Shown here in pieces: positions 1 through 64,000 of a DNA stretch of 64,000 nt. This DNA comes from Hellea sp. GTDB lineage: Bacteria > Pseudomonadota > Alphaproteobacteria > Caulobacterales > Maricaulaceae. A model generated the notes under the pieces. The model did no database searches and was not told the origin of the DNA. It saw only the letters and a list, made by a program, of their open reading frames with translations. The stretch lies in NCBI GenBank assembly GCA_013002305.1, contig JABDKG010000025.1:1-64000 (forward strand). The letters run 5' to 3'. Position numbers and translations under genes: made by a program. The first letter of the stretch is position 1, and each line of letters opens with the position of its first letter.

Positions 1-53
1 AGCGAGCGGGTGGTGCCGGTTTCGGTTTTAAGGGATGCAAGTATATCAGTCAT
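1..53 (-). CDS. N-terminal fragment of an unidentified protein (runs off window)
   Basis: On the minus strand an ATG at 51-53 opens a frame that stays open to the window edge and reads MTDILASLKTETGTTRS. A purine-rich ribosome-binding site (AGGAGAG) lies about 5 nt upstream of the ATG, which is the main support for a real start. Seventeen residues are too few to assign a family. The gene faces away from the rest of the window, so the region to its right is its promoter side. Confidence 0.5.
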   Translation of the reverse strand, partial: MTDILASLKTETGTTRS

Positions 54-612
54 GTGTCTCTCCTATGACGGTGTGAAAATGGTAAGGAAATAGCCGCAAA
101 GCAGAGCTTGCGGCGGGGAATGTAAATTCGGGACCGGATTTAGATCGGAACCATTTAAGGGATCCGATGCCGCGCAATAACGATGCAGAACCGGATTGAT
201 AATTTGCGTCATTAAACGCCCCCATGCATTGGAAGGCGCTCTGTTACCCCGTGTAAAGATGCCCCTTCACAGAACTGCTTATGTGTGCAGTTTCAAACAT
301 ATATATCGGAGAGATCCGAAAAAGCAAATTTCATGGAATGATGTTCGCTCGGGCCTTTCTGAGGCGGCCTTACCCCGGATAAAACCGGTCAAAATACCAT
401 TTTAGACATCCGGATGCGACGTCAAGAGCGGCGCAATAAGGTTGCGCCCAACCGCGGCAGACCTGAAACGCACATGAGAAGTTCTACGACCCGCCAAGCC
501 TGATATTCGGCTCAAGACATGCAAAGGCCGCTCTGCCTCAGTTGAGGAAAAGCGGCCTTTGTTCAGGGTCGGTATGGCAGCCTAGCGCGATTCGCGATAG
601 CGGAACTGCAGT
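54..612. other. Intergenic region without a convincing gene
   Basis: This 560-bp stretch holds the upstream region of the minus-strand gene at the left edge, a 6-bp inverted repeat (CCGCAA at 94-99, TTGCGG at 108-113) and a strong hairpin at 522-561. A 69-codon frame at 196-405 has no ribosome-binding site, a TTG start and no protein-like composition, so I do not call it. Nothing else is recognisable. Confidence 0.5.
522..561. terminator. Perfect 10-bp hairpin, terminator-like
   Basis: CAAAGGCCGC (522-531) pairs exactly with GCGGCCTTTG (552-561). The 20-nt loop contains a second 5-bp inverted repeat (CCTCA/TGAGG). There is no long T-run on either side, so termination is plausible but not certain. 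No gene that would end here is recognisable. Confidence 0.45.
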
Positions 613-930
613 TTGCCGACAGCCTCGTCTCCGCCAATTCTCGCGGATGCACCAGAAACGGGCGGCGTTGGGGCGGCGGTGGGCGGCGCAAAATGCGAAG
701 CCCAAAGAGAGCTGGGCTTTGAAGTGAAATCCTGGGCTGTGGAATTGACTTGCAATGCAGATTTAACAATAACTAAAACGCATGGCGATGATCGTTACGA
801 TAGGCTTATCATTGATCTTGCCGCAAATGGGCAGGACATAGGGAAGGCCGGTGTTAGTGTTGGTGTTTATCAATCATGGAAACATGACGGGAAAAAGCAA
901 TTAGAGCCAAGGCCGTTCTGGTGTGATTAA
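613..930 (+). CDS. Doubtful small ORF (about 105 aa), unknown
   Basis: This frame would start at TTG 613, or at GTG codons such as 724, and overlaps the start region of the following Sel1-repeat gene. The first third is low-complexity and crosses a hairpin (698-719). From about residue 37 onward the translation looks more protein-like (AVELTCNADLTITK, DRYDRLIIDLAANGQD). No ribosome-binding site precedes any of the possible starts. It may be the 3' end of a decayed gene rather than an intact one. I recognise no family. Confidence 0.25.
   Translation: MPTASSPPILADAPETGGVGAAVGGAKCEAQRELGFEVKSWAVELTCNADLTITKTHGDDRYDRLIIDLAANGQDIGKAGVSVGVYQSWKHDGKKQLEPRPFWCD
698..719. terminator. Hairpin AAGCCCA/TGGGCTT
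   Basis: A 7-bp perfect stem (698-704 with 713-719) and an 8-nt loop are followed on the plus strand by a single extra T. It lies inside the doubtful ORF at 613-930, which weakens that ORF call and fits a region of non-coding or decayed DNA. Confidence 0.3.
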
Positions 931-943
931 AGGGGATTTGAGT

Positions 944-1948
944 TTGAAAGCCGTAAAGTATTTAGCTACTGCATTAGTTGTCAGTTTGTTGTTTGCAGAC
1001 ATCCCCGCCAATGCGCAAGAAATGTCCGGAGCCGAAATTGTTCAATCAAAAATAAATGATGCCAAAAACGGCGATATGTATTCTCAATACATTTTGGGTC
1101 TGGGGTATGACCTTGGCCAAGGCGTTCCGAAGAACCATGCCGAGGCCGTTAAATGGTACCGTCTGGCCGCCGAGCAAGGGCATGCAGATGCGCAATACAG
1201 TCTGGGTATCATGTATGCCAAAGGCGAAGGCGTTCCCGAGAATGATGCCGAGGCCGTTAAATGGTACCGGCTTGCCGCCGAGCAAGGCGATGCAAAAGCG
1301 CAATACAATCTGGGAAACAGGTATGATTTTGGAGAAGGCGTTCCCGAGAATGATGCCGAGGCCGTTCAATGGTACCGGCTGGCCGCCGAGCAAGGGCATG
1401 CCAAGGCGCAATACAAGCTGGGGGTCATGTATGACTTTGGAGAAGGCGTTCCCAAGAATGATGCCGAGGCCGTTACATGGTACCGGCTTGCCGCCGAGCA
1501 AGGGGTTGCAAAAGCGCAATCCAATCTGGGGAATATGTATGACTTTGGAGAAGGCGTTCCGGAGAATGATGCCGAGGCCGTTAAATGGTACCGGCTTGCC
1601 GCCGAGCAAGGGCATGCAGATGCGCAATACAATCTGGGGGTCTTGTATGCCAAGGGCGAAGGCGTTCCGGAGAATGATGCCGAGGCCGTTAAATGGTACA
1701 GGCTAGCCGCCGAGCAAGGGTTTGCAAAAGCGCAATCAAATCTGGCGTATCAATATGCCACTGGCGCAGGGGTTCCAGAAAACTTTGTAAAAGGATATGC
1801 ATGGAACTCTTTGGCTGCGGCACAGGGCAATAAAAGTGCGCAAGATAATAAATCAGTATTCGCAGGCATGATGACGCGCGAACAGATCGCAGAGGCGCAA
1901 GCGCTGGCCGCAAGGTGTTATGAATCGAATTACAAGGATTGTGATTAA
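944..1948 (+). CDS. Secreted Sel1-like (TPR-type) repeat protein
   Basis: The product is an exported helical-repeat protein likely to mediate protein-protein contacts in the periplasm; its partner is unknown. From TTG 944 the N-terminus MKAVKYLATALVVSLLFADI is a clear Sec signal peptide with cleavage after ANA. AAAGGGG lies 9 nt upstream of this TTG, so I prefer it to GTG 923, which has no good site. The mature part is about seven 36-residue Sel1 units of the form AEQGHADAQYNLGVLY, GVPENDAEAVKWYRLA, then a diverged C-terminal unit with Cys near the end (ARCYESNYKDCD). The repeats are nearly identical in DNA. It stands alone between a gene-poor stretch and tRNA-Val. Sel1 family identity is firm; function is not known. 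Confidence 0.85.
   Translation: MKAVKYLATALVVSLLFADIPANAQEMSGAEIVQSKINDAKNGDMYSQYILGLGYDLGQGVPKNHAEAVKWYRLAAEQGHADAQYSLGIMYAKGEGVPENDAEAVKWYRLAAEQGDAKAQYNLGNRYDFGEGVPENDAEAVQWYRLAAEQGHAKAQYKLGVMYDFGEGVPKNDAEAVTWYRLAAEQGVAKAQSNLGNMYDFGEGVPENDAEAVKWYRLAAEQGHADAQYNLGVLYAKGEGVPENDAEAVKWYRLAAEQGFAKAQSNLAYQYATGAGVPENFVKGYAWNSLAAAQGNKSAQDNKSVFAGMMTREQIAEAQALAARCYESNYKDCD
1084..1790 (+). repeat. Tandem 108-bp coding repeats (Sel1 units)
   Basis: The phrase ATGCCGAGGCCGTT recurs at about 1138, 1246, 1354, 1462, 1570 and 1678 with a period of exactly 108 bp, that is 36 codons. Copies differ at only a few positions, which points to recent tandem duplication or gene conversion. This explains the long spurious open frames on the other strand across the same interval. 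Confidence 0.9.
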
Positions 1949-2049
1949 AGTAACTTCAGATGATTACTATGTAGGTACTGGGATATAAGTTTAGCAAAAC
2001 GAACCTAATGACAGAATCGCTTAAGGCTTTAATATAAAAAGAAAACGGA

Positions 2050-2124
2050 TGGTGGGCGATACTGGGATTGAACCAGTGACCCCTACAATGTCAATGTAGT
2101 GCTCTCCCGCTGAGCTAATCGCCC
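2050..2124 (-). tRNA. tRNA-Val (anticodon GAC)
   Basis: The minus strand folds as a full cloverleaf. The acceptor stem GGGCGAT (2118-2124) pairs with ATCGCCC (2054-2060). The D arm is GCTC/GAGC, the anticodon arm is CTACA/TGTAG with loop TTGACAT giving anticodon GAC, and the T arm is ACTGG/CCAGT with loop TTCAATC. The discriminator is A (2053) and CCA is encoded (2050-2052). Anticodon GAC reads valine codons GUC and GUU. Confidence 0.97.
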
Positions 2125-2201
2125 GAAATTCGAACCATCCATGCGGAAACGGGCATATATCGCCCACTCTCCCGCTAATCAAGGCCGAATTGATAAAAAC
2201 A

Positions 2202-2397
2202 TCATTCGCTGGCGCTTAATTTTTTCGCTTTCCATTCCATCGCCATTTTGACGCGGTTTTTTCCAGACGGATGATCGAAGAATATAATCTCTTCAAGCGC
2301 GACAGGTTCAATTTTGCGGTAGCTTGAAAGCGCTGGCAAGATGAGCAATTGTAAGCGAGAATAGCGCGCCCAATAAGAATTTGAAACCAAAAGGCAT
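2202..2397 (-). pseudogene. Small exported-protein gene, apparently frameshifted
   Basis: Two overlapping minus-strand frames look like parts of one gene. From ATG 2397 the frame reads MPFGFKFLLGALFSLTIAHL and then ASAFKLPQN before a stop at 2308; this is a good signal peptide with an ASA cleavage site. The neighbouring frame (TTG 2390 to stop 2202, 62 codons) has an unconvincing start but a protein-like C-terminus (EEIIFFDHPSGKNRVKMAME, KAKKLSASE). Joining them by a one-base shift near 2325-2335 would give a secreted protein of about 65 residues. No strong ribosome-binding site is present. A sequencing error, a real frameshift or an intact TTG-started 62-aa protein are all possible. No family recognised. 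Confidence 0.35.
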
Positions 2398-2564
2398 GAT
2401 GAGTACCATTCAGATGATACTGTTCGGTGGTCGGTTTTCAGATGACTTGGTAGGAAATATATCGAAAAACACCCAATACATAGTAAAAAACAATAAATAA
2501 TTATTGAAAAACGATAATAATCGGGTTATGAATTGCTAAACCCGTCACTCAGGGAGCATGACGA

Positions 2565-3815
2565 ATGGCGACGACAGAACAAAAAATAGTCGGAGATACA
2601 TACTCGAAACCACAGCGTCACTGGCTGCGGCGATTCTTGATTTTCATCTTGCCCGTTCTTGTCCTTGTTGGCGCCATCGTTGGTTTCGCAATTTTGGGCG
2701 CGATGAAAGAAAAGCCCGAGGAAAAGGAAGAGGCGGTTAAGGCGCTTCCGGTTTTAACGTCAAAGGCTTACTCCGACGTTGTGACCCTCTCGGTGAATGT
2801 TCAGGGAGAAGTACAGCCCCGGTCTCAAATAAATTTAGTGCCACAAGTCAGTGGTCGACTGGCGTTTATGTCACCAAAATTTATAGAAGGCGGGGCGTTT
2901 AACAAAGGCGATCTGCTGATCCGCGTTGAACCAGCCGAGTACGAGTTGCGAGTTGTCCAAGCGCGGGCCAATGTTGCGCAGGCCGAAACGGCTGTTGTGC
3001 GCGAAAAATCAGAAAGCCAAATCGCTCTACGGGATTGGCAGGAATTGGGGTCCGGCGAAGCGCCGTCGGCTTTAACGCTTCGCGAGCCGCAAATGGCAGA
3101 AGCTGCCGCCCGACTTGAAGCTTCCAAAGCACAATTGGCCGAGGCAGAGCTGCACCTTTTCCGGACTAACCTTTATGCGCCTTTTACGGGGCGGGTCATC
3201 CAGCGCTATGTCAATCAAGGCGCCTATGTAACCGTCGGTCAACAAATCGGCGAAATTTACAGCACGGACATTATGGATGTGCGCCTGCCCATGACCAATC
3301 AAGATCTGGCCAGAGCCGGCCTGAAACTTGGCTATCAATCGGCTAAAATCGGCGAGGGTATTCCGGTGCGTCTGAGTGCCAACATAGCCGGAACAGACGC
3401 CTCCTGGGACGCTGAAATCGTCCGAACCGACAGCCGATTTGACCCGGAAACGCGGGTCTTGTTTGCTTATGCAGAAGTACATGATCCATTTGGAAAAGCC
3501 GCGAAAGACGGTGTCCCCCTTGCGCCCGGGATATTTGTAACAGCCGATATACGCGGCGAGCAGGTTGACGGCGCAGTGCTTATTCCCAGAGCCGGACTTC
3601 GCGGTAAAAACGTCGTTTATATCGCCAATGATGATGAGACTTTGACCATAAGAAGCGTGACGGTTCGCGCGACTGACCGCGATCGTGCCATAATAACGTC
3701 GGGTCTGGCACCTGGCGAACGCGTCGTGACTTCGCCCATTCGGGGCGCGGCCGACGGGATGAATATAGATATCGTAGAGGCGTCCACCATTTTGAACACC
3801 AGTTCAGCGGAATAG
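2565..3815 (+). CDS. RND efflux periplasmic adaptor (membrane fusion protein)
   Basis: The 416-aa product links the inner-membrane RND pump encoded next to an outer-membrane channel. A single N-terminal membrane anchor lies at about residues 24-46 (FLIFILPVLVLVGAIVGF). It is followed by the first lipoyl half-motif (LVPQVSGRLAFM, GGAFNKGDLLIRVEP), a short helical hairpin (about 125-195, rich in A, E and Q), the second lipoyl half (LYAPFTGRVIQRYVNQGAYV) and the beta-barrel and membrane-proximal domains. ATG 2565 follows GGGAGC at a good distance. It ends 9 bp before the pump gene, so the two are one operon. No TolC-like channel gene is nearby. The substrate cannot be read from the sequence. Confidence 0.92.
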   Translation: MATTEQKIVGDTYSKPQRHWLRRFLIFILPVLVLVGAIVGFAILGAMKEKPEEKEEAVKALPVLTSKAYSDVVTLSVNVQGEVQPRSQINLVPQVSGRLAFMSPKFIEGGAFNKGDLLIRVEPAEYELRVVQARANVAQAETAVVREKSESQIALRDWQELGSGEAPSALTLREPQMAEAAARLEASKAQLAEAELHLFRTNLYAPFTGRVIQRYVNQGAYVTVGQQIGEIYSTDIMDVRLPMTNQDLARAGLKLGYQSAKIGEGIPVRLSANIAGTDASWDAEIVRTDSRFDPETRVLFAYAEVHDPFGKAAKDGVPLAPGIFVTADIRGEQVDGAVLIPRAGLRGKNVVYIANDDETLTIRSVTVRATDRDRAIITSGLAPGERVVTSPIRGAADGMNIDIVEASTILNTSSAE

Positions 3816-3824
3816 GAGCGGGCT

Positions 3825-6800
3825 ATGAAATCAATTGTAAAATGGTGGGCCAGTAATCCGGTCGCCGCAAATTTGTTAATGATTATCTTGCTCATCGGCG
3901 GCGTCGTCAGTTACCTGCAGATTGAACGCGAGTCTTTTCCATATGTTGAAGTCCCCGGCGCCGCTGTAAATGTGGCTTGGCCAGGTGCATCCCCTCAGGA
4001 CGTCGAAGAACAGCTTGTGGTCCGAATGGAAGAAGCATTTTCGCAAATCCCCGAAGTAAGGCGGATATATGCTTTTGCCGGAGAAGGATTTGGACAGGTT
4101 GCTGTTGAAGCCAGTAGCGGCGCGGATAAAGCGCAGTTCATGCAAGATGTTAAGCGCCAAATGGATAGTATAAACACTTTGCCTCCGGCGGCTGAAAAAC
4201 CGCAATTCAGGCCCTTTACGAGCCAAAATGAGGTTATTCGTCTTGCCGTTTCTGGCGAAGATTCAGTAACGGAACGGGAACTAAAAAGATTTGCTGAAAA
4301 GACGAGGCGCGAAATCGCTTTGCTTGATTATGTGCCTTCGGTTGAATTGTTTGGTGTGCGCGCCGAAGAAGTATCAATTGAAATTTCGGAACAGGCGCTC
4401 CGCCAATATGGATTAACATTCGGCGAAGTTGCGAGTGCGGTCAGAAACACATCGGTGAATACGTCGTCCGGTGTTGTTCGAACTGAAACCGGAAATATGC
4501 AGCTGCGAATGCGAAAGCAGGCAGACACTCAGAAAGATTTTGAAGATATAGTCGTTCGTCAAGATCCGAACGGGGCCGTCATACGCGTCAGCGATGTCGC
4601 GACGGTTATCGATGGATTTGAGCAGGTCAATCTATTGGCCACTGTGAACGGCAAAAGAACAATTTTGGTTCAAGCCATGAGCGGCCCTCAGATGGACATC
4701 GTCAAAATGTCCCGCAACGTCCATGAGTATGTTGACAAGCTTCAGGACAATCTACCGGTTGGCATGACCGTTACCTTTTGGGATGACCAAGTTGATCAAT
4801 ATAATGGTCAAATAAACACGATTGCCCGTAACTTTTTTACGGGCTTGATACTGGTTTGTTTCATGTTGATGCTATTCCTGAGGCCCATAATCGCGTTTTG
4901 GGTGTCAATCGGAATAGCAACTGCATTTGCCGGCGGGTTAGCGTTTCTGCCTTTGTTTGGAGTTTCTTTTAATTTCATCTCCATCTTCTCATTTCTGCTC
5001 GTTATCGGCGTAGTAGTTGATGACGCGATTATTGTCGGTGAGGCCATACACTTCAAAACTGAAGAGGGTGAAACAGGGCTTGGCGCGTCAATCAACGGAA
5101 CAACCATGGTTATTAAGCCTGTAATATTCGCGGTTTTGACGACGATGATTTTCTTTGCGCCGTGGATGTTTTTGTCTGGGGACATGAGCGAATTTACGAG
5201 AGCCATTTCTCTCGTTGTAATTTTGGCATTGGGGTTTTCACTGGTGGAATCGCTCTTGATATTGCCAGCTCATCTGGCACACTTGAAACCAGTCAATCCA
5301 AAAAGCCGTATCATGCAGGTACAGAAAACGATTTCTGACAGCCTGATCTATGTTGCCAATAATATTTATCGCCCTCTAATTATCAGAGCGATTTCTCGGA
5401 AATGGCTAACCGCATCTATTTTTATTGCAATAATGATTATGTGTGTTGGCGTCGTTGGAAATGGTTATGTCAAATCTGTGTTCTTCCCAGAAGACGAATC
5501 GGATCAAATTGCTATCACTGTCGAGCTTCCGGAAGGGACACCCTATTCGAGATCAACCGAAGTATTAAAACAGATTCAAGTCGCCGAGAAATCGTTGGAA
5601 GAAGAAATCGAAGCCGATGGCGGCGAACTGATTGAAAACTGGTATACGAGATCCCGTGACAATAATATTTTGGCGTTAGTTAAATTGGTTCCGCCGGAAA
5701 CGCGCTCTTTGGGCGCGAAGGAAACAGCCGAACGATTGCGCGAGCTAATCGGAGAGGTCCCGGACGCCGAAACCATTAATGTAGAGTATCGTGACAATTT
5801 CAACGGTCCGGCCATCCAATATGTTCTAAATGCAACTTCAATTGAAGAATTGACGGCTGCAGGCGACGACCTCATGGAAAAACTCCGGAGCTATGACGGT
5901 GTGTTTAATGTCGTTAATGATATGGAGAGCGCGGCGGAAGAGGTCCAGTTTGACCTCAAACCGGGTGCCGAAGCCTTGGGTATCACCCATGCCGAAGTCG
6001 CGCGTCAGGTGCGGCAAGGCTTCTTCGGCGAAGAGGTTCAGCGCCTCCCGCGGGACGGACAGGATGTTCGGGTTTATGTCCGCTATCCGCGGATTGACCG
6101 GGAATCGCTCGATTTCCTAAATTCGATAAGAGTGCGAACGACGGATGGACGTGAATTGCCGCTCGAGACTGTCGCTGACCTTCGATTTGAAACAGGCACA
6201 AATCGAATTCTCAGACGTGAACGACAAAGAGCCATCGTTATCAGCGCGGAAGTCGCCTCTGAAAAAGCTGAAGAAATCCGCAAAGATCTCAGGGAAGAGT
6301 TTTTTACCGACTTTGAGACGCGGCATCCGAATGTGACCCGCGGGAGTATTGGCGCGTCACAAGGCGAAGCCGAGCTTATGGCTGAATTATTCACGCTCGT
6401 CTTAATCGCAATTGGATTTGCCTATTTCCTTGTGGCTGTTTCGTTCAAGTCATATTTCGAACCAATTTTGATCCTTTTAGCTGCCATTCCGTTTTGTTTC
6501 TGCGGAATGGTGATAGGGCATCTGATCATGGGTGATGCGATGTCGATGTTTTCGATACTCGGTATGTTTGCGGCGGCCGGTGTTGCCGTCAATGACAATT
6601 TGGTTTTGCTCGACTATGTCCACCGGCTTCGGGAACAGGGCATGAGCGGCGCACAAGCACTGATTGAGGCTGGTACAAGGAGGTTCCGGCCTATATTGCT
6701 GACCTCTTTAACGACATTTGTGGGTCTATTGCCGTTATTATTTGACCAATCACTTCAGGCGCAGTCGCTCGTGCCGATTGGAATCAGCCTGGCGTTTGGT

Positions 6801-6938
6801 GTCCTCTTTGCGTTGTTCGTGACCTTGTTCTTTGTCCCGGCGCTTTACGCAATCGGTGCGGATATAAGGCGCAACATATCCTACGCCTGGACAGGAACCA
6901 AAAAGCCCAAATTTTTCAGTACCTTCGAAACAGCGTAG
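3825..6938 (+). CDS. RND-family efflux pump permease
   Basis: The 1037-aa inner-membrane proton antiporter forms an export complex with the adaptor encoded 9 bp upstream (GGAG site before ATG). The N-terminus has TM1 (NPVAANLLMIILLIGGVVSY) and the porter-domain opening typical of the family (WPGASPQDVEEQL). TM2-TM6 lie at about 335-480 and TM7-TM12 at 525-550 and 850-1010. The essential TM4 acidic pair is present in GVVVDDAIIVGEA. In TM10, where AcrB has a conserved lysine (SAKNAILIVEF), this protein reads AGVAVNDNLVLLDY, so the lysine is absent, as in a known subgroup of RND pumps. Length and topology are those of a heavy-metal or drug type pump. Family is certain; substrate is unknown. Confidence 0.93.
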   Translation: MKSIVKWWASNPVAANLLMIILLIGGVVSYLQIERESFPYVEVPGAAVNVAWPGASPQDVEEQLVVRMEEAFSQIPEVRRIYAFAGEGFGQVAVEASSGADKAQFMQDVKRQMDSINTLPPAAEKPQFRPFTSQNEVIRLAVSGEDSVTERELKRFAEKTRREIALLDYVPSVELFGVRAEEVSIEISEQALRQYGLTFGEVASAVRNTSVNTSSGVVRTETGNMQLRMRKQADTQKDFEDIVVRQDPNGAVIRVSDVATVIDGFEQVNLLATVNGKRTILVQAMSGPQMDIVKMSRNVHEYVDKLQDNLPVGMTVTFWDDQVDQYNGQINTIARNFFTGLILVCFMLMLFLRPIIAFWVSIGIATAFAGGLAFLPLFGVSFNFISIFSFLLVIGVVVDDAIIVGEAIHFKTEEGETGLGASINGTTMVIKPVIFAVLTTMIFFAPWMFLSGDMSEFTRAISLVVILALGFSLVESLLILPAHLAHLKPVNPKSRIMQVQKTISDSLIYVANNIYRPLIIRAISRKWLTASIFIAIMIMCVGVVGNGYVKSVFFPEDESDQIAITVELPEGTPYSRSTEVLKQIQVAEKSLEEEIEADGGELIENWYTRSRDNNILALVKLVPPETRSLGAKETAERLRELIGEVPDAETINVEYRDNFNGPAIQYVLNATSIEELTAAGDDLMEKLRSYDGVFNVVNDMESAAEEVQFDLKPGAEALGITHAEVARQVRQGFFGEEVQRLPRDGQDVRVYVRYPRIDRESLDFLNSIRVRTTDGRELPLETVADLRFETGTNRILRRERQRAIVISAEVASEKAEEIRKDLREEFFTDFETRHPNVTRGSIGASQGEAELMAELFTLVLIAIGFAYFLVAVSFKSYFEPILILLAAIPFCFCGMVIGHLIMGDAMSMFSILGMFAAAGVAVNDNLVLLDYVHRLREQGMSGAQALIEAGTRRFRPILLTSLTTFVGLLPLLFDQSLQAQSLVPIGISLAFGVLFALFVTLFFVPALYAIGADIRRNISYAWTGTKKPKFFSTFETA

Positions 6939-7024
6939 CAAATAGCCTAATTTCAGGACAACTGCCGCCTTGCGAAATTCGTTGATTATGCGTAAACCGC
7001 GCTCGCGAGTAGTAAAGGCCTGTC

Positions 7025-8509
7025 ATGTCAAAGAAAAAACAAAAGCCCAATCGGCCCAAGGCTCGGCGTCCGCGAGGATTTGAGGACAAAACTGCCGATG
7101 TCTTTCGAACCGAAGCGCGCCTTATCGAAGCGGCCTTCAGCGTTTATGATTTGAACGGATTTGAACCGCTTCAAACGCCGGCTTTTGAATATGCCGATGC
7201 GCTAGGAAAGTTTCTACCGGACGAAGATCGCCCGAATACAGGTGTCTTTGCGCTGCGCGATGATGATGATCAGTGGATGTCGCTGCGTTATGATCTGACG
7301 GCGCCGCTGGCCCGATATGTTGCCGAAAACTATGATGGATTGGCCAAGCCTTACCGCCGCTATCAGGCCGGAAGTGTTTACCGTAACGAAAAACCCGGCC
7401 CGGGCCGTTTTCGCGAATTCGTCCAGTGCGACGCCGATAGTGTCGGCGCGCCGGGATCAGCCGCAGATGCCGAGATGATTATGATGGCCGCCGATGTGAT
7501 GCGGGCAGTCGGACTTAAAGCGGGACAATATCAAGTACGTGTCAATAATCGAAAATTACTCGACGGAATTTTGGAGAGCTCTGGTGTCCCCAACACAGAG
7601 GATGGTGCCGTGCAAAGGCTGCAAGTCCTTCGAGCTATCGACAAGCTGGATCGTCTTGGATCCGACGGCGTTGAAGCATTGCTGGGGGAAGGCAGGGAAG
7701 ATGAAAGCGGCGATTATACGCAAGGCGCGAAGCTTGGCGCTAACGCGATTAAGGCCGTCCTAGGATTTACAGTTGCCAGCGGGACGGGCCGCGGCGAAAC
7801 AATTTCAAATCTTGAAAAACTCGTCGGAACCTCCGAGCGCGGTCTGGCCGGATGCCAGGAGCTTCGTGATATTGATACGATATTAAGCGCCGTCGGCATG
7901 GGCTCCGAACGTGTAGCTTTTGATACGTCAATCGTCCGGGGTTTGGGCTATTACACCGGTCCGGTTTTTGAAGTGGAACTCCTGACGGATATTAAAGACC
8001 GCAAAGGCCGTCCTGTGCAAATCGGATCTATTGGCGGCGGTGGCCGTTATGATGATTTGGTTTCTCGTTTTCGCGGGCAGCCGGTTCCAGCGACAGGATT
8101 TAGTTTCGGCGTTTCCCGGTTGTTATCCGCTATGGAACGTCTGGGAAGCTTGGAAAATGAAACCAAACCGCCGATCTTTATTACCGTCTTCGATCGTAGT
8201 CTTCTGGGGCAATACTTCAAAATGGCCGAAGAAATACGCGCAGCCGGCATGCGCGCCGAGGTTTATGTCGGGACTGGCAACCTGACCAAGCAAATGAAAT
8301 ATGCGGATCGACGCGGTATTCAGCTTGCGGTTATAATGGGCGAAGACGAACTGGCGCGCGGTGAGGTCACGATTAAAGATCTGGTGCTCGGGGCTGAAAT
8401 GGCCAAAGCCATATCATCAAATGAAGAATGGAAATCGGCGAGGCCTGCCCAATCAGTTGTACAGCGTGAAAATCTGGTCGGCAGCTTAAAAGACATGCTC
8501 GCCTCATAA
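7025..8509 (+). CDS. hisS: Histidine--tRNA ligase
   Basis: This class II synthetase charges tRNA-His in the cytoplasm. Visible motifs are RYDLTAPLARYVA in the catalytic core, motif 2 as VYRNEKPGPGRFREF, the HisA region (RGLGYYTGPVFEVE) and motif 3 (GGGGRYDDL, GFSFGVSRLL). A C-terminal anticodon-binding domain follows (RAAGMRAEVYVGTGNLTKQM). At 494 aa it is longer than the E. coli type. Motif 2 has NEKPGPGR where the usual enzyme has ERPQ.GR, the form found in alphaproteobacteria that use an unusual tRNA-His identity. The start follows AAAGG. A terminator hairpin lies just after the stop, and the gene appears monocistronic. Confidence 0.95.
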   Translation: MSKKKQKPNRPKARRPRGFEDKTADVFRTEARLIEAAFSVYDLNGFEPLQTPAFEYADALGKFLPDEDRPNTGVFALRDDDDQWMSLRYDLTAPLARYVAENYDGLAKPYRRYQAGSVYRNEKPGPGRFREFVQCDADSVGAPGSAADAEMIMMAADVMRAVGLKAGQYQVRVNNRKLLDGILESSGVPNTEDGAVQRLQVLRAIDKLDRLGSDGVEALLGEGREDESGDYTQGAKLGANAIKAVLGFTVASGTGRGETISNLEKLVGTSERGLAGCQELRDIDTILSAVGMGSERVAFDTSIVRGLGYYTGPVFEVELLTDIKDRKGRPVQIGSIGGGGRYDDLVSRFRGQPVPATGFSFGVSRLLSAMERLGSLENETKPPIFITVFDRSLLGQYFKMAEEIRAAGMRAEVYVGTGNLTKQMKYADRRGIQLAVIMGEDELARGEVTIKDLVLGAEMAKAISSNEEWKSARPAQSVVQRENLVGSLKDMLAS

Positions 8510-8511
8510 GA

Positions 8512-8551
8512 AAGAACCCTGCCGCCAAATTTCTTTGATGACAGGGTTCTT
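8512..8551 (+). terminator. hisS terminator hairpin
   Basis: AAGAACCCTG (8512-8521) pairs perfectly with CAGGGTTCTT (8542-8551) immediately after the hisS stop. The loop is 20 nt and there is only a short T-rich tail, so it may also serve as an mRNA 3'-end stabiliser. Confidence 0.6.
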
Positions 8552-8637
8552 AAGAGAGAGACAACTTATCAATTCGATAAGTCATCTTGCATTTATGAAA
8601 AAGAGTGTGAATGTTATCTGAACATTAGGACAGGTCC

Positions 8638-9336
8638 ATGAGCGAGAATTCAACTACTATTCAGCTAAAAGTCATCCCGGTGACTCCATTGCAACAAAAT
8701 TGTTCATTATTGTGGGACAGCGAGACTCTCGAGGGCGTGTTTGTCGATCCGGGCGGAGAGCCTGAAAAGCTCATGGCGGAAGCAAAAGCCTTGGGGATTA
8801 CCATCAAGGAGATCTGGCTGACCCATGGCCATCTTGACCATGCCGGCGGCGCAAAGGACATTCGTAACGGCACTGGCGCGCCCATTATCGGGCCGCATGA
8901 GGATGATATCTTCTGGCTCGATCTGATCGAAGCGAGCTGGGCCAAATATGGAATGGCGGGAATGGGAAAAGACGTTAGGGCTGATCGCTATCTGAAAGAT
9001 GGCGATGTCTTGAGATTGGGCGATATCGAATTTCAAGTCGCGCATACGCCGGGCCATACTCCAGGCCATGTGGTGATTTATAATCAAGCGCTTAAAATCG
9101 CATTTGTTGGGGACGTTTTGTTTCGCGGTAGCGTCGGGCGAACAGATTTCCCGAAAAGCAATCCGCAGGATCTAATAAAATCTATCAAAAATAAGCTTTG
9201 GCCGCTCGGTAATGATATGCGGTTTATCCCAGGACACGGGCCAGCCAGTACTTTTGGTCAAGAGCGGGCCGACAATCCATTTGTGGGCGATCGAGTTATT
9301 GGCAACATGGCCGGCAATAGTTCAGGCGTTATGTGA
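8638..9336 (+). CDS. gloC: Metallo-beta-lactamase-fold hydrolase, type II glyoxalase II (GloC/YcbL-like)
   Basis: The 232-aa cytoplasmic enzyme probably hydrolyses S-lactoylglutathione or related thioesters in methylglyoxal detoxification. The metal motif is LTHGHLDHAGG (around residue 60), with further ligands in HTPGHTPGHVV, FVGDVLFRGSVGRTDFP and FIPGHGP. The start IPVTPLQQNCSLLWD and the ending ADNPFVGD match the YcbL/GloC subgroup closely, rather than classical GloB, which is longer at its C-terminus. The gene starts at an ATG after AGGACAGGTCC. The methyltransferase ATG follows 6 bp after its stop, so the two are probably co-translated. Confidence 0.85.
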   Translation: MSENSTTIQLKVIPVTPLQQNCSLLWDSETLEGVFVDPGGEPEKLMAEAKALGITIKEIWLTHGHLDHAGGAKDIRNGTGAPIIGPHEDDIFWLDLIEASWAKYGMAGMGKDVRADRYLKDGDVLRLGDIEFQVAHTPGHTPGHVVIYNQALKIAFVGDVLFRGSVGRTDFPKSNPQDLIKSIKNKLWPLGNDMRFIPGHGPASTFGQERADNPFVGDRVIGNMAGNSSGVM

Positions 9337-9342
9337 TAAGCC

Positions 9343-9933
9343 ATGCAGTCATCGACCCATAAATTCGTCAATAATTGCGTGAGACATTTGCCTTTAAACG
9401 GCCCGATCTATGAGTTTGGCGCTTTGCAAGTCCATGATGATGACCGCCCCACTGATCTTAGATATTTGTTCAAAACACTCGATGTCGAATATGTTGGATG
9501 CGATATGCGCGCAGGCCCGGGGGTCGACAAAGTGCTGAACCTACACAGGCTTGATCTGCCCGACGAAACGGTGGGGACGGTGGTTTGCATGGATACGCTG
9601 GAACATGTCGAATTTCCCCGAAAGGCGATGAGCGAAATTTTGCGGGTTTTGAAACCGGGCGGAATTGCGATCATGAGTTCAGTATTCCAGTTTCCGATTC
9701 ACGGATATCCAAATGATTATTGGCGATTTACGCCCAATGGTTTTCGCTCACTATTTCATGAATATGATGGGCATTTGGTTTACAGTTATGGGCAAAGCGA
9801 ACTTTCGCCAAAAACTGTAACCGGGGTCGGGTTCAAAGGCTCCGTTCCGGATATTGAGGCGTTTGATACATCTTGCAAAAAATGGGAAATTTGGAACAAG
9901 GCGCTCGCCCGTAAAGTCGCTGAGAAAAACTAA
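9343..9933 (+). CDS. SAM-dependent class I methyltransferase
   Basis: The 196-aa protein has a Methyltransf_11-like fold. Motif I is degenerate but recognisable ([11 protein letters not shown]). The acidic loop [17 protein letters not shown] follows, then motif IV/post-[21 protein letters not shown] and [12 protein letters not shown]. The target is unknown. It is translated from an ATG 6 bp after gloC and its stop overlaps the stop of the convergent phhB gene by 3 bp. Coupling to gloC suggests joint expression but does not by itself define a role. Confidence 0.8.
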
Positions 9934-10205
9934 CCGCCAGCCGCTTTTTCCATTGCTTTTGCCAAGATCACATCTTTCTCGGTGACGCCGCCGGCATCAT
10001 GAGTGGTTAGCGTAATGTCGACCCGGTTATAAACATTAAACCATTCCGGATGGTGGTCCATCTTGTCGGCAATAATCGCAATTCGGGTCATAAAACCAAA
10101 CGCCTGCGCGAAGTCTTCAAATTTAAAAACCTTGGTGATGAAATCATCGCCGCCGGTCCAGCCCTCAAGCTCGGCTGCGACGTCTTTCGGATTCAGGATT
10201 GCCAT
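9930..10205 (-). CDS. phhB: 4a-hydroxytetrahydrobiopterin dehydratase (pterin carbinolamine dehydratase)
   Basis: The product recycles the oxidised pterin cofactor after aromatic amino acid hydroxylation, or acts in Moco metabolism as in some bacterial homologues. The family core is clear: [20 protein letters not shown], then the active-site stretch [19 protein letters not shown] and [16 protein letters not shown] use ATG 10205 (preceded by AAGG), giving 91 aa. An in-frame ATG at 10229 would add eight residues. No phenylalanine hydroxylase gene is in the window. It converges with the methyltransferase gene. Confidence 0.9.
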
Positions 10206-10278
10206 AAAAATGCCTTGGTTATTTCTCATTCATACCTATGTGATAATTCAGTTTCAGGCAATCCAAATAGCATAGAGA

Positions 10279-10698
10279 ATGTCACAAGTGACTCGTACAA
10301 CATTTCCAAGACCCAGTATGATGTGGCTTATCGCAATGGGCTGGATTATATTTGGATTTAGCACCATCCTGATATCGGGCGTTTCAATGATACCAATGGC
10401 CGCGCCGCCGAGCGGATTGCATCTCGACAAGGTTTTGCACGCGTTTGCTTACGCGATTTTAACCGTCGGACTGATCTTTGCCTGGCCAAAGCGTGCCCTG
10501 CCTCTTATATTCGTTGTGGCCTTCGGAATTGGCGGAATTATCGAAATTTGCCAAGGCCTGTTTGCAAGTGGCCGGACGGCTTCGTTTGCAGACGCGCTGG
10601 CTAACGGATTTGGCGGGCTGACCGTAATTTTAACGTGGATGATTTTATATCCGCTTTACCAAAAATATTTGGATGTGCGGGAATTGCCGCAGGAATAG
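10279..10698 (+). CDS. VanZ-like family membrane protein
   Basis: The 139-aa protein has four predicted membrane segments (about 14-36, 47-65, 70-92 and 104-124). It carries the family signatures HLDKVLHAFAYAILTVGLIF after the first loop and EICQGLFASGRTASFADALA before the last helix, which match the K-x-x-H-F and E-x-x-Q..R..D-x-x-x-N pattern of VanZ-like proteins. Function is not established for chromosomal homologues; the fold is a small integral membrane protein. It starts at ATG 10279, with a possible alternative at 10318. It is divergent from phhB and convergent with the GNAT gene 3 bp away. Confidence 0.75.
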   Translation: MSQVTRTTFPRPSMMWLIAMGWIIFGFSTILISGVSMIPMAAPPSGLHLDKVLHAFAYAILTVGLIFAWPKRALPLIFVVAFGIGGIIEICQGLFASGRTASFADALANGFGGLTVILTWMILYPLYQKYLDVRELPQE

Positions 10699-10701
10699 AT
10701 C

Positions 10702-11211
10702 CTAGATTTTGCGGTGCATAATCCATTCCCGGTCAAGCTGCGCACCGACCGCGAAATCATATTCGCCGATTTTTTTAAAACCGTGGCGCTCGTAAAATCT
10801 GTGCCCGTCAAAATTTTCTGAAAAAACACTTAGCACCATATCTCTGGATCCTTGTTCCTTGGCGTAAGCATAGGCCGCGTCCAATAGGCGGCTGCCCAGC
10901 CCCCGGCCGCGATAGTCTGCCAAAGCATAGAGTCTGGAAAGTTCAACAGCCTCAGGCATGGCGGGATCGCAGGGCAGGCGATTAGGGCAGAGTTTTATAT
11001 AAGCAACAAGCCGGTCTTGATCCTCAATGACCCAGATCGGCTGGTTGTCACTCTCGAGCGCTGCCTGATAGGCCGCCAGCGAATGTGAACTATTCAGGAA
11101 ATGGGACAGATCTTCCGGCTGATATAAATGCCCGAATGCCGACGTAAATGTGGCGGCTCCAACAGCCGCCAGATTATTTGCATCCGATGGTTTGGCCGGA
11201 CGCAGGATCAC
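10702..11211 (-). CDS. GNAT-family N-acetyltransferase
   Basis: The 169-aa acetyltransferase has the acetyl-CoA-binding loop in YRGRGLGSRLLDAAYAYAKE. The preceding beta-strand is VELSRLYALAD and the C-terminal region is MVLSVFSENFDGHRFYERHG, with the usual F/Y-Y-x-x-x-G-F ending (FKKIGEYDF). The substrate is unknown. It starts at GTG 11211; the G of this codon is the last base of the TAG that ends the upstream symporter gene, so translation is probably coupled. Such RimI/PhnO-like enzymes often acetylate small amines or protein N-termini, which is family knowledge only. Confidence 0.85.
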   Translation of the reverse strand: MILRPAKPSDANNLAAVGAATFTSAFGHLYQPEDLSHFLNSSHSLAAYQAALESDNQPIWVIEDQDRLVAYIKLCPNRLPCDPAMPEAVELSRLYALADYRGRGLGSRLLDAAYAYAKEQGSRDMVLSVFSENFDGHRFYERHGFKKIGEYDFAVGAQLDREWIMHRKI

Positions 11212-12743
11212 TAAACTATCGAGTCAAAGTCCGGTTCTTTGCCTTCTTTTTTGGACTCGAAGTAGTGGACAGCCATTCGGAATACGAGCGGCGACAGCAG
11301 TAATAAGGCAATCAGATTCGGAGCTGCCATTAGACCTGTAAGCGTGTCAGCTACCAACCAGAACAAGTTAACTATATTGCCAATAGACTCTTCCAAGGCG
11401 AGCGCGGCTGCGCCGCCAAACACAACAACGATCCAGCTAATCCGGTACGGTAGAATGCTTTTTTCGCCAAACATAAATGCACAGCATCGCTCACCGTAAT
11501 AGGACCACCCTAATATTGTCGTAAATCCGAATACAACGAGACCGAGCGTTACAATATGTTTTCCAAAATTTGTCAGAGATGCGTCAAATGCCGCTACCGT
11601 TAATGGCGCGCCGGTATCACATCCAGCGGCCTGAACACCTGCGAACAAGTCTTTGACATTTTCAGGGTTTGGGTAACATTGAGGTTCAATTACGCCAGAT
11701 GTCAAAATAATCAAGGCTGTAATAGTGCAAACAATCAATGTATCAATTACGGTTCCCAGCATCGCAACCAGCCCCTGATTGACCGGATCTTTGTTGCGAG
11801 CAGCAGCGTGCGCGATTGGGGCGGATCCTTGCCCGGCTTCATTGGAAAATATTCCGCGCGCTATTCCTTTTTGCATCGCCAGCATTAGCAAGCCTATGGT
11901 TATACCAGTGGTGGCCTGATGATATCCAAGGGCTCCTTTGAAGATTGCGCCAAATGCTGCGGGAACTGCATCAATATTCATGCCGATTACAATAATTCCT
12001 GCGACAAAATAGGACAGCGCCATGAATGGAACAACACCACTGGCAACGATACCGATGCGTTCAATGCCGCCAATGATCACTGCCGCAGCACCAGCGGCCA
12101 AGACTAATCCGGTAAATATCGGCGGAATATTATAAGTACCGTTTAGCGCGTCAGCAACGGAATTGGCTTGAATTGAAGCGCCAGTACCCCAAGCGGCAAG
12201 CATACCAAAAATCGCAAAAGTGAACGCCAACCATTTCCATTTAGGGCCTAGTCCGTTTTTAATGTAATACATAGGTCCGCCGACGCGATTGCCATTTGCA
12301 TCAATTTCTCTGAATCTAACAGCTAAAACGCCCTCGGAAAATTTCGTCGCCGTTCCTAAAATCGCCGTCATCCACATCCAGAAAATAGCACCTGGCCCGC
12401 CAATAGCGATCGCAGCTGCTACGCCGGCGATATTGCCAGTCCCGATAGTCGATGAGAGCGCCGTCATAAGCGCGGCAAAAGGCGATACATCGCCTTCTTC
12501 TTCGTCACCAGTTCGTTTGCGGAATAATTGTTTGAAACCGTATGGAATGCGAATGATCGACATCAGCCGTAACCCGACAGTCAAATAAAGACCGGTCAAT
12601 AGAAGGAGGGCCATCATAGGAGGGCCCCACACGATGCCGTTTAATCCTTCAATGAGACTTACAGCGGCCGACTTAGGCGCCTCTTCTACTACAGTTACAG
12701 CAACTTCTTCAGCCGTCTGTATCAACATTGATAAAAGGGTCAA
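11211..12743 (-). CDS. Sodium (or cation):alanine symporter, AGCS family
   Basis: The 510-aa inner-membrane transporter takes up alanine or glycine with sodium. It has ten or more hydrophobic segments and the AGCS hallmarks: FAALMTALSSTIGTGNIAGV near residue 95, GGPGAIFWMWMTAILGTATK, the MYYIKNGLG stretch and GIFSNEAGQGSAPIAHAAA around residue 300. The first possible start is TTG 12743, after GGGGAGG at short spacing; ATG 12728 is also possible. The N-terminal 35 residues before the first membrane span are acidic and may be poorly conserved. It is the first gene of a two-gene unit with the GNAT gene and is divergent from the aminotransferase gene. Confidence 0.92.
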   Translation of the reverse strand: MTLLSMLIQTAEEVAVTVVEEAPKSAAVSLIEGLNGIVWGPPMMALLLLTGLYLTVGLRLMSIIRIPYGFKQLFRKRTGDEEEGDVSPFAALMTALSSTIGTGNIAGVAAAIAIGGPGAIFWMWMTAILGTATKFSEGVLAVRFREIDANGNRVGGPMYYIKNGLGPKWKWLAFTFAIFGMLAAWGTGASIQANSVADALNGTYNIPPIFTGLVLAAGAAAVIIGGIERIGIVASGVVPFMALSYFVAGIIVIGMNIDAVPAAFGAIFKGALGYHQATTGITIGLLMLAMQKGIARGIFSNEAGQGSAPIAHAAARNKDPVNQGLVAMLGTVIDTLIVCTITALIILTSGVIEPQCYPNPENVKDLFAGVQAAGCDTGAPLTVAAFDASLTNFGKHIVTLGLVVFGFTTILGWSYYGERCCAFMFGEKSILPYRISWIVVVFGGAAALALEESIGNIVNLFWLVADTLTGLMAAPNLIALLLLSPLVFRMAVHYFESKKEGKEPDFDSIV

Positions 12744-12885
12744 AGAGACCTCCCCATAAGATTAATTTTTCCGCGAACATAAGGCTCAGCATATTTTCCG
12801 CAAGGGTCTAAACAGTTTTATCTTTCCACAGCCTAGCGACTCCTGTAAGGCCGAGCCTCCGAGAAAAATCGCAGAGAATAATTCG

Positions 12886-14079
12886 ATGTTTGAAAGCCTG
12901 ATCGCCCGTCCCCCAGATGCCATTATCGCCCTGATGGAACTTGCCAAAGCCGACAAGAATCCCAATAAAATTGATTTGGGTGTCGGGGTGTACAAGACAG
13001 ACGATGGCGCCACGCCGATTATGCGCGCGGTCAAGCAAGCCGAAGGGCTCTACCTGACCGAAGAAACGACGAAATCTTACGTTTCGACGGTTGGTAACTC
13101 TGACTTTAGAACCCATATGCTGGATCTGATTTTTGGTGACAATTTTGCCCCGCTTAATGAGAACCGAATTGCCAGTGCTCAGGCGACGGGCGGGTCCGGC
13201 GCGCTCCGAATTGGCGCAGAGCTGATCAAATCTTCCGGCAAAGATCCGGTCGTTTGGGTGCCAACACCGACCTGGGCCAATCACGAACCCCTCATTGGTT
13301 CAGTGGGTCTGACAATTAAGTCCTACCCTTATTATAACCGCGAAACGCTCGGTGTGGACTTTGAAGATATGCTTGAACATCTCAAGGCCAATGCCACGGC
13401 CGGTGATGTGGTTGTTTTTCACGGATGTTGCCATAATCCAACAGGAGCCGATCTTGCGCCTGCCGAATGGGACCGGGCAGCTGAATTTATGCGCGATCAT
13501 GAATTGATTCCGTTTATCGATCTGGCCTATTTTGGGCTAGGCGACGGGCTCGAACATGACACGTATGGCTTGCGTAAAATAGGGGTGACTTGCCCAGAGC
13601 TAATACTCGCCGCGTCCTGTTCCAAAAACTTCGCTCTGTACAAAGAAAGAGTCGGACTGGTGGCCGCTATCACATCGACGGCCGATCAGGCGAAAGTGGT
13701 GCAAGGACAGCTCGGGGCCTTGCAGCGCCGTCTCACCTCCATGCCGCCGGATCACGGCGCTGCGCTGGTGGCCCGGATTTTAGGCGATGCCAAATTGCGC
13801 GCCGTTTGGCTTGAAGAATTGACCGAGATGCGCGACCGAATCAAACAGCTTCGCAAAGACCTATCTGATGCGCTCCGTGTTCAGGGCGCCGAAGCTATGG
13901 CCGATGCGATAATCGATCAAAACGGAATGTTTTCGACGTTGCCGCTATCGGTCGAACAAGTAAAACGGCTTCGCGCCGAACATTCAGTCTATATGACGAA
14001 GTCCGGCCGGATCAATATTGCCGGGGCGAATAGCTCAAATATCCCGAGACTAGCCGCAGCTATATTGGACGTGCTATAG
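12886..14079 (+). CDS. tyrB: Aromatic amino acid aminotransferase (class I PLP enzyme)
   Basis: The 397-aa fold-type I transaminase uses 2-oxoglutarate and aromatic amino acids or aspartate. It has the AspC/TyrB N-terminus (LAKADKNPNKIDLGVGVYKT), the Asn/Gly segment HGCCHNPTGADL, the Asp-x-Ala-Tyr sequence FIDLAYFGLGDG, and the Schiff-base lysine in SCSKNFALYKERVG. The C-terminal Arg that binds the alpha-carboxylate lies in GRINIAGANS. AspC and TyrB cannot be separated safely by motif alone; the context gives no extra hint, so the symbol is a best guess. It begins at ATG 12886 and a small gene follows after 6 bp. Confidence 0.85.
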   Translation: MFESLIARPPDAIIALMELAKADKNPNKIDLGVGVYKTDDGATPIMRAVKQAEGLYLTEETTKSYVSTVGNSDFRTHMLDLIFGDNFAPLNENRIASAQATGGSGALRIGAELIKSSGKDPVVWVPTPTWANHEPLIGSVGLTIKSYPYYNRETLGVDFEDMLEHLKANATAGDVVVFHGCCHNPTGADLAPAEWDRAAEFMRDHELIPFIDLAYFGLGDGLEHDTYGLRKIGVTCPELILAASCSKNFALYKERVGLVAAITSTADQAKVVQGQLGALQRRLTSMPPDHGAALVARILGDAKLRAVWLEELTEMRDRIKQLRKDLSDALRVQGAEAMADAIIDQNGMFSTLPLSVEQVKRLRAEHSVYMTKSGRINIAGANSSNIPRLAAAILDVL

Positions 14080-14085
14080 GGCCCT

Positions 14086-14358
14086 ATGGCGAGAATGACT
14101 TTAAAAAAGGGGCGGCGGGATTTTCGCGAACGTGTTTTATCCTGGGCCAAAGAGGGCGGGGCCGTTAAGCGATGCCCGCAACATCCCGAGCTTAATATCC
14201 ATGTGCCGAAAAAAATCGATGCCGGCCGCGCGGTTATTCAAGAGGCTTGGCAAAACGGCCATATCAGCAGTGATGTTTCAGGGGCGCTGGATCTATTTGA
14301 CGACATTATCGGAAATTTACCGGCGGAATGTCCGGCCTGCGATAATTTAGAAAACTAG
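14086..14358 (+). CDS. Small conserved-looking protein, unknown function
   Basis: The 90-aa soluble protein begins MARMTLKKGRRDFRERVLSW, so is basic at its start. It contains two cysteine-proline motifs, RCPQHPELNI near residue 29 and ECPACDN near the C-terminus, which together could bind a metal. It starts only 6 bp after the aminotransferase stop and so is probably its operon partner. Composition and codon use match its neighbours, which supports a real gene. I recognise no family. Confidence 0.65.
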   Translation: MARMTLKKGRRDFRERVLSWAKEGGAVKRCPQHPELNIHVPKKIDAGRAVIQEAWQNGHISSDVSGALDLFDDIIGNLPAECPACDNLEN

Positions 14359-14366
14359 CAAACAAC

Positions 14367-15182
14367 CTAAATTTCGAAATCCGAAAGATTATATTCAGAT
14401 TCTGGATATTCTGGACCCATATCTTCCAGTGTTTTTCGAGCGATTGACGAAATAATCGCTCCGCGCCGCGAACGGCTGTCGCAAGGGATAATATGCCACG
14501 GCGCCCAAGGGGTCGATGTCCGCCGGACCATGGTTTCATATGCGTCCATAAATTCGGGCCAAAGCTTGCGATCTTCCAGATCAGCCGGGTTGAATTTCCA
14601 GAACTTTTGCGGTTCTATCAATCGTTCCTTCAGGCGCTCGCCTTGTTTATCATAGGAGATATTCAGCATAAATTTTAAAATTGTAGTTCCGTTCTCAGTC
14701 AGATGTTTTTCAAAATTATTGATCTGGTCATATCGCTGTTCGACTTTGTCCGGCGGTGCGAAACGTCTAACTTTGACAATCAACACATCCTCATAGTGCG
14801 AGCGGTTAAACACTGTGATATCACCTTTTGCAGGGACAACTTGGTGAACCCGCCATAAATAATCTTGGGATAGTTCTTTCTTGGACGGGGCTTTGAACGG
14901 GGCAACTTTAATGTTGAGCGGTGCTGTCCGATTAAAACAGGCGGCGGTCGTACCATCCTTTCCTGACGTATCCATTCCCTGCAATACGATAAGGAGGCTG
15001 CGTTTACGCTCAGCATATAGCTTGTGCGCCAGGTCACCAATTGCCCTTGCATTTTGCTTGGTGAGATGACGGGCTTCATCGCTATCCGGGAAAATGTTCG
15101 CCCGAGTTGGCATGTCCGGCAAAGAGAATTCTTGAGGGACATCGATACGGTAAGCTTTGATGTATTCTTCTGCAGTGTTCAT
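14367..15182 (-). CDS. ppk2: Polyphosphate kinase 2 family protein
   Basis: The 271-aa enzyme transfers phosphate between polyphosphate and nucleotides. The P-loop is LLIVLQGMDTSGKDGTT (around residue 62-78). It is followed by the PPK2 core: FKAPSKKELSQDYLWRVHQ, the catalytic TVFNRSHYEDVLIVKV, a lid region with FEKHLTENGTTILKFMLNIS, the stretch ERLIEPQKFWKFNPADLEDR, and WHIIPCDSR near the end. A single PPK2 domain places it in class I or III (nucleoside di- or monophosphate kinases). The ATG at 15182 overlaps the stop of the upstream ABC-F gene by 4 nt, so the pair is translationally coupled. Confidence 0.92.
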   Translation of the reverse strand: MNTAEEYIKAYRIDVPQEFSLPDMPTRANIFPDSDEARHLTKQNARAIGDLAHKLYAERKRSLLIVLQGMDTSGKDGTTAACFNRTAPLNIKVAPFKAPSKKELSQDYLWRVHQVVPAKGDITVFNRSHYEDVLIVKVRRFAPPDKVEQRYDQINNFEKHLTENGTTILKFMLNISYDKQGERLKERLIEPQKFWKFNPADLEDRKLWPEFMDAYETMVRRTSTPWAPWHIIPCDSRSRRGAIISSIARKTLEDMGPEYPESEYNLSDFEI

Positions 15183-16975
15183 AGCGTATCTTTCATGGCC
15201 TCTAATTCAAGCCATTCTGTTTCGAGCATGTCGAGTTTATCTTTCATTTGTTCTAGCTGTGCGGCGGTTTTTGTAAAGGCGCCGGGATCGGAAGTGAAAA
15301 GCTCCGGGTCAGCCAATGTGATTTCTAATTCTGCGATGTTTTTTTCGGCGTATTTAATTTCTGACGGGATTTGCTCAAGTCGGAATTGGTGTTTATAGGA
15401 CAGTTTTTTAGGCGGCTGCGAGCCAGATGAGGTCGCTTGTTTTTTCGCTTTCAAGTGTATGGTTTTCTCTTTTAGCGCCGTCCGGGTCTCGCCGCGTTGT
15501 CGCGTCATATCGGTATAGCCGCCAGCATAGATTTGCCAAAGGCCGGGCTCTTCAAAGGCAATAGTTCGGGTTACGGTGCGATCGAGAAAATCACGATCAT
15601 GAGACACAAGCAGAACTGTGCCATCATAGTCAGCGATGAGCTCCTGCAATAGATCGAGCGTTTCAAGGTCTAGATCATTTGTCGGTTCATCCAGAACTAA
15701 AAGGTTTGACGCAAGACGTAGGCCGCGCGCTAATTGCAATCTGCCGCGCTCGCCGCCGGAAAGAGCATGGACCGGTGTCCTTGCCTGTTCGGGTAGAAAC
15801 AGAAAGTCTTTCATGTAGCGCTGAACATGGACGGATTTATCGCCGATAATGACATTTTCACTTCGCCCATCCGTTAGTGCTTCGGACAATGTCCAATCCG
15901 GATTTAGGCTCTCTCGTTTTTGATCGACGATTAAAGGTTCGAGATTTGAACCGTGTTTGATCGAGCCGTTATCGGGCTCCAGATGCCCGATCATCATTTT
16001 AAGCAATGTCGTTTTACCGGCTCCATTTGGCCCAACCAATCCGATCCGTTCTCCGCGCATGATCCGGATTGAAAAGTCATAGACGATTGGCCTCTCGCTG
16101 AAGAATTTTGAAATATTATTGAGCTCCGCAACCAATTTGCCGGACCTACTACCTTCGGCCGCCGCAAATTGGACGTTGCCTTTTACATGGCGCTGGTCGT
16201 TGACGGATTGGCGCAACGAGGCCAATTCTTTAACGCGGCGTATATTTCGTTTGCGGCGCCCGGATACACCATGAACGATCCAGTGCTGCTCGCGAACGAT
16301 TTTTCGGTCCAGCTTGTGTCTTTCCAATTCCTCTTGTTCCAAGAAGTTATCACGCCAATTTTCAAATTCTGCGAAACCGCTGTCGATATCGCGGGTTTCT
16401 CCGCGATCCATCCATATGGTCTTGCGTGACAATTTTTCCAAAAAACGCCTGTCGTGAGAAATCAGGATAATAGCAGAGCGCATTGAGGATAGTTCGCTTT
16501 CAAGCCATTCGATAGCAGGCAAATCAAGGTGATTGGTCGGTTCGTCCAGCATGAGAATATCCGGCTCGGTGGCAAGCGTACGGACCAGGGCAGCCCGGCG
16601 GGACTCGCCGCCGGATAGATGCGCGGTTGAAGAACTTTCATCGAGGTCCAACGCGTCAAGATAATAGGGTATTTTATAACCCTGTTCAGCGCCCTCCAGC
16701 CCGGATCGAATATAGTCACCGATGGTCGAATACTGACTGAGGTTGGGTTCTTGCGGGAGATATCTTGCCGTAACGCCTGGTTTTACAAATCGCGTTCCTG
16801 CATCGGGCTCTATCAATCCTGCTGCAAGCTTTAAAAAGGTTGATTTGCCAGAGCCATTTCGTCCAACCACGCAGAGGCGATCACCTGAGTAGACCATCAT
16901 ATTGGCGTCGGTCAGCAAGGGCGTGCTGCCAAAGGTCAATGCAATATTGTTCAATGTCAAAAGCGGAGGCGACAT
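15179..16975 (-). CDS. ABC-F family ATPase (Uup-like)
   Basis: The 598-aa soluble protein has two ATP-binding cassettes and no membrane segments, the ABC-F arrangement that acts on ribosomes or branched DNA. Cassette 1 has Walker A GRNGSGKST, signature LSGGESRRAALVRTLA and Walker B ILMLDEPTNHLD. Cassette 2 has GPNGAGKTT, LSGGERGRLQLARGL and LLVLDEPTNDLD. The linker between them is rich in Arg and Lys. A C-terminal extension of about 100 residues is a predicted coiled coil (LEQIPSEIKYAEKNIAELEI), which is the feature of the Uup subgroup rather than EttA. It is the first gene of an operon with ppk2. Confidence 0.9.
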   Translation of the reverse strand: MSPPLLTLNNIALTFGSTPLLTDANMMVYSGDRLCVVGRNGSGKSTFLKLAAGLIEPDAGTRFVKPGVTARYLPQEPNLSQYSTIGDYIRSGLEGAEQGYKIPYYLDALDLDESSSTAHLSGGESRRAALVRTLATEPDILMLDEPTNHLDLPAIEWLESELSSMRSAIILISHDRRFLEKLSRKTIWMDRGETRDIDSGFAEFENWRDNFLEQEELERHKLDRKIVREQHWIVHGVSGRRKRNIRRVKELASLRQSVNDQRHVKGNVQFAAAEGSRSGKLVAELNNISKFFSERPIVYDFSIRIMRGERIGLVGPNGAGKTTLLKMMIGHLEPDNGSIKHGSNLEPLIVDQKRESLNPDWTLSEALTDGRSENVIIGDKSVHVQRYMKDFLFLPEQARTPVHALSGGERGRLQLARGLRLASNLLVLDEPTNDLDLETLDLLQELIADYDGTVLLVSHDRDFLDRTVTRTIAFEEPGLWQIYAGGYTDMTRQRGETRTALKEKTIHLKAKKQATSSGSQPPKKLSYKHQFRLEQIPSEIKYAEKNIAELEITLADPELFTSDPGAFTKTAAQLEQMKDKLDMLETEWLELEAMKDTL

Positions 16976-17036
16976 AAAATGGTCATCAGGTTAAATTTTG
17001 CGCGACAGAGCGCTGATTCTGTCTTAAGAAACCCAT

Positions 17037-20000
17037 ATGCGGGCAGATATCAAGCAATCATTGGTCAAATGGGTTCTGATTGGGGTCTTAGCCTTTTTCA
17101 TGGCCTTCACTCCGGCATTGGCTCAATCTACTGATGGATTGGAAGGGCCGGATTTTACAGTCGGTGAATTACAGCGCCGAATTGCCAATTTGAAGCCTGA
17201 CGACAATTTATCCGAACAAGACGTCAATTTATTAAAAGCGCAATATGAAAGTGCCATCACAACGATGGCATCCGCCAATGCCCAGCGAGAAATCGTTCAG
17301 CGCCTTATCCGTGAGCAAGAAACGGCGTCTGCCACGATTGATGAGATTAAGAATCAAATCAAGATCGCTGACAATGCGCCCTTATTAAGCATGTCAAAAG
17401 ACAGTATGACCGATGAGGATTTATTCTTACTCGAAGGCGAACTGCGAAAAAAACAAAGCGAAGTGAGCAGCCTGAGAGCCGAGATTGAAGGCTATGAACA
17501 GACGCTCAATAATCAAAATGACGAAGAATTTCGCGAGAAACTTTCTACTCATCGCCAAGTTTTGTCCAATATATCAGCACAGTTAGCCGAATTAGGCGAA
17601 GGCGAGCTTGGACCATTGGAAAGGGCAAGTAAAACCTTGTTGGAAGCCCGCCAATATAACCAACAGGCGTCCATCGCTGCAATAGAACAGGAACTCGCGG
17701 CAATTCCAACAAAGCTGGAAATTATAAGTTTGCGCGAAGAACTTGCTAAATCTAATTTGCAGCGCGCAGAGAAAGATGTGCAGACGTTGCAAAGCCAAAC
17801 CGGAAAACGCAGGGTCAATGAAGCGCAAAAGATTTTCGAAGATGCTGAACTCGGCATCTCATTGCTGGAGAACGCTCATCCACTGATCCTTGACTACGCG
17901 GCGGAAAATTTGTCAATCGCTAGACAGAATTTGGATATTACACAAAATACCAGCGCCTATCCGCGGCGAAAGGCACAAACGCGCAGTCAGGCCAGTGAGA
18001 TCGCCAGCGATGCCCAGATTGCGGAAGACCTGACGAGTGTAGGACAAATTAACAGAGAATCCGGCGCAATCTTGCGGCGATTAAAAGATCAGCGCCCGTC
18101 AATTAACCAAGTTAAGTCTGATATTAAAAGCAATCGAAAGCGACAGATTTTAGCGACTCAGAATGAGTTGCGCGCCGAACAGCGCCGCCGAAATATGCCG
18201 ATCGGGCAGTTTGACGAAAAGCCCATTTTTAACGAATGGAAAGCGGATAATCCGGATGCATTAGAACTCACCGACTCTGATTTAGAAATTCTTAACGCGC
18301 TTTATATTGAGCGCCGCGAATTGCTCCGGACCATGGCCAATTCGGCGCGAGAAGAATTAGCCGAAATCAAGGACCTGGAAACTGAACAGCAAAAACTCCT
18401 TGAGCAAACAACACGCCTTGCTTCCATTCTGAATAAGAATATTTTGTGGCTCCCGAGTGTTCAGGCCATCAATCTGGATTGGCCGGCAAAAGTGACCCGC
18501 GGTGTTTTGGACGTGATGAGTCTGTCCAATGCTTCCAAAATAACTCAGACATTTGGACGTCAGATTAAGGCCTATTGGTTGCCGATGATTTTTGCAATGG
18601 GATTTGCAGGCTTCTTTTGGTTTAGCCGACGCAGGCTACGCGAAGAAGTTTCCGAAATATCCCGCCGTGTCGGACGGGTTAAAAAGGATAATTTTTGGCT
18701 CACGCCGCAAACCTTATTGGCGACAATTTTAATTGCTGCGCCGCTTCCCTTGATTTTACTCATGTTAGGCATTGTGTTCAAATATAGCGGATCTCCTGAC
18801 AGCTTTATTTTGTCTTTCGGTCAAAGCGGAATTGAGCTTGCAGGCTTTATTTGGTTCTTCCTCATATGGCGGGAATGGAACCGCGAAAAATCGCTCTATG
18901 CGGCTCATTATAATGTCCCGCTTTTGATGCGCGATAACTCATTGAAACAGTTTAATTGGTTTATTCCGCTGGCTGGCCTAAGCACCGCGCTTGTGACTTT
19001 AACGCAGAACAGTCGCAATCCCGACGTTTATGAAGGATTTAGCTTACTGGCTTTCATCATAACGGCTCTATTATTAGCCTGGCTGGGCCTTCGCTTGTTG
19101 GTTTTGAGAAAGACCTCATTGGTAAGTGTGTTTTCAAAGAACAGCCTGTTTCGAAAATATCATAAAATATTTGTCGTCTTGGCGGTTGGGCTTCCGCTCT
19201 TGTCAGCTCTTCTGGCCGCTATTGGTTATTATGATACGGCCAGAGTATTGCTTTCACGCTTATTTTTCTCAGGCGGCGTTATTGTCATTACCCATACGCT
19301 TTACGGCCTTTTTCGCCGGACCTTGATTGTCGCGCAGCGCAGGCTGTCATTGCGCCAGGCGATCGAAAAACAAGAAAAAGAAATTTTGGCGCGCGCGCAG
19401 GAAGAAGCCGCTGAAGAACGCGGCGAGATTCCGCCTCCTACGGTCAATTATGATGAGATTGATGTTGAGAGTTTAAGTCGGCAATCTGTTCAATTGATCA
19501 ATACATTTGTCGCGGTTGGTTTTGCAATTATAATGTGGATGTTGTGGCGTGATTTATTTCCGGCATTGGCGATTTTTGATAGCGTGAATTTGTGGCCCAC
19601 CGAGTTCAACGTCGATGGCGCGGCGACAAGTCATGTTTCCTTATGGAAGCTCATTCAGTCTTTGGCGATTGTTGTGCTGACGGTCATTTCAGCCAAAAAC
19701 CTACCAGCTCTTCTAGAGGTATTTGTCCTTAACAGGTCGCAAATGGATCGGGGTACCCGGTACGCGGTTGTGAGCGTTTTGGGCTATATAATTATTGCAT
19801 TGGGACTCGTTTGGGCCTTTAGCCGTCTCGGCGTGGATTGGTCTAAGCTTCAATGGATTGTGGCCGCCCTATCCGTTGGTATTGGTTTTGGTTTACAGGA
19901 AATTATCGCCAACTTTATTTCCGGGCTGATCATTTTGTTTGAGCGACCTATCCGGGTTGGAGATTATATCACAATTGGGGAGCAAAGCGGAACAGTTCAC

Positions 20001-20420
20001 AGGATCAAAATAAGGGCGACCACTTTATCGGATTTGGATAATCGCGAGATATTCATTCCGAATAAAGAGCTGATCACTCAAAAAGTTATGAATTGGACTC
20101 TCACGGATTCTATAACCCGTCTGATTATTCCTGTCGGGATCGCCTATGGGTCAGATACGGACAAAGCGCGCGAGATCATGCAAAATGTAATTTATGCGAA
20201 TTCCCGCGTGTTGGATCGCCCTAAATCAAATGTCTTTTTCCTGGGCTTTGGCGATAGTTCACTGGATTTCGAACTTCGAATTTTCGTCCGTAGTGTTGAT
20301 GATCGTTTCTCCGTCAGTCACGAGATTCACACCGCGATTAATAAAGCGCTTGCTAAGGCCGATATCGAAATTCCGTTCCCGCAACGGGATTTACATTTCA
20401 GGTCCGGCTCGCCGAGCTAG
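17037..20420 (+). CDS. Large mechanosensitive channel, MscS superfamily with DUF3772-type periplasmic region
   Basis: The 1127-aa inner-membrane channel opens on membrane tension to release solutes. Signal peptide: WVLIGVLAFFMAFTPALAQ. Residues about 30-480 form a long, mostly alpha-helical and coiled-coil periplasmic domain rich in E, Q, L and A. Residues about 500-870 hold many membrane segments. The MscS core starts near 920 with the pore helix region LSVGIGFGLQEIIANFISGL, followed by ILFERPIRVGDYITIGEQSG and the beta domain (IFIPNKELITQKVMNWTL). The layout resembles MscK or YbdG-like multi-TM channels. Its 3' end overlaps the convergent alkB gene by 23 bp. Confidence 0.9.
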   Translation: MRADIKQSLVKWVLIGVLAFFMAFTPALAQSTDGLEGPDFTVGELQRRIANLKPDDNLSEQDVNLLKAQYESAITTMASANAQREIVQRLIREQETASATIDEIKNQIKIADNAPLLSMSKDSMTDEDLFLLEGELRKKQSEVSSLRAEIEGYEQTLNNQNDEEFREKLSTHRQVLSNISAQLAELGEGELGPLERASKTLLEARQYNQQASIAAIEQELAAIPTKLEIISLREELAKSNLQRAEKDVQTLQSQTGKRRVNEAQKIFEDAELGISLLENAHPLILDYAAENLSIARQNLDITQNTSAYPRRKAQTRSQASEIASDAQIAEDLTSVGQINRESGAILRRLKDQRPSINQVKSDIKSNRKRQILATQNELRAEQRRRNMPIGQFDEKPIFNEWKADNPDALELTDSDLEILNALYIERRELLRTMANSAREELAEIKDLETEQQKLLEQTTRLASILNKNILWLPSVQAINLDWPAKVTRGVLDVMSLSNASKITQTFGRQIKAYWLPMIFAMGFAGFFWFSRRRLREEVSEISRRVGRVKKDNFWLTPQTLLATILIAAPLPLILLMLGIVFKYSGSPDSFILSFGQSGIELAGFIWFFLIWREWNREKSLYAAHYNVPLLMRDNSLKQFNWFIPLAGLSTALVTLTQNSRNPDVYEGFSLLAFIITALLLAWLGLRLLVLRKTSLVSVFSKNSLFRKYHKIFVVLAVGLPLLSALLAAIGYYDTARVLLSRLFFSGGVIVITHTLYGLFRRTLIVAQRRLSLRQAIEKQEKEILARAQEEAAEERGEIPPPTVNYDEIDVESLSRQSVQLINTFVAVGFAIIMWMLWRDLFPALAIFDSVNLWPTEFNVDGAATSHVSLWKLIQSLAIVVLTVISAKNLPALLEVFVLNRSQMDRGTRYAVVSVLGYIIIALGLVWAFSRLGVDWSKLQWIVAALSVGIGFGLQEIIANFISGLIILFERPIRVGDYITIGEQSGTVHRIKIRATTLSDLDNREIFIPNKELITQKVMNWTLTDSITRLIIPVGIAYGSDTDKAREIMQNVIYANSRVLDRPKSNVFFLGFGDSSLDFELRIFVRSVDDRFSVSHEIHTAINKALAKADIEIPFPQRDLHFRSGSPS

Positions 20421-21555
20421 AGGCACCCTCTGTATGAGCGAGGTCTTTTGTCAGTACCTTGCGCATATCGCCGCCGACATGAGCAAGCAAAATTGGGTCC
20501 ATCACGCGCCTAAAAAGCGGCGGGAAATAAGCCAATAGCGTCATGCCGCCATACCCAAGCGGCAGCACCGGCACTTTTTCGAAATTGCGAAGGTGCTGGT
20601 AATGCCGTGAAGGATGAGCATGGTGATCGGAATGGCGCGCGAGGTTATAGCTGATCATATTTGTGACCATCATATTGCTGTTCCAGCTGTGATGCGGCTG
20701 ACAAGGCAGATATTTCCCGTCGGGACGCTTTTCCCGAAGCATTCCGTAATGCGCGTAATAGTTTTGGGAGGTTAGGGCAGACGCCGATACAAATGCTGTG
20801 ATCAACATATAAGGCAACGCGGCCGATCCAAGCCAAAGCACTAAGGCAGACCATAAAACCAGCGCCATCAGACTTGCGATCACAACTTCATTTTTTAATG
20901 AAAATCTCGAATAACCCCGGCGCGACGCGCGCTTGGACTCCAGACGCCAGGCGCGTTTCCATGCCCCGGGATATTCCCGCGCCATAAAAGCCCAGTAACC
21001 TTCGCCAAAACGGGCCGTTGCAGAATCTCGCGGCGTTGCGACATCGCTGTGATGGCCCTGATTGTGCTCGACGCGGAAATGGCCGTAGAAACTTGGCGCT
21101 AGCATGAAAAGCGATATCCATTTTGAAATTTTATCAGTTTTATGGCCAACCTCGTGACCGGAATTGATGGCAAAGGCGAGGCCCCAGCCATGGGCGATAG
21201 CGAGCGCAACATACGACGAGATCGGCAGGGGCTGCGTTACCACATACCAAGCCCCAATAATCCAAGTCAGATAAATCACGGGCAAGAGCGAGTGCACCAT
21301 AAATTTGTAGAAAGTCGAAAGCTCTGCCTGTTCTTCGGCCAGTCCCAGAAAGTCATTTTTGTCTTCGCCGATAATCATTTCTACAATTGGCATGATCACA
21401 TAAATAAAAACGACCGGTGCCCACGCAAAATGCACATTGCCGGTCAGCAGAATCAATCCAATGCCCATAAGCGGAACGATCGGATAGGTCAGAGACACAA
21501 GCCATATATGCCGTTTGGCAGAGGGGTTCTTTTCAAAATAGGACGTGACACTCAT
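20398..21555 (-). CDS. alkB: Alkane 1-monooxygenase (AlkB-type membrane diiron hydroxylase)
   Basis: The 385-aa inner-membrane enzyme hydroxylates terminal methyl groups of medium-chain alkanes using rubredoxin-delivered electrons. All histidine clusters are present: NSGHEVGHKTDK, EHNQGHHSDVATP, and ARHSDHHAHPSRHYQHL. The AlkB signature NYYAHYGMLREKRPDGKY is also there. Hydrophobic spans lie at about 20-60, 85-135 and 225-265. ATG 21555 follows AAGGAATAT. It is divergent from tetR, with a promoter overlapped by palindromic operators, so it is probably repressed by that TetR protein. No rubredoxin gene is in the window. A related function such as xylene or fatty-acid hydroxylation is possible but the motifs favour AlkB. 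Confidence 0.92.
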   Translation of the reverse strand: MSVTSYFEKNPSAKRHIWLVSLTYPIVPLMGIGLILLTGNVHFAWAPVVFIYVIMPIVEMIIGEDKNDFLGLAEEQAELSTFYKFMVHSLLPVIYLTWIIGAWYVVTQPLPISSYVALAIAHGWGLAFAINSGHEVGHKTDKISKWISLFMLAPSFYGHFRVEHNQGHHSDVATPRDSATARFGEGYWAFMAREYPGAWKRAWRLESKRASRRGYSRFSLKNEVVIASLMALVLWSALVLWLGSAALPYMLITAFVSASALTSQNYYAHYGMLREKRPDGKYLPCQPHHSWNSNMMVTNMISYNLARHSDHHAHPSRHYQHLRNFEKVPVLPLGYGGMTLLAYFPPLFRRVMDPILLAHVGGDMRKVLTKDLAHTEGASSSASRT

Positions 21556-21579
21556 CGTAATATTCCTTCTTCGAGCGTA

Positions 21580-21607
21580 GAAATACCGTTATTGATAAAA
21601 TTGTCAA
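21580..21607 (-). promoter_or_regulatory. Predicted alkB promoter
   Basis: On the minus strand a perfect -35 box TTGACA (21602-21607) is followed after 16 bp by TATTTC (21580-21585), about 25 bp from the alkB ATG. The -35 box lies inside the palindrome at 21591-21608, so a bound repressor would block it. Confidence 0.55.
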
Positions 21608-21608
21608 T
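21591..21608. promoter_or_regulatory. Operator-like palindrome 1 (TetR-type)
   Basis: ATTGATAA-AA-TTGTCAAT is an 18-bp inverted repeat with one mismatched pair. It covers the -35 box and part of the spacer of the predicted alkB promoter. Confidence 0.65.
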
Positions 21609-21614
21609 AGCGTA

Positions 21615-21632
21615 ATTGATAAAATTATCAAT
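21615..21632. promoter_or_regulatory. Operator-like palindrome 2 (TetR-type)
   Basis: ATTGATAA-AA-TTATCAAT is an 18-bp inverted repeat with perfect 8-bp arms. It starts exactly 24 bp after the first palindrome and shares 17 of 18 bases with it. Paired identical sites between divergent genes are typical of TetR-family autoregulated control. Confidence 0.7.
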
Positions 21633-21668
21633 GTTGTTTTTCTCTGGCGGCGATTTATAACAAGGCCC

Positions 21669-22229
21669 ATGTCCCAATCCCGCCAAAGACTCGACCCGGA
21701 AGCGCGACGCCGCCAACTCATAGACTTGGCGATGCAGGTGTTTGCTACGGACGGGCTGGAGCGGGCAGGGCATGGCGACATTGCAAAGCTGGCCGGCGTA
21801 TCGACCGCGACTGTGTTTAATTATTTTCCGACGCGAGAAGATCTGGTCGAAGCGGTGCTTGAGGAGGTCCGGGAACAGTTTCGCGCCATGTTTGCCGCAT
21901 TTGGTGATGTTAAAACAGAACAAGCCATTGGCGTAAGAGTGATGGTCGCCGGGTTTAATCATTTGATCGAGAACCGGCCTAATATGATCAAGACCTTTTT
22001 GCGCTGGACGGTCGCATTCGGAGATCAGAACCGTAAAGCTTATCTGGATTTTCAAGACGAAATGTTGACCGAAATATCAAAGCGTTTGAAAAACTCGACG
22101 CCGGATCGCTCTGATGCCCGCATCATCATGGGCTCGGCGGACATGTACGCCCTCATGAAGCTGGATAATACGCCGGATGATGTTATAGCCCGCTTTGTCG
22201 ATCGATTGCTGTCGGTTCTGGGGGAATAA
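21669..22229 (+). CDS. TetR/AcrR-family transcriptional regulator
   Basis: The 186-aa regulator has an N-terminal helix-turn-helix (residues about 12-58: RRRQLIDLAMQVFATDGLER, then IAKLAGVSTATVFNYFPTRE) and a helical ligand-binding C-terminal domain. It is divergent from alkB with two matching palindromes between them, so the simplest model is a repressor of alkB and of its own operon, released by an alkane- or fatty-acid-like ligand. The ligand is an inference. Its TAA stop shares an A with the ATG of the TonB receptor gene (TAATG), so the two are translationally coupled. Confidence 0.9.
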   Translation: MSQSRQRLDPEARRRQLIDLAMQVFATDGLERAGHGDIAKLAGVSTATVFNYFPTREDLVEAVLEEVREQFRAMFAAFGDVKTEQAIGVRVMVAGFNHLIENRPNMIKTFLRWTVAFGDQNRKAYLDFQDEMLTEISKRLKNSTPDRSDARIIMGSADMYALMKLDNTPDDVIARFVDRLLSVLGE

Positions 22230-24373
22230 TGCGCACATTACTGATGATGGTTGTGGCCTTGGCGCCTCTGGGTTTTACGCAAGCGCAAAAGTCTCAAATA
22301 GAAGAGTCTGAATATATTGAAGATGATATCGTCCATTACGGAACGAAAATTCCTAGTGAATTGAGCGATTTGCCGGTTGCCGTCCGCGTAGCAGGATTGG
22401 ATGAAATCAGCATTTTGCCCTTGTCCGCGGCTGACGCCATTTCTATGGACACGATCATCGTCACAGAAACTCGGAACCGGGACCGAAAATTCGATATTCC
22501 GGCCAAGATTGAAAAATTGTCCGGCGCGCAGCTCGAAAACCTCTCGGCGGTGCATCCGGCAGAAGCCCTTAATACGGTATCGGGAGTTCATATCCACCGC
22601 GGCAGCGGAATGGAGCATCTCACATCTATTCGTTCACCTATCCTGACCGGCGGCGCAGGGGCCGGGTCGTTTCTTTATCTTCAAGACGGCTTACCTTTGC
22701 GTTCCGCCGGCTTCTCCAATGTCAACGGATTGTTTGAGGCCCATACCGAGCTGGGGGCGGGTCTGGAGATTTATAAAGGCCCTGGCAGCGTGCTTTACGG
22801 CTCAAATTCCCTGCACGGCATGGTCAACACGGTTAGCCGCATGCCGGACGGAAAAACCCGTTATCGGATATTGGCGGGTGAGGACGGACATGCCTCGGCG
22901 GCGATCAGCCATTCGAATGTCAGTGATCAGCGCGAAGGCTATATCGTCAATCTGGCGCTTGCTCATGACAATGGATTTCGTGATGAAAGCGGCTATGATC
23001 AGCAAAAGCTCAGCATCCGTGTCGATGAAGGTCTCGGCGATTGGGATATGATCTGGCAGGTCAGTTACCAGAACCTCAATCAGGAAACGGCCGGATTCAT
23101 TCGCGGCGATGAAGCCTACCGTGATGACACTCTTCGATTTACTAATCCGAACCCGGAAGCCTATCGTGACTCGCGCTCCGTCCGCTCTCATATTCGTTTA
23201 TCCAAAGACGTGCACCGAGACGACCAGCTGGTCATCATTCCTTATGCGCGCTGGACCGACATGGAATTTTTACGCCACTTCGTGCCGGGACAGGCGACCG
23301 AAAAAGTCGGCCATTGGAGCGTTGGCGCGCTCAATACCTATCATGGTCAAAACTATCTGGTTGGTTTTGACGCCGATTTTACAAGTGGTTATCTGGAAGA
23401 GTTTCAAGCGGGCCCGAGCGTGTTCTCGTTCGTTCAGGGCGAGCATTATGATTACGACGTCGATGCGGTGACGCTGGCCGCCTATGGGGAATATGATCTG
23501 GAGCTGAATGGCCGCACAGATTTTAGTTTTGGCGCCCGCGCCGAATATGTCAATTACACTTACGATAACAAGATTGACACGATCGATGTGGGCCGCTTCC
23601 GGCGCGTCGATGATCGCTCAGATGATTTTTTCATCATAACGCCAAAGATCACATTATTGCGCGATCTTGGCGACAATCTTAATGGCTATGTTCGGGCGGT
23701 CCGGGGTGCCAGAGCTCCGCAGGTCTCTGATCTCTATTCCCTGCAAACCCAGCAGCAACCCGGCGAGATAAAGAACGAAACACTCGATAGTGTTGAGATT
23801 GGTATCAAAAAAGGCTTTGAGGATTTCAACTTTGAGATCGCTGCTTACGCCATGGAAAAAGACAATTTCTTTTTTCGCAACAGCGCAGGCCTGAATATCA
23901 CCAATGGCAAAACCAGCCATCGGGGACTAGAGGTTACAGTCGACTGGGACATGCGTGAATGGCTAGCTTTTTCCGGAAATCTCAATCTCGCGCGTCACAC
24001 TTATAATTTTGATGATGCTGCGAGTTCGCCTTCCAACACCATAACCGACGGCGACCGGGTCGATACGGCGCCGGATGTATTTGGTAGCGCCGTGCTGCGG
24101 GTCTCGCCTTTAGAGGGCCTTCATACCGAAATTGAATGGCGTCATCTCGGTAAATATTTTCTCGACCCGGGCAACAAGCAGACCTATCCTGGCCATGATA
24201 TGTTCACGCTGCGCGGCCAATATGAATTTTCCGACGCCGCCACTCTCTTCGTGCGGGTCGATAATCTGTTTGATACACGCTACGCCAATCGCGCCGATTT
24301 CGCGTTTGGCGCCGAGCGCTATTTCCCTGGACGGCCAAGGACTTTATTCGTCGGGCTTCGCGGCGAGTTCTAG
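22229..24373 (+). CDS. TonB-dependent outer-membrane receptor
   Basis: The 714-aa protein has a signal peptide ([20 protein letters not shown]), then about 55 residues of acidic linker, a TonB box-like segment (DTIIVTETR near residue 75), the plug domain ([49 protein letters not shown]) and a 22-strand barrel. The C-terminus fits outer-membrane insertion: [18 protein letters not shown], ending GLRGEF. It is co-translated with the TetR gene and is opposite alkB. An attractive inference is import of a hydrophobic substrate for AlkB across the outer membrane, but siderophore or other ligands cannot be excluded. Confidence 0.92.
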
Positions 24374-24405
24374 ACAATGGACGAAAACATCCCTACCTAA
24401 CCGCC

Positions 24406-25473
24406 ATGCATATACCGGATCAAAAATTAGCTCAGGTTGTTGAGCGTTTCGAGCATATCGAAGCTCGGATGGGCGCGACCACCGATAGCGACGAGATTGT
24501 CCAGCTCGGCAAAGATTATGCCGAGCTTCGGCCGATCGCCGAAGGCGTGCGCAAACTACAATCGGTTCGGTCCGAGATGGAAGATCTGGAGGTTATGCTG
24601 GATGACCCGGAAATGGGTGCGATGGCCAAAGAAGAGCTTCAGACGCTTAAGGATAAGCTTCCGGATCTTGAGCATGAAGTGTCCTTATTGCTTCTGCCCA
24701 AAGACAAAGACGACAATGCCTCAATCGTGCTGGAAATCCGCGCCGGGACCGGCGGCGACGAAGCGGCGATTTTCGCCGGCGATCTATTTCGCATGTATGC
24801 GCGTTATGCGCAGATCAGCGGCTGGAAGGTCGAGGTCGAAAGCGAGTCCGAAGCCGATATGGGCGGGTACAAGGAAATCGTTGCTTCGATAACTGGCAAT
24901 GGCGTCTATGGCCGTCTCAAATTTGAAAGCGGCGTCCACCGCGTGCAGCGCGTCCCTGTCACGGAAACTCAAGGCAGAGTGCATACATCGGCCGCGACTG
25001 TGGCTGTGCTACCGGAACCTGAAGACATCGATATTGGTTTCTCCATGAGCGATGTCCGGGTCGATACGATGCGGGCATCCGGCGCCGGCGGCCAGCATGT
25101 CAACAAAACCGACTCGGCCGTTCGCATGACCCATGTTCCGACTGGCGTCGTGGTGGTCTGCGATGCCAAATCCCAGCACATGAACCGTGCCAACGCCGAA
25201 CGGATTCTCAAAATGCGGCTCTATGATATGGAAAAGCAGCGGCTCGACGAAGAGCGCGCCGACGAGCGCAAAGGGCAGGTTGGCTCCGGTGACCGCTCTG
25301 AACGCATACGAACTTATAACTATCCGCAGGGCCGTGTGACTGACCACCGGATTGGCCTAACGCTCTATAAGCTTGATAAGATCGTCGCTGGCGATGAGCT
25401 AGGCGATGTCATCGACGCGCTCGTCGCAGAAGATCAGGCAGCCCGTCTCGCGGCGATGGAAGCAGAAGGGTAA
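24406..25473 (+). CDS. prfA: Peptide chain release factor 1
   Basis: The 355-aa factor recognises UAA and UAG and releases the nascent protein. The GGQ catalytic motif is in [17 protein letters not shown]. The tripeptide that reads the stop codon is PVT ([19 protein letters not shown]), the PxT form of RF1 rather than the SPF of RF2. The N-terminal domain (about 1-100) is helical, and the C-terminus is RLAAMEAEG. The start ATG 24406 lies 32 bp after the TonB receptor stop with no strong ribosome-binding site. In many bacteria prmC, which methylates the GGQ glutamine, follows prfA; here a halogenase-like gene follows after 4 bp instead. Confidence 0.96.
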
Positions 25474-25477
25474 TCGT

Positions 25478-26983
25478 GTGACCCAAACCCGCGTCAAAGA
25501 TGTCGTTATTGTCGGCGGCGGTACGGCAGGCTGGATCACGGCATCTATGCTGGTCAAATTCCTGGGGCCAGTGATCAATATTCACTTGATTGAAAGCGAA
25601 AAAATTGGCCGTGTTGGTGTTGGCGAAGCAACCATTCCGCCCATATTGCGGCTCAACAGGCTTTTCAATATTAACGAAGACGAAATGATGAGCGCTTGCG
25701 GCGCCACGGTAAAGCTTGGCATCAAGTTTGATAATTGGGGCCATAAAGGCGAATCCTATCTGCACGGCTTTGGACATAATGGGGTTCATCTGAATAATCT
25801 GCAGTTCCACCATTATTGGTTAAGGGCCAAAGAGCTTGGGATCGATGCGGATTATTGGGATTTTTCACCCAATTGGCAGGCCAGCAAAGCCCATAAATTT
25901 GCCCATAATGTTCGCGGGAAAAACGGGCTTTCGGATTTAATCTATGCCTATCATTTTGACGCGCTTTTATTTGCAGGGTTTTTGCGCAAATTCGCTGAAA
26001 AACTTGGCGTCAAACGCACCGAAGGTATTGTTACAAACGTAAATCTCAACGCCGAGGACGGGTTTATCAAGTCTGTCTCTATGGAGTCTGGCGAAGAGAT
26101 AAAAGGCGACCTATTTGTCGATTGTACAGGGTTTCGCAGTTTGCTTCTCGGCGAAGCTTTAGGCGTGCCCTATGTCGACTGGTCTAAATGGCTTCCGTGC
26201 AACCGCGCTGTCGCTTGCGGCAGTAGCCGGGTAGAACCGCTGCCGCCTTATACGAGAGCCGCCGCCCATGATGCTGGTTGGCAATGGACCATTCCTTTGC
26301 AGCATCGAAACGGCGAAGGCCATGTCTATTGCAGCGATTTCATGGAAGCGGATGAGGCCGAGAAAATTCTCCGGGACAATGTCGCTGGTGACTTCATCGG
26401 CCCGGCCAATCATATCAAATTTACAACTGGGCACCGCAAAGAATTTTGGCATAAAAACTGCGTCGGGATTGGATTGTCGAGCGGATTTTTAGAGCCCCTC
26501 GAGTCGACCTCAATACACTTAATTCAGCGATTTGCTGGCAAGCTCGTCGATCAGTTCCCAGCTTGGCCTATTCAGGACGGGCTTCGCAAAGAGTTTAACC
26601 GGCAAACTCTACACGAATTTGGATTGATACGGGATTTCCTTGTGCTTCACTATCACCGCACTGACCGGGAAGACACGGAGTTTTGGAAATATTGCAAACA
26701 TATGGAAATACCGGAAACGCTGTCTGACAAGATGGAATTGTTCCAATCTTCCGCCAAACTTCGCTGGGACCCAGAAGATGTTTTTGCGGACCCAAGCTGG
26801 GCGCAAGTCATGATCGGGCAGGGTATGATGCCGGATCAATATCAAACCCGCGCAACAGCCATGAACAAAACGCAGCTCGAACAGTTTTTCGCGCAAATGC
26901 GGCAAATGATTGAGAGTACGTTAAAAGATGTGCCGTCTCATTCCGACTATATCAATAGATATTGCCAGACTGATATATCCTGA
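25478..26983 (+). CDS. Flavin-dependent tryptophan halogenase family protein
   Basis: The 501-aa FAD-dependent monooxygenase-like protein has the dinucleotide-binding motif VIVGGGTAGWITASM at its start, the family sequence VGVGEATIPP, the active-site lysine region ATVKLGIKFDNW, the WxWxIP diagnostic as WQWTIPLQHRNGEGHVY, and SSGFLEPLESTSIHLIQRF. These are the residues of active tryptophan 7-halogenases, but many marine homologues act on unknown substrates, and no flavin reductase gene is present. I use GTG 25478, preceded by AGAAGGG; the frame is open further upstream inside prfA but without such a site. The gene begins 4 bp after the prfA stop, so it is probably translated from the prfA mRNA. 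Confidence 0.88.
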   Translation: MTQTRVKDVVIVGGGTAGWITASMLVKFLGPVINIHLIESEKIGRVGVGEATIPPILRLNRLFNINEDEMMSACGATVKLGIKFDNWGHKGESYLHGFGHNGVHLNNLQFHHYWLRAKELGIDADYWDFSPNWQASKAHKFAHNVRGKNGLSDLIYAYHFDALLFAGFLRKFAEKLGVKRTEGIVTNVNLNAEDGFIKSVSMESGEEIKGDLFVDCTGFRSLLLGEALGVPYVDWSKWLPCNRAVACGSSRVEPLPPYTRAAAHDAGWQWTIPLQHRNGEGHVYCSDFMEADEAEKILRDNVAGDFIGPANHIKFTTGHRKEFWHKNCVGIGLSSGFLEPLESTSIHLIQRFAGKLVDQFPAWPIQDGLRKEFNRQTLHEFGLIRDFLVLHYHRTDREDTEFWKYCKHMEIPETLSDKMELFQSSAKLRWDPEDVFADPSWAQVMIGQGMMPDQYQTRATAMNKTQLEQFFAQMRQMIESTLKDVPSHSDYINRYCQTDIS

Positions 26984-27310
26984 ATTTTCACTTGTAACTC
27001 TACGCTTTAAAGCCCACATACGCTTCCGACGGTTGCTGCGGGCTTGGTGTTTGGCACTTATCCTAGGGACCTTAATTCATCCTTAGGGAGCTGGCTCTGT
27101 CCGGATCGTGGTTCGGTTAATTCCGGCACCCACCTGTAAACACAGGTTCATGGGGATTAGATCGCCTTCACGGGTTTTCGTGGTGCCGTCACATTTCATT
27201 CCTATGCGTAAGTTTTCGAAGTCTCGCAATCAAAGCCTTCGATTTTATCGTCGCCTTCGATGTTGAATTTTAAGTAAGTCGTACGGCTCTGATGATAGAG
27301 CATAATGTTA
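26984..27310. other. Intergenic region with decayed coding frames and inverted repeats
   Basis: This 327-bp gap follows the halogenase and lies downstream of the kelch gene. It contains AAGCCC (27013-27018 region) pairing with GGGCTT, a near-direct repeat TCCTAGGGA / TCCTTAGGGA, and an outer stem CGGCACC/GGTGCCG enclosing two hairpins (ACCTGT-AAAC-ACAGGT and CACG/CGTG). The same DNA has two short protein-like minus-strand frames described separately. I could not match it to 6S, tmRNA, SRP or RNase P RNA. Confidence 0.35.
27083..27303 (-). pseudogene. Possible frameshifted small gene downstream of the kelch gene
   Basis: ATG 27303, 7 nt after the kelch stop codon, opens a 33-codon frame ending at 27202 (LKFNIEGDDKIEGFDCETSK, then TYA). 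In another frame, ATG 27199 opens 38 codons to 27083 (MKCDGTTKTREGDLIPMNLC, then LQVGAGINRTTIRTEPAP) and is open upstream through RDFENLRIG. Both read like real protein, and a single shift near 27225-27240 would join them into about 70-75 residues. There is a weak GGA site before ATG 27199. No family is recognised. Two separate short genes, or an RNA, are alternatives. Confidence 0.35.
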
Positions 27311-28282
27311 TCATTCAGGCGTAAAAACTAGAACTTTCGAACTTGCTGAAATGACGGTTTGGATGGCAGGTTTTCTGCCGCCGCCAAATAGAAAAACTTT
27401 GCCGTTGATCGCGAGCGCACTGCCGCCATGACGAGATACCGGCATTTGCGCGCGTTCCGACCATTGTTCCGTAGTTAAGTTATAAACCTCATGATCGTTA
27501 ATAAGCCTAACGGGCCCAAAGACTTCGCCGCCAATTATGTGGATTTCGTCGCCGACCTGCGCCGCATAATGCCCGCCGCGGCCTGTCGGCATGACCGGCC
27601 CGGATCGCCAGAGATTGGATGCAAAATTGTAAATCTCAATCTTATCGATTTTAGTGCCAAGCGCATTGCTGCGCCCGCCGGTAACCCATAGCTCATCACT
27701 TATAATCATGGAGGCAAAGGAGTGGCGCGCAGTTGGCATATCAGAAAGTCTTTCCCATATGCCGCCTTGTTTAAAACGCCATAGCTGATTGGAATCGCCG
27801 GTTTCCAGTTGACCACCAATCAGAAACAAGTCCCCTTCATGGCCGTGGAGCGCATGTTCCCCGACTTTAAAAGGCAATGTAGCGACGGCTTCCCATTTAT
27901 CTGCTTTTATATCTAATCTGAGCAGGTCCGGCGGGCCAAGGTCAAAACCAAAGCTGGTGAATCCCCCGCCGGCGTAAAAATGCCTGCCATCGCTGGCGAC
28001 AGCGATATGATGCGTGCGACGGGGCAGATCAGGGCAGGTGTACCAATTATTCCGGGAGATATCGAAAATTTCGCATGATTTTAGGATGCGGAAATTGCCG
28101 ATCCCGCCGACCGTCAATACTTTGTCGCCGAGCCTTGCCGCCGCTATTTCAGAACGGCCCGTTTGCATAGACTCGGCGGTTGACCAGGGAGTTTCGAGGT
28201 TTTTGGTCTCCCATGTATAACCGAATAGCGAGGCGCTTAGTATGACTATGAGAATAATTAAAATCCGCCAACGCGTTTTCAT
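27311..28282 (-). CDS. Kelch-repeat beta-propeller protein, exported or membrane-anchored
   Basis: The 323-aa protein has an N-terminal signal or anchor (MKTRWRILIILIVILSASLF) followed by about five to six kelch blades of roughly 48 residues. Typical pieces are AAARLGDKVLTVGGIGNF, HFYAGGGFTSFG, DLFLIGGQLETG, ELWVTGGRSNALG, EIHIIGGEVFG and KVFLFGGGRK, each with the double glycine and a Tyr/Trp pair further on (NWYTCPDLP, LWRSGPVMP). Beta-propellers of this kind bind sugars or proteins in the periplasm; the ligand is unknown. It is divergent from trmD. Confidence 0.85.
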   Translation of the reverse strand: MKTRWRILIILIVILSASLFGYTWETKNLETPWSTAESMQTGRSEIAAARLGDKVLTVGGIGNFRILKSCEIFDISRNNWYTCPDLPRRTHHIAVASDGRHFYAGGGFTSFGFDLGPPDLLRLDIKADKWEAVATLPFKVGEHALHGHEGDLFLIGGQLETGDSNQLWRFKQGGIWERLSDMPTARHSFASMIISDELWVTGGRSNALGTKIDKIEIYNFASNLWRSGPVMPTGRGGHYAAQVGDEIHIIGGEVFGPVRLINDHEVYNLTTEQWSERAQMPVSRHGGSALAINGKVFLFGGGRKPAIQTVISASSKVLVFTPE

Positions 28283-28361
28283 TGCAATTGCTCCTTACGG
28301 TGCAGGCAAACATCATCAGCGCAACTAAAACAAGCTATTTCAAACACAACTGGCAATGACC

Positions 28362-28390
28362 TTGGTTTTCCGCATTAAATCCCTTATATG
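28362..28390 (+). promoter_or_regulatory. Predicted trmD-rplS promoter, possibly giving leaderless mRNA
   Basis: TTGGTT (28362-28367), a 17-bp spacer and TATATG (28385-28390) form a good sigma-70-like promoter. Transcription would begin near 28397, which is itself the A of an in-frame trmD ATG. The upstream ATG at 28388 falls inside the -10 box. Confidence 0.45.
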
Positions 28391-28396
28391 CCCCCA

Positions 28397-29137
28397 ATGT
28401 CAGAAAAAGGCTCTATATCCACCACCAAACCCTGGCAGGCCAGCGTCCTGACCTTGTTTCCGGATGCCTTTCCGGGAATATTGGGGCAGTCCATTATTGG
28501 AACAGCGAGATCGAACGATATTTGGTCCCTGAAAACCGTGGATATTCGGGACTTTGCTGACAATAAGCACCGTAATGTCGATGATACGCCGGCTGGCGGT
28601 GGTCCGGGCATGGTTATCAAGCCGAATATCGCCGCTGCTGCAATTGATAGTGTGGCGCGCGAAGGCCGCCCGGTCATCTACCTGACACCGCGCGGGAAGC
28701 CTTTGACCCAACAACGCGTCAGAGAGCTGGCGGCAGGTCCCGGCGCGATTATTTTTTGCGGGCGATTTGAAGGTCTGGATCAACGGGTCATAGAAGGCCG
28801 TGAGATGGAAGAAATATCCATAGGCGACTTTGTTCTGGCGGGCGGCGAAGTGGCCTCTATGGCATTGCTGGAGGCTTGTATCAGGCTTTTGCCGGGCGTC
28901 CTTGGGGACGCGGCAAGTGCTGAACAGGAAAGTTTTGAAAATGGTCTTTTGGAGCACCCACTCTATACAAGGCCTCGGGAATGGGAAGGCCGAGAAATTC
29001 CGCCTGTTTTATTGTCCGGAGACCATAAGAAGATCGCGCAATGGCAGTTGACTCAGGCGGAAAAGATTACTAAGGCGCGTCGACCCGATTTATATCATGC
29101 CTATAAGGCAATAGGAGACGATCATGAACGTGATTGA
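28397..29137 (+). CDS. trmD: tRNA (guanine-37-N1)-methyltransferase
   Basis: The SPOUT methyltransferase makes m1G37 in tRNAs and prevents +1 frameshifts. Motifs: [19 protein letters not shown] at the start, [15 protein letters not shown], the trefoil-knot SAM site [15 protein letters not shown] and [20 protein letters not shown], then [23 protein letters not shown] 28388 would give 249 aa; I prefer ATG 28397 (246 aa) because 28388 lies in a predicted -10 box. The gene overlaps rplS by 14 bp. The usual upstream partners rpsP and rimM are not here; a divergent kelch gene takes their place. Confidence 0.95.
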
Positions 29138-29537
29138 AACTTTAAACAAAGAAGAAGAAGCCCGTCTGTTAGAAGGCGGAAAAGTGATTCCTGATTTTGC
29201 GGCTGGCGATACGCTGGTTGTGCAGGTCCGGATTACCGAAGGAAACCGCACACGTCTGCAGGCGTTTGAAGGCGTTTGTATCGCCCGTTCCGGAAAAGGC
29301 CTGAATGAGAGCTTCACTGTTCGCAAAATTTCTTACGGTGAAGGCGTTGAGCGCGTATTCCCGGTTTACTCACCGTTGGTCGAAGAAATAGAAGTTAAGC
29401 GCAAAGGTAAAGTTCGCCGTGCCAAGCTGTACTATCTACGCGATCGCCGTGGTAAGTCAGCTCGAATTGTCGAGCGCACAACCGGCCGCGGGATTGAAGT
29501 TGCTCGTAAAAAAGGCGAAGCCAAAAAGAAAAAATAA
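29124..29537 (+). CDS. rplS: 50S ribosomal protein L19
   Basis: The 137-aa L19 sits at the 30S-50S interface. Recognisable core: [40 protein letters not shown], and [20 protein letters not shown] with the final [15 protein letters not shown]. It has a lysine-rich tail (GEAKKKK) common in alphaproteobacteria. ATG 29124 sits inside the trmD 3' end, preceded by AGGAGACGATC, so translation is coupled to trmD. A strong terminator follows. Confidence 0.96.
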
Positions 29538-29560
29538 AACGGTAAACATCGTTGAATAAA

Positions 29561-29589
29561 GACCCGGTCAATTGGCCGGGTTTTTTTTT
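29561..29589 (+). terminator. Rho-independent terminator of trmD-rplS
   Basis: ACCCGG and CCGGGT form a GC-rich stem around TCAATTGG, followed by nine T residues (29581-29589). Confidence 0.9.
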
Positions 29590-29727
29590 GAAATGTCCGG
29601 GATAGACAATGTTCGCGGATAGCAAGCTGGCTATTCTGGCGCCGGTTACGGCTATTATAATTGCGTAACGGGTGAGGCTCGACCCGCTGGCCGATATGGT
29701 TGCAACCTATGCCATTTGATAGCAGCC

Positions 29728-30714
29728 CTACTTTTTTAGGCCATGCTTACGCAGAAGTCCGCGAAAGGAATGATAGGTAAGGCCTAAATATTCCGATGCT
29801 TTGCCTTGATGGTGATTGTGAGCCTGCATGGCTTCATTGATCAGGCTGCGTTCGAATTTGAGAATGCGTTCAGTGAAGTTTTTGGCGGCAGGTGCGGATT
29901 CTAAATCCTCCATTGCCCGATCTGGTAATTCCGCGTTTGGCTCCTTTTGCCGAAAAGCCCGGACAAAAGGATTGAAGATAATGTTGGAAATCGGCTGGGT
30001 TAGCGTTTCGTCGGACAGAAAGGCCCGCGCGGTGCTGCGCTCTATAACATGGCGGAGCTCGCGCATATTGCCCGGCCAATCATAATCCATGAGCGCTTCG
30101 AGGGCTTCAGCGGTCAGGCCGGGAAATTGCTCTGCGCCTAATATTGACGCTGTTTTACGGCCAAAATGAAGCATGAGCGGCGCAATATCGGCCTTTCGGT
30201 CCCGAAGCGGCGGAATATTGACAACGTCGGTCGAAAGGCGGTCCAGAAAAGTAGATAGCTGTTCGCGGCGTTCTGACTTTGCAATCACAGAAGGGTCAGC
30301 ACTAATTATATAGCGAATATCCACTGTTTGGCTGTCCTGATCATCTGACGGGCGAAAATCTCCATATTCGACCAAACGCGCCAGGCGCTCGAGCATGGGT
30401 ATGGACAAATGCTCTATATTGTCAAAAAACAGCGTTCCGCCATCTGCGCGGTCGAGCAGGGCAGTGCGGTCATCATCTCCATATATATAAGAGATTAGAT
30501 CTTCCTCGCTATATGCCGCGCAATTAATACCGAAATAGCTCTGTTCCCATCGCGGGGAGAGAAAATGCAGCCGTGATGCGATTTGAGCCTTGCCTGTCCC
30601 GGCCTCGCCTAGGACCAAAATAGGAAGATCGACACTGGCAATATCAGATACCCAGTCGAGTAAAGCGTGGAATTCAGCGGAATCGCCGACGAGTTGTGGT
30701 GGAATATTAGCCAT
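29728..30714 (-). CDS. pspF: PspF-like AAA+ regulator lacking the GAFTGA loop
   Basis: The 328-aa protein aligns end to end with PspF, the enhancer-binding activator of phage-shock genes. Walker A is GEAGTGKAQIASRLH (residues 36-50). The arginine-finger region is STFLDRLSTDVVNIPPLRDR. It has DYDWPGNMRELRHVIERS and a C-terminal HTH with the PspF ending GLTYHSFRGLLRKHGLKK. But where PspF has GHEAGAFTGAQKRHPGRFER, this protein has only GDDDRTALLDR (79-89), a 9-residue loss that removes the sigma-54 contact loop. Walker B is FFDNI (96-100), with the glutamate of DE replaced. It is divergent from the psp operon and may act as a DNA-binding regulator without sigma-54 remodelling. Confidence 0.88.
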   Translation of the reverse strand: MANIPPQLVGDSAEFHALLDWVSDIASVDLPILVLGEAGTGKAQIASRLHFLSPRWEQSYFGINCAAYSEEDLISYIYGDDDRTALLDRADGGTLFFDNIEHLSIPMLERLARLVEYGDFRPSDDQDSQTVDIRYIISADPSVIAKSERREQLSTFLDRLSTDVVNIPPLRDRKADIAPLMLHFGRKTASILGAEQFPGLTAEALEALMDYDWPGNMRELRHVIERSTARAFLSDETLTQPISNIIFNPFVRAFRQKEPNAELPDRAMEDLESAPAAKNFTERILKFERSLINEAMQAHNHHQGKASEYLGLTYHSFRGLLRKHGLKK

Positions 30715-30718
30715 AACT

Positions 30719-30747
30719 AGTTAAATAAACCAAATATAGTTAGTCAA
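30719..30747 (-). promoter_or_regulatory. Predicted pspF promoter, possibly leaderless
   Basis: On the minus strand TTGACT (30742-30747), a 17-bp spacer and TTAACT (30719-30724) end only 4 bp before the pspF ATG (30714). No ribosome-binding site precedes that ATG. Together these suggest a leaderless transcript. Confidence 0.4.
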
Positions 30748-30836
30748 CAAGAGAAATAATTGGTGAAAAAAACTAAATCAAATTTGTCATATTTGCCTAA
30801 ATGGCGAAAAAGGTAATGAAATCAATACTTTAAAAA

Positions 30837-30853
30837 TTATCGACTCTCGATAA
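30837..30853. promoter_or_regulatory. Palindrome upstream of psp operon, candidate operator
   Basis: TTATCGA-CTC-TCGATAA has perfect 7-bp arms. It lies 87 bp upstream of the first small psp ORF, in the pspF-psp intergenic region. It could bind the PspF-like protein or another dimeric regulator. Confidence 0.45.
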
Positions 30854-30939
30854 CAAAATGGCCATATTGAATTTGTCGCTGGTCATCGGGATCAGAGACA
30901 AAGCCAAATAGGCTAACGAGAGACAACACAAGGAGAGAG

Positions 30940-31113
30940 ATGATGACCTTTCGTACTTTTGAAATAGACGCGGGTCACATTGCCAGCCCATCCGGGACAC
31001 CGGCGCTGACTGAAGATGTGACCGCACCGGTTCGACATGTTCGCAGCCGTCGGCGAGCACTCGCCCTCAGAAGCCGCTCAGGCGGCACTCGCATCGCCGG
31101 CTTCGGTTTTTAA
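30940..31113 (+). CDS. Small basic protein (57 aa) opening the psp operon
   Basis: The frame from ATG 30940 reads MMTFRTFEIDAGHIASPSGT and continues to a TAA at 31111-31113. It is preceded by AAGGAGAGAG, an excellent ribosome-binding site. The C-terminal half is strikingly arginine-rich (VRHVRSRRRALALRSRSGG) and ends AGFGF. There is no signal peptide or membrane segment. I recognise no family. Its place as first gene of the operon that continues with pspA suggests a role in envelope stress or its regulation, which is an inference from position only. It is also possible that it serves as a leader peptide. Confidence 0.65.
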   Translation: MMTFRTFEIDAGHIASPSGTPALTEDVTAPVRHVRSRRRALALRSRSGGTRIAGFGF

Positions 31114-31127
31114 TCGGGGTCCGGACG

Positions 31128-31307
31128 ATGAGTAGACGTTATAGAGATGATTGGGACCGCACATTCGAAGACGAATATGCGGCCCAGAGCCGCGGCGACG
31201 ATTGGAGCACAAAAGGTGCCCGCTTTGTTCGCTACCTTTCAACCCGAAAGATTGAATGTTGGGGCTTTTTCGCCGCCGGCTTCTTTATTTCAAAGATTTT
31301 TTTCTAG
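31128..31307 (+). CDS. Small membrane protein (59 aa) in the psp operon
   Basis: ATG 31128 starts 14 bp after the previous stop, with GGGG about 10 nt upstream, and the frame ends at 31307, 21 bp before pspA. The N-terminal 40 residues are charged (MSRRYRDDWDRTFEDEYAAQ), and the C-terminus is one hydrophobic helix (CWGFFAAGFFISKIFF). This layout is a tail-anchored inner-membrane protein. It is not PspD or PspG by sequence. Position between pspF and pspA suggests it could be a membrane sensor or a PspA partner; that is an inference. Confidence 0.7.
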   Translation: MSRRYRDDWDRTFEDEYAAQSRGDDWSTKGARFVRYLSTRKIECWGFFAAGFFISKIFF

Positions 31308-31328
31308 CCCCCAAAAAGGAGATACATA

Positions 31329-32018
31329 ATGGGAATATTTTCACGCATGGGCGATATCATAAATTCCAACCTCAACGCCATGATTGACAAGGCCGAGAAC
31401 CCGGAGAAGATCGCACGCCTGATCATTCAGGAAATGGAAGATACGCTGGTTGAAGTCCGGACGGACGCCGCCCGCAATATCGCCGAACGCAAAGAGCTAA
31501 GCCGGAAGGTCGAAGCCTACACTACTAAAGCCAATGAATGGGCCGAAAAAGCAGAATTGGCGATTAATAAGGATCGCGAAGATTTAGCCCGCGGAGCCTT
31601 GCAGGCTAAACAGCAATCTGAAGCTATGGCCGAAGTTGTTGAACGCGAAATCGAAATTCTTGACGAAGCCGTCGCAAAGGCCGACGCTGACCTGGGCAAG
31701 CTGCAAAGCAAACTCGATGAAGCTCGCGCCAAGCATAAGTCTCTGATGATGCGCACAAATGTCGCTCAAAATCAGATCAAGATGCGCACCAAAATGACGG
31801 ATTATCGTGTTGAAGACGCTCTGGCTCGCTATGAGCGGATGGAACGTAAAGTCGACCGCCTGGAAGCTGAAGTCGAAGCCTTCGACCTTGGCAGTGGCGA
31901 AAGCCTGGAAAGCCAGTTCGCGCAAATGGAAGCCGATGAGGCTATCGAAGGTGAACTCGCTGCTTTAAAGGCCAGCCTTGGCAAAGCCGCGAAGCCCGCT
32001 AAAAAGAAAGCCAACTAG
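31329..32018 (+). CDS. pspA: Phage shock protein A
   Basis: The 229-aa ESCRT-III-like protein binds stressed inner membrane and, in known systems, inhibits PspF. It starts with an amphipathic helix (MGIFSRMGDIINSNLNAMID) and continues as a long charged coiled coil typical of PspA/IM30 (PEKIARLIIQEMEDTLVEVR, MMRTNVAQNQIKMRTKMTDY). The C-terminus ends in a Lys/Ala tail (KPAKKKAN). ATG 31329 follows AAAAGGAGATACATA. The WEWRE-type sequence of PspF that contacts PspA in E. coli is not obvious in the local PspF, so the PspA-PspF interaction may differ here. Confidence 0.95.
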   Translation: MGIFSRMGDIINSNLNAMIDKAENPEKIARLIIQEMEDTLVEVRTDAARNIAERKELSRKVEAYTTKANEWAEKAELAINKDREDLARGALQAKQQSEAMAEVVEREIEILDEAVAKADADLGKLQSKLDEARAKHKSLMMRTNVAQNQIKMRTKMTDYRVEDALARYERMERKVDRLEAEVEAFDLGSGESLESQFAQMEADEAIEGELAALKASLGKAAKPAKKKAN

Positions 32019-32080
32019 GCAATCAATGCAAATAGGTCAGGCACTGTTCTGACCACCATTAAAGAGAGAGAGAATTTATA

Positions 32081-32329
32081 ATGGATGTAGAGATTTTAGC
32101 CCTATCAATACCAATCGTCGCCATCGTCGGCGGCATCTCAGCCGGAATGTTGAAATCATATTTCAGCCATAAGGAACGGATGATGTCCCATATGAGCGAG
32201 GATCAGGTCGCAGAGCTGGACCAAATGTCCCGCAGAGCTGATATTTTAGACAAGCGTCTGAATGTGCTGGAGCGCATTTTGGACGACGAAGTCCCCAACT
32301 GGAGAGAGACCCATGACAAGACGATATAA
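32081..32329 (+). CDS. pspB: Phage shock protein B
   Basis: The 82-aa protein has a single N-terminal membrane helix (ILALSIPIVAIVGGISAGML) and a cytoplasmic coiled coil (SEDQVAELDQMSRRADILDK, RLNVLERILDDEVPNW), matching the PspB family closely in length and layout. With PspC it senses inner-membrane stress and recruits PspA. ATG 32081 follows GAGAGAGAG. Its last 17 bp overlap the start of pspC, so the two are translationally coupled. Confidence 0.9.
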   Translation: MDVEILALSIPIVAIVGGISAGMLKSYFSHKERMMSHMSEDQVAELDQMSRRADILDKRLNVLERILDDEVPNWRETHDKTI

Positions 32330-32804
32330 AAATCCTGTTCATCGTAGCCTTCATGATGCGAACTGGGATGGCAGTGACGATGGATATGAATATTCTGGAC
32401 CGCACCGCCTTCGCCGCAACAAAATAGATGGTGTACTCGGCGGCGTTTGTGCCGGCCTTGGTGACTATCTCGGAATGGATCCCGTAATCGTTCGCGTGAT
32501 CTTTGTCCTGTTGCTGATTTTTACCGGACTGCCCATCATTATCTATCCGATATTATGGTTATGCATTCCGTCAGATAAGCGCGCCCCCTATCGCCGGGAG
32601 TACCGCGAAAGTCGCCGGGCAAGACATAAAGCCCGTCGCCGCTACCGCGAAGACTCCGAGCCGGTCAAGCCGATCCGGACTGCGACTTTCCGGGATACAA
32701 AATCCAAATTTCGGTCACTTGAAGAGCGGATGCAGGATCTGGAACGGTCCGTAACATCCAAAGAATGGCGCCTGCGCCGCGAATTTCGGGACCTGGAAAG
32801 CTAG
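32313..32804 (+). CDS. pspC: Phage shock protein C (PspC domain protein)
   Basis: The 163-aa protein has a PspC domain at about residues 33-90 (NKIDGVLGGVCAGLGDYLGM, DPVIVRVIFVLLLIFTGLPI) with one or two membrane spans, preceded by a polar N-terminus and followed by a very basic stretch (YRREYRESRRARHKARRRYR) and a short coiled coil (SLEERMQDLERSVTSKEW). ATG 32313 overlaps pspB and has GGAGAGAGACCC in front. An upstream in-frame start at 32262 would lie deep inside pspB and lacks a site. It is a membrane stress sensor with PspB by family knowledge. Confidence 0.9.
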   Translation: MTRRYKNPVHRSLHDANWDGSDDGYEYSGPHRLRRNKIDGVLGGVCAGLGDYLGMDPVIVRVIFVLLLIFTGLPIIIYPILWLCIPSDKRAPYRREYRESRRARHKARRRYREDSEPVKPIRTATFRDTKSKFRSLEERMQDLERSVTSKEWRLRREFRDLES

Positions 32805-32828
32805 GTCCCACCTTAGAGGAGAAAGACG

Positions 32829-33038
32829 ATGATCAAATCTACGCTTATTATATTAGCCAGTGCGGGTGTGATCGGGACTGGCAGCCACGCCGTCGGGCCC
32901 CAGGCGTTTGAAATCTCCGCCGGAAATGTTGCCTACCATATTTCCGCGGATGGTGTCGAAACCATCGCCTCGGAAGCCCCACAGTTTGGTGTCTCGTTCA
33001 TCACCAAAGGTGACAGACGCATAACGTTTAGATTTTAA
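32829..33038 (+). CDS. Small exported protein at the end of the psp operon
   Basis: The 69-aa product begins with a signal peptide (MIKSTLIILASAGVIGTGSH, A-V-G). The mature part is about 48 residues with a beta-type composition (FEISAGNVAYHISADGVETI, GVSFITKGDRRITFRF). ATG 32829 follows GAGGAGAAAGACG and lies 24 bp after pspC, so it is the last gene of the stress operon, before a terminator hairpin. No family recognised. A periplasmic role linked to envelope stress is inferred from position. Confidence 0.75.
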   Translation: MIKSTLIILASAGVIGTGSHAVGPQAFEISAGNVAYHISADGVETIASEAPQFGVSFITKGDRRITFRF

Positions 33039-33055
33039 TTCACAGCCCCCTCGGT

Positions 33056-33076
33056 CCCTGTTCTTAAAAAACAGGG
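33056..33076. terminator. Hairpin after the psp operon
   Basis: CCCTGTT (33056-33062) pairs with AACAGGG (33070-33076) around an A-rich loop. It lies between the end of the small exported protein gene and the convergent mnmC end. The T-tail is short, so it is probable rather than certain. Confidence 0.55.
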
Positions 33077-33093
33077 TCCTACCGGGCGCGCTT

Positions 33094-34824
33094 TCAGGTT
33101 GGAACATTCTCTCTCGCCCGGAAGCGCGTCCACGCTTTATCAGAGATAGGCAAAACCTCCCCGCAGATTTTAGCGACAATGGCTTCGGCCAGAAGCGGCG
33201 CAAATACAAATCCCCTTGATCCCAATCCGGTCAGTCCCCATTCTTGATCCCCGCCAAATATAAGAGGTAGGGTTGACGGGGTCGTGACCCGCACACTGGA
33301 ACGAGATGGACGACTTGCCGGCTCTAATGGGCCGCCATTATTAGCTAAAAATTTTTCGAAATTTTTCCGGTCATCATCAATACGGGCTTCGAATGGCGAT
33401 TGACCATCTAACCGCTTATGGGTTGCTCCGAGTAGGGTGGCGTTTTTCAGCGGTATAGCATAACCGCCATAAGTGACCGCTTGATCAGTTTCGGTGCGCG
33501 CATAAGAGAGTTGCCCGCGGCTATATCGCAATTTCAGGCCGCTAAATTGCTGTAAGTCTCGGATACCGAAACCGCAGCTCCAGAAAAAATGGGAACCTTC
33601 CGAAATAGCGCCGCCTTGCGCGTCTAATATTCTGCCATCCTTAACGTGATGACCGGAACCGGCGATCATTTTAGAGTTCGCACAGCTGTTTTCGACTATT
33701 TCTTTCGGAGTAATCACCATACTTTGCGGGAATTCAAAATCATTGTTTGGCAAGAGATTGAAATGGGACTTTGGTAATGGCTTTTGCCGGGACAGTTTTT
33801 CAAATCTGGTCTGTTCCTTGGCGGTAGGACAAATATGTTTTATACTTTCGCTGAATATTCCGCCGAGCGCATGGTAGCGCTGCAAAGCAAATAGATAGCT
33901 CGACAGGAAGAACCGGCTTTCCGGCCGGTCCTGAAGGTCAAGCCTGGGTTTAACCAATGCCGCCGCATTTCCGCTGGCGGCGGTTCCATCGTTCGCATCA
34001 ATAATCGTCGGTTGAATGCCTCTTTTGGCGAAACTATAGGCGAGACACGCGCCGGCAATGCCGCCACCGATAATGACAGGTTTGATTTTCGTATTTCGAC
34101 GAATAGCAGTTTGGCCCGGGTAAATGGCTTCCAGCCGGTCTCTTTTTCGGCCGAACCCTTCTTTCTTGGCGACTTCAAAGCCGGCCTCTGTTAAGGCTTC
34201 CCTAACGGCCCGCGCGACTGTAAAAGTTCCAATTTGGCAGCCCGGCGAGGAAAGTCTCGCAAGTTCTTCCATAACGTCTGGCGACCACATATCCGGATTT
34301 TTAGATGGGCTGAACCCATCCAAAAACCAGGCATCAATTTGCCCGGATATTTGCGGCAGCGCTTCAGCGCAGCCCTCATGAATGAGGGTCAGCGTAACGT
34401 CGCCAAATTCAAGCGAATGAAATCCTTTAACGCGCCCGGGCCATTTTTTGACGAGTTGGTCTGCATATTGATCTAGCTCGGGCCAGTGGCTTAGCGCCTG
34501 CCGCAGCTGCTTATGGTCAAGCGGAAATTTTTCAATGGAAATAAAATGGAGGCGACTGCCGGTGGATTTGCTTCGATCCCACATTTGCCAAGCGGCCAGA
34601 AAATTGAGGCCCGTCCCAAATCCAAGCTCCCCAATAGCGAAATAGTCTGTGCCATGCCAGCGATCGGGTAATCCGCAAGCTGCCAAGAAAACAGCTTGAG
34701 CTTCTGTAAGGCCGCCATCCGTACTGAAATAAATATCGCCGAACTCCGGCGCTTCTGGCGCGCCTTTATCGCCAAAATCAATACGGGCAGGGGGACAAAG
34801 CGTAAGAGGTAAGGGCTCAGGCAT
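33094..34824 (-). CDS. mnmC: Bifunctional tRNA U34 modification enzyme MnmC (methyltransferase plus FAD oxidoreductase)
   Basis: The 576-aa enzyme performs the last two steps of mnm5s2U34 synthesis. The N-terminal MnmD domain (about 1-240) has SAM motif ELGFGTGLNFLAAWQMW and the catalytic DAWFLDGFSPSKNPDMWS. The C-terminal MnmC(o) domain opens with the FAD motif PVIIGGGIAGACLAYSFAKR, continues with DGTAASGNAAALVKPRLDLQ, and ends with a glycine-rich FAD segment (WGLTGLGSRGFVFAPLLAEA). It is shorter than the E. coli enzyme (about 670 aa), mainly in the oxidoreductase half. ATG 34824. It is divergent from the small GIY-YIG-like gene. Confidence 0.93.
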   Translation of the reverse strand: MPEPLPLTLCPPARIDFGDKGAPEAPEFGDIYFSTDGGLTEAQAVFLAACGLPDRWHGTDYFAIGELGFGTGLNFLAAWQMWDRSKSTGSRLHFISIEKFPLDHKQLRQALSHWPELDQYADQLVKKWPGRVKGFHSLEFGDVTLTLIHEGCAEALPQISGQIDAWFLDGFSPSKNPDMWSPDVMEELARLSSPGCQIGTFTVARAVREALTEAGFEVAKKEGFGRKRDRLEAIYPGQTAIRRNTKIKPVIIGGGIAGACLAYSFAKRGIQPTIIDANDGTAASGNAAALVKPRLDLQDRPESRFFLSSYLFALQRYHALGGIFSESIKHICPTAKEQTRFEKLSRQKPLPKSHFNLLPNNDFEFPQSMVITPKEIVENSCANSKMIAGSGHHVKDGRILDAQGGAISEGSHFFWSCGFGIRDLQQFSGLKLRYSRGQLSYARTETDQAVTYGGYAIPLKNATLLGATHKRLDGQSPFEARIDDDRKNFEKFLANNGGPLEPASRPSRSSVRVTTPSTLPLIFGGDQEWGLTGLGSRGFVFAPLLAEAIVAKICGEVLPISDKAWTRFRARENVPT

Positions 34825-34919
34825 AATGTGTCTTAAATCATTTGTTGTAAGCGCGGAATGTTTTTGACAAAAATAGGCCTTCCATGGTCTTTATTCCCTT
34901 ATCAAGGGAGTGATTCGCT

Positions 34920-35273
34920 GTGGAACGACTGTTGTGGGCAAAATCTATCGACAATAAGTGGGTGAATCTGTCCAATATGGATTTGACAAACCTTCACGCC
35001 ACCGGCGTCTATATTATTTGGCATGGCGGCAATAATCCGCGTATCGTCCGAATCGGGCAGGGCAATATTGCTGCACGATTAGCCGCTCACCGCCTTAATC
35101 ATCAAATTATGCGCTTTGCAGAAGATGGACCGATGATGGTGACTTGGGCTGAGATTTCCGATCAGGCAAGACGTGACGGTATCGAAGCTTATCTGGTTCG
35201 CCAATTCACGCCGCTGATTAAAGACCAGATTTCCCACGTTCTGCCAATCGCCGCGAGTTCGCCGTTTCTGTAA
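34920..35273 (+). CDS. Small GIY-YIG-like protein
   Basis: The 117-aa protein appears to be one GIY-YIG nuclease-like domain without additions. GVYIIWHGG (from residue 29) matches the GIY strand, RIVRIGQGNIAARLAAHR (41-58) matches the Y-V-G-x-S-x-N-x-x-x-R-L-x-x-H segment including the arginine (R53), and GIEAYLVRQFTPLIKDQ (from 88) matches the E-x-x-L-I segment with the catalytic glutamate (E89). The second tyrosine is replaced by arginine. GTG 34920 follows AAGGGAG. Family assignment is from motif pattern only; it might instead be a non-catalytic relative. It ends 2 bp from the convergent small gene. Confidence 0.7.
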   Translation: MERLLWAKSIDNKWVNLSNMDLTNLHATGVYIIWHGGNNPRIVRIGQGNIAARLAAHRLNHQIMRFAEDGPMMVTWAEISDQARRDGIEAYLVRQFTPLIKDQISHVLPIAASSPFL

Positions 35274-35275
35274 AG

Positions 35276-35548
35276 CTAGGCCGGTAGCGGAGATATAGGA
35301 TCGCCCAGTTCCTGAGCTTTGCGTTCAAACTGAATAATATTTTCCGCATTAGATTGCGATGGCTGACCGTGTTCGTCTTCGCCGCGACATCCGGGCATGT
35401 AGGCCTTCGTCGCGCCCAGACCTTCTGAAAATTCCAAGGCCAGCTCGGCCAGCATTTTCAGCTTATTATAGGTCCAAGGCGGTTCCTGACCTGAGTCGAC
35501 CCGGTCTTTCGCCCATTTACCAACAGATTTCAGTGTCGCCTTATCCAT
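35276..35548 (-). CDS. Small soluble protein, unknown function
   Basis: The 90-aa protein (MDKATLKSVGKWAKDRVDSG at the start, then PPWTYNKLKMLAELALEFSE) has two helices followed by a polar C-terminal half with CRGEDEHGQPSQ. There is no signal peptide or membrane segment. ATG 35548 lies about 140 bp downstream of rpmE with a terminator between, so it probably has its own promoter. I recognise no family; the well-formed helix pattern and clean placement support a real gene. Confidence 0.65.
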   Translation of the reverse strand: MDKATLKSVGKWAKDRVDSGQEPPWTYNKLKMLAELALEFSEGLGATKAYMPGCRGEDEHGQPSQSNAENIIQFERKAQELGDPISPLPA

Positions 35549-35639
35549 AGGCCCTTATAGGGCGAATGATTTTAAATCCGGTTAAGTGAAAGTTTAGAGT
35601 CCAATAACCTTTTGGGCGCAATCCTCGACGAATTTTCAT

Positions 35640-35663
35640 AAAAAAAGCCCCGTTAAGGGGCTT
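35640..35663 (-). terminator. rpmE terminator
   Basis: On the minus strand AAGCCCC-TTAAC-GGGGCTT is followed by TTTTT, a classic Rho-independent terminator just after the rpmE stop. Confidence 0.9.
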
Positions 35664-35685
35664 CTTCCACAATATCGTATAAGGC

Positions 35686-35904
35686 TTAAACGAAACCTTT
35701 GAACTTGTCCTTGAAGCGTGAAACGCGTCCGCCGCGGTCCATAAGCTTGGCGTCGCCGCCAGTCCAGGCCGGATGAGTTTTGCTGTCAATATCAAGTACG
35801 AGACGATCACCTTCTTTGCCATAAGTTGACCGGGTCTGATATTCAGAACCGTCAACCATTTGCACGGTGATCATGTGGTAATCAGGATGGATATCCTTTT
35901 TCAT
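35686..35904 (-). CDS. rpmE: 50S ribosomal protein L31 (zinc-free form)
   Basis: The 72-aa L31 helps join the ribosomal subunits. Family features: [20 protein letters not shown], the [20 protein letters not shown] segment and KFKGFV at the end. None of the four zinc-binding cysteines of the C+ form is present, so this is the C- form, which is the usual type in alphaproteobacteria. It is preceded by GGAGAAGAAAA and has its own promoter and terminator. Confidence 0.96.
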
Positions 35905-35965
35905 TTTTCTTCTCCAAATGAGTCACGGGGTTGCATTTTTGGGTCACCCGCTCCTTATGGCGCGC

Positions 35966-35993
35966 TCTATAGCACGGGAATTATTCGGGTCAA
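35966..35993 (-). promoter_or_regulatory. Predicted rpmE promoter
   Basis: On the minus strand TTGACC (35988-35993), a 16-bp spacer and TATAGA (35966-35971, within GCTATAGA) lie about 60 bp upstream of the rpmE ATG. The boxes resemble the alphaproteobacterial housekeeping consensus. Confidence 0.55.
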
Positions 35994-36150
35994 GCCTGTT
36001 CGCGGCGTCTCACTCTTAACCTTTAACGCCAGAATTTTGCCCCTTTGCGTCAGGAAAGGAGACTTTGCGCCTGCATTCATCTGAGGTTTAGGTTGGATTC
36101 GCAATAAACTTTTATCGCAGTCGAAGCTAAGAATTTCCAGGGAGTGAAAA

Positions 36151-36492
36151 ATGAGCAAACGTGACGAACTAATCGCAAAATATGCGGATGATCTTAAAAA
36201 TAAAATTGGTGTCAGGCCTGACATGGACTTGTTGCGCAAAGTCACAATCGGATGTGGTCCGTCGATTTATAATCGCGATTCTGCAACAGTATCAGGATCT
36301 GACGCGTCAGAGCTGGCAACCGTGAAAAACAATTTCCTGATTAAAAAGCTTGGTCTGAAGGACGGTTCTGCACTGGATTCAGCCATCGCAAAAGTTATGG
36401 ATCAATACGGTAAGTCAGAGCGCAGCAAATACCGCGCAGTTGTCTACTATCTTCTTTGCAAACATTTCGGCAAAGAATCGGTTTACGGCTAA
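36151..36492 (+). CDS. DUF2853 family protein
   Basis: The 113-aa cytoplasmic protein matches the DUF2853 family: MSKRDELIAKYADDLKNKIG, then KVTIGCGPSIYNRDSATVSG with the conserved GCGPSIY, and a C-terminal helix YRAVVYYLLCKHFGKESVYG. The structure in family members is a small alpha-helical fold of unknown function. ATG 36151 follows CAGGGAGTG. It is monocistronic, with a strong terminator immediately after. Confidence 0.88.
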   Translation: MSKRDELIAKYADDLKNKIGVRPDMDLLRKVTIGCGPSIYNRDSATVSGSDASELATVKNNFLIKKLGLKDGSALDSAIAKVMDQYGKSERSKYRAVVYYLLCKHFGKESVYG

Positions 36493-36513
36493 AGCCCGCT
36501 AAAAAATAAGAGA

Positions 36514-36540
36514 AGCCCGGCTGTTAGAGCCGGGTTTTTT
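36514..36540. terminator. Terminator between DUF2853 gene and suhB (bidirectional)
   Basis: CCCGGCT (36516-36522) pairs with AGCCGGG (36528-36534), loop GTTAG, followed by TTTTTT on the plus strand. The minus strand also has a T-rich tail a few bases further, so it can serve the convergent suhB-efp unit. Confidence 0.88.
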
Positions 36541-36544
36541 ATGC

Positions 36545-37366
36545 CTATTTAAATGCGACGCATTCTTTCAGGCGCGGCATTAAAGCGTCATTGCAGATGA
36601 TGATATCGCCAGTGTCCATGACGTCACCGTCTGTCAGGCTCTCGACGATCATGCCGGCTTCGCGGCAGATCAAAGTGCCCGCAGCAATGTCCCAAACGGC
36701 GAGGCCGCGTTCCCAAAACCCGTCAAAACGGCCAGCCGCTGTCCAGGCGAGATCAAGTGAGGCAGCGCCGAAACGCCGGACGCCCGCACTGGCGCCCATG
36801 ACTTTATGAAGCTCCTTTAGCAGACGGGCGTGGCCCGGCCGTCCCAAAAACGGAATTCCGGTTGCAAAAACCGAACTGTCAAACAGATCACGTCTGGCCG
36901 GGCGAAGTCGCCGGTCAGCGCCGCCTAATCGACCATCATTGATAAAAGCGCCGCGATCTTTTTCGGCGAAGAACATCTCATCGGAAATCGGATTGTAAAC
37001 CAGTCCAGCAACCAGTTCGGGCGTGCCTTCAAGATTGCGCTCCAGTGCGATTGATATGGCAAAATGCGGGATGCCGTGCAGAAAATTAGTCGTACCATCC
37101 AGCGGATCGACAATAAAACGGTGGGTTCTATCAGTGCCTTCTCGCAGCCCGCTTTCTTCCATCAAAAATCCGTAACCGGGCCGGGCCTCGGTCAACACTT
37201 CATAAATCGTCTCTTCAGCCATCTTGTCGGCTCGGGAGACAAAATCTGCGGGACCTTTGCGCGAAATTTGCAGCTTTTCGGCTTCGCCGAAATCCCGCAG
37301 CATTCGCCGGGATGCTTTTCGCGCGGCCGTCTGCATGACGGACATGATAGCGGATTGAGTGGCCAT
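36545..37366 (-). CDS. suhB: Inositol monophosphatase family protein (SuhB)
   Basis: The 273-aa Mg-dependent phosphatase hydrolyses inositol 1-phosphate; in bacteria SuhB also takes part in rRNA antitermination. The metal-site signatures are present: LMEESG (Glu), FIVDPLDGTTNFLHGIPHFA (Asp-Pro-x-Asp-Gly-Thr) and LAVWDIAAGTLICREAG (Trp-Asp-x-Ala-Ala). ATG 37366 overlaps the efp stop by 1 nt (TAATG), so it is translated with efp. The pairing with efp suggests a housekeeping translation-linked role. Confidence 0.93.
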   Translation of the reverse strand: MATQSAIMSVMQTAARKASRRMLRDFGEAEKLQISRKGPADFVSRADKMAEETIYEVLTEARPGYGFLMEESGLREGTDRTHRFIVDPLDGTTNFLHGIPHFAISIALERNLEGTPELVAGLVYNPISDEMFFAEKDRGAFINDGRLGGADRRLRPARRDLFDSSVFATGIPFLGRPGHARLLKELHKVMGASAGVRRFGAASLDLAWTAAGRFDGFWERGLAVWDIAAGTLICREAGMIVESLTDGDVMDTGDIIICNDALMPRLKECVAFK

Positions 37367-37929
37367 TAATCCGCTCTTTTGACGTAGGTTCCGTCTTCCG
37401 TGTTGATGATCAGACGCTCGCCAGCATTGATGAAAGGCGGCACGGTTGTGCGGACGCCATTTTCCATAATCGCCGGCTTATAGGAATTCGCGGCCGTCTG
37501 GCCTTTGACAACCGGTTCGGTTTCGGTGACCTCAAGAATAACCTGATCGGGTAGGGAAACCGATATTGGCTTATCTTCGTAAAATTCGAGATCAACGGCC
37601 ATACCGTCCGTCAGAAAAACGGCACGATCGCCGATAAATTCAGCTTCCAGATTGATCTGCTCATAATTCTCTGAGTTCATAAAAACCAGCATATCGCCAT
37701 CAGCATAAAGATAGGTGTGGGGTTTCTGATCAAGGCGTACACGCTCAACCGTTTCAGCCGCGCGAAAACGTTCATTTAGCTTGCGGCCATCAATCAAATT
37801 TTTAAGCTCGACCTGATTAAACGCGCCGCCTTTTCCCGGCTTTACCGCATGGCATTTAACCGCCACCCAGAGACCATCCTGGTGCTTGATAATATTACCC
37901 GGCTTGATTTCATTGCCGTTCATTTTCAT
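37366..37929 (-). CDS. efp: Elongation factor P
   Basis: The 187-aa factor relieves ribosome stalling at proline stretches. It has three beta-barrel domains. The modification-site loop is KPGKGGAF with lysine 33 at the tip, as in factors modified by EpmA. Domain II/III signatures are present: [20 protein letters not shown] and [23 protein letters not shown] 37929 (or 37923) follows GGGGAAACTCC on the message strand region upstream. The genes for its modifying enzymes are not in the window. Confidence 0.95.
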
Positions 37930-38004
37930 GGGGAAACTCCAGTGAAATTTGCGCGGCTTCTAACAGGGGCCAGTAAGACCCGCAAGCGATTAAAAATTTC
38001 CGAA

Positions 38005-39081
38005 TTACCGCCCCGTCAGCGCCCGCTTCATACCGGGCCGCCAGCGTTCGGTCGTTAGATCATAGGCGGCAAAACCCGTGCCCCATTCCCAGTAACACCA
38101 GCCAATTTTGCGGCGCTCTGCGGCGAGCCGGACATATTCAGCATAGCGGGCTCGGCTATCTTGCGGGGCCCCATCAATCGCGCCAAACTCTCCTAGAAGC
38201 ATCGGCATTCCAGTTTGATCACGCCAGACGGCGGCTTCATTCATATCTCGGTCGATGGCGGCCTTTTGACCGGAAAGACCGCGCCAACTGACACCGGTCG
38301 GATAATTTACCGGCATCCAGCTCGCGCCCTGATGGGTAAACTCAAACGGATCATAATAATGAAAAGTTGTCATCACGCGGGCGTCGCGCGGCGGACTACT
38401 CTCCAAAAGCGCATCTAGTGAACCCCATTCGGCGGATCCTACGATCGCCCAGCGCTGCGGATTATGCTTTCGGATGATCGACAAAAGCCTTCGATTTAGG
38501 TCATCAGTGCGGGCCACGCTCATTTTGCCATTTGGCTCATTGATCAGTTCAAACATAAGGCTCGGCGGCGCTTTGGCATAATGATAGGACAGCTGGGTCC
38601 AAATTGCTTCAAGACGCTTTTCGTGGGCGTCTGGATTGCGCATAAGCTCATCATAATGGTGAACATCTATGATGATTTGCAAGCCCTCAACAATTGCCCA
38701 ATCAACAATTTCATCAACACGGCGATTAAAATCGGGTGAAATATGATAAGGCGCATTTGTGGCGGTATGGGCAGAAAACTTTATCGGGATACGGACCGTA
38801 TCAAAACCAGCGCGTTTAATGCGCGTAAAATCCGCAAGGCGTATTTTATAGCCCCAGTCGCCTTCGGCGTCGGCTTCGAGCGCGCCGCCCATATTCATGC
38901 AGCGCTTGACCGGGCTGTTGGTCGTTGCAGTCGTGGTCAAATAATCGTTAGTGGCTACAGTGGTTTGCAGGTCTGAGGCTTCTGCGGACTGATTTGAACT
39001 TTTCATCGCAAACTGGCCCAAGACCAATACCAAGCCCATTAGCGGAACACCAATAATCGCATATGTAAAAGCTCTGCCCAT
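38005..39081 (-). CDS. Glycoside hydrolase family 5 (cellulase-like)
   Basis: The 358-aa enzyme cleaves beta-1,4-type glycans. An N-terminal membrane anchor (YAIIGVPLMGLVLVLGQFAM) is followed by a short linker and the GH5 barrel: KRCMNMGGALEADAEGDWGY, GFDTVRIPIKF, IIIDVHHYDEL, the acid/base glutamate in MFELINEPNG, the HYYDPFEFTHQG strand and the nucleophile glutamate in MPMLLGEFGAID, then the Trp loop WCYWEWGTGFAAYD. It is anchored on the outer face of the inner membrane or is released. Substrate is not settled (cellulose, mannan or an endogenous exopolysaccharide). It is divergent from the FG-GAP lipoprotein. Confidence 0.9.
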   Translation of the reverse strand: MGRAFTYAIIGVPLMGLVLVLGQFAMKSSNQSAEASDLQTTVATNDYLTTTATTNSPVKRCMNMGGALEADAEGDWGYKIRLADFTRIKRAGFDTVRIPIKFSAHTATNAPYHISPDFNRRVDEIVDWAIVEGLQIIIDVHHYDELMRNPDAHEKRLEAIWTQLSYHYAKAPPSLMFELINEPNGKMSVARTDDLNRRLLSIIRKHNPQRWAIVGSAEWGSLDALLESSPPRDARVMTTFHYYDPFEFTHQGASWMPVNYPTGVSWRGLSGQKAAIDRDMNEAAVWRDQTGMPMLLGEFGAIDGAPQDSRARYAEYVRLAAERRKIGWCYWEWGTGFAAYDLTTERWRPGMKRALTGR

Positions 39082-39194
39082 AACAACCTTTCTTGGCGTG
39101 GGGTTTAAGCTGGAATGTTTAATATAGAGTTGGTAAGCGAAATCGAAAATTGGACGGACAATTAGATTTATAAAAGAAATAGCTAGCCGAAACT

Positions 39195-41726
39195 ATGAGA
39201 AAAAATATTGCCCGTTTAACTTTTGCCACCGCGCTAATTCTGCAGGCCTGCACGCCGAATGAAACAGCCAAAAAAGCAATTGTTTCCGATACTCAATTTG
39301 AAAGCTGTCAGGCTTATGGTCCGGAAGAATATTGCCGCCATGATATTTTCGAAGATATCGCCTCATTTGGGCTTATCATTGAGGATTTCGACAATGACGG
39401 GACCCGGGATATTCTATCTTACGGCCATGACCGGACTGACGAAGTTTACTTTCTGAGAAATAATAAATTTGAACAAGGCCCAAATTCGTTTTTCAATAAA
39501 AAATATCTGGGAAGGGATCGCCACGGGTGTGACGCTGCGGATATCAATCTGGATGGTCATTTGGATATATATTGTTCAGAAGGCGGTCACTATGGAGATC
39601 AAAATTTCCAGAACGAACTGTTTTTTGGGCCTCCCGACAACGGGCCACGAAAGGTCAAATATCGCAAAGTGATAAGTCATGGCGCAAAAGACATCAAAGG
39701 CGCCGGATCCAAAGTAATGTTTTTCAATTACGATGGCGATCAGTGGCTGGATATTTTCGTCGCGAACTCTTCAGAAAATGGCGCAGTGGAAACGGGTCCA
39801 AGCCGAATATTCAAGAACCTGTCGGGCTTGGATTTCGAATTGGTGCAAGACTTTGAATTCGAAGAAGCCGGGAATACATGTTTAGACAAATTGGACTGGG
39901 ACAAAGACGGGCGCGACGAAGTTTTAGCTTGCTCGGACAAGCCAGGTAAAACCGAACTTATCCAATTTACAGATGCCGAATTGCAGAACCTGTTCGGTAA
40001 ATTACCCATAAAAACCGACGGACTTAAAATTCTTACAGGTAAATTCAGAGACATAGATAAAGATGGCGACAAAGACCTTCTCCTATTTGATGCGCGTCAA
40101 GGGCTGATTGTTTTCTACAATAATGCAGTGTCAGGATTTCCCTTTCTTACAGCTACCAATATTGTAGATATGTCTCTTTTTGTAACTGATCCACTTACCT
40201 TGGTTGACGGTGAATTTTTGGGGTCAGTGAGTTTCGAAACATTTGATGCGAACGATGATGGGCACCAAGATATTTATTTTGGCGCCTCACAGCTAAGAAT
40301 GAATGCCGGCGGACCCCCGGTAACTGATCGGATAATTTTCGGCCCTGATTTTAGGACATTCTACGCTTTTTCCCCGACGAAAACCGGCTCTAATGATGTT
40401 CATAAATATGACGATCAAAGCTTGATCGTTTCAGAGGCCCGCCCAGACGGAAAGGGCGCCATATTTATGTTAGCGCCGAAGTCTAAATTTCAAACGGTAA
40501 CCTCAGATTACGCTACGGCTAAGTTTCAATCTCGTGACATAACCGATTGTGAGGCTTATGGCCCGGCCGGATTGTGCCGTTACGAATTAGGTCAGGAAGC
40601 AGCAGTTTATGGCATTCTGGTTGCAGATGTAAACTCGGACGGTCATTTGGATATTTTGTCTCACGGACATGATTGGGAAGATGTCATTTATTTTGGCCGG
40701 ACATTCGGGTTTCGGCCTTCTGGACACATATTTGTACCCGGCGACCGACACTTCTGCGACGCGGCGGATTATGATCTTAACGATACCATGGATATTTATT
40801 GCTCGATGGGCGCTAATAAAGGTGAAGGTGAAGGCCCGAATGAGTTATTTGATGGACAGCCTTCAGACGCAAAGACTCCATATAGAGTAAGAATGCGGGG
40901 GGGTCATGGAGCCGAGGACCCGACCGGTAGAGGGCGCCGTGTATTGTTTTTTCGGTATGATAACGATGCCTATCCGGATTTATTTGTTTCGAATTGGGGC
41001 GAGCGCAGTGACCAACAACCTGTTGGCTCTGTGTTATTTAAAAACGAAAAGGGAGAAAAATTCTCTCAACTGCCCAGCCCAAATCTTGGTCAGGCTGGCC
41101 TTACCTGTTTGGACAAAATGGATTGGGACAATGATGGACGGGACGAAATTATCGCGTGCTCAAAGTTTCGGCAAAGCACGCGGCTTCTAAAAAATATGCC
41201 CAACGGCCTTGAGAATGTAATCGACAGCCTGCCCTTAAAAAGCAGAAATTTTGAGGCAATCGACGGCAAATTTATAGATTTTGACAATGATGGTGTCGAA
41301 GACCTAGCCCTTTTGGATCGCCAGCAGGGACTATTATTGTTTAAAAACACGGGCCATCCGGAGATGCCCTTTACGTCCCTGGGTGCCCAGATATCGCCGG
41401 AGCAAATCTTACCGAATTGGGACGATTACGAAGCTGAAATTAGAGAAGGACTTTTGGCATTTGATAGTTTTGACGCTAACGGAGACGGCGCGCAGGACAT
41501 CTATATTGGCCTTGGCATAAAAGACCAAAATGATCCTACGCAATTTTTAGGCGACAAACTTATCTACGGACCTGATTTTCAGGCAAGTCATACATTTGAG
41601 ACCAAACTTACGGGTACACATGACGTTGAAAATTATGACAGTAATGGCATTGTAATTTCCCAGGCCGGTCCGAATTGGGGAGGCAAAGTTTTTCTACTGA
41701 CCAGCGATGCGGCTCACCAAAAATAG
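39195..41726 (+). CDS. FG-GAP/VCBS-repeat lipoprotein with an internal duplication
   Basis: The 843-aa protein has a lipoprotein signal (LTFATALILQAC, lipobox LQAC, Cys 19) and is predicted to be attached to the cell surface or periplasmic face. It is made of two homologous halves of about 405 residues. Paired segments include CQAYGPEEYC with CEAYGPAGLC, DFDNDGTRDILSYGHD with DVNSDGHLDILSHGHD, CLDKLDWDKDGRDEVLACS with CLDKMDWDNDGRDEIIACS, and IYFGASQL with IYIGLGIK. Each half contains several Ca-binding D-x-D-x-D-G loops, so it is likely a calcium-stabilised beta-propeller or pair of propellers. Ligand unknown. Position beside GH5 hints at glycan binding, which is an inference. Confidence 0.85.
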   Translation: MRKNIARLTFATALILQACTPNETAKKAIVSDTQFESCQAYGPEEYCRHDIFEDIASFGLIIEDFDNDGTRDILSYGHDRTDEVYFLRNNKFEQGPNSFFNKKYLGRDRHGCDAADINLDGHLDIYCSEGGHYGDQNFQNELFFGPPDNGPRKVKYRKVISHGAKDIKGAGSKVMFFNYDGDQWLDIFVANSSENGAVETGPSRIFKNLSGLDFELVQDFEFEEAGNTCLDKLDWDKDGRDEVLACSDKPGKTELIQFTDAELQNLFGKLPIKTDGLKILTGKFRDIDKDGDKDLLLFDARQGLIVFYNNAVSGFPFLTATNIVDMSLFVTDPLTLVDGEFLGSVSFETFDANDDGHQDIYFGASQLRMNAGGPPVTDRIIFGPDFRTFYAFSPTKTGSNDVHKYDDQSLIVSEARPDGKGAIFMLAPKSKFQTVTSDYATAKFQSRDITDCEAYGPAGLCRYELGQEAAVYGILVADVNSDGHLDILSHGHDWEDVIYFGRTFGFRPSGHIFVPGDRHFCDAADYDLNDTMDIYCSMGANKGEGEGPNELFDGQPSDAKTPYRVRMRGGHGAEDPTGRGRRVLFFRYDNDAYPDLFVSNWGERSDQQPVGSVLFKNEKGEKFSQLPSPNLGQAGLTCLDKMDWDNDGRDEIIACSKFRQSTRLLKNMPNGLENVIDSLPLKSRNFEAIDGKFIDFDNDGVEDLALLDRQQGLLLFKNTGHPEMPFTSLGAQISPEQILPNWDDYEAEIREGLLAFDSFDANGDGAQDIYIGLGIKDQNDPTQFLGDKLIYGPDFQASHTFETKLTGTHDVENYDSNGIVISQAGPNWGGKVFLLTSDAAHQK

Positions 41727-41741
41727 AGCAAAACGCCGCTC

Positions 41742-41771
41742 TTGACTCATCTCCCCATTTCATACCATAGC
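41742..41771 (+). promoter_or_regulatory. Possible serC-serA promoter
   Basis: TTGACT (41742-41747), an 18-bp spacer and CATAGC (41766-41771) lie about 95 bp upstream of the serC ATG. The leader in between contains CCGCG (41781-41785) pairing with CGCGG (41819-41823). A serC leader RNA motif is known in alphaproteobacteria, but I cannot confirm a match. Confidence 0.35.
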
Positions 41772-41840
41772 GTCCGTGGGCCGCGCTTCCCACCAAGCGT
41801 ACTTTATCCGCGGTACAAAAACGCCGTGATTGGAGACAAA

Positions 41841-43007
41841 ATGACTATTTCTAATAAACCGGCTATTAAGCCGGTTGATCCGCGTTTTTCTGCGGGACCC
41901 ACTAAAAAAAGACCTGGCTGGAGCCTCGACGCCTTATCAGATGCGGCGCTTGGCCGTTCGCACCGTTCAGCACTGGGCAAAGCGAAACTCAAAGAAGTGA
42001 TCGATCTGACCCGCGAAGTGCTCGAAGTGCCGGCGGATTACCGGATCGGGATTGTACCGGCATCGGATACCGGCGCCGTCGAAATGGCGATGTGGTCGAT
42101 GCTGGGCCCGCGCGGCGTCGATGTCGCGGCCTGGGAAAACTTTGGTAATGCCTGGATCACCGATGCCGAAAGCCAATTACCGCTTGATGATCTTCGAATA
42201 TTCAAGGCCGATTACGGACAGCTTCCAGATTTGTCGCAATATACCGGTGACAGAGACCTAGTCTTTACTTGGAACGGCACCACCGCAGGCGTTCGCGTGC
42301 CCAATGCCGACTTTATCCCGGCCGACCGGGACGGCATTACCATATGCGACGCGACATCAGCTTGTTTTGCGCAGCAACTCGATTGGGACAAGCTCGATGT
42401 CGTAACTTATAGCTGGCAGAAAAATATGGGCGGCGAAGCGGCCCATGGCATGATTATTTTATCGCCGCGCGCTGTTGAACGTCTGGAAAGCTACACACCG
42501 CCTTGGCCGCTGCCAAAGATTTTCCGCATGACCAAAAGCGGCAAACTGATAGAAGGGATTTTCCAAGGCGCGACTATTAACACGCCGTCGCTTTTGGCAG
42601 CCGAAGATCATCTTGATGCTTTGAAGTGGGTCAAAGACAATGGCGGACTGCAATTCATGCATGATCGGGCCGATACCAACGCAAAAGTGCTATGGGATTG
42701 GATTGAACGGACGGATTGGATTTCCAATTTGGCCGAAAATGAAAATGAACGTTCGAATACGGGGGTCTGTATGAAGATTGTCGACCCACGTTTTCAGGCA
42801 CTGTCGGCGAACGAACAATCAGCATTTGCAAAAGCCATGGTAACTTTGCTGGGCGACGAAAATGTCGCCTTGGATTTCGGCGCCTATCGCACGGCGCCTC
42901 CAGGCTTTCGCGTCTGGGCTTCGGGCCTGATTGAAAAATCCGATCTTGAAGCATTAACACCGTGGCTTGACTGGGCCTTCGAAGTTGTTGCTGCTGAAAA
43001 ACTATAA
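41841..43007 (+). CDS. serC: Phosphoserine aminotransferase
   Basis: The 388-aa PLP enzyme catalyses the second step of serine synthesis. It belongs to the alphaproteobacterial type: MTISNKPAIKPVDPRFSAGP, VPASDTGAVEMAMWSMLG, VFTWNGTTAGVRVP, the cofactor Asp in TICDATSACFAQQLDWD and the Schiff-base lysine in TYSWQKNMGGEAAHG. I use ATG 41841, preceded by TTGGAGACAAA. The frame is open further upstream but the extra 33 residues are not homologous and lack a site. The serA gene follows 23 bp later, so the two form the serine operon. Confidence 0.95.
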   Translation: MTISNKPAIKPVDPRFSAGPTKKRPGWSLDALSDAALGRSHRSALGKAKLKEVIDLTREVLEVPADYRIGIVPASDTGAVEMAMWSMLGPRGVDVAAWENFGNAWITDAESQLPLDDLRIFKADYGQLPDLSQYTGDRDLVFTWNGTTAGVRVPNADFIPADRDGITICDATSACFAQQLDWDKLDVVTYSWQKNMGGEAAHGMIILSPRAVERLESYTPPWPLPKIFRMTKSGKLIEGIFQGATINTPSLLAAEDHLDALKWVKDNGGLQFMHDRADTNAKVLWDWIERTDWISNLAENENERSNTGVCMKIVDPRFQALSANEQSAFAKAMVTLLGDENVALDFGAYRTAPPGFRVWASGLIEKSDLEALTPWLDWAFEVVAAEKL

Positions 43008-43030
43008 ATCTATTTCCAAGAGAATTAAAA

Positions 43031-44608
43031 ATGCCAAAAGTATTAATCGCAGACAAAATGTCTGTATCCGCCGCTGAAGTTTTTAAAAATCGCGGCGTTG
43101 ACGTTGATGTCATCACGGGCCTGTCTAAAGACGAGCTCATTAAAATCATCCCGGAATATGATGGCCTCGCTGTCAGATCATCCACGCGGCCGGACGCAGA
43201 GATTATCAATGCAGCTAAAAATCTAAAAGTCATCGGAAGGGCCGGTATCGGTGTTGACAATATTGACATTGCTGCTGCTACTGACCGAGGCGTTGTGGTC
43301 ATGAATACGCCATTTGGCAACGCAGTCACAACGGCCGAGCATGCAATCGCCATGCTGTTTGCAGCTGCACGGCAACTGCCAAGCGCTTCTGCGCGCACCC
43401 AGGATGGACAATGGCCGAAAAGCGATTTCAAAGGAGTCGAACTTTACAATAAAACTCTGGGTGTCATTGGCTGCGGAAATATCGGATCGCTCGTGATTGA
43501 GCGCGCTCAGGGTCTGAAGATGAAGGTCATCGGCTATGATCCTTATCTGACCAAAGAACGAGCTTTAAAACTCGGCATTGAAAAAGTGGGGCTTGACGAT
43601 CTTTTTTCCCGCGCCGATGCCATCACCCTACATACGCCGCTAGTCGAGGCGACGAAGAACATTGTTTCGAAACAGCGTATTGCGCAGATGAAAAAAGGCG
43701 CAATTATTGTCAATTGTGCGCGAGGCGGGCTGGTCGATGAAGAGGCCCTCAAAAATGCTCTTGAAACAGGCCATATTCGCGCTGCAGCGCTCGATGTGTT
43801 TGCAGTAGAGCCGGCGACAAACAATCAATTATTCGGGACGAAAAATTTTATTGCCACGCCGCATCTTGGCGCCTCAACGCTGGAGGCGCAGGAAAATGTT
43901 GCCGTTCAGGTCGCCGAGCAAATGGCAGATTATCTTCTGACCGGCGCCGTGACAAACGCGCTCAACACGCCTTCAATTTCGGCCGAAGAAGCGCCTCGTC
44001 TTAAGCCTTTCGTAGACCTTGCCGATAAAATCGGAACATTGGTTGGGCAGCTTGTCGACGAAACCATAAAAACCGTCGAAATAACCTATAAAGGCAGTAT
44101 CACAGAATTGAATACCAATCCCATAACTGCAGCGGCTTTGGCAGGACTACTTAAACAGGCCATGCCTGAAGTGAATATGGTCAGCGCGCCCGTATTCGCC
44201 AAAGAACGCGGCATAAAGATCAAAGAAAGCTATGTTGATAAAGCGGAACGGGCTGAAAGCCTGATCCGTTTGGCGATCGCGACATCAGACCGAAAATTTG
44301 CCGTGGTAGGCACAATTTATCGCGGCGAACCGCGCCTTGTCAGGCTGTTCGGTGTACCCGTGGACGCTGGATTTAGTGAACACATGGTCTATATCCGTAA
44401 CGAAGACAAACCTGGCTTTATCGGCGCGCTCGGATCAATACTCGGCGAAAATAAAGTCAATATTGCGACCTTTAGTTTGGGCCGTATGGATGACGGAACA
44501 CCGGAAGCGGTGTGTCTGGTCTCAGTGGACTCACCAATTAGTGAAAACATTGCCAATGAAATTCGCGCTGTTGATCAAGTCAAACGAGTCAATGTGATCG
44601 CGCTTTAA
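43031..44608 (+). CDS. serA: D-3-phosphoglycerate dehydrogenase
   Basis: The 525-aa NAD-dependent enzyme catalyses the first step of serine synthesis. It is the long type: substrate-binding domain (VRSSTRPDAEIINAAKNLKV), NAD domain with GVIGCGNIGSLVIERAQGLK, catalytic Arg/Glu/His in NCARGGLVDEEAL and ATPHLGASTLEAQENVA, an intervening ASB domain (about 320-450), and a C-terminal ACT domain (VYIRNEDKPGFIGALGSILG) that senses serine for feedback control. It lies 23 bp after serC with AGAGAATTAAAA upstream. A hairpin follows the gene. Confidence 0.96.
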   Translation: MPKVLIADKMSVSAAEVFKNRGVDVDVITGLSKDELIKIIPEYDGLAVRSSTRPDAEIINAAKNLKVIGRAGIGVDNIDIAAATDRGVVVMNTPFGNAVTTAEHAIAMLFAAARQLPSASARTQDGQWPKSDFKGVELYNKTLGVIGCGNIGSLVIERAQGLKMKVIGYDPYLTKERALKLGIEKVGLDDLFSRADAITLHTPLVEATKNIVSKQRIAQMKKGAIIVNCARGGLVDEEALKNALETGHIRAAALDVFAVEPATNNQLFGTKNFIATPHLGASTLEAQENVAVQVAEQMADYLLTGAVTNALNTPSISAEEAPRLKPFVDLADKIGTLVGQLVDETIKTVEITYKGSITELNTNPITAAALAGLLKQAMPEVNMVSAPVFAKERGIKIKESYVDKAERAESLIRLAIATSDRKFAVVGTIYRGEPRLVRLFGVPVDAGFSEHMVYIRNEDKPGFIGALGSILGENKVNIATFSLGRMDDGTPEAVCLVSVDSPISENIANEIRAVDQVKRVNVIAL

Positions 44609-44623
44609 TGCCAGCGGACTATT

Positions 44624-44647
44624 AGGAGCGCGGGGCGAGGCGCTCCT
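44624..44647 (+). terminator. Hairpin after serA
   Basis: AGGAGCGC (44624-44631) pairs perfectly with GCGCTCCT (44640-44647), with an 8-nt loop. There is no T-run, so it may act as a Rho-associated 3' end. Confidence 0.5.
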
Positions 44648-44683
44648 GATGGTCACTCGTGTAAACAAAGTTCGGATTTGTAT

Positions 44684-45190
44684 CTAGGAAATGTTTGGCA
44701 GACATGAGTTTCGGTGCTCTTTGGCATAAGCCATGGATGTCCAGGCTTCGAAATCCTCTTCATTCTTCGGAACCGGGCTGTCTGCGGAAAAATGATAATA
44801 ACAATTGTCAGATTTGAAGACGTAGAAGCAATATCGGCCGACGACTTTGCCCGGGGCATTGTAGCTGTAGCACAATTGATCTTTGCGGACCGTATAAACG
44901 CCCATGGTTTTAAATGATCCATAAACGCTGCGATGTTCATAGTCTGAAGTCGCGTTATCATAGTGATATTCGGTAAAGGTGTCCGGGGCGATATCATTGG
45001 CGATATCTTCGGCATAGGAAGCGTAGACACCTTCCATGGTCTTATTCAGATAAGCGTCCATAATGGCCTCGCCTTTTAATTGGCTAAAGCCATATATCGT
45101 GTTGGTTTCTCCGGTCTCACCAACGTCGGCAAGAGATGTTGACCCGTAAAACAAAAATCCCATTATTATCACGGCCGAAAATTTCGTCAT
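44684..45190 (-). CDS. Secreted protein of unknown function
   Basis: The 168-aa protein has a signal peptide (MTKFSAVIIMGFLFYGSTSL, then AD). The mature part has four cysteines (QLCYSYNAP, GRYCFYVFKSDNCYYHFSAD, NSCLPNIS) that could form two disulfides, and aromatic-rich beta-type sequence (DTFTEYHYDNATSDYEHRSV). It is acidic overall. No family recognised. It converges with serA, and its upstream side faces the small membrane protein gene. Periplasmic or outer-membrane location is inferred. Confidence 0.75.
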   Translation of the reverse strand: MTKFSAVIIMGFLFYGSTSLADVGETGETNTIYGFSQLKGEAIMDAYLNKTMEGVYASYAEDIANDIAPDTFTEYHYDNATSDYEHRSVYGSFKTMGVYTVRKDQLCYSYNAPGKVVGRYCFYVFKSDNCYYHFSADSPVPKNEEDFEAWTSMAYAKEHRNSCLPNIS

Positions 45191-45317
45191 ACAGCAAATC
45201 CTATCGTGTTCTTGCTTCTAGGTCATATCACATAACGCCCAATTATCTATTTCCGATTACAGCGCTAAAGACAAAGAAATTAGATATGAAAAGCGCCGCG
45301 CCGTGTTAGAGAGCGAT

Positions 45318-45641
45318 ATGACACCCGATCCTGAAAACAGTAAACCCGGTACAGGCCGTCACCGCTTTCGCCGTTATCACAAGGCGCAAGCCAGACGCCG
45401 CAAGGCTGAGCTCGAGCAGGACCGGTTCTCCCGCGCGGTTTTTTCGGTTGCAGGTGTGGCTGCCGCGATCGCCATTGGACTTGGCGTATTGGCCACTCAA
45501 GGCCCAACAATCGATAAGGAAGCGGCGGCTAATCTAACCGATCCTTGGATCGGCCCTGCCTCGCGTATGGAAGTATTTGGACTGGGCTTCATTGCGATAA
45601 TTGCAGTTCTGTTCTTATGGCGTATTCGCAAGAGGAAATAG
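45318..45641 (+). CDS. Small two-span membrane protein, unknown
   Basis: The protein of about 107 aa has a very basic cytoplasmic N-terminus (RHRFRRYHKAQARRRKAELE) and two membrane helices, FSVAGVAAAIAIGLGVLA and VFGLGFIAIIAVLFLW, separated by a polar loop (TQGPTIDKEAAANLTDPWIG); it ends RIRKRK. ATG 45318 is preceded by GAGAG; GTG 45303 in frame would add five residues. It lies 108 bp upstream of asd on the same strand. No family is recognised; both termini are probably cytoplasmic. Confidence 0.7.
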   Translation: MTPDPENSKPGTGRHRFRRYHKAQARRRKAELEQDRFSRAVFSVAGVAAAIAIGLGVLATQGPTIDKEAAANLTDPWIGPASRMEVFGLGFIAIIAVLFLWRIRKRK

Positions 45642-45749
45642 GATGGAAAACGGCACAAAATGCCTTCAATCCTATAGACTCGCAATACAATTTCGCCTAT
45701 TGGCAGCGCTCGCAATTTAGACGCAAAATTTTTCTAATCGGAGGCCAAT

Positions 45750-46778
45750 ATGGGAATATCTTTCGCAATCGTCGGGGCGACCGGCAATGTCGGGACAGAG
45801 ATGCTCACGATCTTGGCCGAGAGCGATCTGGATGTCGGCAAAGTCTATGCTGTTGCATCGCGCCGCTCGGTCGGCCGCGAAGTCAGTTTTGGCGATAATA
45901 CGCTTAAATGCGTTGACCTCGAGACCTTTGATTTCTCCAAAGTTGATATTGCGCTGATGAGCGCAGGCGGAGATGTGTCCAAGAAATGGTCACCGAAAAT
46001 AGCGGCCGCCGGCGCTATAGTGATCGATAATAGCTCGGCTTGGCGGATGGATCCGGATGTGCCTTTGGTGGTCCCGGAAGTGAACGCAGACGCCGTCGCG
46101 GGCTATGTCAAAAAAGGCATTATCGCCAATCCAAACTGCTCGACCATTCAGATGGTTGTGGCGCTCAAGCCGCTCCATGACCGCGCCAAAATAAAGCGCG
46201 TTGTCGTCTCGACTTATCAGTCGGTTTCGGGCGGCGGCAAAAAGAATATGGATGAGCTTTGGCTTCAGACCAAGGGCATCTATTCCAATGACGAGCTCAA
46301 GCCCCATAACTTTACCAAACAGATCGCTTTTAATGTCATCCCGCATATTGATGTGTTTATGGACGGCGGCGACACCAAAGAAGAGTGGAAGATGAAGGCC
46401 GAGACCATGAAAATTCTCGACCCGCGAGTGAAAGTCACGGCGACCTGCGTTCGCGTCCCGACTTTCGTTGGTCATGCCGAGGCGCTTAATATTGAATTTG
46501 AAAACGAATTATCCGCCGACGATGCGCGCGCCCTGCTACGCGAAAGCCCGGGTCTGATGGTCGTCGATAAACAGGAAGACGGCGGCTATGTCACACCGAT
46601 TGAATGTGTCGGCGAGTTTGCAACATTTGTCTCGCGTATCCGCGAAGACAGCACGCAGGACAATACGCTCAATATGTGGGTTGTATCGGATAATCTGCGC
46701 AAAGGCGCGGCGCTTAATACGGTGCAGATTGCCGAATGTTTGGTCAATCGCGGACTGCTCAAGCAAAAGGCCGCCTAA
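45750..46778 (+). CDS. asd: Aspartate-semialdehyde dehydrogenase
   Basis: The 342-aa enzyme reduces aspartyl phosphate to the semialdehyde for lysine/DAP, threonine and methionine synthesis. NADP-binding motif: FAIVGATGNVGTEMLTIL. Catalytic cysteine: IIANPNCSTIQMVVALKP. The active-site His and Arg lie in RVPTFVGHAEALNIEFEN, and the SYQSVSGGG-type loop is VVVSTYQSVSGGGKKNMDEL. ATG 45750 follows GGAGGCCAAT. The stop codon overlaps the stop of the convergent sulfotransferase-like gene by 2 bp (46776-46777). Confidence 0.96.
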   Translation: MGISFAIVGATGNVGTEMLTILAESDLDVGKVYAVASRRSVGREVSFGDNTLKCVDLETFDFSKVDIALMSAGGDVSKKWSPKIAAAGAIVIDNSSAWRMDPDVPLVVPEVNADAVAGYVKKGIIANPNCSTIQMVVALKPLHDRAKIKRVVVSTYQSVSGGGKKNMDELWLQTKGIYSNDELKPHNFTKQIAFNVIPHIDVFMDGGDTKEEWKMKAETMKILDPRVKVTATCVRVPTFVGHAEALNIEFENELSADDARALLRESPGLMVVDKQEDGGYVTPIECVGEFATFVSRIREDSTQDNTLNMWVVSDNLRKGAALNTVQIAECLVNRGLLKQKAA

Positions 46779-47788
46779 ACTTTACTTGGCTCTTGTCTAG
46801 CTCTGGCCTGTTCCATTTCAATCAGCACGCCGCATAGTCTTAGGATCTGGTCAGGCGACAATTGATCGGTCAATTTTCCGCGCGATGGTTTCAGCCGCTG
46901 CGGGTTTTCAAACAGCTGTGCACGGTCAAAATATCGCCGCGCGGTTTTCTGATTGTGCGGTTTAAAGTGCTGGCGAACCCTTTTAAGATTGTCAGCGCTA
47001 TATAGAGATTGTGTCGTATCCAGCCTTTCCGATCTCAAAAAATCCGTAATGATCGCCAAAACATTTTCGGTCTTTAAAGAACCGAGGTCTTTGGCGTTTC
47101 GTAAATGTTCCGCGAAAGGGTGTTCCAATAGCTTACGAGCCAGTTCAAATGACAGACCTGAATATGATATGTTTGCCCGGTCCTGAGCCTTGAATTCGGA
47201 AAAATCTGAAATGCTGCAAATCTTCAAGAGCTGAAACAGCAGATCGTCGGTAGAAGGGTCATAAATTTTAATGTGAAGGTTTGCTTTGCCAAAAACCTGT
47301 TCAAATACGGAAAGCCATTCATCATATTTCAAAAATTTATTCTCTTTTAACGCCCATGGAATCCACTCATTAAAATTATTCCTGAGATTGATAAATTGAG
47401 TTTTTGTCTTCCACAAAGATTGCAAAAGTTCTTCTTGCGGTCGAAGGTAGGCAATTATTCTTATAGTGAACAGATCAGCAAAGGCACGCTTAAGTCTATG
47501 AAGGGGTGTTGCTGAGTTGATCGCGTCAAATGTTTCTGAACTCAAAATCATATGATTGTTTGACGCTCTGGCATATTGAACCAAGTCATTTAGGCCTCCA
47601 ACTTTGGGATCAAGATTTCCTTTTAGGTCCCTGACCAAGCCATGCTGACCATTAAATGAAAATGCGACATCAGGATAATCAAACCCCTTGATTTGGAGCG
47701 CATTCCTGTTCAAAACCAATCCGCGCTGAATCGTTGATGACCCGGTCTTATGGGGCCCGACATGGATGTAGAGTTTACGCTTTGCCAT
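46775..47788 (-). CDS. Sulfotransferase-like protein, copy 2
   Basis: The 337-aa soluble protein starts with a PAPS-binding-like loop, KLYIHVGPHKTGSSTIQRGL, at its N-terminus. Paired segments shared with the upstream copy include IIAYLRPQEELLQSLWKTKT, the YDPSTDDLLFQLLKICSISD stretch, RVRQHFKPHNQKTARRYFDR and KPSRGKLTDQL. The P-loop-like H-K-T-G-S/T-S is the 5'-phosphosulfate loop of the sulfotransferase family. I use ATG 47788; this overlaps the stop of copy 1 by 14 bp, so the pair is translationally coupled. The acceptor is unknown; surface polysaccharide is a fair guess from the cluster. Its end overlaps asd. Confidence 0.78.
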   Translation of the reverse strand: MAKRKLYIHVGPHKTGSSTIQRGLVLNRNALQIKGFDYPDVAFSFNGQHGLVRDLKGNLDPKVGGLNDLVQYARASNNHMILSSETFDAINSATPLHRLKRAFADLFTIRIIAYLRPQEELLQSLWKTKTQFINLRNNFNEWIPWALKENKFLKYDEWLSVFEQVFGKANLHIKIYDPSTDDLLFQLLKICSISDFSEFKAQDRANISYSGLSFELARKLLEHPFAEHLRNAKDLGSLKTENVLAIITDFLRSERLDTTQSLYSADNLKRVRQHFKPHNQKTARRYFDRAQLFENPQRLKPSRGKLTDQLSPDQILRLCGVLIEMEQARARQEPSKV

Positions 47789-48830
47789 GGGTTCTATTCT
47801 TGGCCTTGCGGGCAATTTCCTTACGCGTACGCTGTTGTTCCATTTCTATGACAGCGCCGCCAATGCGCAGCGCCTGTTGATTGGTCAATTGATCGATCAG
47901 CTTCCCCGGTGCCGGCTTGAGTTTGCGCTCGCCAAGGAATAATCGATTGCGGCCAAAGAAAGATTTGGCAATATTCTGATTATGCGGCCTGAATTTCTGC
48001 CGAACCAAATTCAGCATTTTCCGCGAATAGCAGGAATAGGTTAGATCAAGTTTTTCTTCTTCAGCAATTTTTTTGACGATCCGCGCAACATTGGCATAGC
48101 TGCTTTTCTGAACCGGAATTTTCCCGTCGCCATCACGTCGCCGATAGATATAAGGATTAATATAGAACCGACGCACGATCTCAAATGTCAGGCTGGGCAG
48201 GGAGACATTTTCACGCTGTGGAAGTTCAAAGCCTGAAAAATCTGACAGGCCACAAAGTTTCAAAAAGGAAAATAAAAGGTCATCACTTTTGGGGTCGTAA
48301 ATAGTGAAATGAACATTGTCTGGGCCGAGCGCCTCAACCAATATTTTCAGCCAATCATCATAGCATAAAAACTGCCATTTCTCGAGCGCTTGCGGGAGCC
48401 ATTGATCAAAATCTTCCAATACGCCGTCAAAGCGGACTTCGGTTTTCCACAATGATTGTAAGAGCTCTTCCTGCGGTCTCAAATATCCTATGACGTGGAT
48501 GTCAAAATCATCGGTCATGGCCTCTCTAAGTTTGAGAAACGGTTCCACCGTCATGATATTATCAAAAGTTTCCGAGCTTAGAATGATGTCGCCAGTGCTA
48601 TTCTGGGCAAATTCTTTAAGCTCATTAAGACCGCCTAAGATCGGCGCGAATTTGTCCATTCCCGCGAGTTCAAAGACGATATTATGATGCCCGTCGAAGA
48701 CAAATCCGACTTCCGGGTAATGATAGCCTAAATTTTCAAGCTGTTGCCGATTGGCCAGTAAGCCGCGCTGAATACTGGTCGTGCCGGTTTTGTGCGGCCC
48801 GACATGTAAGAAAATTTTGCGTTTTGCCAC
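47775..48830 (-). CDS. Sulfotransferase-like protein, copy 1
   Basis: The 351-aa protein is a tandem paralogue of the gene downstream. It begins MAKRKIFLHVGPHKTGTTSI, with the phosphosulfate-binding-like loop, and shares IILSSETFDNI, HVIGYLRPQEELLQSLWKTE, TIYDPKSDDLLFSFLKLCGL and FRPHNQNIAKSFFGRNRLF with it. ATG 48830 comes 2 bp after the phoD stop, so phoD and both copies form one translational unit. The sulfate donor would be PAPS. Alternatives are glycan-modifying transferases of the same fold. The gene ends in a basic tail (RKAKNRTHGKA). Confidence 0.78.
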   Translation of the reverse strand: MAKRKIFLHVGPHKTGTTSIQRGLLANRQQLENLGYHYPEVGFVFDGHHNIVFELAGMDKFAPILGGLNELKEFAQNSTGDIILSSETFDNIMTVEPFLKLREAMTDDFDIHVIGYLRPQEELLQSLWKTEVRFDGVLEDFDQWLPQALEKWQFLCYDDWLKILVEALGPDNVHFTIYDPKSDDLLFSFLKLCGLSDFSGFELPQRENVSLPSLTFEIVRRFYINPYIYRRRDGDGKIPVQKSSYANVARIVKKIAEEEKLDLTYSCYSRKMLNLVRQKFRPHNQNIAKSFFGRNRLFLGERKLKPAPGKLIDQLTNQQALRIGGAVIEMEQQRTRKEIARKAKNRTHGKA

Positions 48831-48832
48831 GC

Positions 48833-50560
48833 TTAGACGAGTCCGCGAAACAATAATTGCTGGGTCGGCGTAAGGCCCTCTGCGGAGTCGAATTTGAGAC
48901 TGTCGCCGGATGGTTTGATCTCAAACTCAGCGGCGCGAAAAGCCGTGTACTCCGGGCTATCAACACTATCGACCGCTATCATACGGGCTGTGGCTTTGGA
49001 TGGAGTCAGCGTCAGGTCGACATAACCTTTGTATAGCGGATTGTAGTAACGAACGTCTCGGTTTTCTTTGTTGACCAGGAGCGCGAACTGTTCGGCGGGA
49101 TCGCCGATAAAATCTCCGGATGTAATCGAAGAAACGGAAGTGGTTCCGATTTCAACACCCACATTCTCACCGTTGTCAGCGGTTATGTCGTTCGCCCAAA
49201 ACTCATGCGAGTCGCCGGTTACGACCAACATATCTTCGACGCCTGTTCCCTTTAAAGCATTAAATAGACGTTCGCGGGCTGCCGGATAACCATCCCAACT
49301 ATCCGGATACATTGGCAGGCGAAGCGGCGACATATCCCGTTTCAATCGAATGAATTCCTCGTTCTCGCCAAGTTTTTTTAAATCTTCATCCGTTATATGT
49401 GGCGTTGTATCCGGCGTACTCGTCCGGCTGAGCAGGACTTGGTTGACCAATAGCCGCCACGGCTTGCCATCTTTTTTGGATTGACCAAAAGTTTTGACAA
49501 GCCAATCGACCTGAATTTTGCCCATCATTTCGCGGGCAGGATCAAACCATTTTTCAGCCTTGAATTTTTCCAGACCTTCCGGATCAAAAAGCTGTTCGGC
49601 AAAGGGCTCGAACTCGAAAGATTCACTCCGCGCCATAAGCCGAGTCTCTACCGCTGCTAGCGTTGCAAGTTCACCCCATTCAAAACTGCGAAATAAAAAT
49701 TCCAAACCCGTACCGGGCTTGGGGTCTCGGACGGGCATCCATTCATAATAGGCCCGCATTGCAATTTCTTTGCGGGAATTCCAGTTGCCTTCGCCTTCTT
49801 GGTGATTTCCAGCGCCGTCCTTCCAGCTATCATTGCTGCTCTCATGATCATCCCAGATGGCGATCATGGGCATTTGCGCAGTGATGGCTTGAAGTGACGG
49901 ATCTGTCCGATATTGCCCGTGACGGGTGCGATAGTCTTGCAGGGTCAGGATCTCATGGCGGGGCTCATGAAGGCGGCCGGCCGCTGTCATGGCATCCGTG
50001 GCACCACCGATACCATATTCGTAGAGGTAATCGCCCAGATGCAGCAGCGCATCGAAACCGCCGTCGCGCGCTATATGATCATAGGGGTTAAAATATCCAT
50101 GCTGCCAATTGGCGCAGGAGACGACTGCAAAGCGGGCTTTATTGACCTTGCCATCGGGCAGGGTACGGGTTTTGCCTATTGGAGACGTGCCTTCTTGCGA
50201 TTTAAACCGGTAATAGTACCAGCTATTAGGCGACAGACCATCAGCGTCGATTTTGACAGTCCAGTCTTTTGCAGGAGACGTCTGGACGTTTCCGGAAGAG
50301 ACAATGTCATCGAAATTTTTATCATTGGAAACCTGCCATTCGACACTCGCGCTGTTCATATTGAGAGCTGGCGTTATCCGGGTCCAGATTATGACCCGGT
50401 CACTCAGAGGATCGCCGCTGGCAACGCCATGTTCAAAAGTGCCGTTGGCGCCGCTGCGTTCAGAGGAATTAAGTGTAGCGGGGCCTCTCGGTCTACAGGC
50501 AGCAGCGCCTCCACCTATAAAAGCACCGAGGGCGGCCCGTCTGGAAATCTTGAAATCCAT
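48833..50560 (-). CDS. phoD: PhoD-family alkaline phosphatase/phosphodiesterase (Tat-exported)
   Basis: The 575-aa Ca/Fe-dependent enzyme cleaves phosphate mono- or diesters outside the cytoplasm. The N-terminus has a twin-arginine signal, SRRAALGAFIGGGAAAC, with a Cys that could be a lipobox. The beta-sandwich PhoD_N domain is followed by metallophosphatase motifs: HGVASGDPLSDRVIIWTR, VVSCANWQHGYFNPYDH, LLHLGDYLYEYG, IWDDHESSNDSWKDGA, and DMLVVTGDSHEFWAND. Metal ligands (Cys, Asp, Asp, Asn, His) are in place. The gene heads a unit with two sulfotransferase-like genes and follows pgm by 53 bp, which may make it part of a larger operon. Teichoic acid is absent in Gram-negatives, so phosphate scavenging is the likely job. 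Confidence 0.9.
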   Translation of the reverse strand: MDFKISRRAALGAFIGGGAAACRPRGPATLNSSERSGANGTFEHGVASGDPLSDRVIIWTRITPALNMNSASVEWQVSNDKNFDDIVSSGNVQTSPAKDWTVKIDADGLSPNSWYYYRFKSQEGTSPIGKTRTLPDGKVNKARFAVVSCANWQHGYFNPYDHIARDGGFDALLHLGDYLYEYGIGGATDAMTAAGRLHEPRHEILTLQDYRTRHGQYRTDPSLQAITAQMPMIAIWDDHESSNDSWKDGAGNHQEGEGNWNSRKEIAMRAYYEWMPVRDPKPGTGLEFLFRSFEWGELATLAAVETRLMARSESFEFEPFAEQLFDPEGLEKFKAEKWFDPAREMMGKIQVDWLVKTFGQSKKDGKPWRLLVNQVLLSRTSTPDTTPHITDEDLKKLGENEEFIRLKRDMSPLRLPMYPDSWDGYPAARERLFNALKGTGVEDMLVVTGDSHEFWANDITADNGENVGVEIGTTSVSSITSGDFIGDPAEQFALLVNKENRDVRYYNPLYKGYVDLTLTPSKATARMIAVDSVDSPEYTAFRAAEFEIKPSGDSLKFDSAEGLTPTQQLLFRGLV

Positions 50561-50613
50561 AATCGCTTTATAATCCGCTCGAATTAAAGGTAAAGGCTCC
50601 GCGTAAAGTTGGC

Positions 50614-52134
50614 CTAGATCTTTTGATCATACTCGCCAATTTCGTCATACTTGCCGAGGCGGGATTCAATTTCGCGAAACATTCCAATCTTATTGTCTTC
50701 AGAGGTTGGGCTTTCTACGACAACCACCAGATTAGGCGTGTTTGAGCTGGCGCGCACAAGCCCCCAAGTGCCGTCTTCAAGGACGACGCGGACACCATTG
50801 ACAGTCACAAGATCGCGGATTTCCATACCCATGATTTTGCCGCCGGATGCTTTTAAGTCCTCATACTCTTTGACAACCTGATCAACGACGCCGTATTTTT
50901 CCTCGTCGGCGCAATAAGGCGACATGGTCGGCGAGCCATAGGTGGTCGGCAGATCACGGCGCAGGTCCGCCATAGTCTTAGAAGGATTTCGGTCAAGCAT
51001 TTGCAAAATAGCAATAGCGGAAATGATGCCATCATCATATCCGCGGCCGATCGGCGAGTTAAAGAAATAATGTCCTGACTTTTCGAACCCGACCAGTGCG
51101 CCGATTTCTTTGGAACGGCGTTTTATGTATGAATGACCTGTTTTATAATAATCCGTCTTGGCACCGTTTTTAATCAAAACAGGATCTGTCATATAAAGCC
51201 CGGTTGATTTTACGTCGGCGACAAATTGTGTATTGGGATATAATTCCGACAGATCACGGGCCAGCATAACGCCAACCTTGTCGGCAAATATTTCTTCCCC
51301 TTCATTGTCGACGACACCGCAGCGATCTCCATCTCCGTCAAATCCAACGGCTATATCAGCGTCAAACTTTAAAACCGCATCGCGCATGGCGTGAAGCATT
51401 TTCAAGTCTTCAGGATTGGGGTTATAAGCGGGGAAAGTGTAGTCCAGATTGCAATTTATTGGGACGACTTCGGCGCCAATTTTATCTAAAACATGCGGCG
51501 CAAATGCGCCCGCGGTGCCGTTACCACAGGCCGCGACAACCTTGATTTTTTTCTTAAGCCGAATGTTTTTGCACAAATCTGCGAGATATAGGTCGCGCAC
51601 CCCATCGACAAATTGATAGCGGCCGCCTGGTCGGGCTCTACTTTCTCCGCCCAAAACAATCTGCTTTAGCCGGCTCATCTCATCGGGACCAAAAGTGAGA
51701 GGCGCCTCAATTCCCATTTTAACGCCTGTCCAGCCATTATGGTTGTGACTGGCGGTGACCATCGCGACGCCGGGACAATCCAGCGCAAACTGCGCGAAAT
51801 AAGCCATTGGCGATAATGCCAAGCCAATATCCAACACTTCTACACCTGCATTCATTAGGCCAACGATCAAGGCCTGCTTAATCGACAAGGAATAGTGACG
51901 AAAATCATGGCCAACGGCAATTTTTGGCTGAACACCGCGCTCATACATGAGCGTGCCGAGACCTTCCCCAAGTGCCTGAATCCCATAGAGATTGATTTCG
52001 GGTTCTTTCTCATGCCCTGGAATACCGAACCACCAACGGGCATCATATTCGCGAAACCCGGTTGGTTTGACGACGGCGCGGTTTTCAAATTCCAGCGTGT
52101 TGGGCTTGATCCCGGCAGCAGGCTTTATTGACAT
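50614..52134 (-). CDS. Phosphomannomutase/phosphoglucomutase
   Basis: The 506-aa enzyme interconverts hexose 6- and 1-phosphates for nucleotide-sugar and surface polysaccharide synthesis. The catalytic serine loop is MVTASHNHNGWTGVKMG, the metal loop is VGFDGDGDRCGVVDNEGEE, the sugar-binding loop is LVGFEKSGHYFF and the phosphate-binding part lies near the C-terminus (VRASSNTPNLVVVVES). It is of the AlgC/ManB group, acting on mannose or glucose. It lies on the same strand as kdsD and the GT2 gene, and upstream of phoD. Confidence 0.9.
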   Translation of the reverse strand: MSIKPAAGIKPNTLEFENRAVVKPTGFREYDARWWFGIPGHEKEPEINLYGIQALGEGLGTLMYERGVQPKIAVGHDFRHYSLSIKQALIVGLMNAGVEVLDIGLALSPMAYFAQFALDCPGVAMVTASHNHNGWTGVKMGIEAPLTFGPDEMSRLKQIVLGGESRARPGGRYQFVDGVRDLYLADLCKNIRLKKKIKVVAACGNGTAGAFAPHVLDKIGAEVVPINCNLDYTFPAYNPNPEDLKMLHAMRDAVLKFDADIAVGFDGDGDRCGVVDNEGEEIFADKVGVMLARDLSELYPNTQFVADVKSTGLYMTDPVLIKNGAKTDYYKTGHSYIKRRSKEIGALVGFEKSGHYFFNSPIGRGYDDGIISAIAILQMLDRNPSKTMADLRRDLPTTYGSPTMSPYCADEEKYGVVDQVVKEYEDLKASGGKIMGMEIRDLVTVNGVRVVLEDGTWGLVRASSNTPNLVVVVESPTSEDNKIGMFREIESRLGKYDEIGEYDQKI

Positions 52135-52235
52135 GTCGAACTTTCGATTTTCTGGCGATATTTGGTCGATGATTATCGCATAAGGTTTAATGAAATGTGA
52201 GACCGGATTGGAGGTGTTTTAAATAATTATAGTTC

Positions 52236-53189
52236 TTACATCAATCCTGCGCGCAAGAAGTCGTGGAGATGAACAAGACCGATTGTTCTGCCGTCTTTCA
52301 CGACAAACATTTGCATAATTTTTTGCGGACCGCCAGTCATCCGGCGCAATACATCGGCGGCTAACTCATCCGGGTCGGCCATACGGGGTTTAGAGGTCAT
52401 AACGGCCTTGGGCGAAACATCCGGCATGAGCGCGATATTGCGCCTGACATCGCCGTCAGTAATTATACCTACAAATTTATCGCCTTGGGTAATGCCTGCG
52501 CAGCCAAACCCCTTATCGCTCATGAGCGCAAGAACTTCATCCATTGATGCGTCCTGATCAATCAGCGGCAATGCGCTGCCCCTATGCATCAGGTCGGAAA
52601 CCGTCGCGAGCGACGCGCCGAGGGCGCCCCCAGGGTGATAGGTTTTAAAATCTTTGGCCGTAAATCCTTTGGCTTCAAGCAAGGCGACAGCGAGGCCATC
52701 ACCCAGTGCCATTTGCAGAGTCGTTGATGTCGTCGGGGCGCTGGTTTCGCCGCAAGCTTCGGGCGCGTCTGGCAAAAGCAATAAATGATTAGCGGCCCGG
52801 CCAAGGGCGCTGTCGGCTTTGACAGTCATGCCGATTAGAGCGATTGAAAATCTGCGGCAATATCCGATAATATCAGCGAGTTCTGTGGTCTCGCCAGAGC
52901 GCGACAGGGCTATGACGGCGTCTTCCTTGCTAATCATTCCCATATCGCCATGGCTGGCCTCTGTCGGGTGGATATAGAGCGCTGGGCTGCCGGTAGAAGC
53001 GAGGGTGGCGGCTATTTTGCGCGCGACATGCCCGCTTTTACCGACGCCGGTCAGGACGATCTGGCCTTTAAGCGCTTTTAACACCTCGACGACCTCAGAA
53101 AACTCATCTGAAAGACTCTCAGAAAGCGCTTTGAGCGCGTCTGTTTCAATTGTTAAAACCCGGCGGGCGGCGGAAATGTGCTGGCTCAT
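52236..53189 (-). CDS. kdsD: Arabinose-5-phosphate isomerase (KdsD/KpsF)
   Basis: The 317-aa enzyme converts ribulose 5-phosphate to arabinose 5-phosphate for KDO, an LPS core sugar. It has a SIS domain (residues about 35-170) with IVLTGVGKSGHVARKIAATL, YIHPTEASHGDMGMISKEDA and SRSGETTELADII, then two CBS domains (about 205-265 and 270-317) with TDGDVRRNIALMP and LVHLHDFLRAG. Start ATG 53189 overlaps the GT2 gene stop by 4 nt (ATGA). With GT2 and pgm it suggests LPS or capsule synthesis. Confidence 0.93.
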   Translation of the reverse strand: MSQHISAARRVLTIETDALKALSESLSDEFSEVVEVLKALKGQIVLTGVGKSGHVARKIAATLASTGSPALYIHPTEASHGDMGMISKEDAVIALSRSGETTELADIIGYCRRFSIALIGMTVKADSALGRAANHLLLLPDAPEACGETSAPTTSTTLQMALGDGLAVALLEAKGFTAKDFKTYHPGGALGASLATVSDLMHRGSALPLIDQDASMDEVLALMSDKGFGCAGITQGDKFVGIITDGDVRRNIALMPDVSPKAVMTSKPRMADPDELAADVLRRMTGGPQKIMQMFVVKDGRTIGLVHLHDFLRAGLM

Positions 53190-54202
53190 GATCCCGCTTT
53201 ATCATTGTTTGATTGATATTTCATCTGCGGAATGCGGCGACGATAGACTTTGCGCGGCGACCAGGTATAGGCCTTTAGAAGGCTAAGCAGAGATGCGCGG
53301 CGTTTAATCCGTCCGCCGCCGGGATATTTGAAAAACCCATCCCTTATGCCTCTGAATGTCGGTTTAAACCGTCCTTTTCTAAACAAAGACCACGTCAAAG
53401 TGAACAGATTGGTCGCGATATGGAAGGGCCATAAAATCAGGAGCAGAAGTCGTGGAGTATTTTTCAAAAATGTCCAAATCCTATTCCTAGTTCCGTAATA
53501 GACCGCAAAATCCGATGCTCGTCCTGATATGCCGGAACCAACATGATCAACGATCGCGAGGTTGTTTTGGATCGCTATGCCGCCATCTCGACGTATTCGA
53601 TATGCCAAATCGACATCCTCGTGATAGGTAAAAAACCGCTCATCAAAACCGCCGAGCCTAACAAAGGTTTCGCGGTGATAAAGCGCCGCGGCGCCGCAAG
53701 GACCAAACACAGGCTGATAATCCGGTATATCGTATATGTCGTCTGCGTGGCCGCAGCCTGCCCGGTAGGCGAGGCCAAAAGCATGATAACCATCGCCAAT
53801 CCCGTCCAAAAAGCCGGGATCATTGGCCATATTCTGGCGCGATCCGGCCATTTTGAGATCTGGATAGAGGTCAGGCGTCGCGAGAAGTTTTTCTAGCCAA
53901 TCAGGATGAGCAAACGCATCTGGATTAAGGCAAACGATCCAATCGGCTATCGCTGATTCAGCTGCGCGATTATTTGCCGCCGCAAACCCTAAATTATCAC
54001 CAAGTTCCTGTACTTTGAACCGTTTATCCAGCTTTGTCAGAGATTTTATAGACCCATCTGTTGATCCATTATCCATGACAAAGCACTCGAAGCTCTGCTC
54101 AGTTTGCGCTTCAAGAGCTGCGATGCAGCGCCCCAAATATTCTCCGCCATTATAATTGACGATGATCATACTGGCTTTTGGACGTGGTATCGGATTGACC
54201 AT
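53186..54202 (-). CDS. Glycosyltransferase family 2
   Basis: The 338-aa GT-A fold enzyme adds a sugar to a surface glycan. N-terminal strand SMIIVNYNGGEYLGRCIAAL, the second strand CFVMDNGSTDGSIKSL, the metal region WIVCLNPDAFAHPDWLE (in place of DxD), and the base-containing helix GGFDERFFTYHEDVDLAYRI with the E-D-V-D motif are visible. There is a weak hydrophobic stretch (LLLLILWPFHIATNLF) near the C-terminus. This resembles rhamnosyltransferase-type (WbbL) proteins. ATG 54202. It is the first gene of a coupled run with kdsD and pgm. Confidence 0.88.
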   Translation of the reverse strand: MVNPIPRPKASMIIVNYNGGEYLGRCIAALEAQTEQSFECFVMDNGSTDGSIKSLTKLDKRFKVQELGDNLGFAAANNRAAESAIADWIVCLNPDAFAHPDWLEKLLATPDLYPDLKMAGSRQNMANDPGFLDGIGDGYHAFGLAYRAGCGHADDIYDIPDYQPVFGPCGAAALYHRETFVRLGGFDERFFTYHEDVDLAYRIRRDGGIAIQNNLAIVDHVGSGISGRASDFAVYYGTRNRIWTFLKNTPRLLLLILWPFHIATNLFTLTWSLFRKGRFKPTFRGIRDGFFKYPGGGRIKRRASLLSLLKAYTWSPRKVYRRRIPQMKYQSNNDKAGS

Positions 54203-54241
54203 GGTTTTGCTTAGATCATGTCTGAAGGTGAGGGAACCAAT

Positions 54242-54264
54242 AAAAAAGGCCCCGACGGGCCTTT
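54242..54264 (-). terminator. F0 operon terminator
   Basis: On the minus strand AAAGGCCC (54257-54264) pairs with GGGCCTTT (54245-54252) around a 4-nt loop and continues with T's (54242-54244). It lies 25 bp after the atpF stop. Confidence 0.88.
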
Positions 54265-54288
54265 AAAATTTGATTTTTTGCTTAGTCC

Positions 54289-54807
54289 CTAATTCAGGGC
54301 TTTTCCAATTCCCGCAATGCCGTCTTTTACCAGCTTGGAATGATCAGACGCTGTCAGCTTACTTTTGAGAATTTCTTCAGAGGCGGCGATGGCGAGATCA
54401 GCGGCCTTGGCGCGAACTTCGGCAAGAGCTTGAGCTTCGGCGTTAGCGATTTTGGCTTCTGCCTGGGCAGCGCGGCGTTCAAGACGCTCTTTAAGTTCAG
54501 TCCGTAACCGTGCAGCCATATTTTCGGCGTCCTTACGGGCTTGCTGGACAATACCTTCAGCTTGTTCTTCAGCTTCTTTCTGTTTGCGTTGGTAAGACGC
54601 GAGCAGAGCTTGGGCTTCTTCACGCAGACGGCGCGCTTCATCCAATTCGTTGGTGATTTTGTCTGCACGGGCATCCAGAGCGCTACCAAGCGCCTTGTGG
54701 GCACCTTTCCAGAACAATAAGGCCAGAAACATTACGACACAGACGGCGACCCAAAAACTCGGGTCGAGGTAAAGCGGTGTTCCGGCGGTTGCTTGGATAA
54801 GAGGCAT
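54289..54807 (-). CDS. atpF: ATP synthase F0 subunit b
   Basis: The 172-aa peripheral stalk subunit has one N-terminal membrane helix (FWVAVCVVMFLALLFWKGAH) and a long cytoplasmic coiled coil (ADKITNELDEARRLREEAQA, ELKERLERRAAQAEAKIANA). It ends the F0 operon, 2 bp after the b' gene. Alphaproteobacteria carry both b and b', and this is the more b-like one (third residue region PLIQA, short N-terminus). The F1 genes are not in the window. Confidence 0.9.
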   Translation of the reverse strand: MPLIQATAGTPLYLDPSFWVAVCVVMFLALLFWKGAHKALGSALDARADKITNELDEARRLREEAQALLASYQRKQKEAEEQAEGIVQQARKDAENMAARLRTELKERLERRAAQAEAKIANAEAQALAEVRAKAADLAIAASEEILKSKLTASDHSKLVKDGIAGIGKALN

Positions 54808-54809
54808 AA

Positions 54810-55352
54810 TTAACTCTTCAACTTCGATATCGCCGAGTTGGTTTCGGCGGCAGTCGTTTTAACATTGCCGAACTTGGCGAGGATCGCGGAAATCGCATCC
54901 TTGGCGACATTGTCGATATTGGACAGAGCTTCGCGGCGAATGTCACGAATACGCTCATCGGCTACCACCTGTTTCTTAGCAAAACTGGCTTCCGCTGTTT
55001 CAACCTCAGCCGCGATGTCGGCGTCGACGGATTTACGGGTCGTCTCGGCAATGTTATGGGCTTTCGCCTTGGCATTAGCCAAGACGCGCTCATAGGCGAT
55101 AGAGGCTTCTTCTGCTTCTTTTTGCATTTGCGAGGCAACGTCTAGATCGTCGGCGATCCGGTCACCCCGTTCGCTAATCCCGGCACCAATGCGGGGCAGA
55201 ATAATCCGCCATAACACCAGATATAGAAGGCCGAAACTGATCACCAGCCAGAAAATCTGGCTGCTCCAGGTCGAAAAGTCGAGTTGAGGAAGCCCGCCCG
55301 ATGCCTCAGCGGCTTTAGTTGCGTCTTCAACTATCTTCGTTTCAGCTGCCAT
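54810..55352 (-). CDS. atpG: ATP synthase F0 subunit b'
   Basis: The 180-aa second stalk subunit has a longer polar N-terminus (AAETKIVEDATKAAEASGGL), a membrane helix (IFWLVISFGLLYLVLWRIIL) and a coiled coil (YERVLANAKAKAHNIAETTR). This N-terminal extension and the P-R-I-G motif after the helix mark it as b'. Gene symbol use varies (atpG or atpF2 in alphaproteobacteria), so the symbol is a naming convention only. It lies between atpE and atpF, 2 bp from the latter. Confidence 0.9.
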   Translation of the reverse strand: MAAETKIVEDATKAAEASGGLPQLDFSTWSSQIFWLVISFGLLYLVLWRIILPRIGAGISERGDRIADDLDVASQMQKEAEEASIAYERVLANAKAKAHNIAETTRKSVDADIAAEVETAEASFAKKQVVADERIRDIRREALSNIDNVAKDAISAILAKFGNVKTTAAETNSAISKLKS

Positions 55353-55381
55353 TACGGCCTCCGCGTAAATTTATATTCGGC

Positions 55382-55606
55382 CTAGCTGAACAGGATGATG
55401 AATGACATCACAAAGCCGAACAGACCTGTCGCTTCACATAGGGCAAAGCCCAAGAGCAGGTTAGTCCGTTGTGAGGCAGCTGCAGAAGGATTGCGAAGCG
55501 CACCTTGCAAATAGTTACCAAACACAGTTCCGATACCGATACCGGCGCCGATAAGAGCCATAGATGCAAGGCCTGCACCGATGAACTTTGCTGCTTCTGC
55601 TTCCAT
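55382..55606 (-). CDS. atpE: ATP synthase F0 subunit c
   Basis: The 74-aa proteolipid forms the rotor ring. It has two hairpin helices: KFIGAGLASMALIGAGIGIG and LLLGFALCEATGLFGFVMSF. The proton-binding glutamate is the E in CEATG and the connecting loop has the conserved RNPSA. Start ATG 55606 follows AAGGAGAA. The sequence MEAEAAKFIGAGLA is typical of alphaproteobacteria. Confidence 0.97.
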   Translation of the reverse strand: MEAEAAKFIGAGLASMALIGAGIGIGTVFGNYLQGALRNPSAAASQRTNLLLGFALCEATGLFGFVMSFIILFS

Positions 55607-55646
55607 GATAGTTCTCCTTGAAAAATGGAATAATCAGATACTTAAT

Positions 55647-56399
55647 TTAGTGATCCACATGATAGACGTCATTGAGATAGACGCAGGTTAGGATCGCGAA
55701 AACGAAGGCTTGTAGCGCTGCCACCAGAAACTCCAGGGCAACAATCGCTGTCGTACCAATAATCGGGACGATGGCCGCGCCGGCCAAGACTCCGCCGCTA
55801 CCGACCAAAAAGGCGATAAAGATGGCGAATACTTTCAGCATAACGTGGCCGGCCATCATATTGGCAAACAGACGAACGCTGAGCGCGACAGGCCGGGCAA
55901 TAAATGAAATAATTTCGATCGGAACGATCAGGAAATACATGATAAAGGGCAGGCCGCTTGGTGCGAAAATCTTGAAAAAGCGTGTACCGTTTTTAATGAT
56001 ACCAATAACAAAAACCATACCGACAACAAAGAACGACAATGCGGCTGTGACGGCTAAATGCGACGTTGTCGTAAACGCCCAAGGGTTCATACCCAAAAGA
56101 TTAGCGAACAGGATAAAGAAGAACAGGGCGAAGACGAGCGGGAAAAACTTAACCGCTTCAGGGCCGGTTGTTTCCCTGAGCATGTCCATGATGAACTCAT
56201 AACAAATTTCGCCAAAAGACTGCAGGCGCCCCGGGATGAGTTTCCGCCCGCTTCCGAGGCCAAACAAGACGATGACGCCAAGCACGGCGATCATCATCCA
56301 GAGCGATGAGTTCGTAAACGTCGTATCAATCGGGCCGAATTTCGGGCCTTCGATGATCGGCGTGATCTCAAATTGCTTCATGGGGTCGTTTCCAGCCAC
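55647..56399 (-). CDS. atpB: ATP synthase F0 subunit a
   Basis: The 250-aa membrane subunit carries the proton half-channels. The essential arginine is in SVRLFANMMAGHV; other motifs are FFFILFANLLGMNPWAFT and FVFAILTCVYLNDVYHVDH at the C-terminus. GTG 56399 (MAGNDPMKQFEITPII) is the likely start because AAGG stands upstream; ATG 56381 is the alternative. It follows atpI by about 28 bp in the same operon. Confidence 0.94.
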   Translation of the reverse strand: MAGNDPMKQFEITPIIEGPKFGPIDTTFTNSSLWMMIAVLGVIVLFGLGSGRKLIPGRLQSFGEICYEFIMDMLRETTGPEAVKFFPLVFALFFFILFANLLGMNPWAFTTTSHLAVTAALSFFVVGMVFVIGIIKNGTRFFKIFAPSGLPFIMYFLIVPIEIISFIARPVALSVRLFANMMAGHVMLKVFAIFIAFLVGSGGVLAGAAIVPIIGTTAIVALEFLVAALQAFVFAILTCVYLNDVYHVDH

Positions 56400-56427
56400 G
56401 TCCCAATCCCTTCATTGCGAAAAAGCC

Positions 56428-56775
56428 TCAGCGCTTGCTTAGCTTTTCCAATCGTTCTTTTTCCGCGGCCTCCATTCGGAGCACCAATCGAAATGTGTTT
56501 CGGATCCCAGCGACTGTCCCTAGGACCAAACCCAATATTACAAATATCGGGCCCGTATTCGCAAAATAATCCACTCCGAAGCCAAGTCCACATCCGATAA
56601 ATACGGCGACAACCAGCTCGGTACTAATTCTCCAAGCCATGCCGAGCATTGAATTATCCGGTGCTATTTCATCTTCCCCTGAATGTTGCCGTTTGGCATC
56701 TTCAAGGCGCTGTTCAAGATCGTCTAAATCTGATGTTTTAGAGAGATTTGATGATGGACCGTTTTTACCTGACAT
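56428..56775 (-). CDS. atpI: ATP synthase accessory protein AtpI
   Basis: The 115-aa protein has a charged N-terminus (GPSSNLSKTSDLDDLEQRLE) and two hydrophobic helices (MAWRISTELVVAVFIGCGLG and PIFVILGLVLGTVAGIRNTF). AtpI/AtpQ proteins help assemble the c-ring or supply Mg. It is the first gene of the F0 operon, 45-60 bp downstream of a predicted promoter. The weak conservation of AtpI is normal; identity rests on position and topology. Confidence 0.85.
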   Translation of the reverse strand: MSGKNGPSSNLSKTSDLDDLEQRLEDAKRQHSGEDEIAPDNSMLGMAWRISTELVVAVFIGCGLGFGVDYFANTGPIFVILGLVLGTVAGIRNTFRLVLRMEAAEKERLEKLSKR

Positions 56776-56822
56776 AACTTTTCTTGCACCTCTGGATAAT
56801 ATTGGCGAAAATCGCCTCCAGA

Positions 56823-56861
56823 AAGCGCGCGAAACTTACTCGCGGCGCGCGCTTAAGTCAA
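56823..56861 (-). promoter_or_regulatory. Predicted F0 operon promoter with an overlapping inverted repeat
   Basis: On the minus strand TTGACT (56856-56861), a 17-bp spacer and TAAGTT (56833-56838) form a promoter 58 bp upstream of atpI. AAGCGCGCG (56823-56831) and CGCGCGCTT (56846-56854) are perfect 9-bp arms flanking the -10 box. Confidence 0.5.
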
Positions 56862-56944
56862 CATTGGTCGTCTAATCTTTAAGTGTTTGAAAATGTTAGT
56901 GAAATTGATCAATTATGCAGGTGCGACAATCCTGCACACAGGGA

Positions 56945-59900
56945 CTATTCAGCGGCAACCAATTGGGCAGCTGATTCCAGTTCCATCGAGACCAGCTGCG
57001 ACACGCCTTGTTCCGCCATTGTGACACCAAATAGGCGGTTCATCCGGCTCATCGTCACCGCATTGTGCGTGATTGCAATAAATTTCGTACTGGTTTGCTT
57101 GGTCATCTCATCCAAAAGGTTGCAATATCGGCTGACATTGGCGTCATCGAGCGGTGCATCGACCTCGTCGAGCACGCAAATCGGTGCTGGATTGGATAGG
57201 AATACTGCAAATATCAGAGCGGTCGCTGTCAATGCTTGCTCGCCGCCAGACATGAGCGACATGGATCCGAGCTTTTTACCCGGAGGGCTCACCATGATCT
57301 CCAGACCAGCTTCAAGCGGGTCATCCGATTCGGTTAGGGCAAGTGAAGCTTCGCCGCCGCCAAACAATGTCGTGAAAAGGCGAGAGAAATGACCATTGAC
57401 CGTATCAAATGCGGCCAACAGCTTTTTCCGGCCTTCAGAGTTAAGCTCATCAATTCCTTCTCGAAGTCGTGCGATTGCGGCGATCAGGTCGGCGCGCTCG
57501 TCATTCATGGCGACCAGGCGTTTTTCCTGCTCCTCGGCTTCAACATCAGCGCGAAGGTTGACCCCGCCCATTCGCTCGCGCTCGTTTTGCAGGCGTTCGA
57601 GTTTTCGTTCAATGTCACTTTCAGTTAGATTGCTCTCCGGCGAGAGATCGCCAAGTTGCTCTGTCAGTCCGCCGGGTTCGCAGTTCAGCGTTTCCATGAT
57701 GCGGGCTTTGGTTTCTTCAATCCGTTCAGCGGCTGACGTCGCGCGAGCTTCTGCTGCTGCGCGCTGTTCGCGGGCTTGTCCGTGCGCAGCCTCGGCATCG
57801 CGTGCTGCGCTTTCAGCGCTCTTAAGATTTGTTTCCGCCTCAGCAAGATTATCGGCGGCCGATTTTCGCCGCGATTCTGCAGCTTCAAGCTCATTAAACA
57901 GCTTAGTGCGCCGAGCCTCAAATTGGTCCGGCCCGTCTGTGGCTGAGTTAAGGGCCAGCTCGGTGCCTTCGCGCCGCCCCGACAGAGTTTTGACCCGCTC
58001 AGCCGCGGTTGCGCCGCGCGTTTCCCAAGCGCCTTTTTCGTTGGTGACAGCTTCGAGACGGGACTTGCGCGCATCGGCCTCATTTTTCAGTGTTCTGTAA
58101 GCTGCGCTGGCTTCATCGGCTTCGGCTCGTGCGGCTGATAATTGCCCAAATAATTCGCTCTTGCGGGCTTCATCCTGTTCCGTGTCTTTGAAGCCCTTTT
58201 TAAATTCAAGGGCGCTGGCGCGCTGAGCGGTAACGTCGCGGATTTCCATAGAAAGCCGTTCAATTCTATCTTCAAGAGCGGTCTTTTGCGCCGTTTCGCG
58301 AGCAATATCAGTTTCGTACTGCGTCAGTGATGCCTGTGCAGCCCGCTCTTTGCGTTCAAGTTCCGGGATGGCCTGGCGCGCGGTGCGGTGCGCGTCATCA
58401 GCGTCGCGGCGCGATTGCCGTGCTGTTTCACTGGCGCGGCGCGCGGATTCAAACACGCCGGACTTGGCTTTTATTTCAGCTTCGATATCCGAGAGGCGAT
58501 TTTGCTGACCCAGACGTATTACGGCCGGTGTTTCGGCTTCGGCCTGAATTTCAAACCCATCCCAACGCATTAAATGTCCGCTTGAACTGACAAGACGCTG
58601 TCCCGGTTTTAGGTCGGATTTCAAGGATGATATTTTACTGTCCGGCACAACCCCGATTTGGGACAGGCGGGCAGAAAGCTCAGCCGGAGCCGAGACAAAT
58701 TTGGATAGAGGTTCAGCGCCGTTGGGCAGGGATGAATTCGGAACATTCGCCCCGGTCCATTTATAGGCAGCACCTCCGCCAATCGGCGCATCGACATCTT
58801 CGCCGAGCGCGGCAGCTAGAGCCTTTTCATAGCCTTTTTGAACGTCAAGTTTGGCCAGAGCCGGCGTCCAGTCATCGCCATCATTTCGGCGCAGGATTTT
58901 TTCGATTGCCGATTGCTCGGCCTCGAGTTTCGAGACTTCGCTCTGAGCGGCAGATAGGGCTTCACGGGCCGACTGATCAGCCAGTTCAGCTTGCTGACGA
59001 GCCTCCGCCAGATTTTGCTCTTTGGTTCTGGATGTCTCCAATAGATCAATAGCTTCTCGCGCACTTGCCGCGAATAAATTAGCGCTATTGTGATTGTCTC
59101 CGGCGCTGAGTCCCGCGAGCTTTTCTTCGGCGTCTTGTTTTTCGTTTTCTAGTCGTTCAAGCCGGGTTTCAGACTGATTAAGTTCGCGCTCCGCTAGTTC
59201 ACGGCGGGCGTTAAGATCGGCGAGTTGACGGGTCAGCTCATTGTAAGCGTTTTCCAATTCCGAACGCGCTGAGATCGCGGCCTCTGCCGTTTGTGCGGCG
59301 TCTTCCAGCGCGGCCGTGGTGTCGGCGAGTGAGGTGAGATGATCAAATTCCGCCGATAGGCGGTCTATCGCCATATCTGCGTCCGAGACGATCCCTTGTT
59401 CGCGGGCAATATCGGTGGCGAGTTGCTCGAGCTGTTGTTCGAGTTTGCGAATTTCGCTTTTGGCCGCGTGCTCATCCTGTTCGAGCGACTCTTTGGCCGC
59501 ATTGAGGCGGGCCAGTACTGCGGCCGCGATGATTTGTTCTTCGCGTTTCGGGTCAAGCGTTTCAGCCTTCTCTGCCGCCAGTCTACCGAGTTCCGATGAG
59601 CGGGCCGCCGTATCTTGAACTTGAGCTTCGCAAACTTTGAAAGCTTCCTGAGACGCCGCCAATGTCTCAAGAGCGCTTTCCCAGCGCTTGAGCCATAAAA
59701 GCGACTTATATTCGTTGATCTCGCCAGCGAGACGCTTATAGCGGGCCGCTTGGCGCGATTGACGCCGCAGCGATAAGAGCTGGCTTTCGATCTGGCGTAT
59801 AACATCATCCAGCCGATCAAGATTGGTTTCGGCCGCGCGCAGACGAAGCTCAGCTTCGTGGCGGCGATTGTGAAGGCCGGATATGCCGGCGGCCTCTTCT

Positions 59901-60400
59901 AGAATACGGCGGCGATTGGATGGTTTGGCCGCAATTAACTCACTGATCTGTCCCTGCCGGACGAGAGCTGGAGAATTGGCTCCTGTGCTGGCATCCGCAA
60001 ACAAAAGCTGCACATCTTTGGCGCGGACCGTCTTGTTATTGACCTTATAAGTGCTGCCCTTGCCGGAATTAATAATCCGCGTGACTTCAAGTGTATCATC
60101 ATCATTAAACATAGGCGGCGCGACGCGCGCACGATTGTCAATTGTCAGAGTAACATGGGCTTGGTTGCGGCCGGGGCGCTGTTTCGTGCCGTTAAAGATC
60201 ACATCTTCCATGCCTTTGGCGCGCATGGCTTTGGCGGAATTAGCGCCCATAACCCAGCGTATGGCTTCAAGAAGGTTGGATTTTCCGCAGCCATTGGGGC
60301 CGACAATACCGGTTAGGCCGTGTTCAATTACAAAATCCGTCGGGTCCACAAAAGACTTAAACCCGACCAATCGGACTTGATTGAAAACAAGACCGCCCAT
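56945..60400 (-). CDS. smc: Chromosome segregation protein SMC
   Basis: The 1151-aa ATPase organises and segregates the chromosome. The head has Walker A (GIVGPNGCGKSNLLEAIRWV) near residue 35 and the C-terminal half has signature SLMSGGEQALTATALIFAVF and Walker B (PICVLDEVDAPLDDANV). The two coiled-coil arms lie at about 170-500 and 660-980 and the hinge near 510-640 (LAAALGEDVDAPIGGGAAYK). Start ATG 60400 is 3 bp after the dsbA-like gene stop, so they are co-transcribed. Partner genes scpA and scpB are not in the window. Confidence 0.96.
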   Translation of the reverse strand: MGGLVFNQVRLVGFKSFVDPTDFVIEHGLTGIVGPNGCGKSNLLEAIRWVMGANSAKAMRAKGMEDVIFNGTKQRPGRNQAHVTLTIDNRARVAPPMFNDDDTLEVTRIINSGKGSTYKVNNKTVRAKDVQLLFADASTGANSPALVRQGQISELIAAKPSNRRRILEEAAGISGLHNRRHEAELRLRAAETNLDRLDDVIRQIESQLLSLRRQSRQAARYKRLAGEINEYKSLLWLKRWESALETLAASQEAFKVCEAQVQDTAARSSELGRLAAEKAETLDPKREEQIIAAAVLARLNAAKESLEQDEHAAKSEIRKLEQQLEQLATDIAREQGIVSDADMAIDRLSAEFDHLTSLADTTAALEDAAQTAEAAISARSELENAYNELTRQLADLNARRELAERELNQSETRLERLENEKQDAEEKLAGLSAGDNHNSANLFAASAREAIDLLETSRTKEQNLAEARQQAELADQSAREALSAAQSEVSKLEAEQSAIEKILRRNDGDDWTPALAKLDVQKGYEKALAAALGEDVDAPIGGGAAYKWTGANVPNSSLPNGAEPLSKFVSAPAELSARLSQIGVVPDSKISSLKSDLKPGQRLVSSSGHLMRWDGFEIQAEAETPAVIRLGQQNRLSDIEAEIKAKSGVFESARRASETARQSRRDADDAHRTARQAIPELERKERAAQASLTQYETDIARETAQKTALEDRIERLSMEIRDVTAQRASALEFKKGFKDTEQDEARKSELFGQLSAARAEADEASAAYRTLKNEADARKSRLEAVTNEKGAWETRGATAAERVKTLSGRREGTELALNSATDGPDQFEARRTKLFNELEAAESRRKSAADNLAEAETNLKSAESAARDAEAAHGQAREQRAAAEARATSAAERIEETKARIMETLNCEPGGLTEQLGDLSPESNLTESDIERKLERLQNERERMGGVNLRADVEAEEQEKRLVAMNDERADLIAAIARLREGIDELNSEGRKKLLAAFDTVNGHFSRLFTTLFGGGEASLALTESDDPLEAGLEIMVSPPGKKLGSMSLMSGGEQALTATALIFAVFLSNPAPICVLDEVDAPLDDANVSRYCNLLDEMTKQTSTKFIAITHNAVTMSRMNRLFGVTMAEQGVSQLVSMELESAAQLVAAE

Positions 60401-60403
60401 ATT

Positions 60404-61081
60404 TTACTCAGCCGCCTCGGCTTCGCTTAAGAGCGGCCCAATAACGCCATCAAAATCTTCTATTTTGAACATTTTTTTACCGGGATAACGGATGCCGTTG
60501 ATAAAAAATGTTGGCGTACTGTCAACGCCAAGATCTTTGCCTTTTTTCTGAATAGCTTCATATTTGGCGCGCCATTCAGGATCTTGCGAGCATTCCTCAT
60601 ATTGCTGGACGGATATCCCGGAGGATTTTGCCAGCTCTTCATAAGCTTTGCGAATATTAGGTGCATTCAGAATAGCGGATTGCCGCTTGAACTGGGCGTT
60701 GATGTTTCTGAAAAACTTCTCCTCGCCGGCGCAGTTTGCAATTGTGAAGCCTGCATAATCCATGGAGTCATTAATTTCGAACTCGCGGAAGACAAATCGG
60801 ACTTTGCCGGAGTCGATATATTTGGCTTTGAAATCGGGATAGACATTATTATGCCAGTTTCCGCAGGCGCCGCAGGTGACAGACGCATATTCGACTACTG
60901 TCACGGGCGCGCTAGCATCGCCAAGAATATGGTCGCCTTCGACAAGGAAATCGTCCGAAGACCCGGCTGTTGTCGATGCAGTCTCGTCACCGCCGCTGCC
61001 GCAAGCGGTCAAAGCCACCGCCATCATCGTCGCGATCGCAAATTTCTTTAGGCCCGAATCAAATTTCAGATATCCATTCAT
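60404..61081 (-). CDS. DsbA-family thiol:disulfide lipoprotein (copy 2)
   Basis: The 225-aa periplasmic thioredoxin-fold protein begins with a lipoprotein signal (KKFAIATMMAVALTACGSGG, lipobox LTAC). The redox site is CGAC in VEYASVTCGACGNWHNNVYP, the cis-Pro region is GVDSTPTFFINGIRYPG and the rest matches the DsbA/ScsC-like helical insert. I use ATG 61081 with GGGAGACTTGACC upstream; an upstream start at 61114 would add unneeded residues. It lies between copy 1 and smc, and in this order (dciA, dsbA, smc) DsbA-like proteins are usual in alphaproteobacteria. Confidence 0.88.
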   Translation of the reverse strand: MNGYLKFDSGLKKFAIATMMAVALTACGSGGDETASTTAGSSDDFLVEGDHILGDASAPVTVVEYASVTCGACGNWHNNVYPDFKAKYIDSGKVRFVFREFEINDSMDYAGFTIANCAGEEKFFRNINAQFKRQSAILNAPNIRKAYEELAKSSGISVQQYEECSQDPEWRAKYEAIQKKGKDLGVDSTPTFFINGIRYPGKKMFKIEDFDGVIGPLLSEAEAAE

Positions 61082-61132
61082 GGTCAAGTCTCCCATTTTC
61101 CGACGCAAAGGCAAGAATAGTGTAAGGCTTTT

Positions 61133-61146
61133 GTTAATTTATTAAC
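61133..61146. promoter_or_regulatory. AT-rich palindrome between the two DsbA-like genes
   Basis: GTTAAT-TT-ATTAAC is a 14-bp inverted repeat with perfect 6-bp arms, about 52 bp upstream of copy 2's ATG. It may be an operator or a chance AT-rich repeat. Confidence 0.3.
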
Positions 61147-61198
61147 ATTTTCCTAACGGGACGCGGCCTATCACAGGAAAATGAGGCTATTTTATGGA

Positions 61199-62011
61199 TT
61201 AGCGGCCGCTTTTACCCGTGATCACTGAAATCAGGTGGTCTGCGGACTTATCATGGCCACTTACGGTCTCGCCATTGATGATGATTCCAGGAACGGCCTG
61301 CATGCCGGCGCCTGTCATTCTTAGGCCCGCATTTTGAAACCGGTCACTATGCGACGGATCATCAAAGCAGGCCGTGAGTTTCTCTTCTGTTTCCAGTCCG
61401 GCTTTCGCCGCTAAACTCTCTAACTTTTCCTTAATGGTACCATCTTCCAGCGCTGCAAATGTCTCGTCTTGATGAGCCATTTGATATTCGATCATGTCAA
61501 AATATTGGTTATCAGGCGCGCAGTTGGCCATAACAAAACCGGTTGCAGCCAATTGGGCGGGATTGGTTGGAATTTCGCGAAAAGCGACCTGAAGCATACC
61601 CGTCTCAACATATCCGGATTTGATTTTAGGCCAATCTGTTGCAAACCAATCGGCGCAGTGCGGGCAGGTCACTGAGGCGTATATTATCATATTATTGGCT
61701 GCGTCTGCGGCGCCAATAACATGGTCGTCGGGCGCGATCGTATAGACATGGTCAATATCGACCTCTTGCGGCGCAATGCTATGATCATGTCCATGGTCAT
61801 CGGCTCCGTGATCATGGTCGGCATGACCGGATTGATCATCCGGTGCGCTAACGGGTGTAATTTCTATTTGATCATTGGCTACTGTGTCAGTTTGCACAGC
61901 GCCGTCATTTTCCATATTTGCCGCCTGATCGTCTTTGGCGCAGGCCGTCGTTGTCAGGCCGAGCAGAATTGCCGCCGAGATCATTGAAAATTTCTTCACA
62001 GTGTGAGCCAT
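61199..62011 (-). CDS. DsbA-family lipoprotein with a histidine-rich linker (copy 1)
   Basis: The 270-aa protein has a lipoprotein signal (FSMISAAILLGLTTTACAKD, lipobox TTAC). The thioredoxin fold has the site CPHC in IIYASVTCPHCADWFATDWP and a cis-Pro region AGMQAVPGIIINGETVSG. Between the signal and fold lies a linker of about 50 residues rich in His and Asp (SGHADHDHGADDHGHDHSIA), able to bind metal such as zinc or copper. It is the paralogue of copy 2. It is co-directional with dciA and smc, 11 bp after the dciA stop. A role in disulfide or metal-thiol homeostasis is an inference. Confidence 0.87.
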   Translation of the reverse strand: MAHTVKKFSMISAAILLGLTTTACAKDDQAANMENDGAVQTDTVANDQIEITPVSAPDDQSGHADHDHGADDHGHDHSIAPQEVDIDHVYTIAPDDHVIGAADAANNMIIYASVTCPHCADWFATDWPKIKSGYVETGMLQVAFREIPTNPAQLAATGFVMANCAPDNQYFDMIEYQMAHQDETFAALEDGTIKEKLESLAAKAGLETEEKLTACFDDPSHSDRFQNAGLRMTGAGMQAVPGIIINGETVSGHDKSADHLISVITGKSGR

Positions 62012-62022
62012 TTTAGCATCCT

Positions 62023-62568
62023 TTATTCTGTCCGGCCGATTGTGTGGCGTCCTAGCCGTTCCAGCGCATTCCTTACGTCAGGGTCTTTTACATTTTCCAG
62101 AGAAGATTGCAGTCTATCTGCTTCACCCGGCGTTAAGTCTTTGCGGCGTTGAACCTGACTCCCGGCTAATTGTCCATCTTTTATTTTGGACTGGATGACT
62201 TTGATATGCCGGATATAACCCGGCCCTAAATAGCCATTCGTCTTATCAATAATTGACTGTCCCGCTGCCATGATTAATGCCGCTGCTGGTCCTGGAGCCG
62301 AAATTAAAAGCGTTCGGCCCTCCCGGCCACCCAGAAATCGGACTGGTCTCGAGATGCGCGCAAATCGAGTTCCAACAATTTCTTCCCAATGCTCGGTTAA
62401 GCCCGATCGGCCTGCACCAAATTTTGCTGACAATGGCCGCATGATTTTCGACACGGCCGACTCTGCACGCGGAACACTACGATATGCCCGTTTTCCGCGC
62501 TGTCCGGCTAACCAGCGGTTAATAGCAGCCGAATTTCTTTTGTCATTTTCAGGGTCATCCTGTTGCAT
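62023..62568 (-). CDS. dciA: DciA-like DUF721 protein
   Basis: The 181-aa protein has a DUF721 domain (about 50-140): LSAKFGAGRSGLTEHWEEIV, GREGRTLLISAPGPAAALIM and NGYLGPGYIRHIKVIQSKI. DUF721 proteins (DciA) help load the DnaB helicase in bacteria without DnaC. The N-terminal 40 residues are basic and the C-terminus is charged, probably disordered. ATG 62568 is just 10 bp from the divergent mutY ATG, leaving no room for separate promoters outside the genes. Position in the mutY-dciA-dsbA-smc cluster supports the call. Confidence 0.85.
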   Translation of the reverse strand: MQQDDPENDKRNSAAINRWLAGQRGKRAYRSVPRAESAVSKIMRPLSAKFGAGRSGLTEHWEEIVGTRFARISRPVRFLGGREGRTLLISAPGPAAALIMAAGQSIIDKTNGYLGPGYIRHIKVIQSKIKDGQLAGSQVQRRKDLTPGEADRLQSSLENVKDPDVRNALERLGRHTIGRTE

Positions 62569-62578
62569 GCTGCGTTAA

Positions 62579-63691
62579 ATGCCCTATGCGAAGGACAAGG
62601 TAAAGATAGTAGTGGTTAAACTTCAGTCACATGTACCCAATTTAAGGGCCAGATTGCTGGATTGGTATGACCAGCAGGGGCGGATTTTGCCATGGCGTAT
62701 CCGGCCGGAAGATCGTGCGCGCGGTATGAGCGCAGACCCCTACGCGATTTGGCTCTCGGAAATAATGTTGCAGCAAACGACCGTGTCGCACGCAACGCCC
62801 TATTGGAAAAAATTTCTGGCGCGCTGGCCCAGCGTGATAGATCTGGCCAATGCCAACCGAGATCAGGTTCTGACAGAATGGGCGGGGCTGGGATATTATG
62901 CGCGGGCCAGAAATCTTCATAAATGCGCGGAGGTCGTCCGCGATAGGTTTGGCGGACAATTTCCCGAGACAGAAAGACAGCTTCTCGACCTGCCGGGCAT
63001 CGGACCCTATACGGCCGCGACGATGGCCGCAATTTGCTTTGGCGAGCCCACCAATATTGTCGACGGCAATGTCGAGCGGGTAATTTCGCGGCTTTACGGC
63101 GAAGCGGCGCCGCTTCCTAAATCAAAGCTATTGTTGCGCAAACTTGCAGCGCCCCTTGCCGATCCGGATAGGCCGGGAGATTACGGGCAGGCCTTGATGG
63201 ATTTGGGGGCTACGATTTGCACGCCGCGGGCGCCTCAATGTTCGGCGTGCCCTTGGAATTTGGCGTGCCGAGCATTAAGAGATGGGGAACCTGAAAAATA
63301 CCCGCAAAAAATTCGTAAAGTTAAGCCCGTCAAATTTGGGGCCGTATTTGCACTCATTTACGATGATCATATTCTCTTACGTCAACGGCCTGACAAAGGA
63401 TTACTCGGCGGGATGTTAGAGCTCCCGACAACGACCTGGAACGAAGCGATGACGGACAGGCCATTTGAATATGCCCCAACCGACAAAAATTGGGAGAAAT
63501 GCAGCGGGCAGATCAAACACATCTTTACCCATTTTGAGCTTAGGCTTGATGTTTACAGGGCAGCATCCAAGGCACAAACATTAGACGGAATTTGGGCGAA
63601 AACAAAAAATCTATCAAATTATCCAATTCCGACTTTGACGAAAAAAGCGATTAAGCTAGCATTGGATGAAGTTAATAGGAGAGAGACATGA
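62579..63691 (+). CDS. mutY: A/G-specific adenine glycosylase
   Basis: The 370-aa repair enzyme removes adenine opposite 8-oxoguanine. The catalytic Glu lies in IWLSEIMLQQTTVSHATPYW, the helix-hairpin-helix and catalytic Asp are in LLDLPGIGPYTAATMAAICF and PTNIVDGNVERVISRLYGEA, and the 4Fe-4S cluster has C-X6-C-X2-C-X5-C (CTPRAPQCSACPWNLAC). The C-terminal NUDIX-like domain recognises 8-oxoG (DDHILLRQRPDKGLLGGMLE). A TGA stop overlaps the ATG of the GFA gene by 4 nt (ATGA). Confidence 0.96.
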   Translation: MPYAKDKVKIVVVKLQSHVPNLRARLLDWYDQQGRILPWRIRPEDRARGMSADPYAIWLSEIMLQQTTVSHATPYWKKFLARWPSVIDLANANRDQVLTEWAGLGYYARARNLHKCAEVVRDRFGGQFPETERQLLDLPGIGPYTAATMAAICFGEPTNIVDGNVERVISRLYGEAAPLPKSKLLLRKLAAPLADPDRPGDYGQALMDLGATICTPRAPQCSACPWNLACRALRDGEPEKYPQKIRKVKPVKFGAVFALIYDDHILLRQRPDKGLLGGMLELPTTTWNEAMTDRPFEYAPTDKNWEKCSGQIKHIFTHFELRLDVYRAASKAQTLDGIWAKTKNLSNYPIPTLTKKAIKLALDEVNRRET

Positions 63692-64000
63692 CAATATTAA
63701 CCGGAAACTGCCTGTGCGGCCAAGTCAGCTTTGAGGCCGATGGCGATATTACGATGATGGGAAATTGTCATTGTACAGATTGTCAACAAATCACGGGCGC
63801 AGGCTTTGCGACCCTCGTTTTCATGAATGAAAACAACGTCAAAATTTCAGGAGAGACCAAACGATTTGAACATACTGTAGATAGCGGTAATGCACTCACC
63901 AAGGATTTTTGCCCAAATTGCGGTTCTCAGATGTTTGGCGGAAACGTCTTAAGGCCGGGGTCGATCGCGTTGCGGCTTGGCAGTATTAACGAAAAAGAAC
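63688..64000 (+). CDS. GFA-family (Gfa/CENP-V-like) zinc protein, 3' end outside window
   Basis: The frame from ATG 63688 is open to the window end (at least 104 residues). It has the zinc cysteines of the family: GNCLCGQVSFEADGD, GNCHCTDCQQITGAGFATLV and FCPNCGSQMFGGNVL. These match the glutathione-dependent formaldehyde-activating (GFA) fold. GGAGAGAGAC lies upstream. Start overlaps the mutY stop, so it is translated from the same message. The family often acts in formaldehyde or thiol metabolism, but most members have no known substrate. Confidence 0.9.
   Translation, partial: MTILTGNCLCGQVSFEADGDITMMGNCHCTDCQQITGAGFATLVFMNENNVKISGETKRFEHTVDSGNALTKDFCPNCGSQMFGGNVLRPGSIALRLGSINEKE

Follow-up and report, generated by a model that had tools for sequence, protein, structure and literature searches.

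A 64,000-nucleotide stretch of Hellea sp. DNA (contig JABDKG010000025.1, positions 1 to 64,000; hereafter the window) includes a pspA gene preceded by two short open reading frames, ORF1 and ORF2. Are these frames genes, and what would their products contribute to the Psp membrane-stress response? A sequence-only reading had proposed that they are small genes of a stress operon and that the second could encode a membrane sensor or PspA anchor.

Small genes of the psp locus

In the window, pspF (29728–30714, minus strand) diverges from ORF1 (30940–31113), ORF2 (31128–31307), pspA (31329–32018), pspB (32081–32329), pspC (32313–32804) and ORF3 (32829–33038), all on the plus strand. The locus thus has pspA-pspB-pspC in a row together with a divergent pspF, by which a Psp operon was recognised. 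The three psp genes were assigned by matches to TIGR02977 (pspA, E 7.1e-82, above cut-off), PF06667 (pspB, E 8.1e-12) and PF04024 (pspC, E 1.8e-21), the last two above the Pfam cut-offs. The start of pspC at 32313 was read by eye and overlaps the end of pspB. Strong synonymous conservation in the last pspB codons (32297–32329; same-codon fraction up to 0.86) is expected because of this overlap. The pspF product has an AAA+ domain and a Fis-type HTH, as indicated by Pfam and NCBIfam matches, alignment and a structural model, and scores 263.9 bits against an NCBIfam PspF cut-off of 443.55 bits.

ORF1 (57 aa) and ORF2 (59 aa) are present as described earlier, separated from one another by 14 bp and from pspA by 21 bp. 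Ribosome-binding sites had been claimed for both. ORF1 is preceded by AAGGAG at 30930–30935, but no clear Shine-Dalgarno sequence was read by eye ahead of ORF2. The ORF1 product is indeed basic (9 K+R versus 4 D+E, pI 11.9), and the C-terminal part of ORF2 is hydrophobic, its most hydrophobic 17 residues being 42–58. The view that neither is PspD, PspE or PspG was upheld, as searches of Pfam and NCBIfam with the two window ORFs gave nothing above chance. The same result was obtained in Pfam for 19 relatives of ORF1 and 23 of ORF2, and in NCBIfam for the relatives of ORF2. The best match for ORF2, a weak one to the RES domain (E 0.047), came from only one of its 23 relatives and was set aside. 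The possibility that the stretch encodes a known RNA instead of small genes was also rejected, there being no Rfam match up to E 1.

A pspA gene was found in 9 of the 10 genomes of the genus, the exception (G005) being 84% complete. Beside pspA, both small frames are open in 9/9 congeners and their lengths vary by whole codons. Unconserved frames and frame-breaking indels, named earlier as evidence that would count against the two genes, were looked for in the relatives and not found. The nine congeners gave pN below pS in 36/36 pairs for each gene compared, ORF1 and ORF2 included; mean pN/pS values were 0.40 for ORF1, 0.33 for ORF2, 0.45 for ORF3, 0.14 for pspA and 0.22 for pspB. In three other genera pN was below pS for ORF1 in 10/10, 45/45 and 78/78 pairs (pN/pS 0.34, 0.40 and 0.60), and in four other genera for ORF2 in 15/15, 45/45, 66/66 and 78/78 pairs (0.24, 0.22, 0.24 and 0.43). 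No match to either profile was obtained in 61 upstream regions shuffled once each; shuffles here and in the promoter, leader, PspF-site and IHF tests below kept base composition only, and the wider ORF1 and ORF2 profiles were built partly from loci then searched. Chance ORFs are ruled out by the open frames, pN below pS, the shuffle controls and the other genera, and by these measures ORF1 and ORF2 are genes under purifying selection.

ORF3, which had been said to close the operon, does so and is a real gene, although of narrower range. Its 69-aa product has a hydrophobic N-terminus and a conserved C-terminus (TIRF), and the gene lies downstream of pspA in 20/137 genomes of the window's GTDB family. 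Among these 20 are G107 and G108, both of which have intact sigma54 control.

Linkage and range of ORF2 and ORF1

Within the family, pspA occurs in 74/137 genomes, and ORF2 is present in 71 of these 74 and in none of the 63 without pspA. All but one of the 74 ORF2 places lie 23–107 bp upstream of pspA on the same strand; the exception, G134 C108, is a second copy that came with no reported pspA match. The pspA-bearing genomes with no ORF2 match are G013, G057 and G102. The pspA gene of G057 is cut by a contig end, and in G013 and G102, which lack both ORFs, a sigma54 promoter is located 73 and 97 bp, respectively, from pspA. In sigma54-type relatives of the family, the promoter precedes the small ORFs. 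Two genomes, G043 and G117, have two pspA copies each, with ORF2 at every copy. These genomes carry two psp loci (L110, L111, L136 and L137), and one of the G043 loci has no adjacent pspF yet retains ORF1-ORF2-pspA.

A profile search of the order matched ORF2 in 132/398 genomes; counted by hand, 41 of these belong to the window's family, 89 to a single other family and 1 each to two more. At 20/20 loci fetched from the other families, which were hand-picked from the order match list, pspA is directly downstream; the ORF of G375 was confirmed separately. The class-wide search gave ORF2 in 12/385 genomes at 13 places. At 10 of the 11 class loci examined besides the window (G137, which is of the order, and 9/10 from other orders) pspA adjoins the match, the second ORF2 place in G780 being outside these 11. 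The group is not purely Hyphomonadaceae, the family named in the earlier suggestion: NCBI places Hellea in Maricaulales, Robiginitomaculaceae, and the ORF2 family extends past Hyphomonadaceae. Two cultured relatives, Hellea balneolensis DSM 19091 (L053) and Litorimonas cladophorae KCTC 23968 (L059), share the layout of the window locus.

PspA was found in 42/385 genomes of the class. Inspection by eye of 29 pspA loci from the class search (one of them, G137, of the order) showed 15 with a small ORF whose C-terminal end is hydrophobic and 14 with no such ORF. This ORF falls between the best sigma54-like site and pspA; the distance from that site to pspA is at least 189 bp in the 15 loci with the ORF and at most 100 bp in the 14 without, the two properties not being independent because the ORF listing was anchored on the best sigma54-like site scoring at least 14. 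Several of the 15 ORFs are too divergent to be called homologues. About half of the alphaproteobacterial pspA loci inspected outside the order (L204–L232) have a tail-anchored-looking ORF, and some of these (for example L217 and L219) show no clear similarity to ORF2.

ORF2 relatives share the core R-x-x-E-x-W-x-F-F-x-A-G. A model calculated from 30 sequences includes helices at residues 4–38 and 42–58, with moderate confidence (pLDDT 71). ORF2 is a new family of small proteins predicted to be tail-anchored.

ORF1 has a smaller range. In other genera it starts mostly with a single Met (MTFRT or MTYRT), and therefore the second ATG of the window ORF, at 30943, is the likelier start, giving 56 aa. 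The genus profile detected ORF1 in 36/137 family genomes, with 37 of 38 places 171–277 bp upstream of pspA. With the wider profile, ORF1 was found at 39 of the 40 family loci that lack a sigma54 promoter and at 4 of the 21 that have one; a weak match in G130 at another place (E 0.003) was discounted. Among 249 genomes of the order, 16 gave strong matches, each with a best E of 5e-13 or lower, and every one of them is of the window's family. The matches outside that family were seven in number, weak (E 1.3e-4 to 9.6e-4) and away from psp loci; they were taken as chance since five are on contigs other than that of the ORF2 match and two are in genomes with no listed ORF2 match. All loci with ORF1 fall into a single clade of the PspA tree (45 rows, support 99). 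Of the five sigma54-type loci in this clade, four have ORF1. It is therefore probable that ORF1 is older than the promoter switch and arose before the loss of sigma54 control. At locus L105 (G027), ORF1 was not found and the intergenic region is shortened, with ORF2 and a loop-less PspF retained; hence ORF1 looks dispensable in at least one genome.

The beginning of ORF1 is conserved also at the nucleotide level. In codons 1–14 (30939–30981, plus strand), the same codon was used in 289/357 (0.81) of same-residue comparisons within the genus, as compared with a mean of 0.50 and a maximum of 0.60 in pspA windows. The consensus fold of the nine congeners places the ORF1 start codon inside a predicted hairpin with arms ATGATGACC and GGTCACATT. 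This hairpin appears in 6/9 individual minimum-energy folds; its arms are identical in 8/9 congeners and therefore show no covariation. The conserved C-terminal end of ORF1, RSRRR...GFGF/I, is far from these constrained codons. The predicted 5' leader (30875–30939, plus strand, its start inferred from the -10 element described below) may form hairpins at 30875–30899 and 30902–30914. Features of a leader peptide or attenuator were looked for and not found: the leader has no terminator-like site, no Rfam family matches in the window, and the start-codon hairpin shows no covariation. Leaders of 43 loci are more structured than their base-composition shuffles, with a mean z of -1.7 and 23/43 below -1.5. 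Hairpins precede ORF1 in many relatives and have unrelated sequences, such as GCTGAGG...CCTCAGC in g7 and GGCCCTGGC...GCCAGGGCC in g17.

Taken by sequence range, the small genes of the locus represent one new wide-range protein family (ORF2) and two narrower ones (ORF1 and ORF3).

Regulator and promoter of the operon

The Y51-L52-W56 patch of E. coli PspF is reported to bind PspA (PMC3791423), and E108 to provide the glutamate in the switch E108-N64 (PMC4132715). The alignment of E. coli PspF with the window protein runs along the AAA+ domain with a gap at GAFTGA, and N99 (in DN) occupies the position of the Walker B glutamate E108. The patch in PspF of the window type reads F51-L52-W56. The AlphaFold model of the window protein has a pLDDT of 88, and its ten best PDB matches are PspF AAA+ domains with a target TM of about 0.9.

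An alignment of 58 PspF sequences was made from the window and 57 family loci, G042 and G135 being truncated there and G043b having none. In 39/58, GAFTGA is absent, the gap varying in length, and N, H, S, A, G or D stands in place of the Walker B glutamate; both are intact in the remaining 19, so that the two features go together in 58/58. Outside the family, 18/20 loci of the order retain the loop (17 as GAFTGA and 1 as GSFTGA) and the other two have no pspF within the stretch examined, while GAFTGA or a one-letter variant is present in 29/29 loci of the class search. The changed PspF proteins retain the Walker A Lys and W56 in 39/39 and a strongly conserved HTH, and their pN/pS of 0.21–0.31 (four genera) resembles that of intact PspF (0.20 and 0.33, two genera). 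For these reasons PspF is not decaying, and its interpretation as a pseudogene was rejected. Loss of rpoN as the cause of the switch was rejected too, as the RpoN DNA-binding domain is still encoded in 8/10 genomes of the genus, the window's included.

The -24/-12 promoter was searched for between pspF and pspA with a weighted score (maximum 16.2). Of 76 pspA places in the family, 61 were used (60 fetched and the window) and 15 were left out. G135, in which the frame is truncated and another fragment shows GAFTGA, and G042, in which pspF is cut at a contig end and only GHEAG is visible, were counted as having GAFTGA; G043b, with no adjacent pspF, was counted among the 40 without. The score was at least 15.2 at 21/21 loci with GAFTGA (19/19 when G135 and G042 are omitted) and at most 13.5 at the 40 others. 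The best site in the window scored 11.7, which is unexceptional among shuffles (p 0.43). At the 20 order loci outside the family best scores were 13.5–16.2, and 8/20 read TGGCACG-N4-TTGAA. The best site of G010 (13.5, shuffle p 0.06) has GG and GC in place and could, from its sequence, be a relic sigma54 promoter.

The window locus has the AAA+ fold, PspA-binding patch, Fis-type HTH and synteny of PspF, and it lacks GAFTGA, the Walker B glutamate and a -24/-12 promoter. By the features tested, it is a Psp system by descent whose PspF is not a sigma54 activator. Both this rebuilt regulator and promoter and the breadth of ORF2 were missed by the first reading from sequence alone.

The upstream region nevertheless retains putative elements of PspF control. 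The PspF-site dyad of E. coli K-12 is TTAGTGTAATTCGCTAA, and the pattern searched was TTAGT-N7-ACTAA. Two predicted dyads occur in the window exactly 43 bp apart, CTAGT-N7-ACCAA at 30717–30733 (2 mismatches) and TTGGT-N7-ACTAA at 30760–30776 (1 mismatch). Dyads with at most one mismatch were found at 35/40 loci without GAFTGA (6.2 by shuffling), and pairs 41–45 bp apart at 21/40 (0.13 by shuffling), so that 19/40 miss the pair. At loci with GAFTGA the corresponding numbers are 8/21 (shuffle 3.0) and 5/21 (shuffle 0.0). An IHF-like site, AATCAATACTTTA (30820–30832, plus strand), has 0 mismatches to the consensus WATCAANNNNTTR; perfect matches to this consensus occur at 17/40 loci without GAFTGA (shuffle 0.55) and at 2/21 with it (shuffle 0.25).

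Just past the IHF-like site, at the position of -24/-12 in sigma54-type relatives, there is a -35/-10-like pair, TCGACT (30840–30845) and CATATT (30863–30868), on the plus strand with a 17 bp spacer. These elements were predicted by a promoter pattern search; the hexamers are weak as sigma70 elements (8/12 to consensus, counted by hand), and a generic sigma70 scan of the window did not report them. A loose form of the pattern was found at 31/40 loci without GAFTGA and 3/21 with it, and a strict form, [TG][CT]GAC[AT]-N15-18-[CG]AT[ACT][ACT]T behind an IHF-like element, at 27/40 versus 0/21 (0.04 by shuffling), missing 13/40 loci without GAFTGA; this contrast is descriptive only, because both patterns were written after viewing these loci. 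Half-sites CGACA and TGTCG, about three helical turns apart, surround the predicted promoter at many loci in several genera. In the window (30840–30878), the first reads CGACT and the second is within TTTGTCG at 30872–30878. They are a possible operator of another regulator, or of PspF.

Quick trees were used to place the change of regulator. On the PspA tree the loop must have changed state three times, with two of the changes forced by starred branches, and a PspF tree calculated without the loop and Walker B columns needs three, all forced. The loop is present wherever it is readable outside the family, and hence the changes are read as losses. One affected some members of g16, another some members of g17, and the third the ancestor shared by g1, g2, g3, g5, g7 and g11. 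A single origin of PspF without GAFTGA was rejected (AU p 0.016, for a group named after viewing the data). Horizontal transfer instead of repeated loss is less likely.

Proposed roles and meaning

ORF1 and ORF2 would be the first two genes of the psp operon, with products made together with PspA. ORF2 is predicted to be a single-pass C-tail-anchored inner-membrane protein with a variable charged cytoplasmic part, then a basic helix, RFxRYLSTRK, and a short membrane helix, ECWGFFAAGFxIxxIF. It probably anchors PspA at the membrane or informs it, in the manner of small Psp membrane partners elsewhere, which fits the predicted topology, the near-obligate linkage and the finding that in G043 and G117 each of the two pspA copies has its ORF2. 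The product of ORF1 would be small, basic and soluble, and the first codons of the gene may serve in addition to control expression at the RNA level. A sigma70-type promoter would, in this lineage, have replaced the sigma54 promoter in place. PspF without the loop and catalytic glutamate still has its DNA-binding domain, the paired upstream sites and the PspA patch; it would stimulate, or less likely repress, the new promoter via an IHF-bent upstream region, and PspA would still act on PspF as feedback. This whole account, of a PspA-partner ORF2, an RNA-element ORF1 and a switch from sigma54 to a sigma70-type promoter under PspF and PspA, is regarded as reasonably probable; the functions in it are inferred, and the sequences, linkage, conservation and selection are observed.

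ORF2 may serve the membrane with no contact to PspA. It is conceivable, if rather doubtful, that it is a small membrane effector in its own right, with a role like that of PspG, which shares the operon but is no partner of PspA. Such independence would agree with the 14/29 class-level pspA loci at which no such ORF was seen by eye and with the loss of ORF2 at the G013 and G102 loci, but ORF2 was never found without pspA among the 137 family genomes, and every pspA duplicate in G043 and G117 retains its own copy. A comparably doubtful possibility is that ORF1 is chiefly a translated leader, the translation and start hairpin of which determine how strongly ORF2 and pspA are expressed, with little function left to the peptide. 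Being the first ORF of the operon, 14 bp ahead of ORF2, it is suitably placed, and the same-codon fraction of codons 1–14 exceeds every pspA window and the start codon lies in a consensus hairpin with near-invariant arms. However, pN was below pS in all pairs of the genus and the other genera, the conserved C-terminal end is distant from the constrained codons, the hairpin is seen in only two-thirds of the single folds with no covariation in its arms, and G027 retains ORF2-pspA without ORF1.

For the regulator, retention of the HTH and PspA patch in the absence of the catalytic and sigma54-contact parts would suit also a repressor or decoy, whose DNA binding lowers the promoter until PspA removes PspF. 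A precedent is NtrC of Caulobacter, which has no GAFTGA and is reported both to activate and to repress genes (PMC10274813). The conserved sites of the window are, however, about 65–125 bp upstream of the predicted -35 element, an activator-like place, and repression is considered unlikely. That PspF and its promoter are simply decaying, with a constitutive operon, would explain the joint loss of the loop, glutamate and sigma54 promoter, but is most improbable given pN/pS like that of intact PspF and the retained HTH, W56 and paired sites. The reading preferred here is a PspF that stimulates a sigma70-type promoter.

The locus resembles the enterobacterial Psp system (pspF || pspABCDE, pspG) in the divergent pspF, the pspA-pspB-pspC order, the W56 patch, and a PspF-site dyad and IHF-like site ahead of the promoter. 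It differs in the small genes added to the operon, two ahead of pspA and a third behind pspC, and in lacking a sigma54 promoter, GAFTGA and any match to PspD, PspE or PspG. PspD, PspG, LiaI and others are small Psp membrane partners. Like them, ORF2 is a small membrane protein encoded with a PspA-family protein, but it does not match the Pfam/NCBIfam models of PspD and PspG, and it has a tail anchor with the R-x-x-E-x-W-x-FF-x-AG core. Loss of the L1 loop is known from other enhancer-binding proteins without GAFTGA (NtrC of Caulobacter and Rhodobacter capsulatus, and VpsR), for which regulation of sigma70 promoters, in the case of NtrC action at such promoters in both organisms, is reported (PMC10274813). 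In the present case the protein is PspF, its likely controller is PspA, and the loss is recurrent in one family, where the cognate promoter and the Walker B glutamate are lost with it. For some Alphaproteobacteria, a 2024 survey by Ravi describes, in the text available, variants of PspF and replacements by toastrack proteins; it gives PspD for Gammaproteobacteria only, and that text has no mention of small ORFs before pspA or of loop loss (PMC11237479). The words GAFTGA and alphaproteobacteria were not found in the available text of the 2022 survey by Popp (PMC9239133). Among the matches listed in an open-access literature search, nothing was found on ORF1 or ORF2, or on PspF without GAFTGA.

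A broader history is offered tentatively, as quite possible though short of probable. ORF2 would be an overlooked old alphaproteobacterial partner of PspA; a marine lineage would have gained ORF1 and then left sigma54 about three times, PspF each time losing the loop and glutamate and a sigma70-type promoter arising, with the PspF sites and PspA feedback kept. ORF1 may have enabled the switch.

PspA is the bacterial relative of ESCRT-III, and there is no settled account of its recruitment to damaged membrane. With a small membrane partner that is linked to it almost without exception, this recruitment could be approached directly. Close relatives that have the same operon with and without sigma54 form a natural series, in which a change of promoter class can be followed step by step. 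In this group it is wrong to annotate PspF as an activator of sigma54 promoters, and the findings point to new parts of a well-known membrane-stress response.
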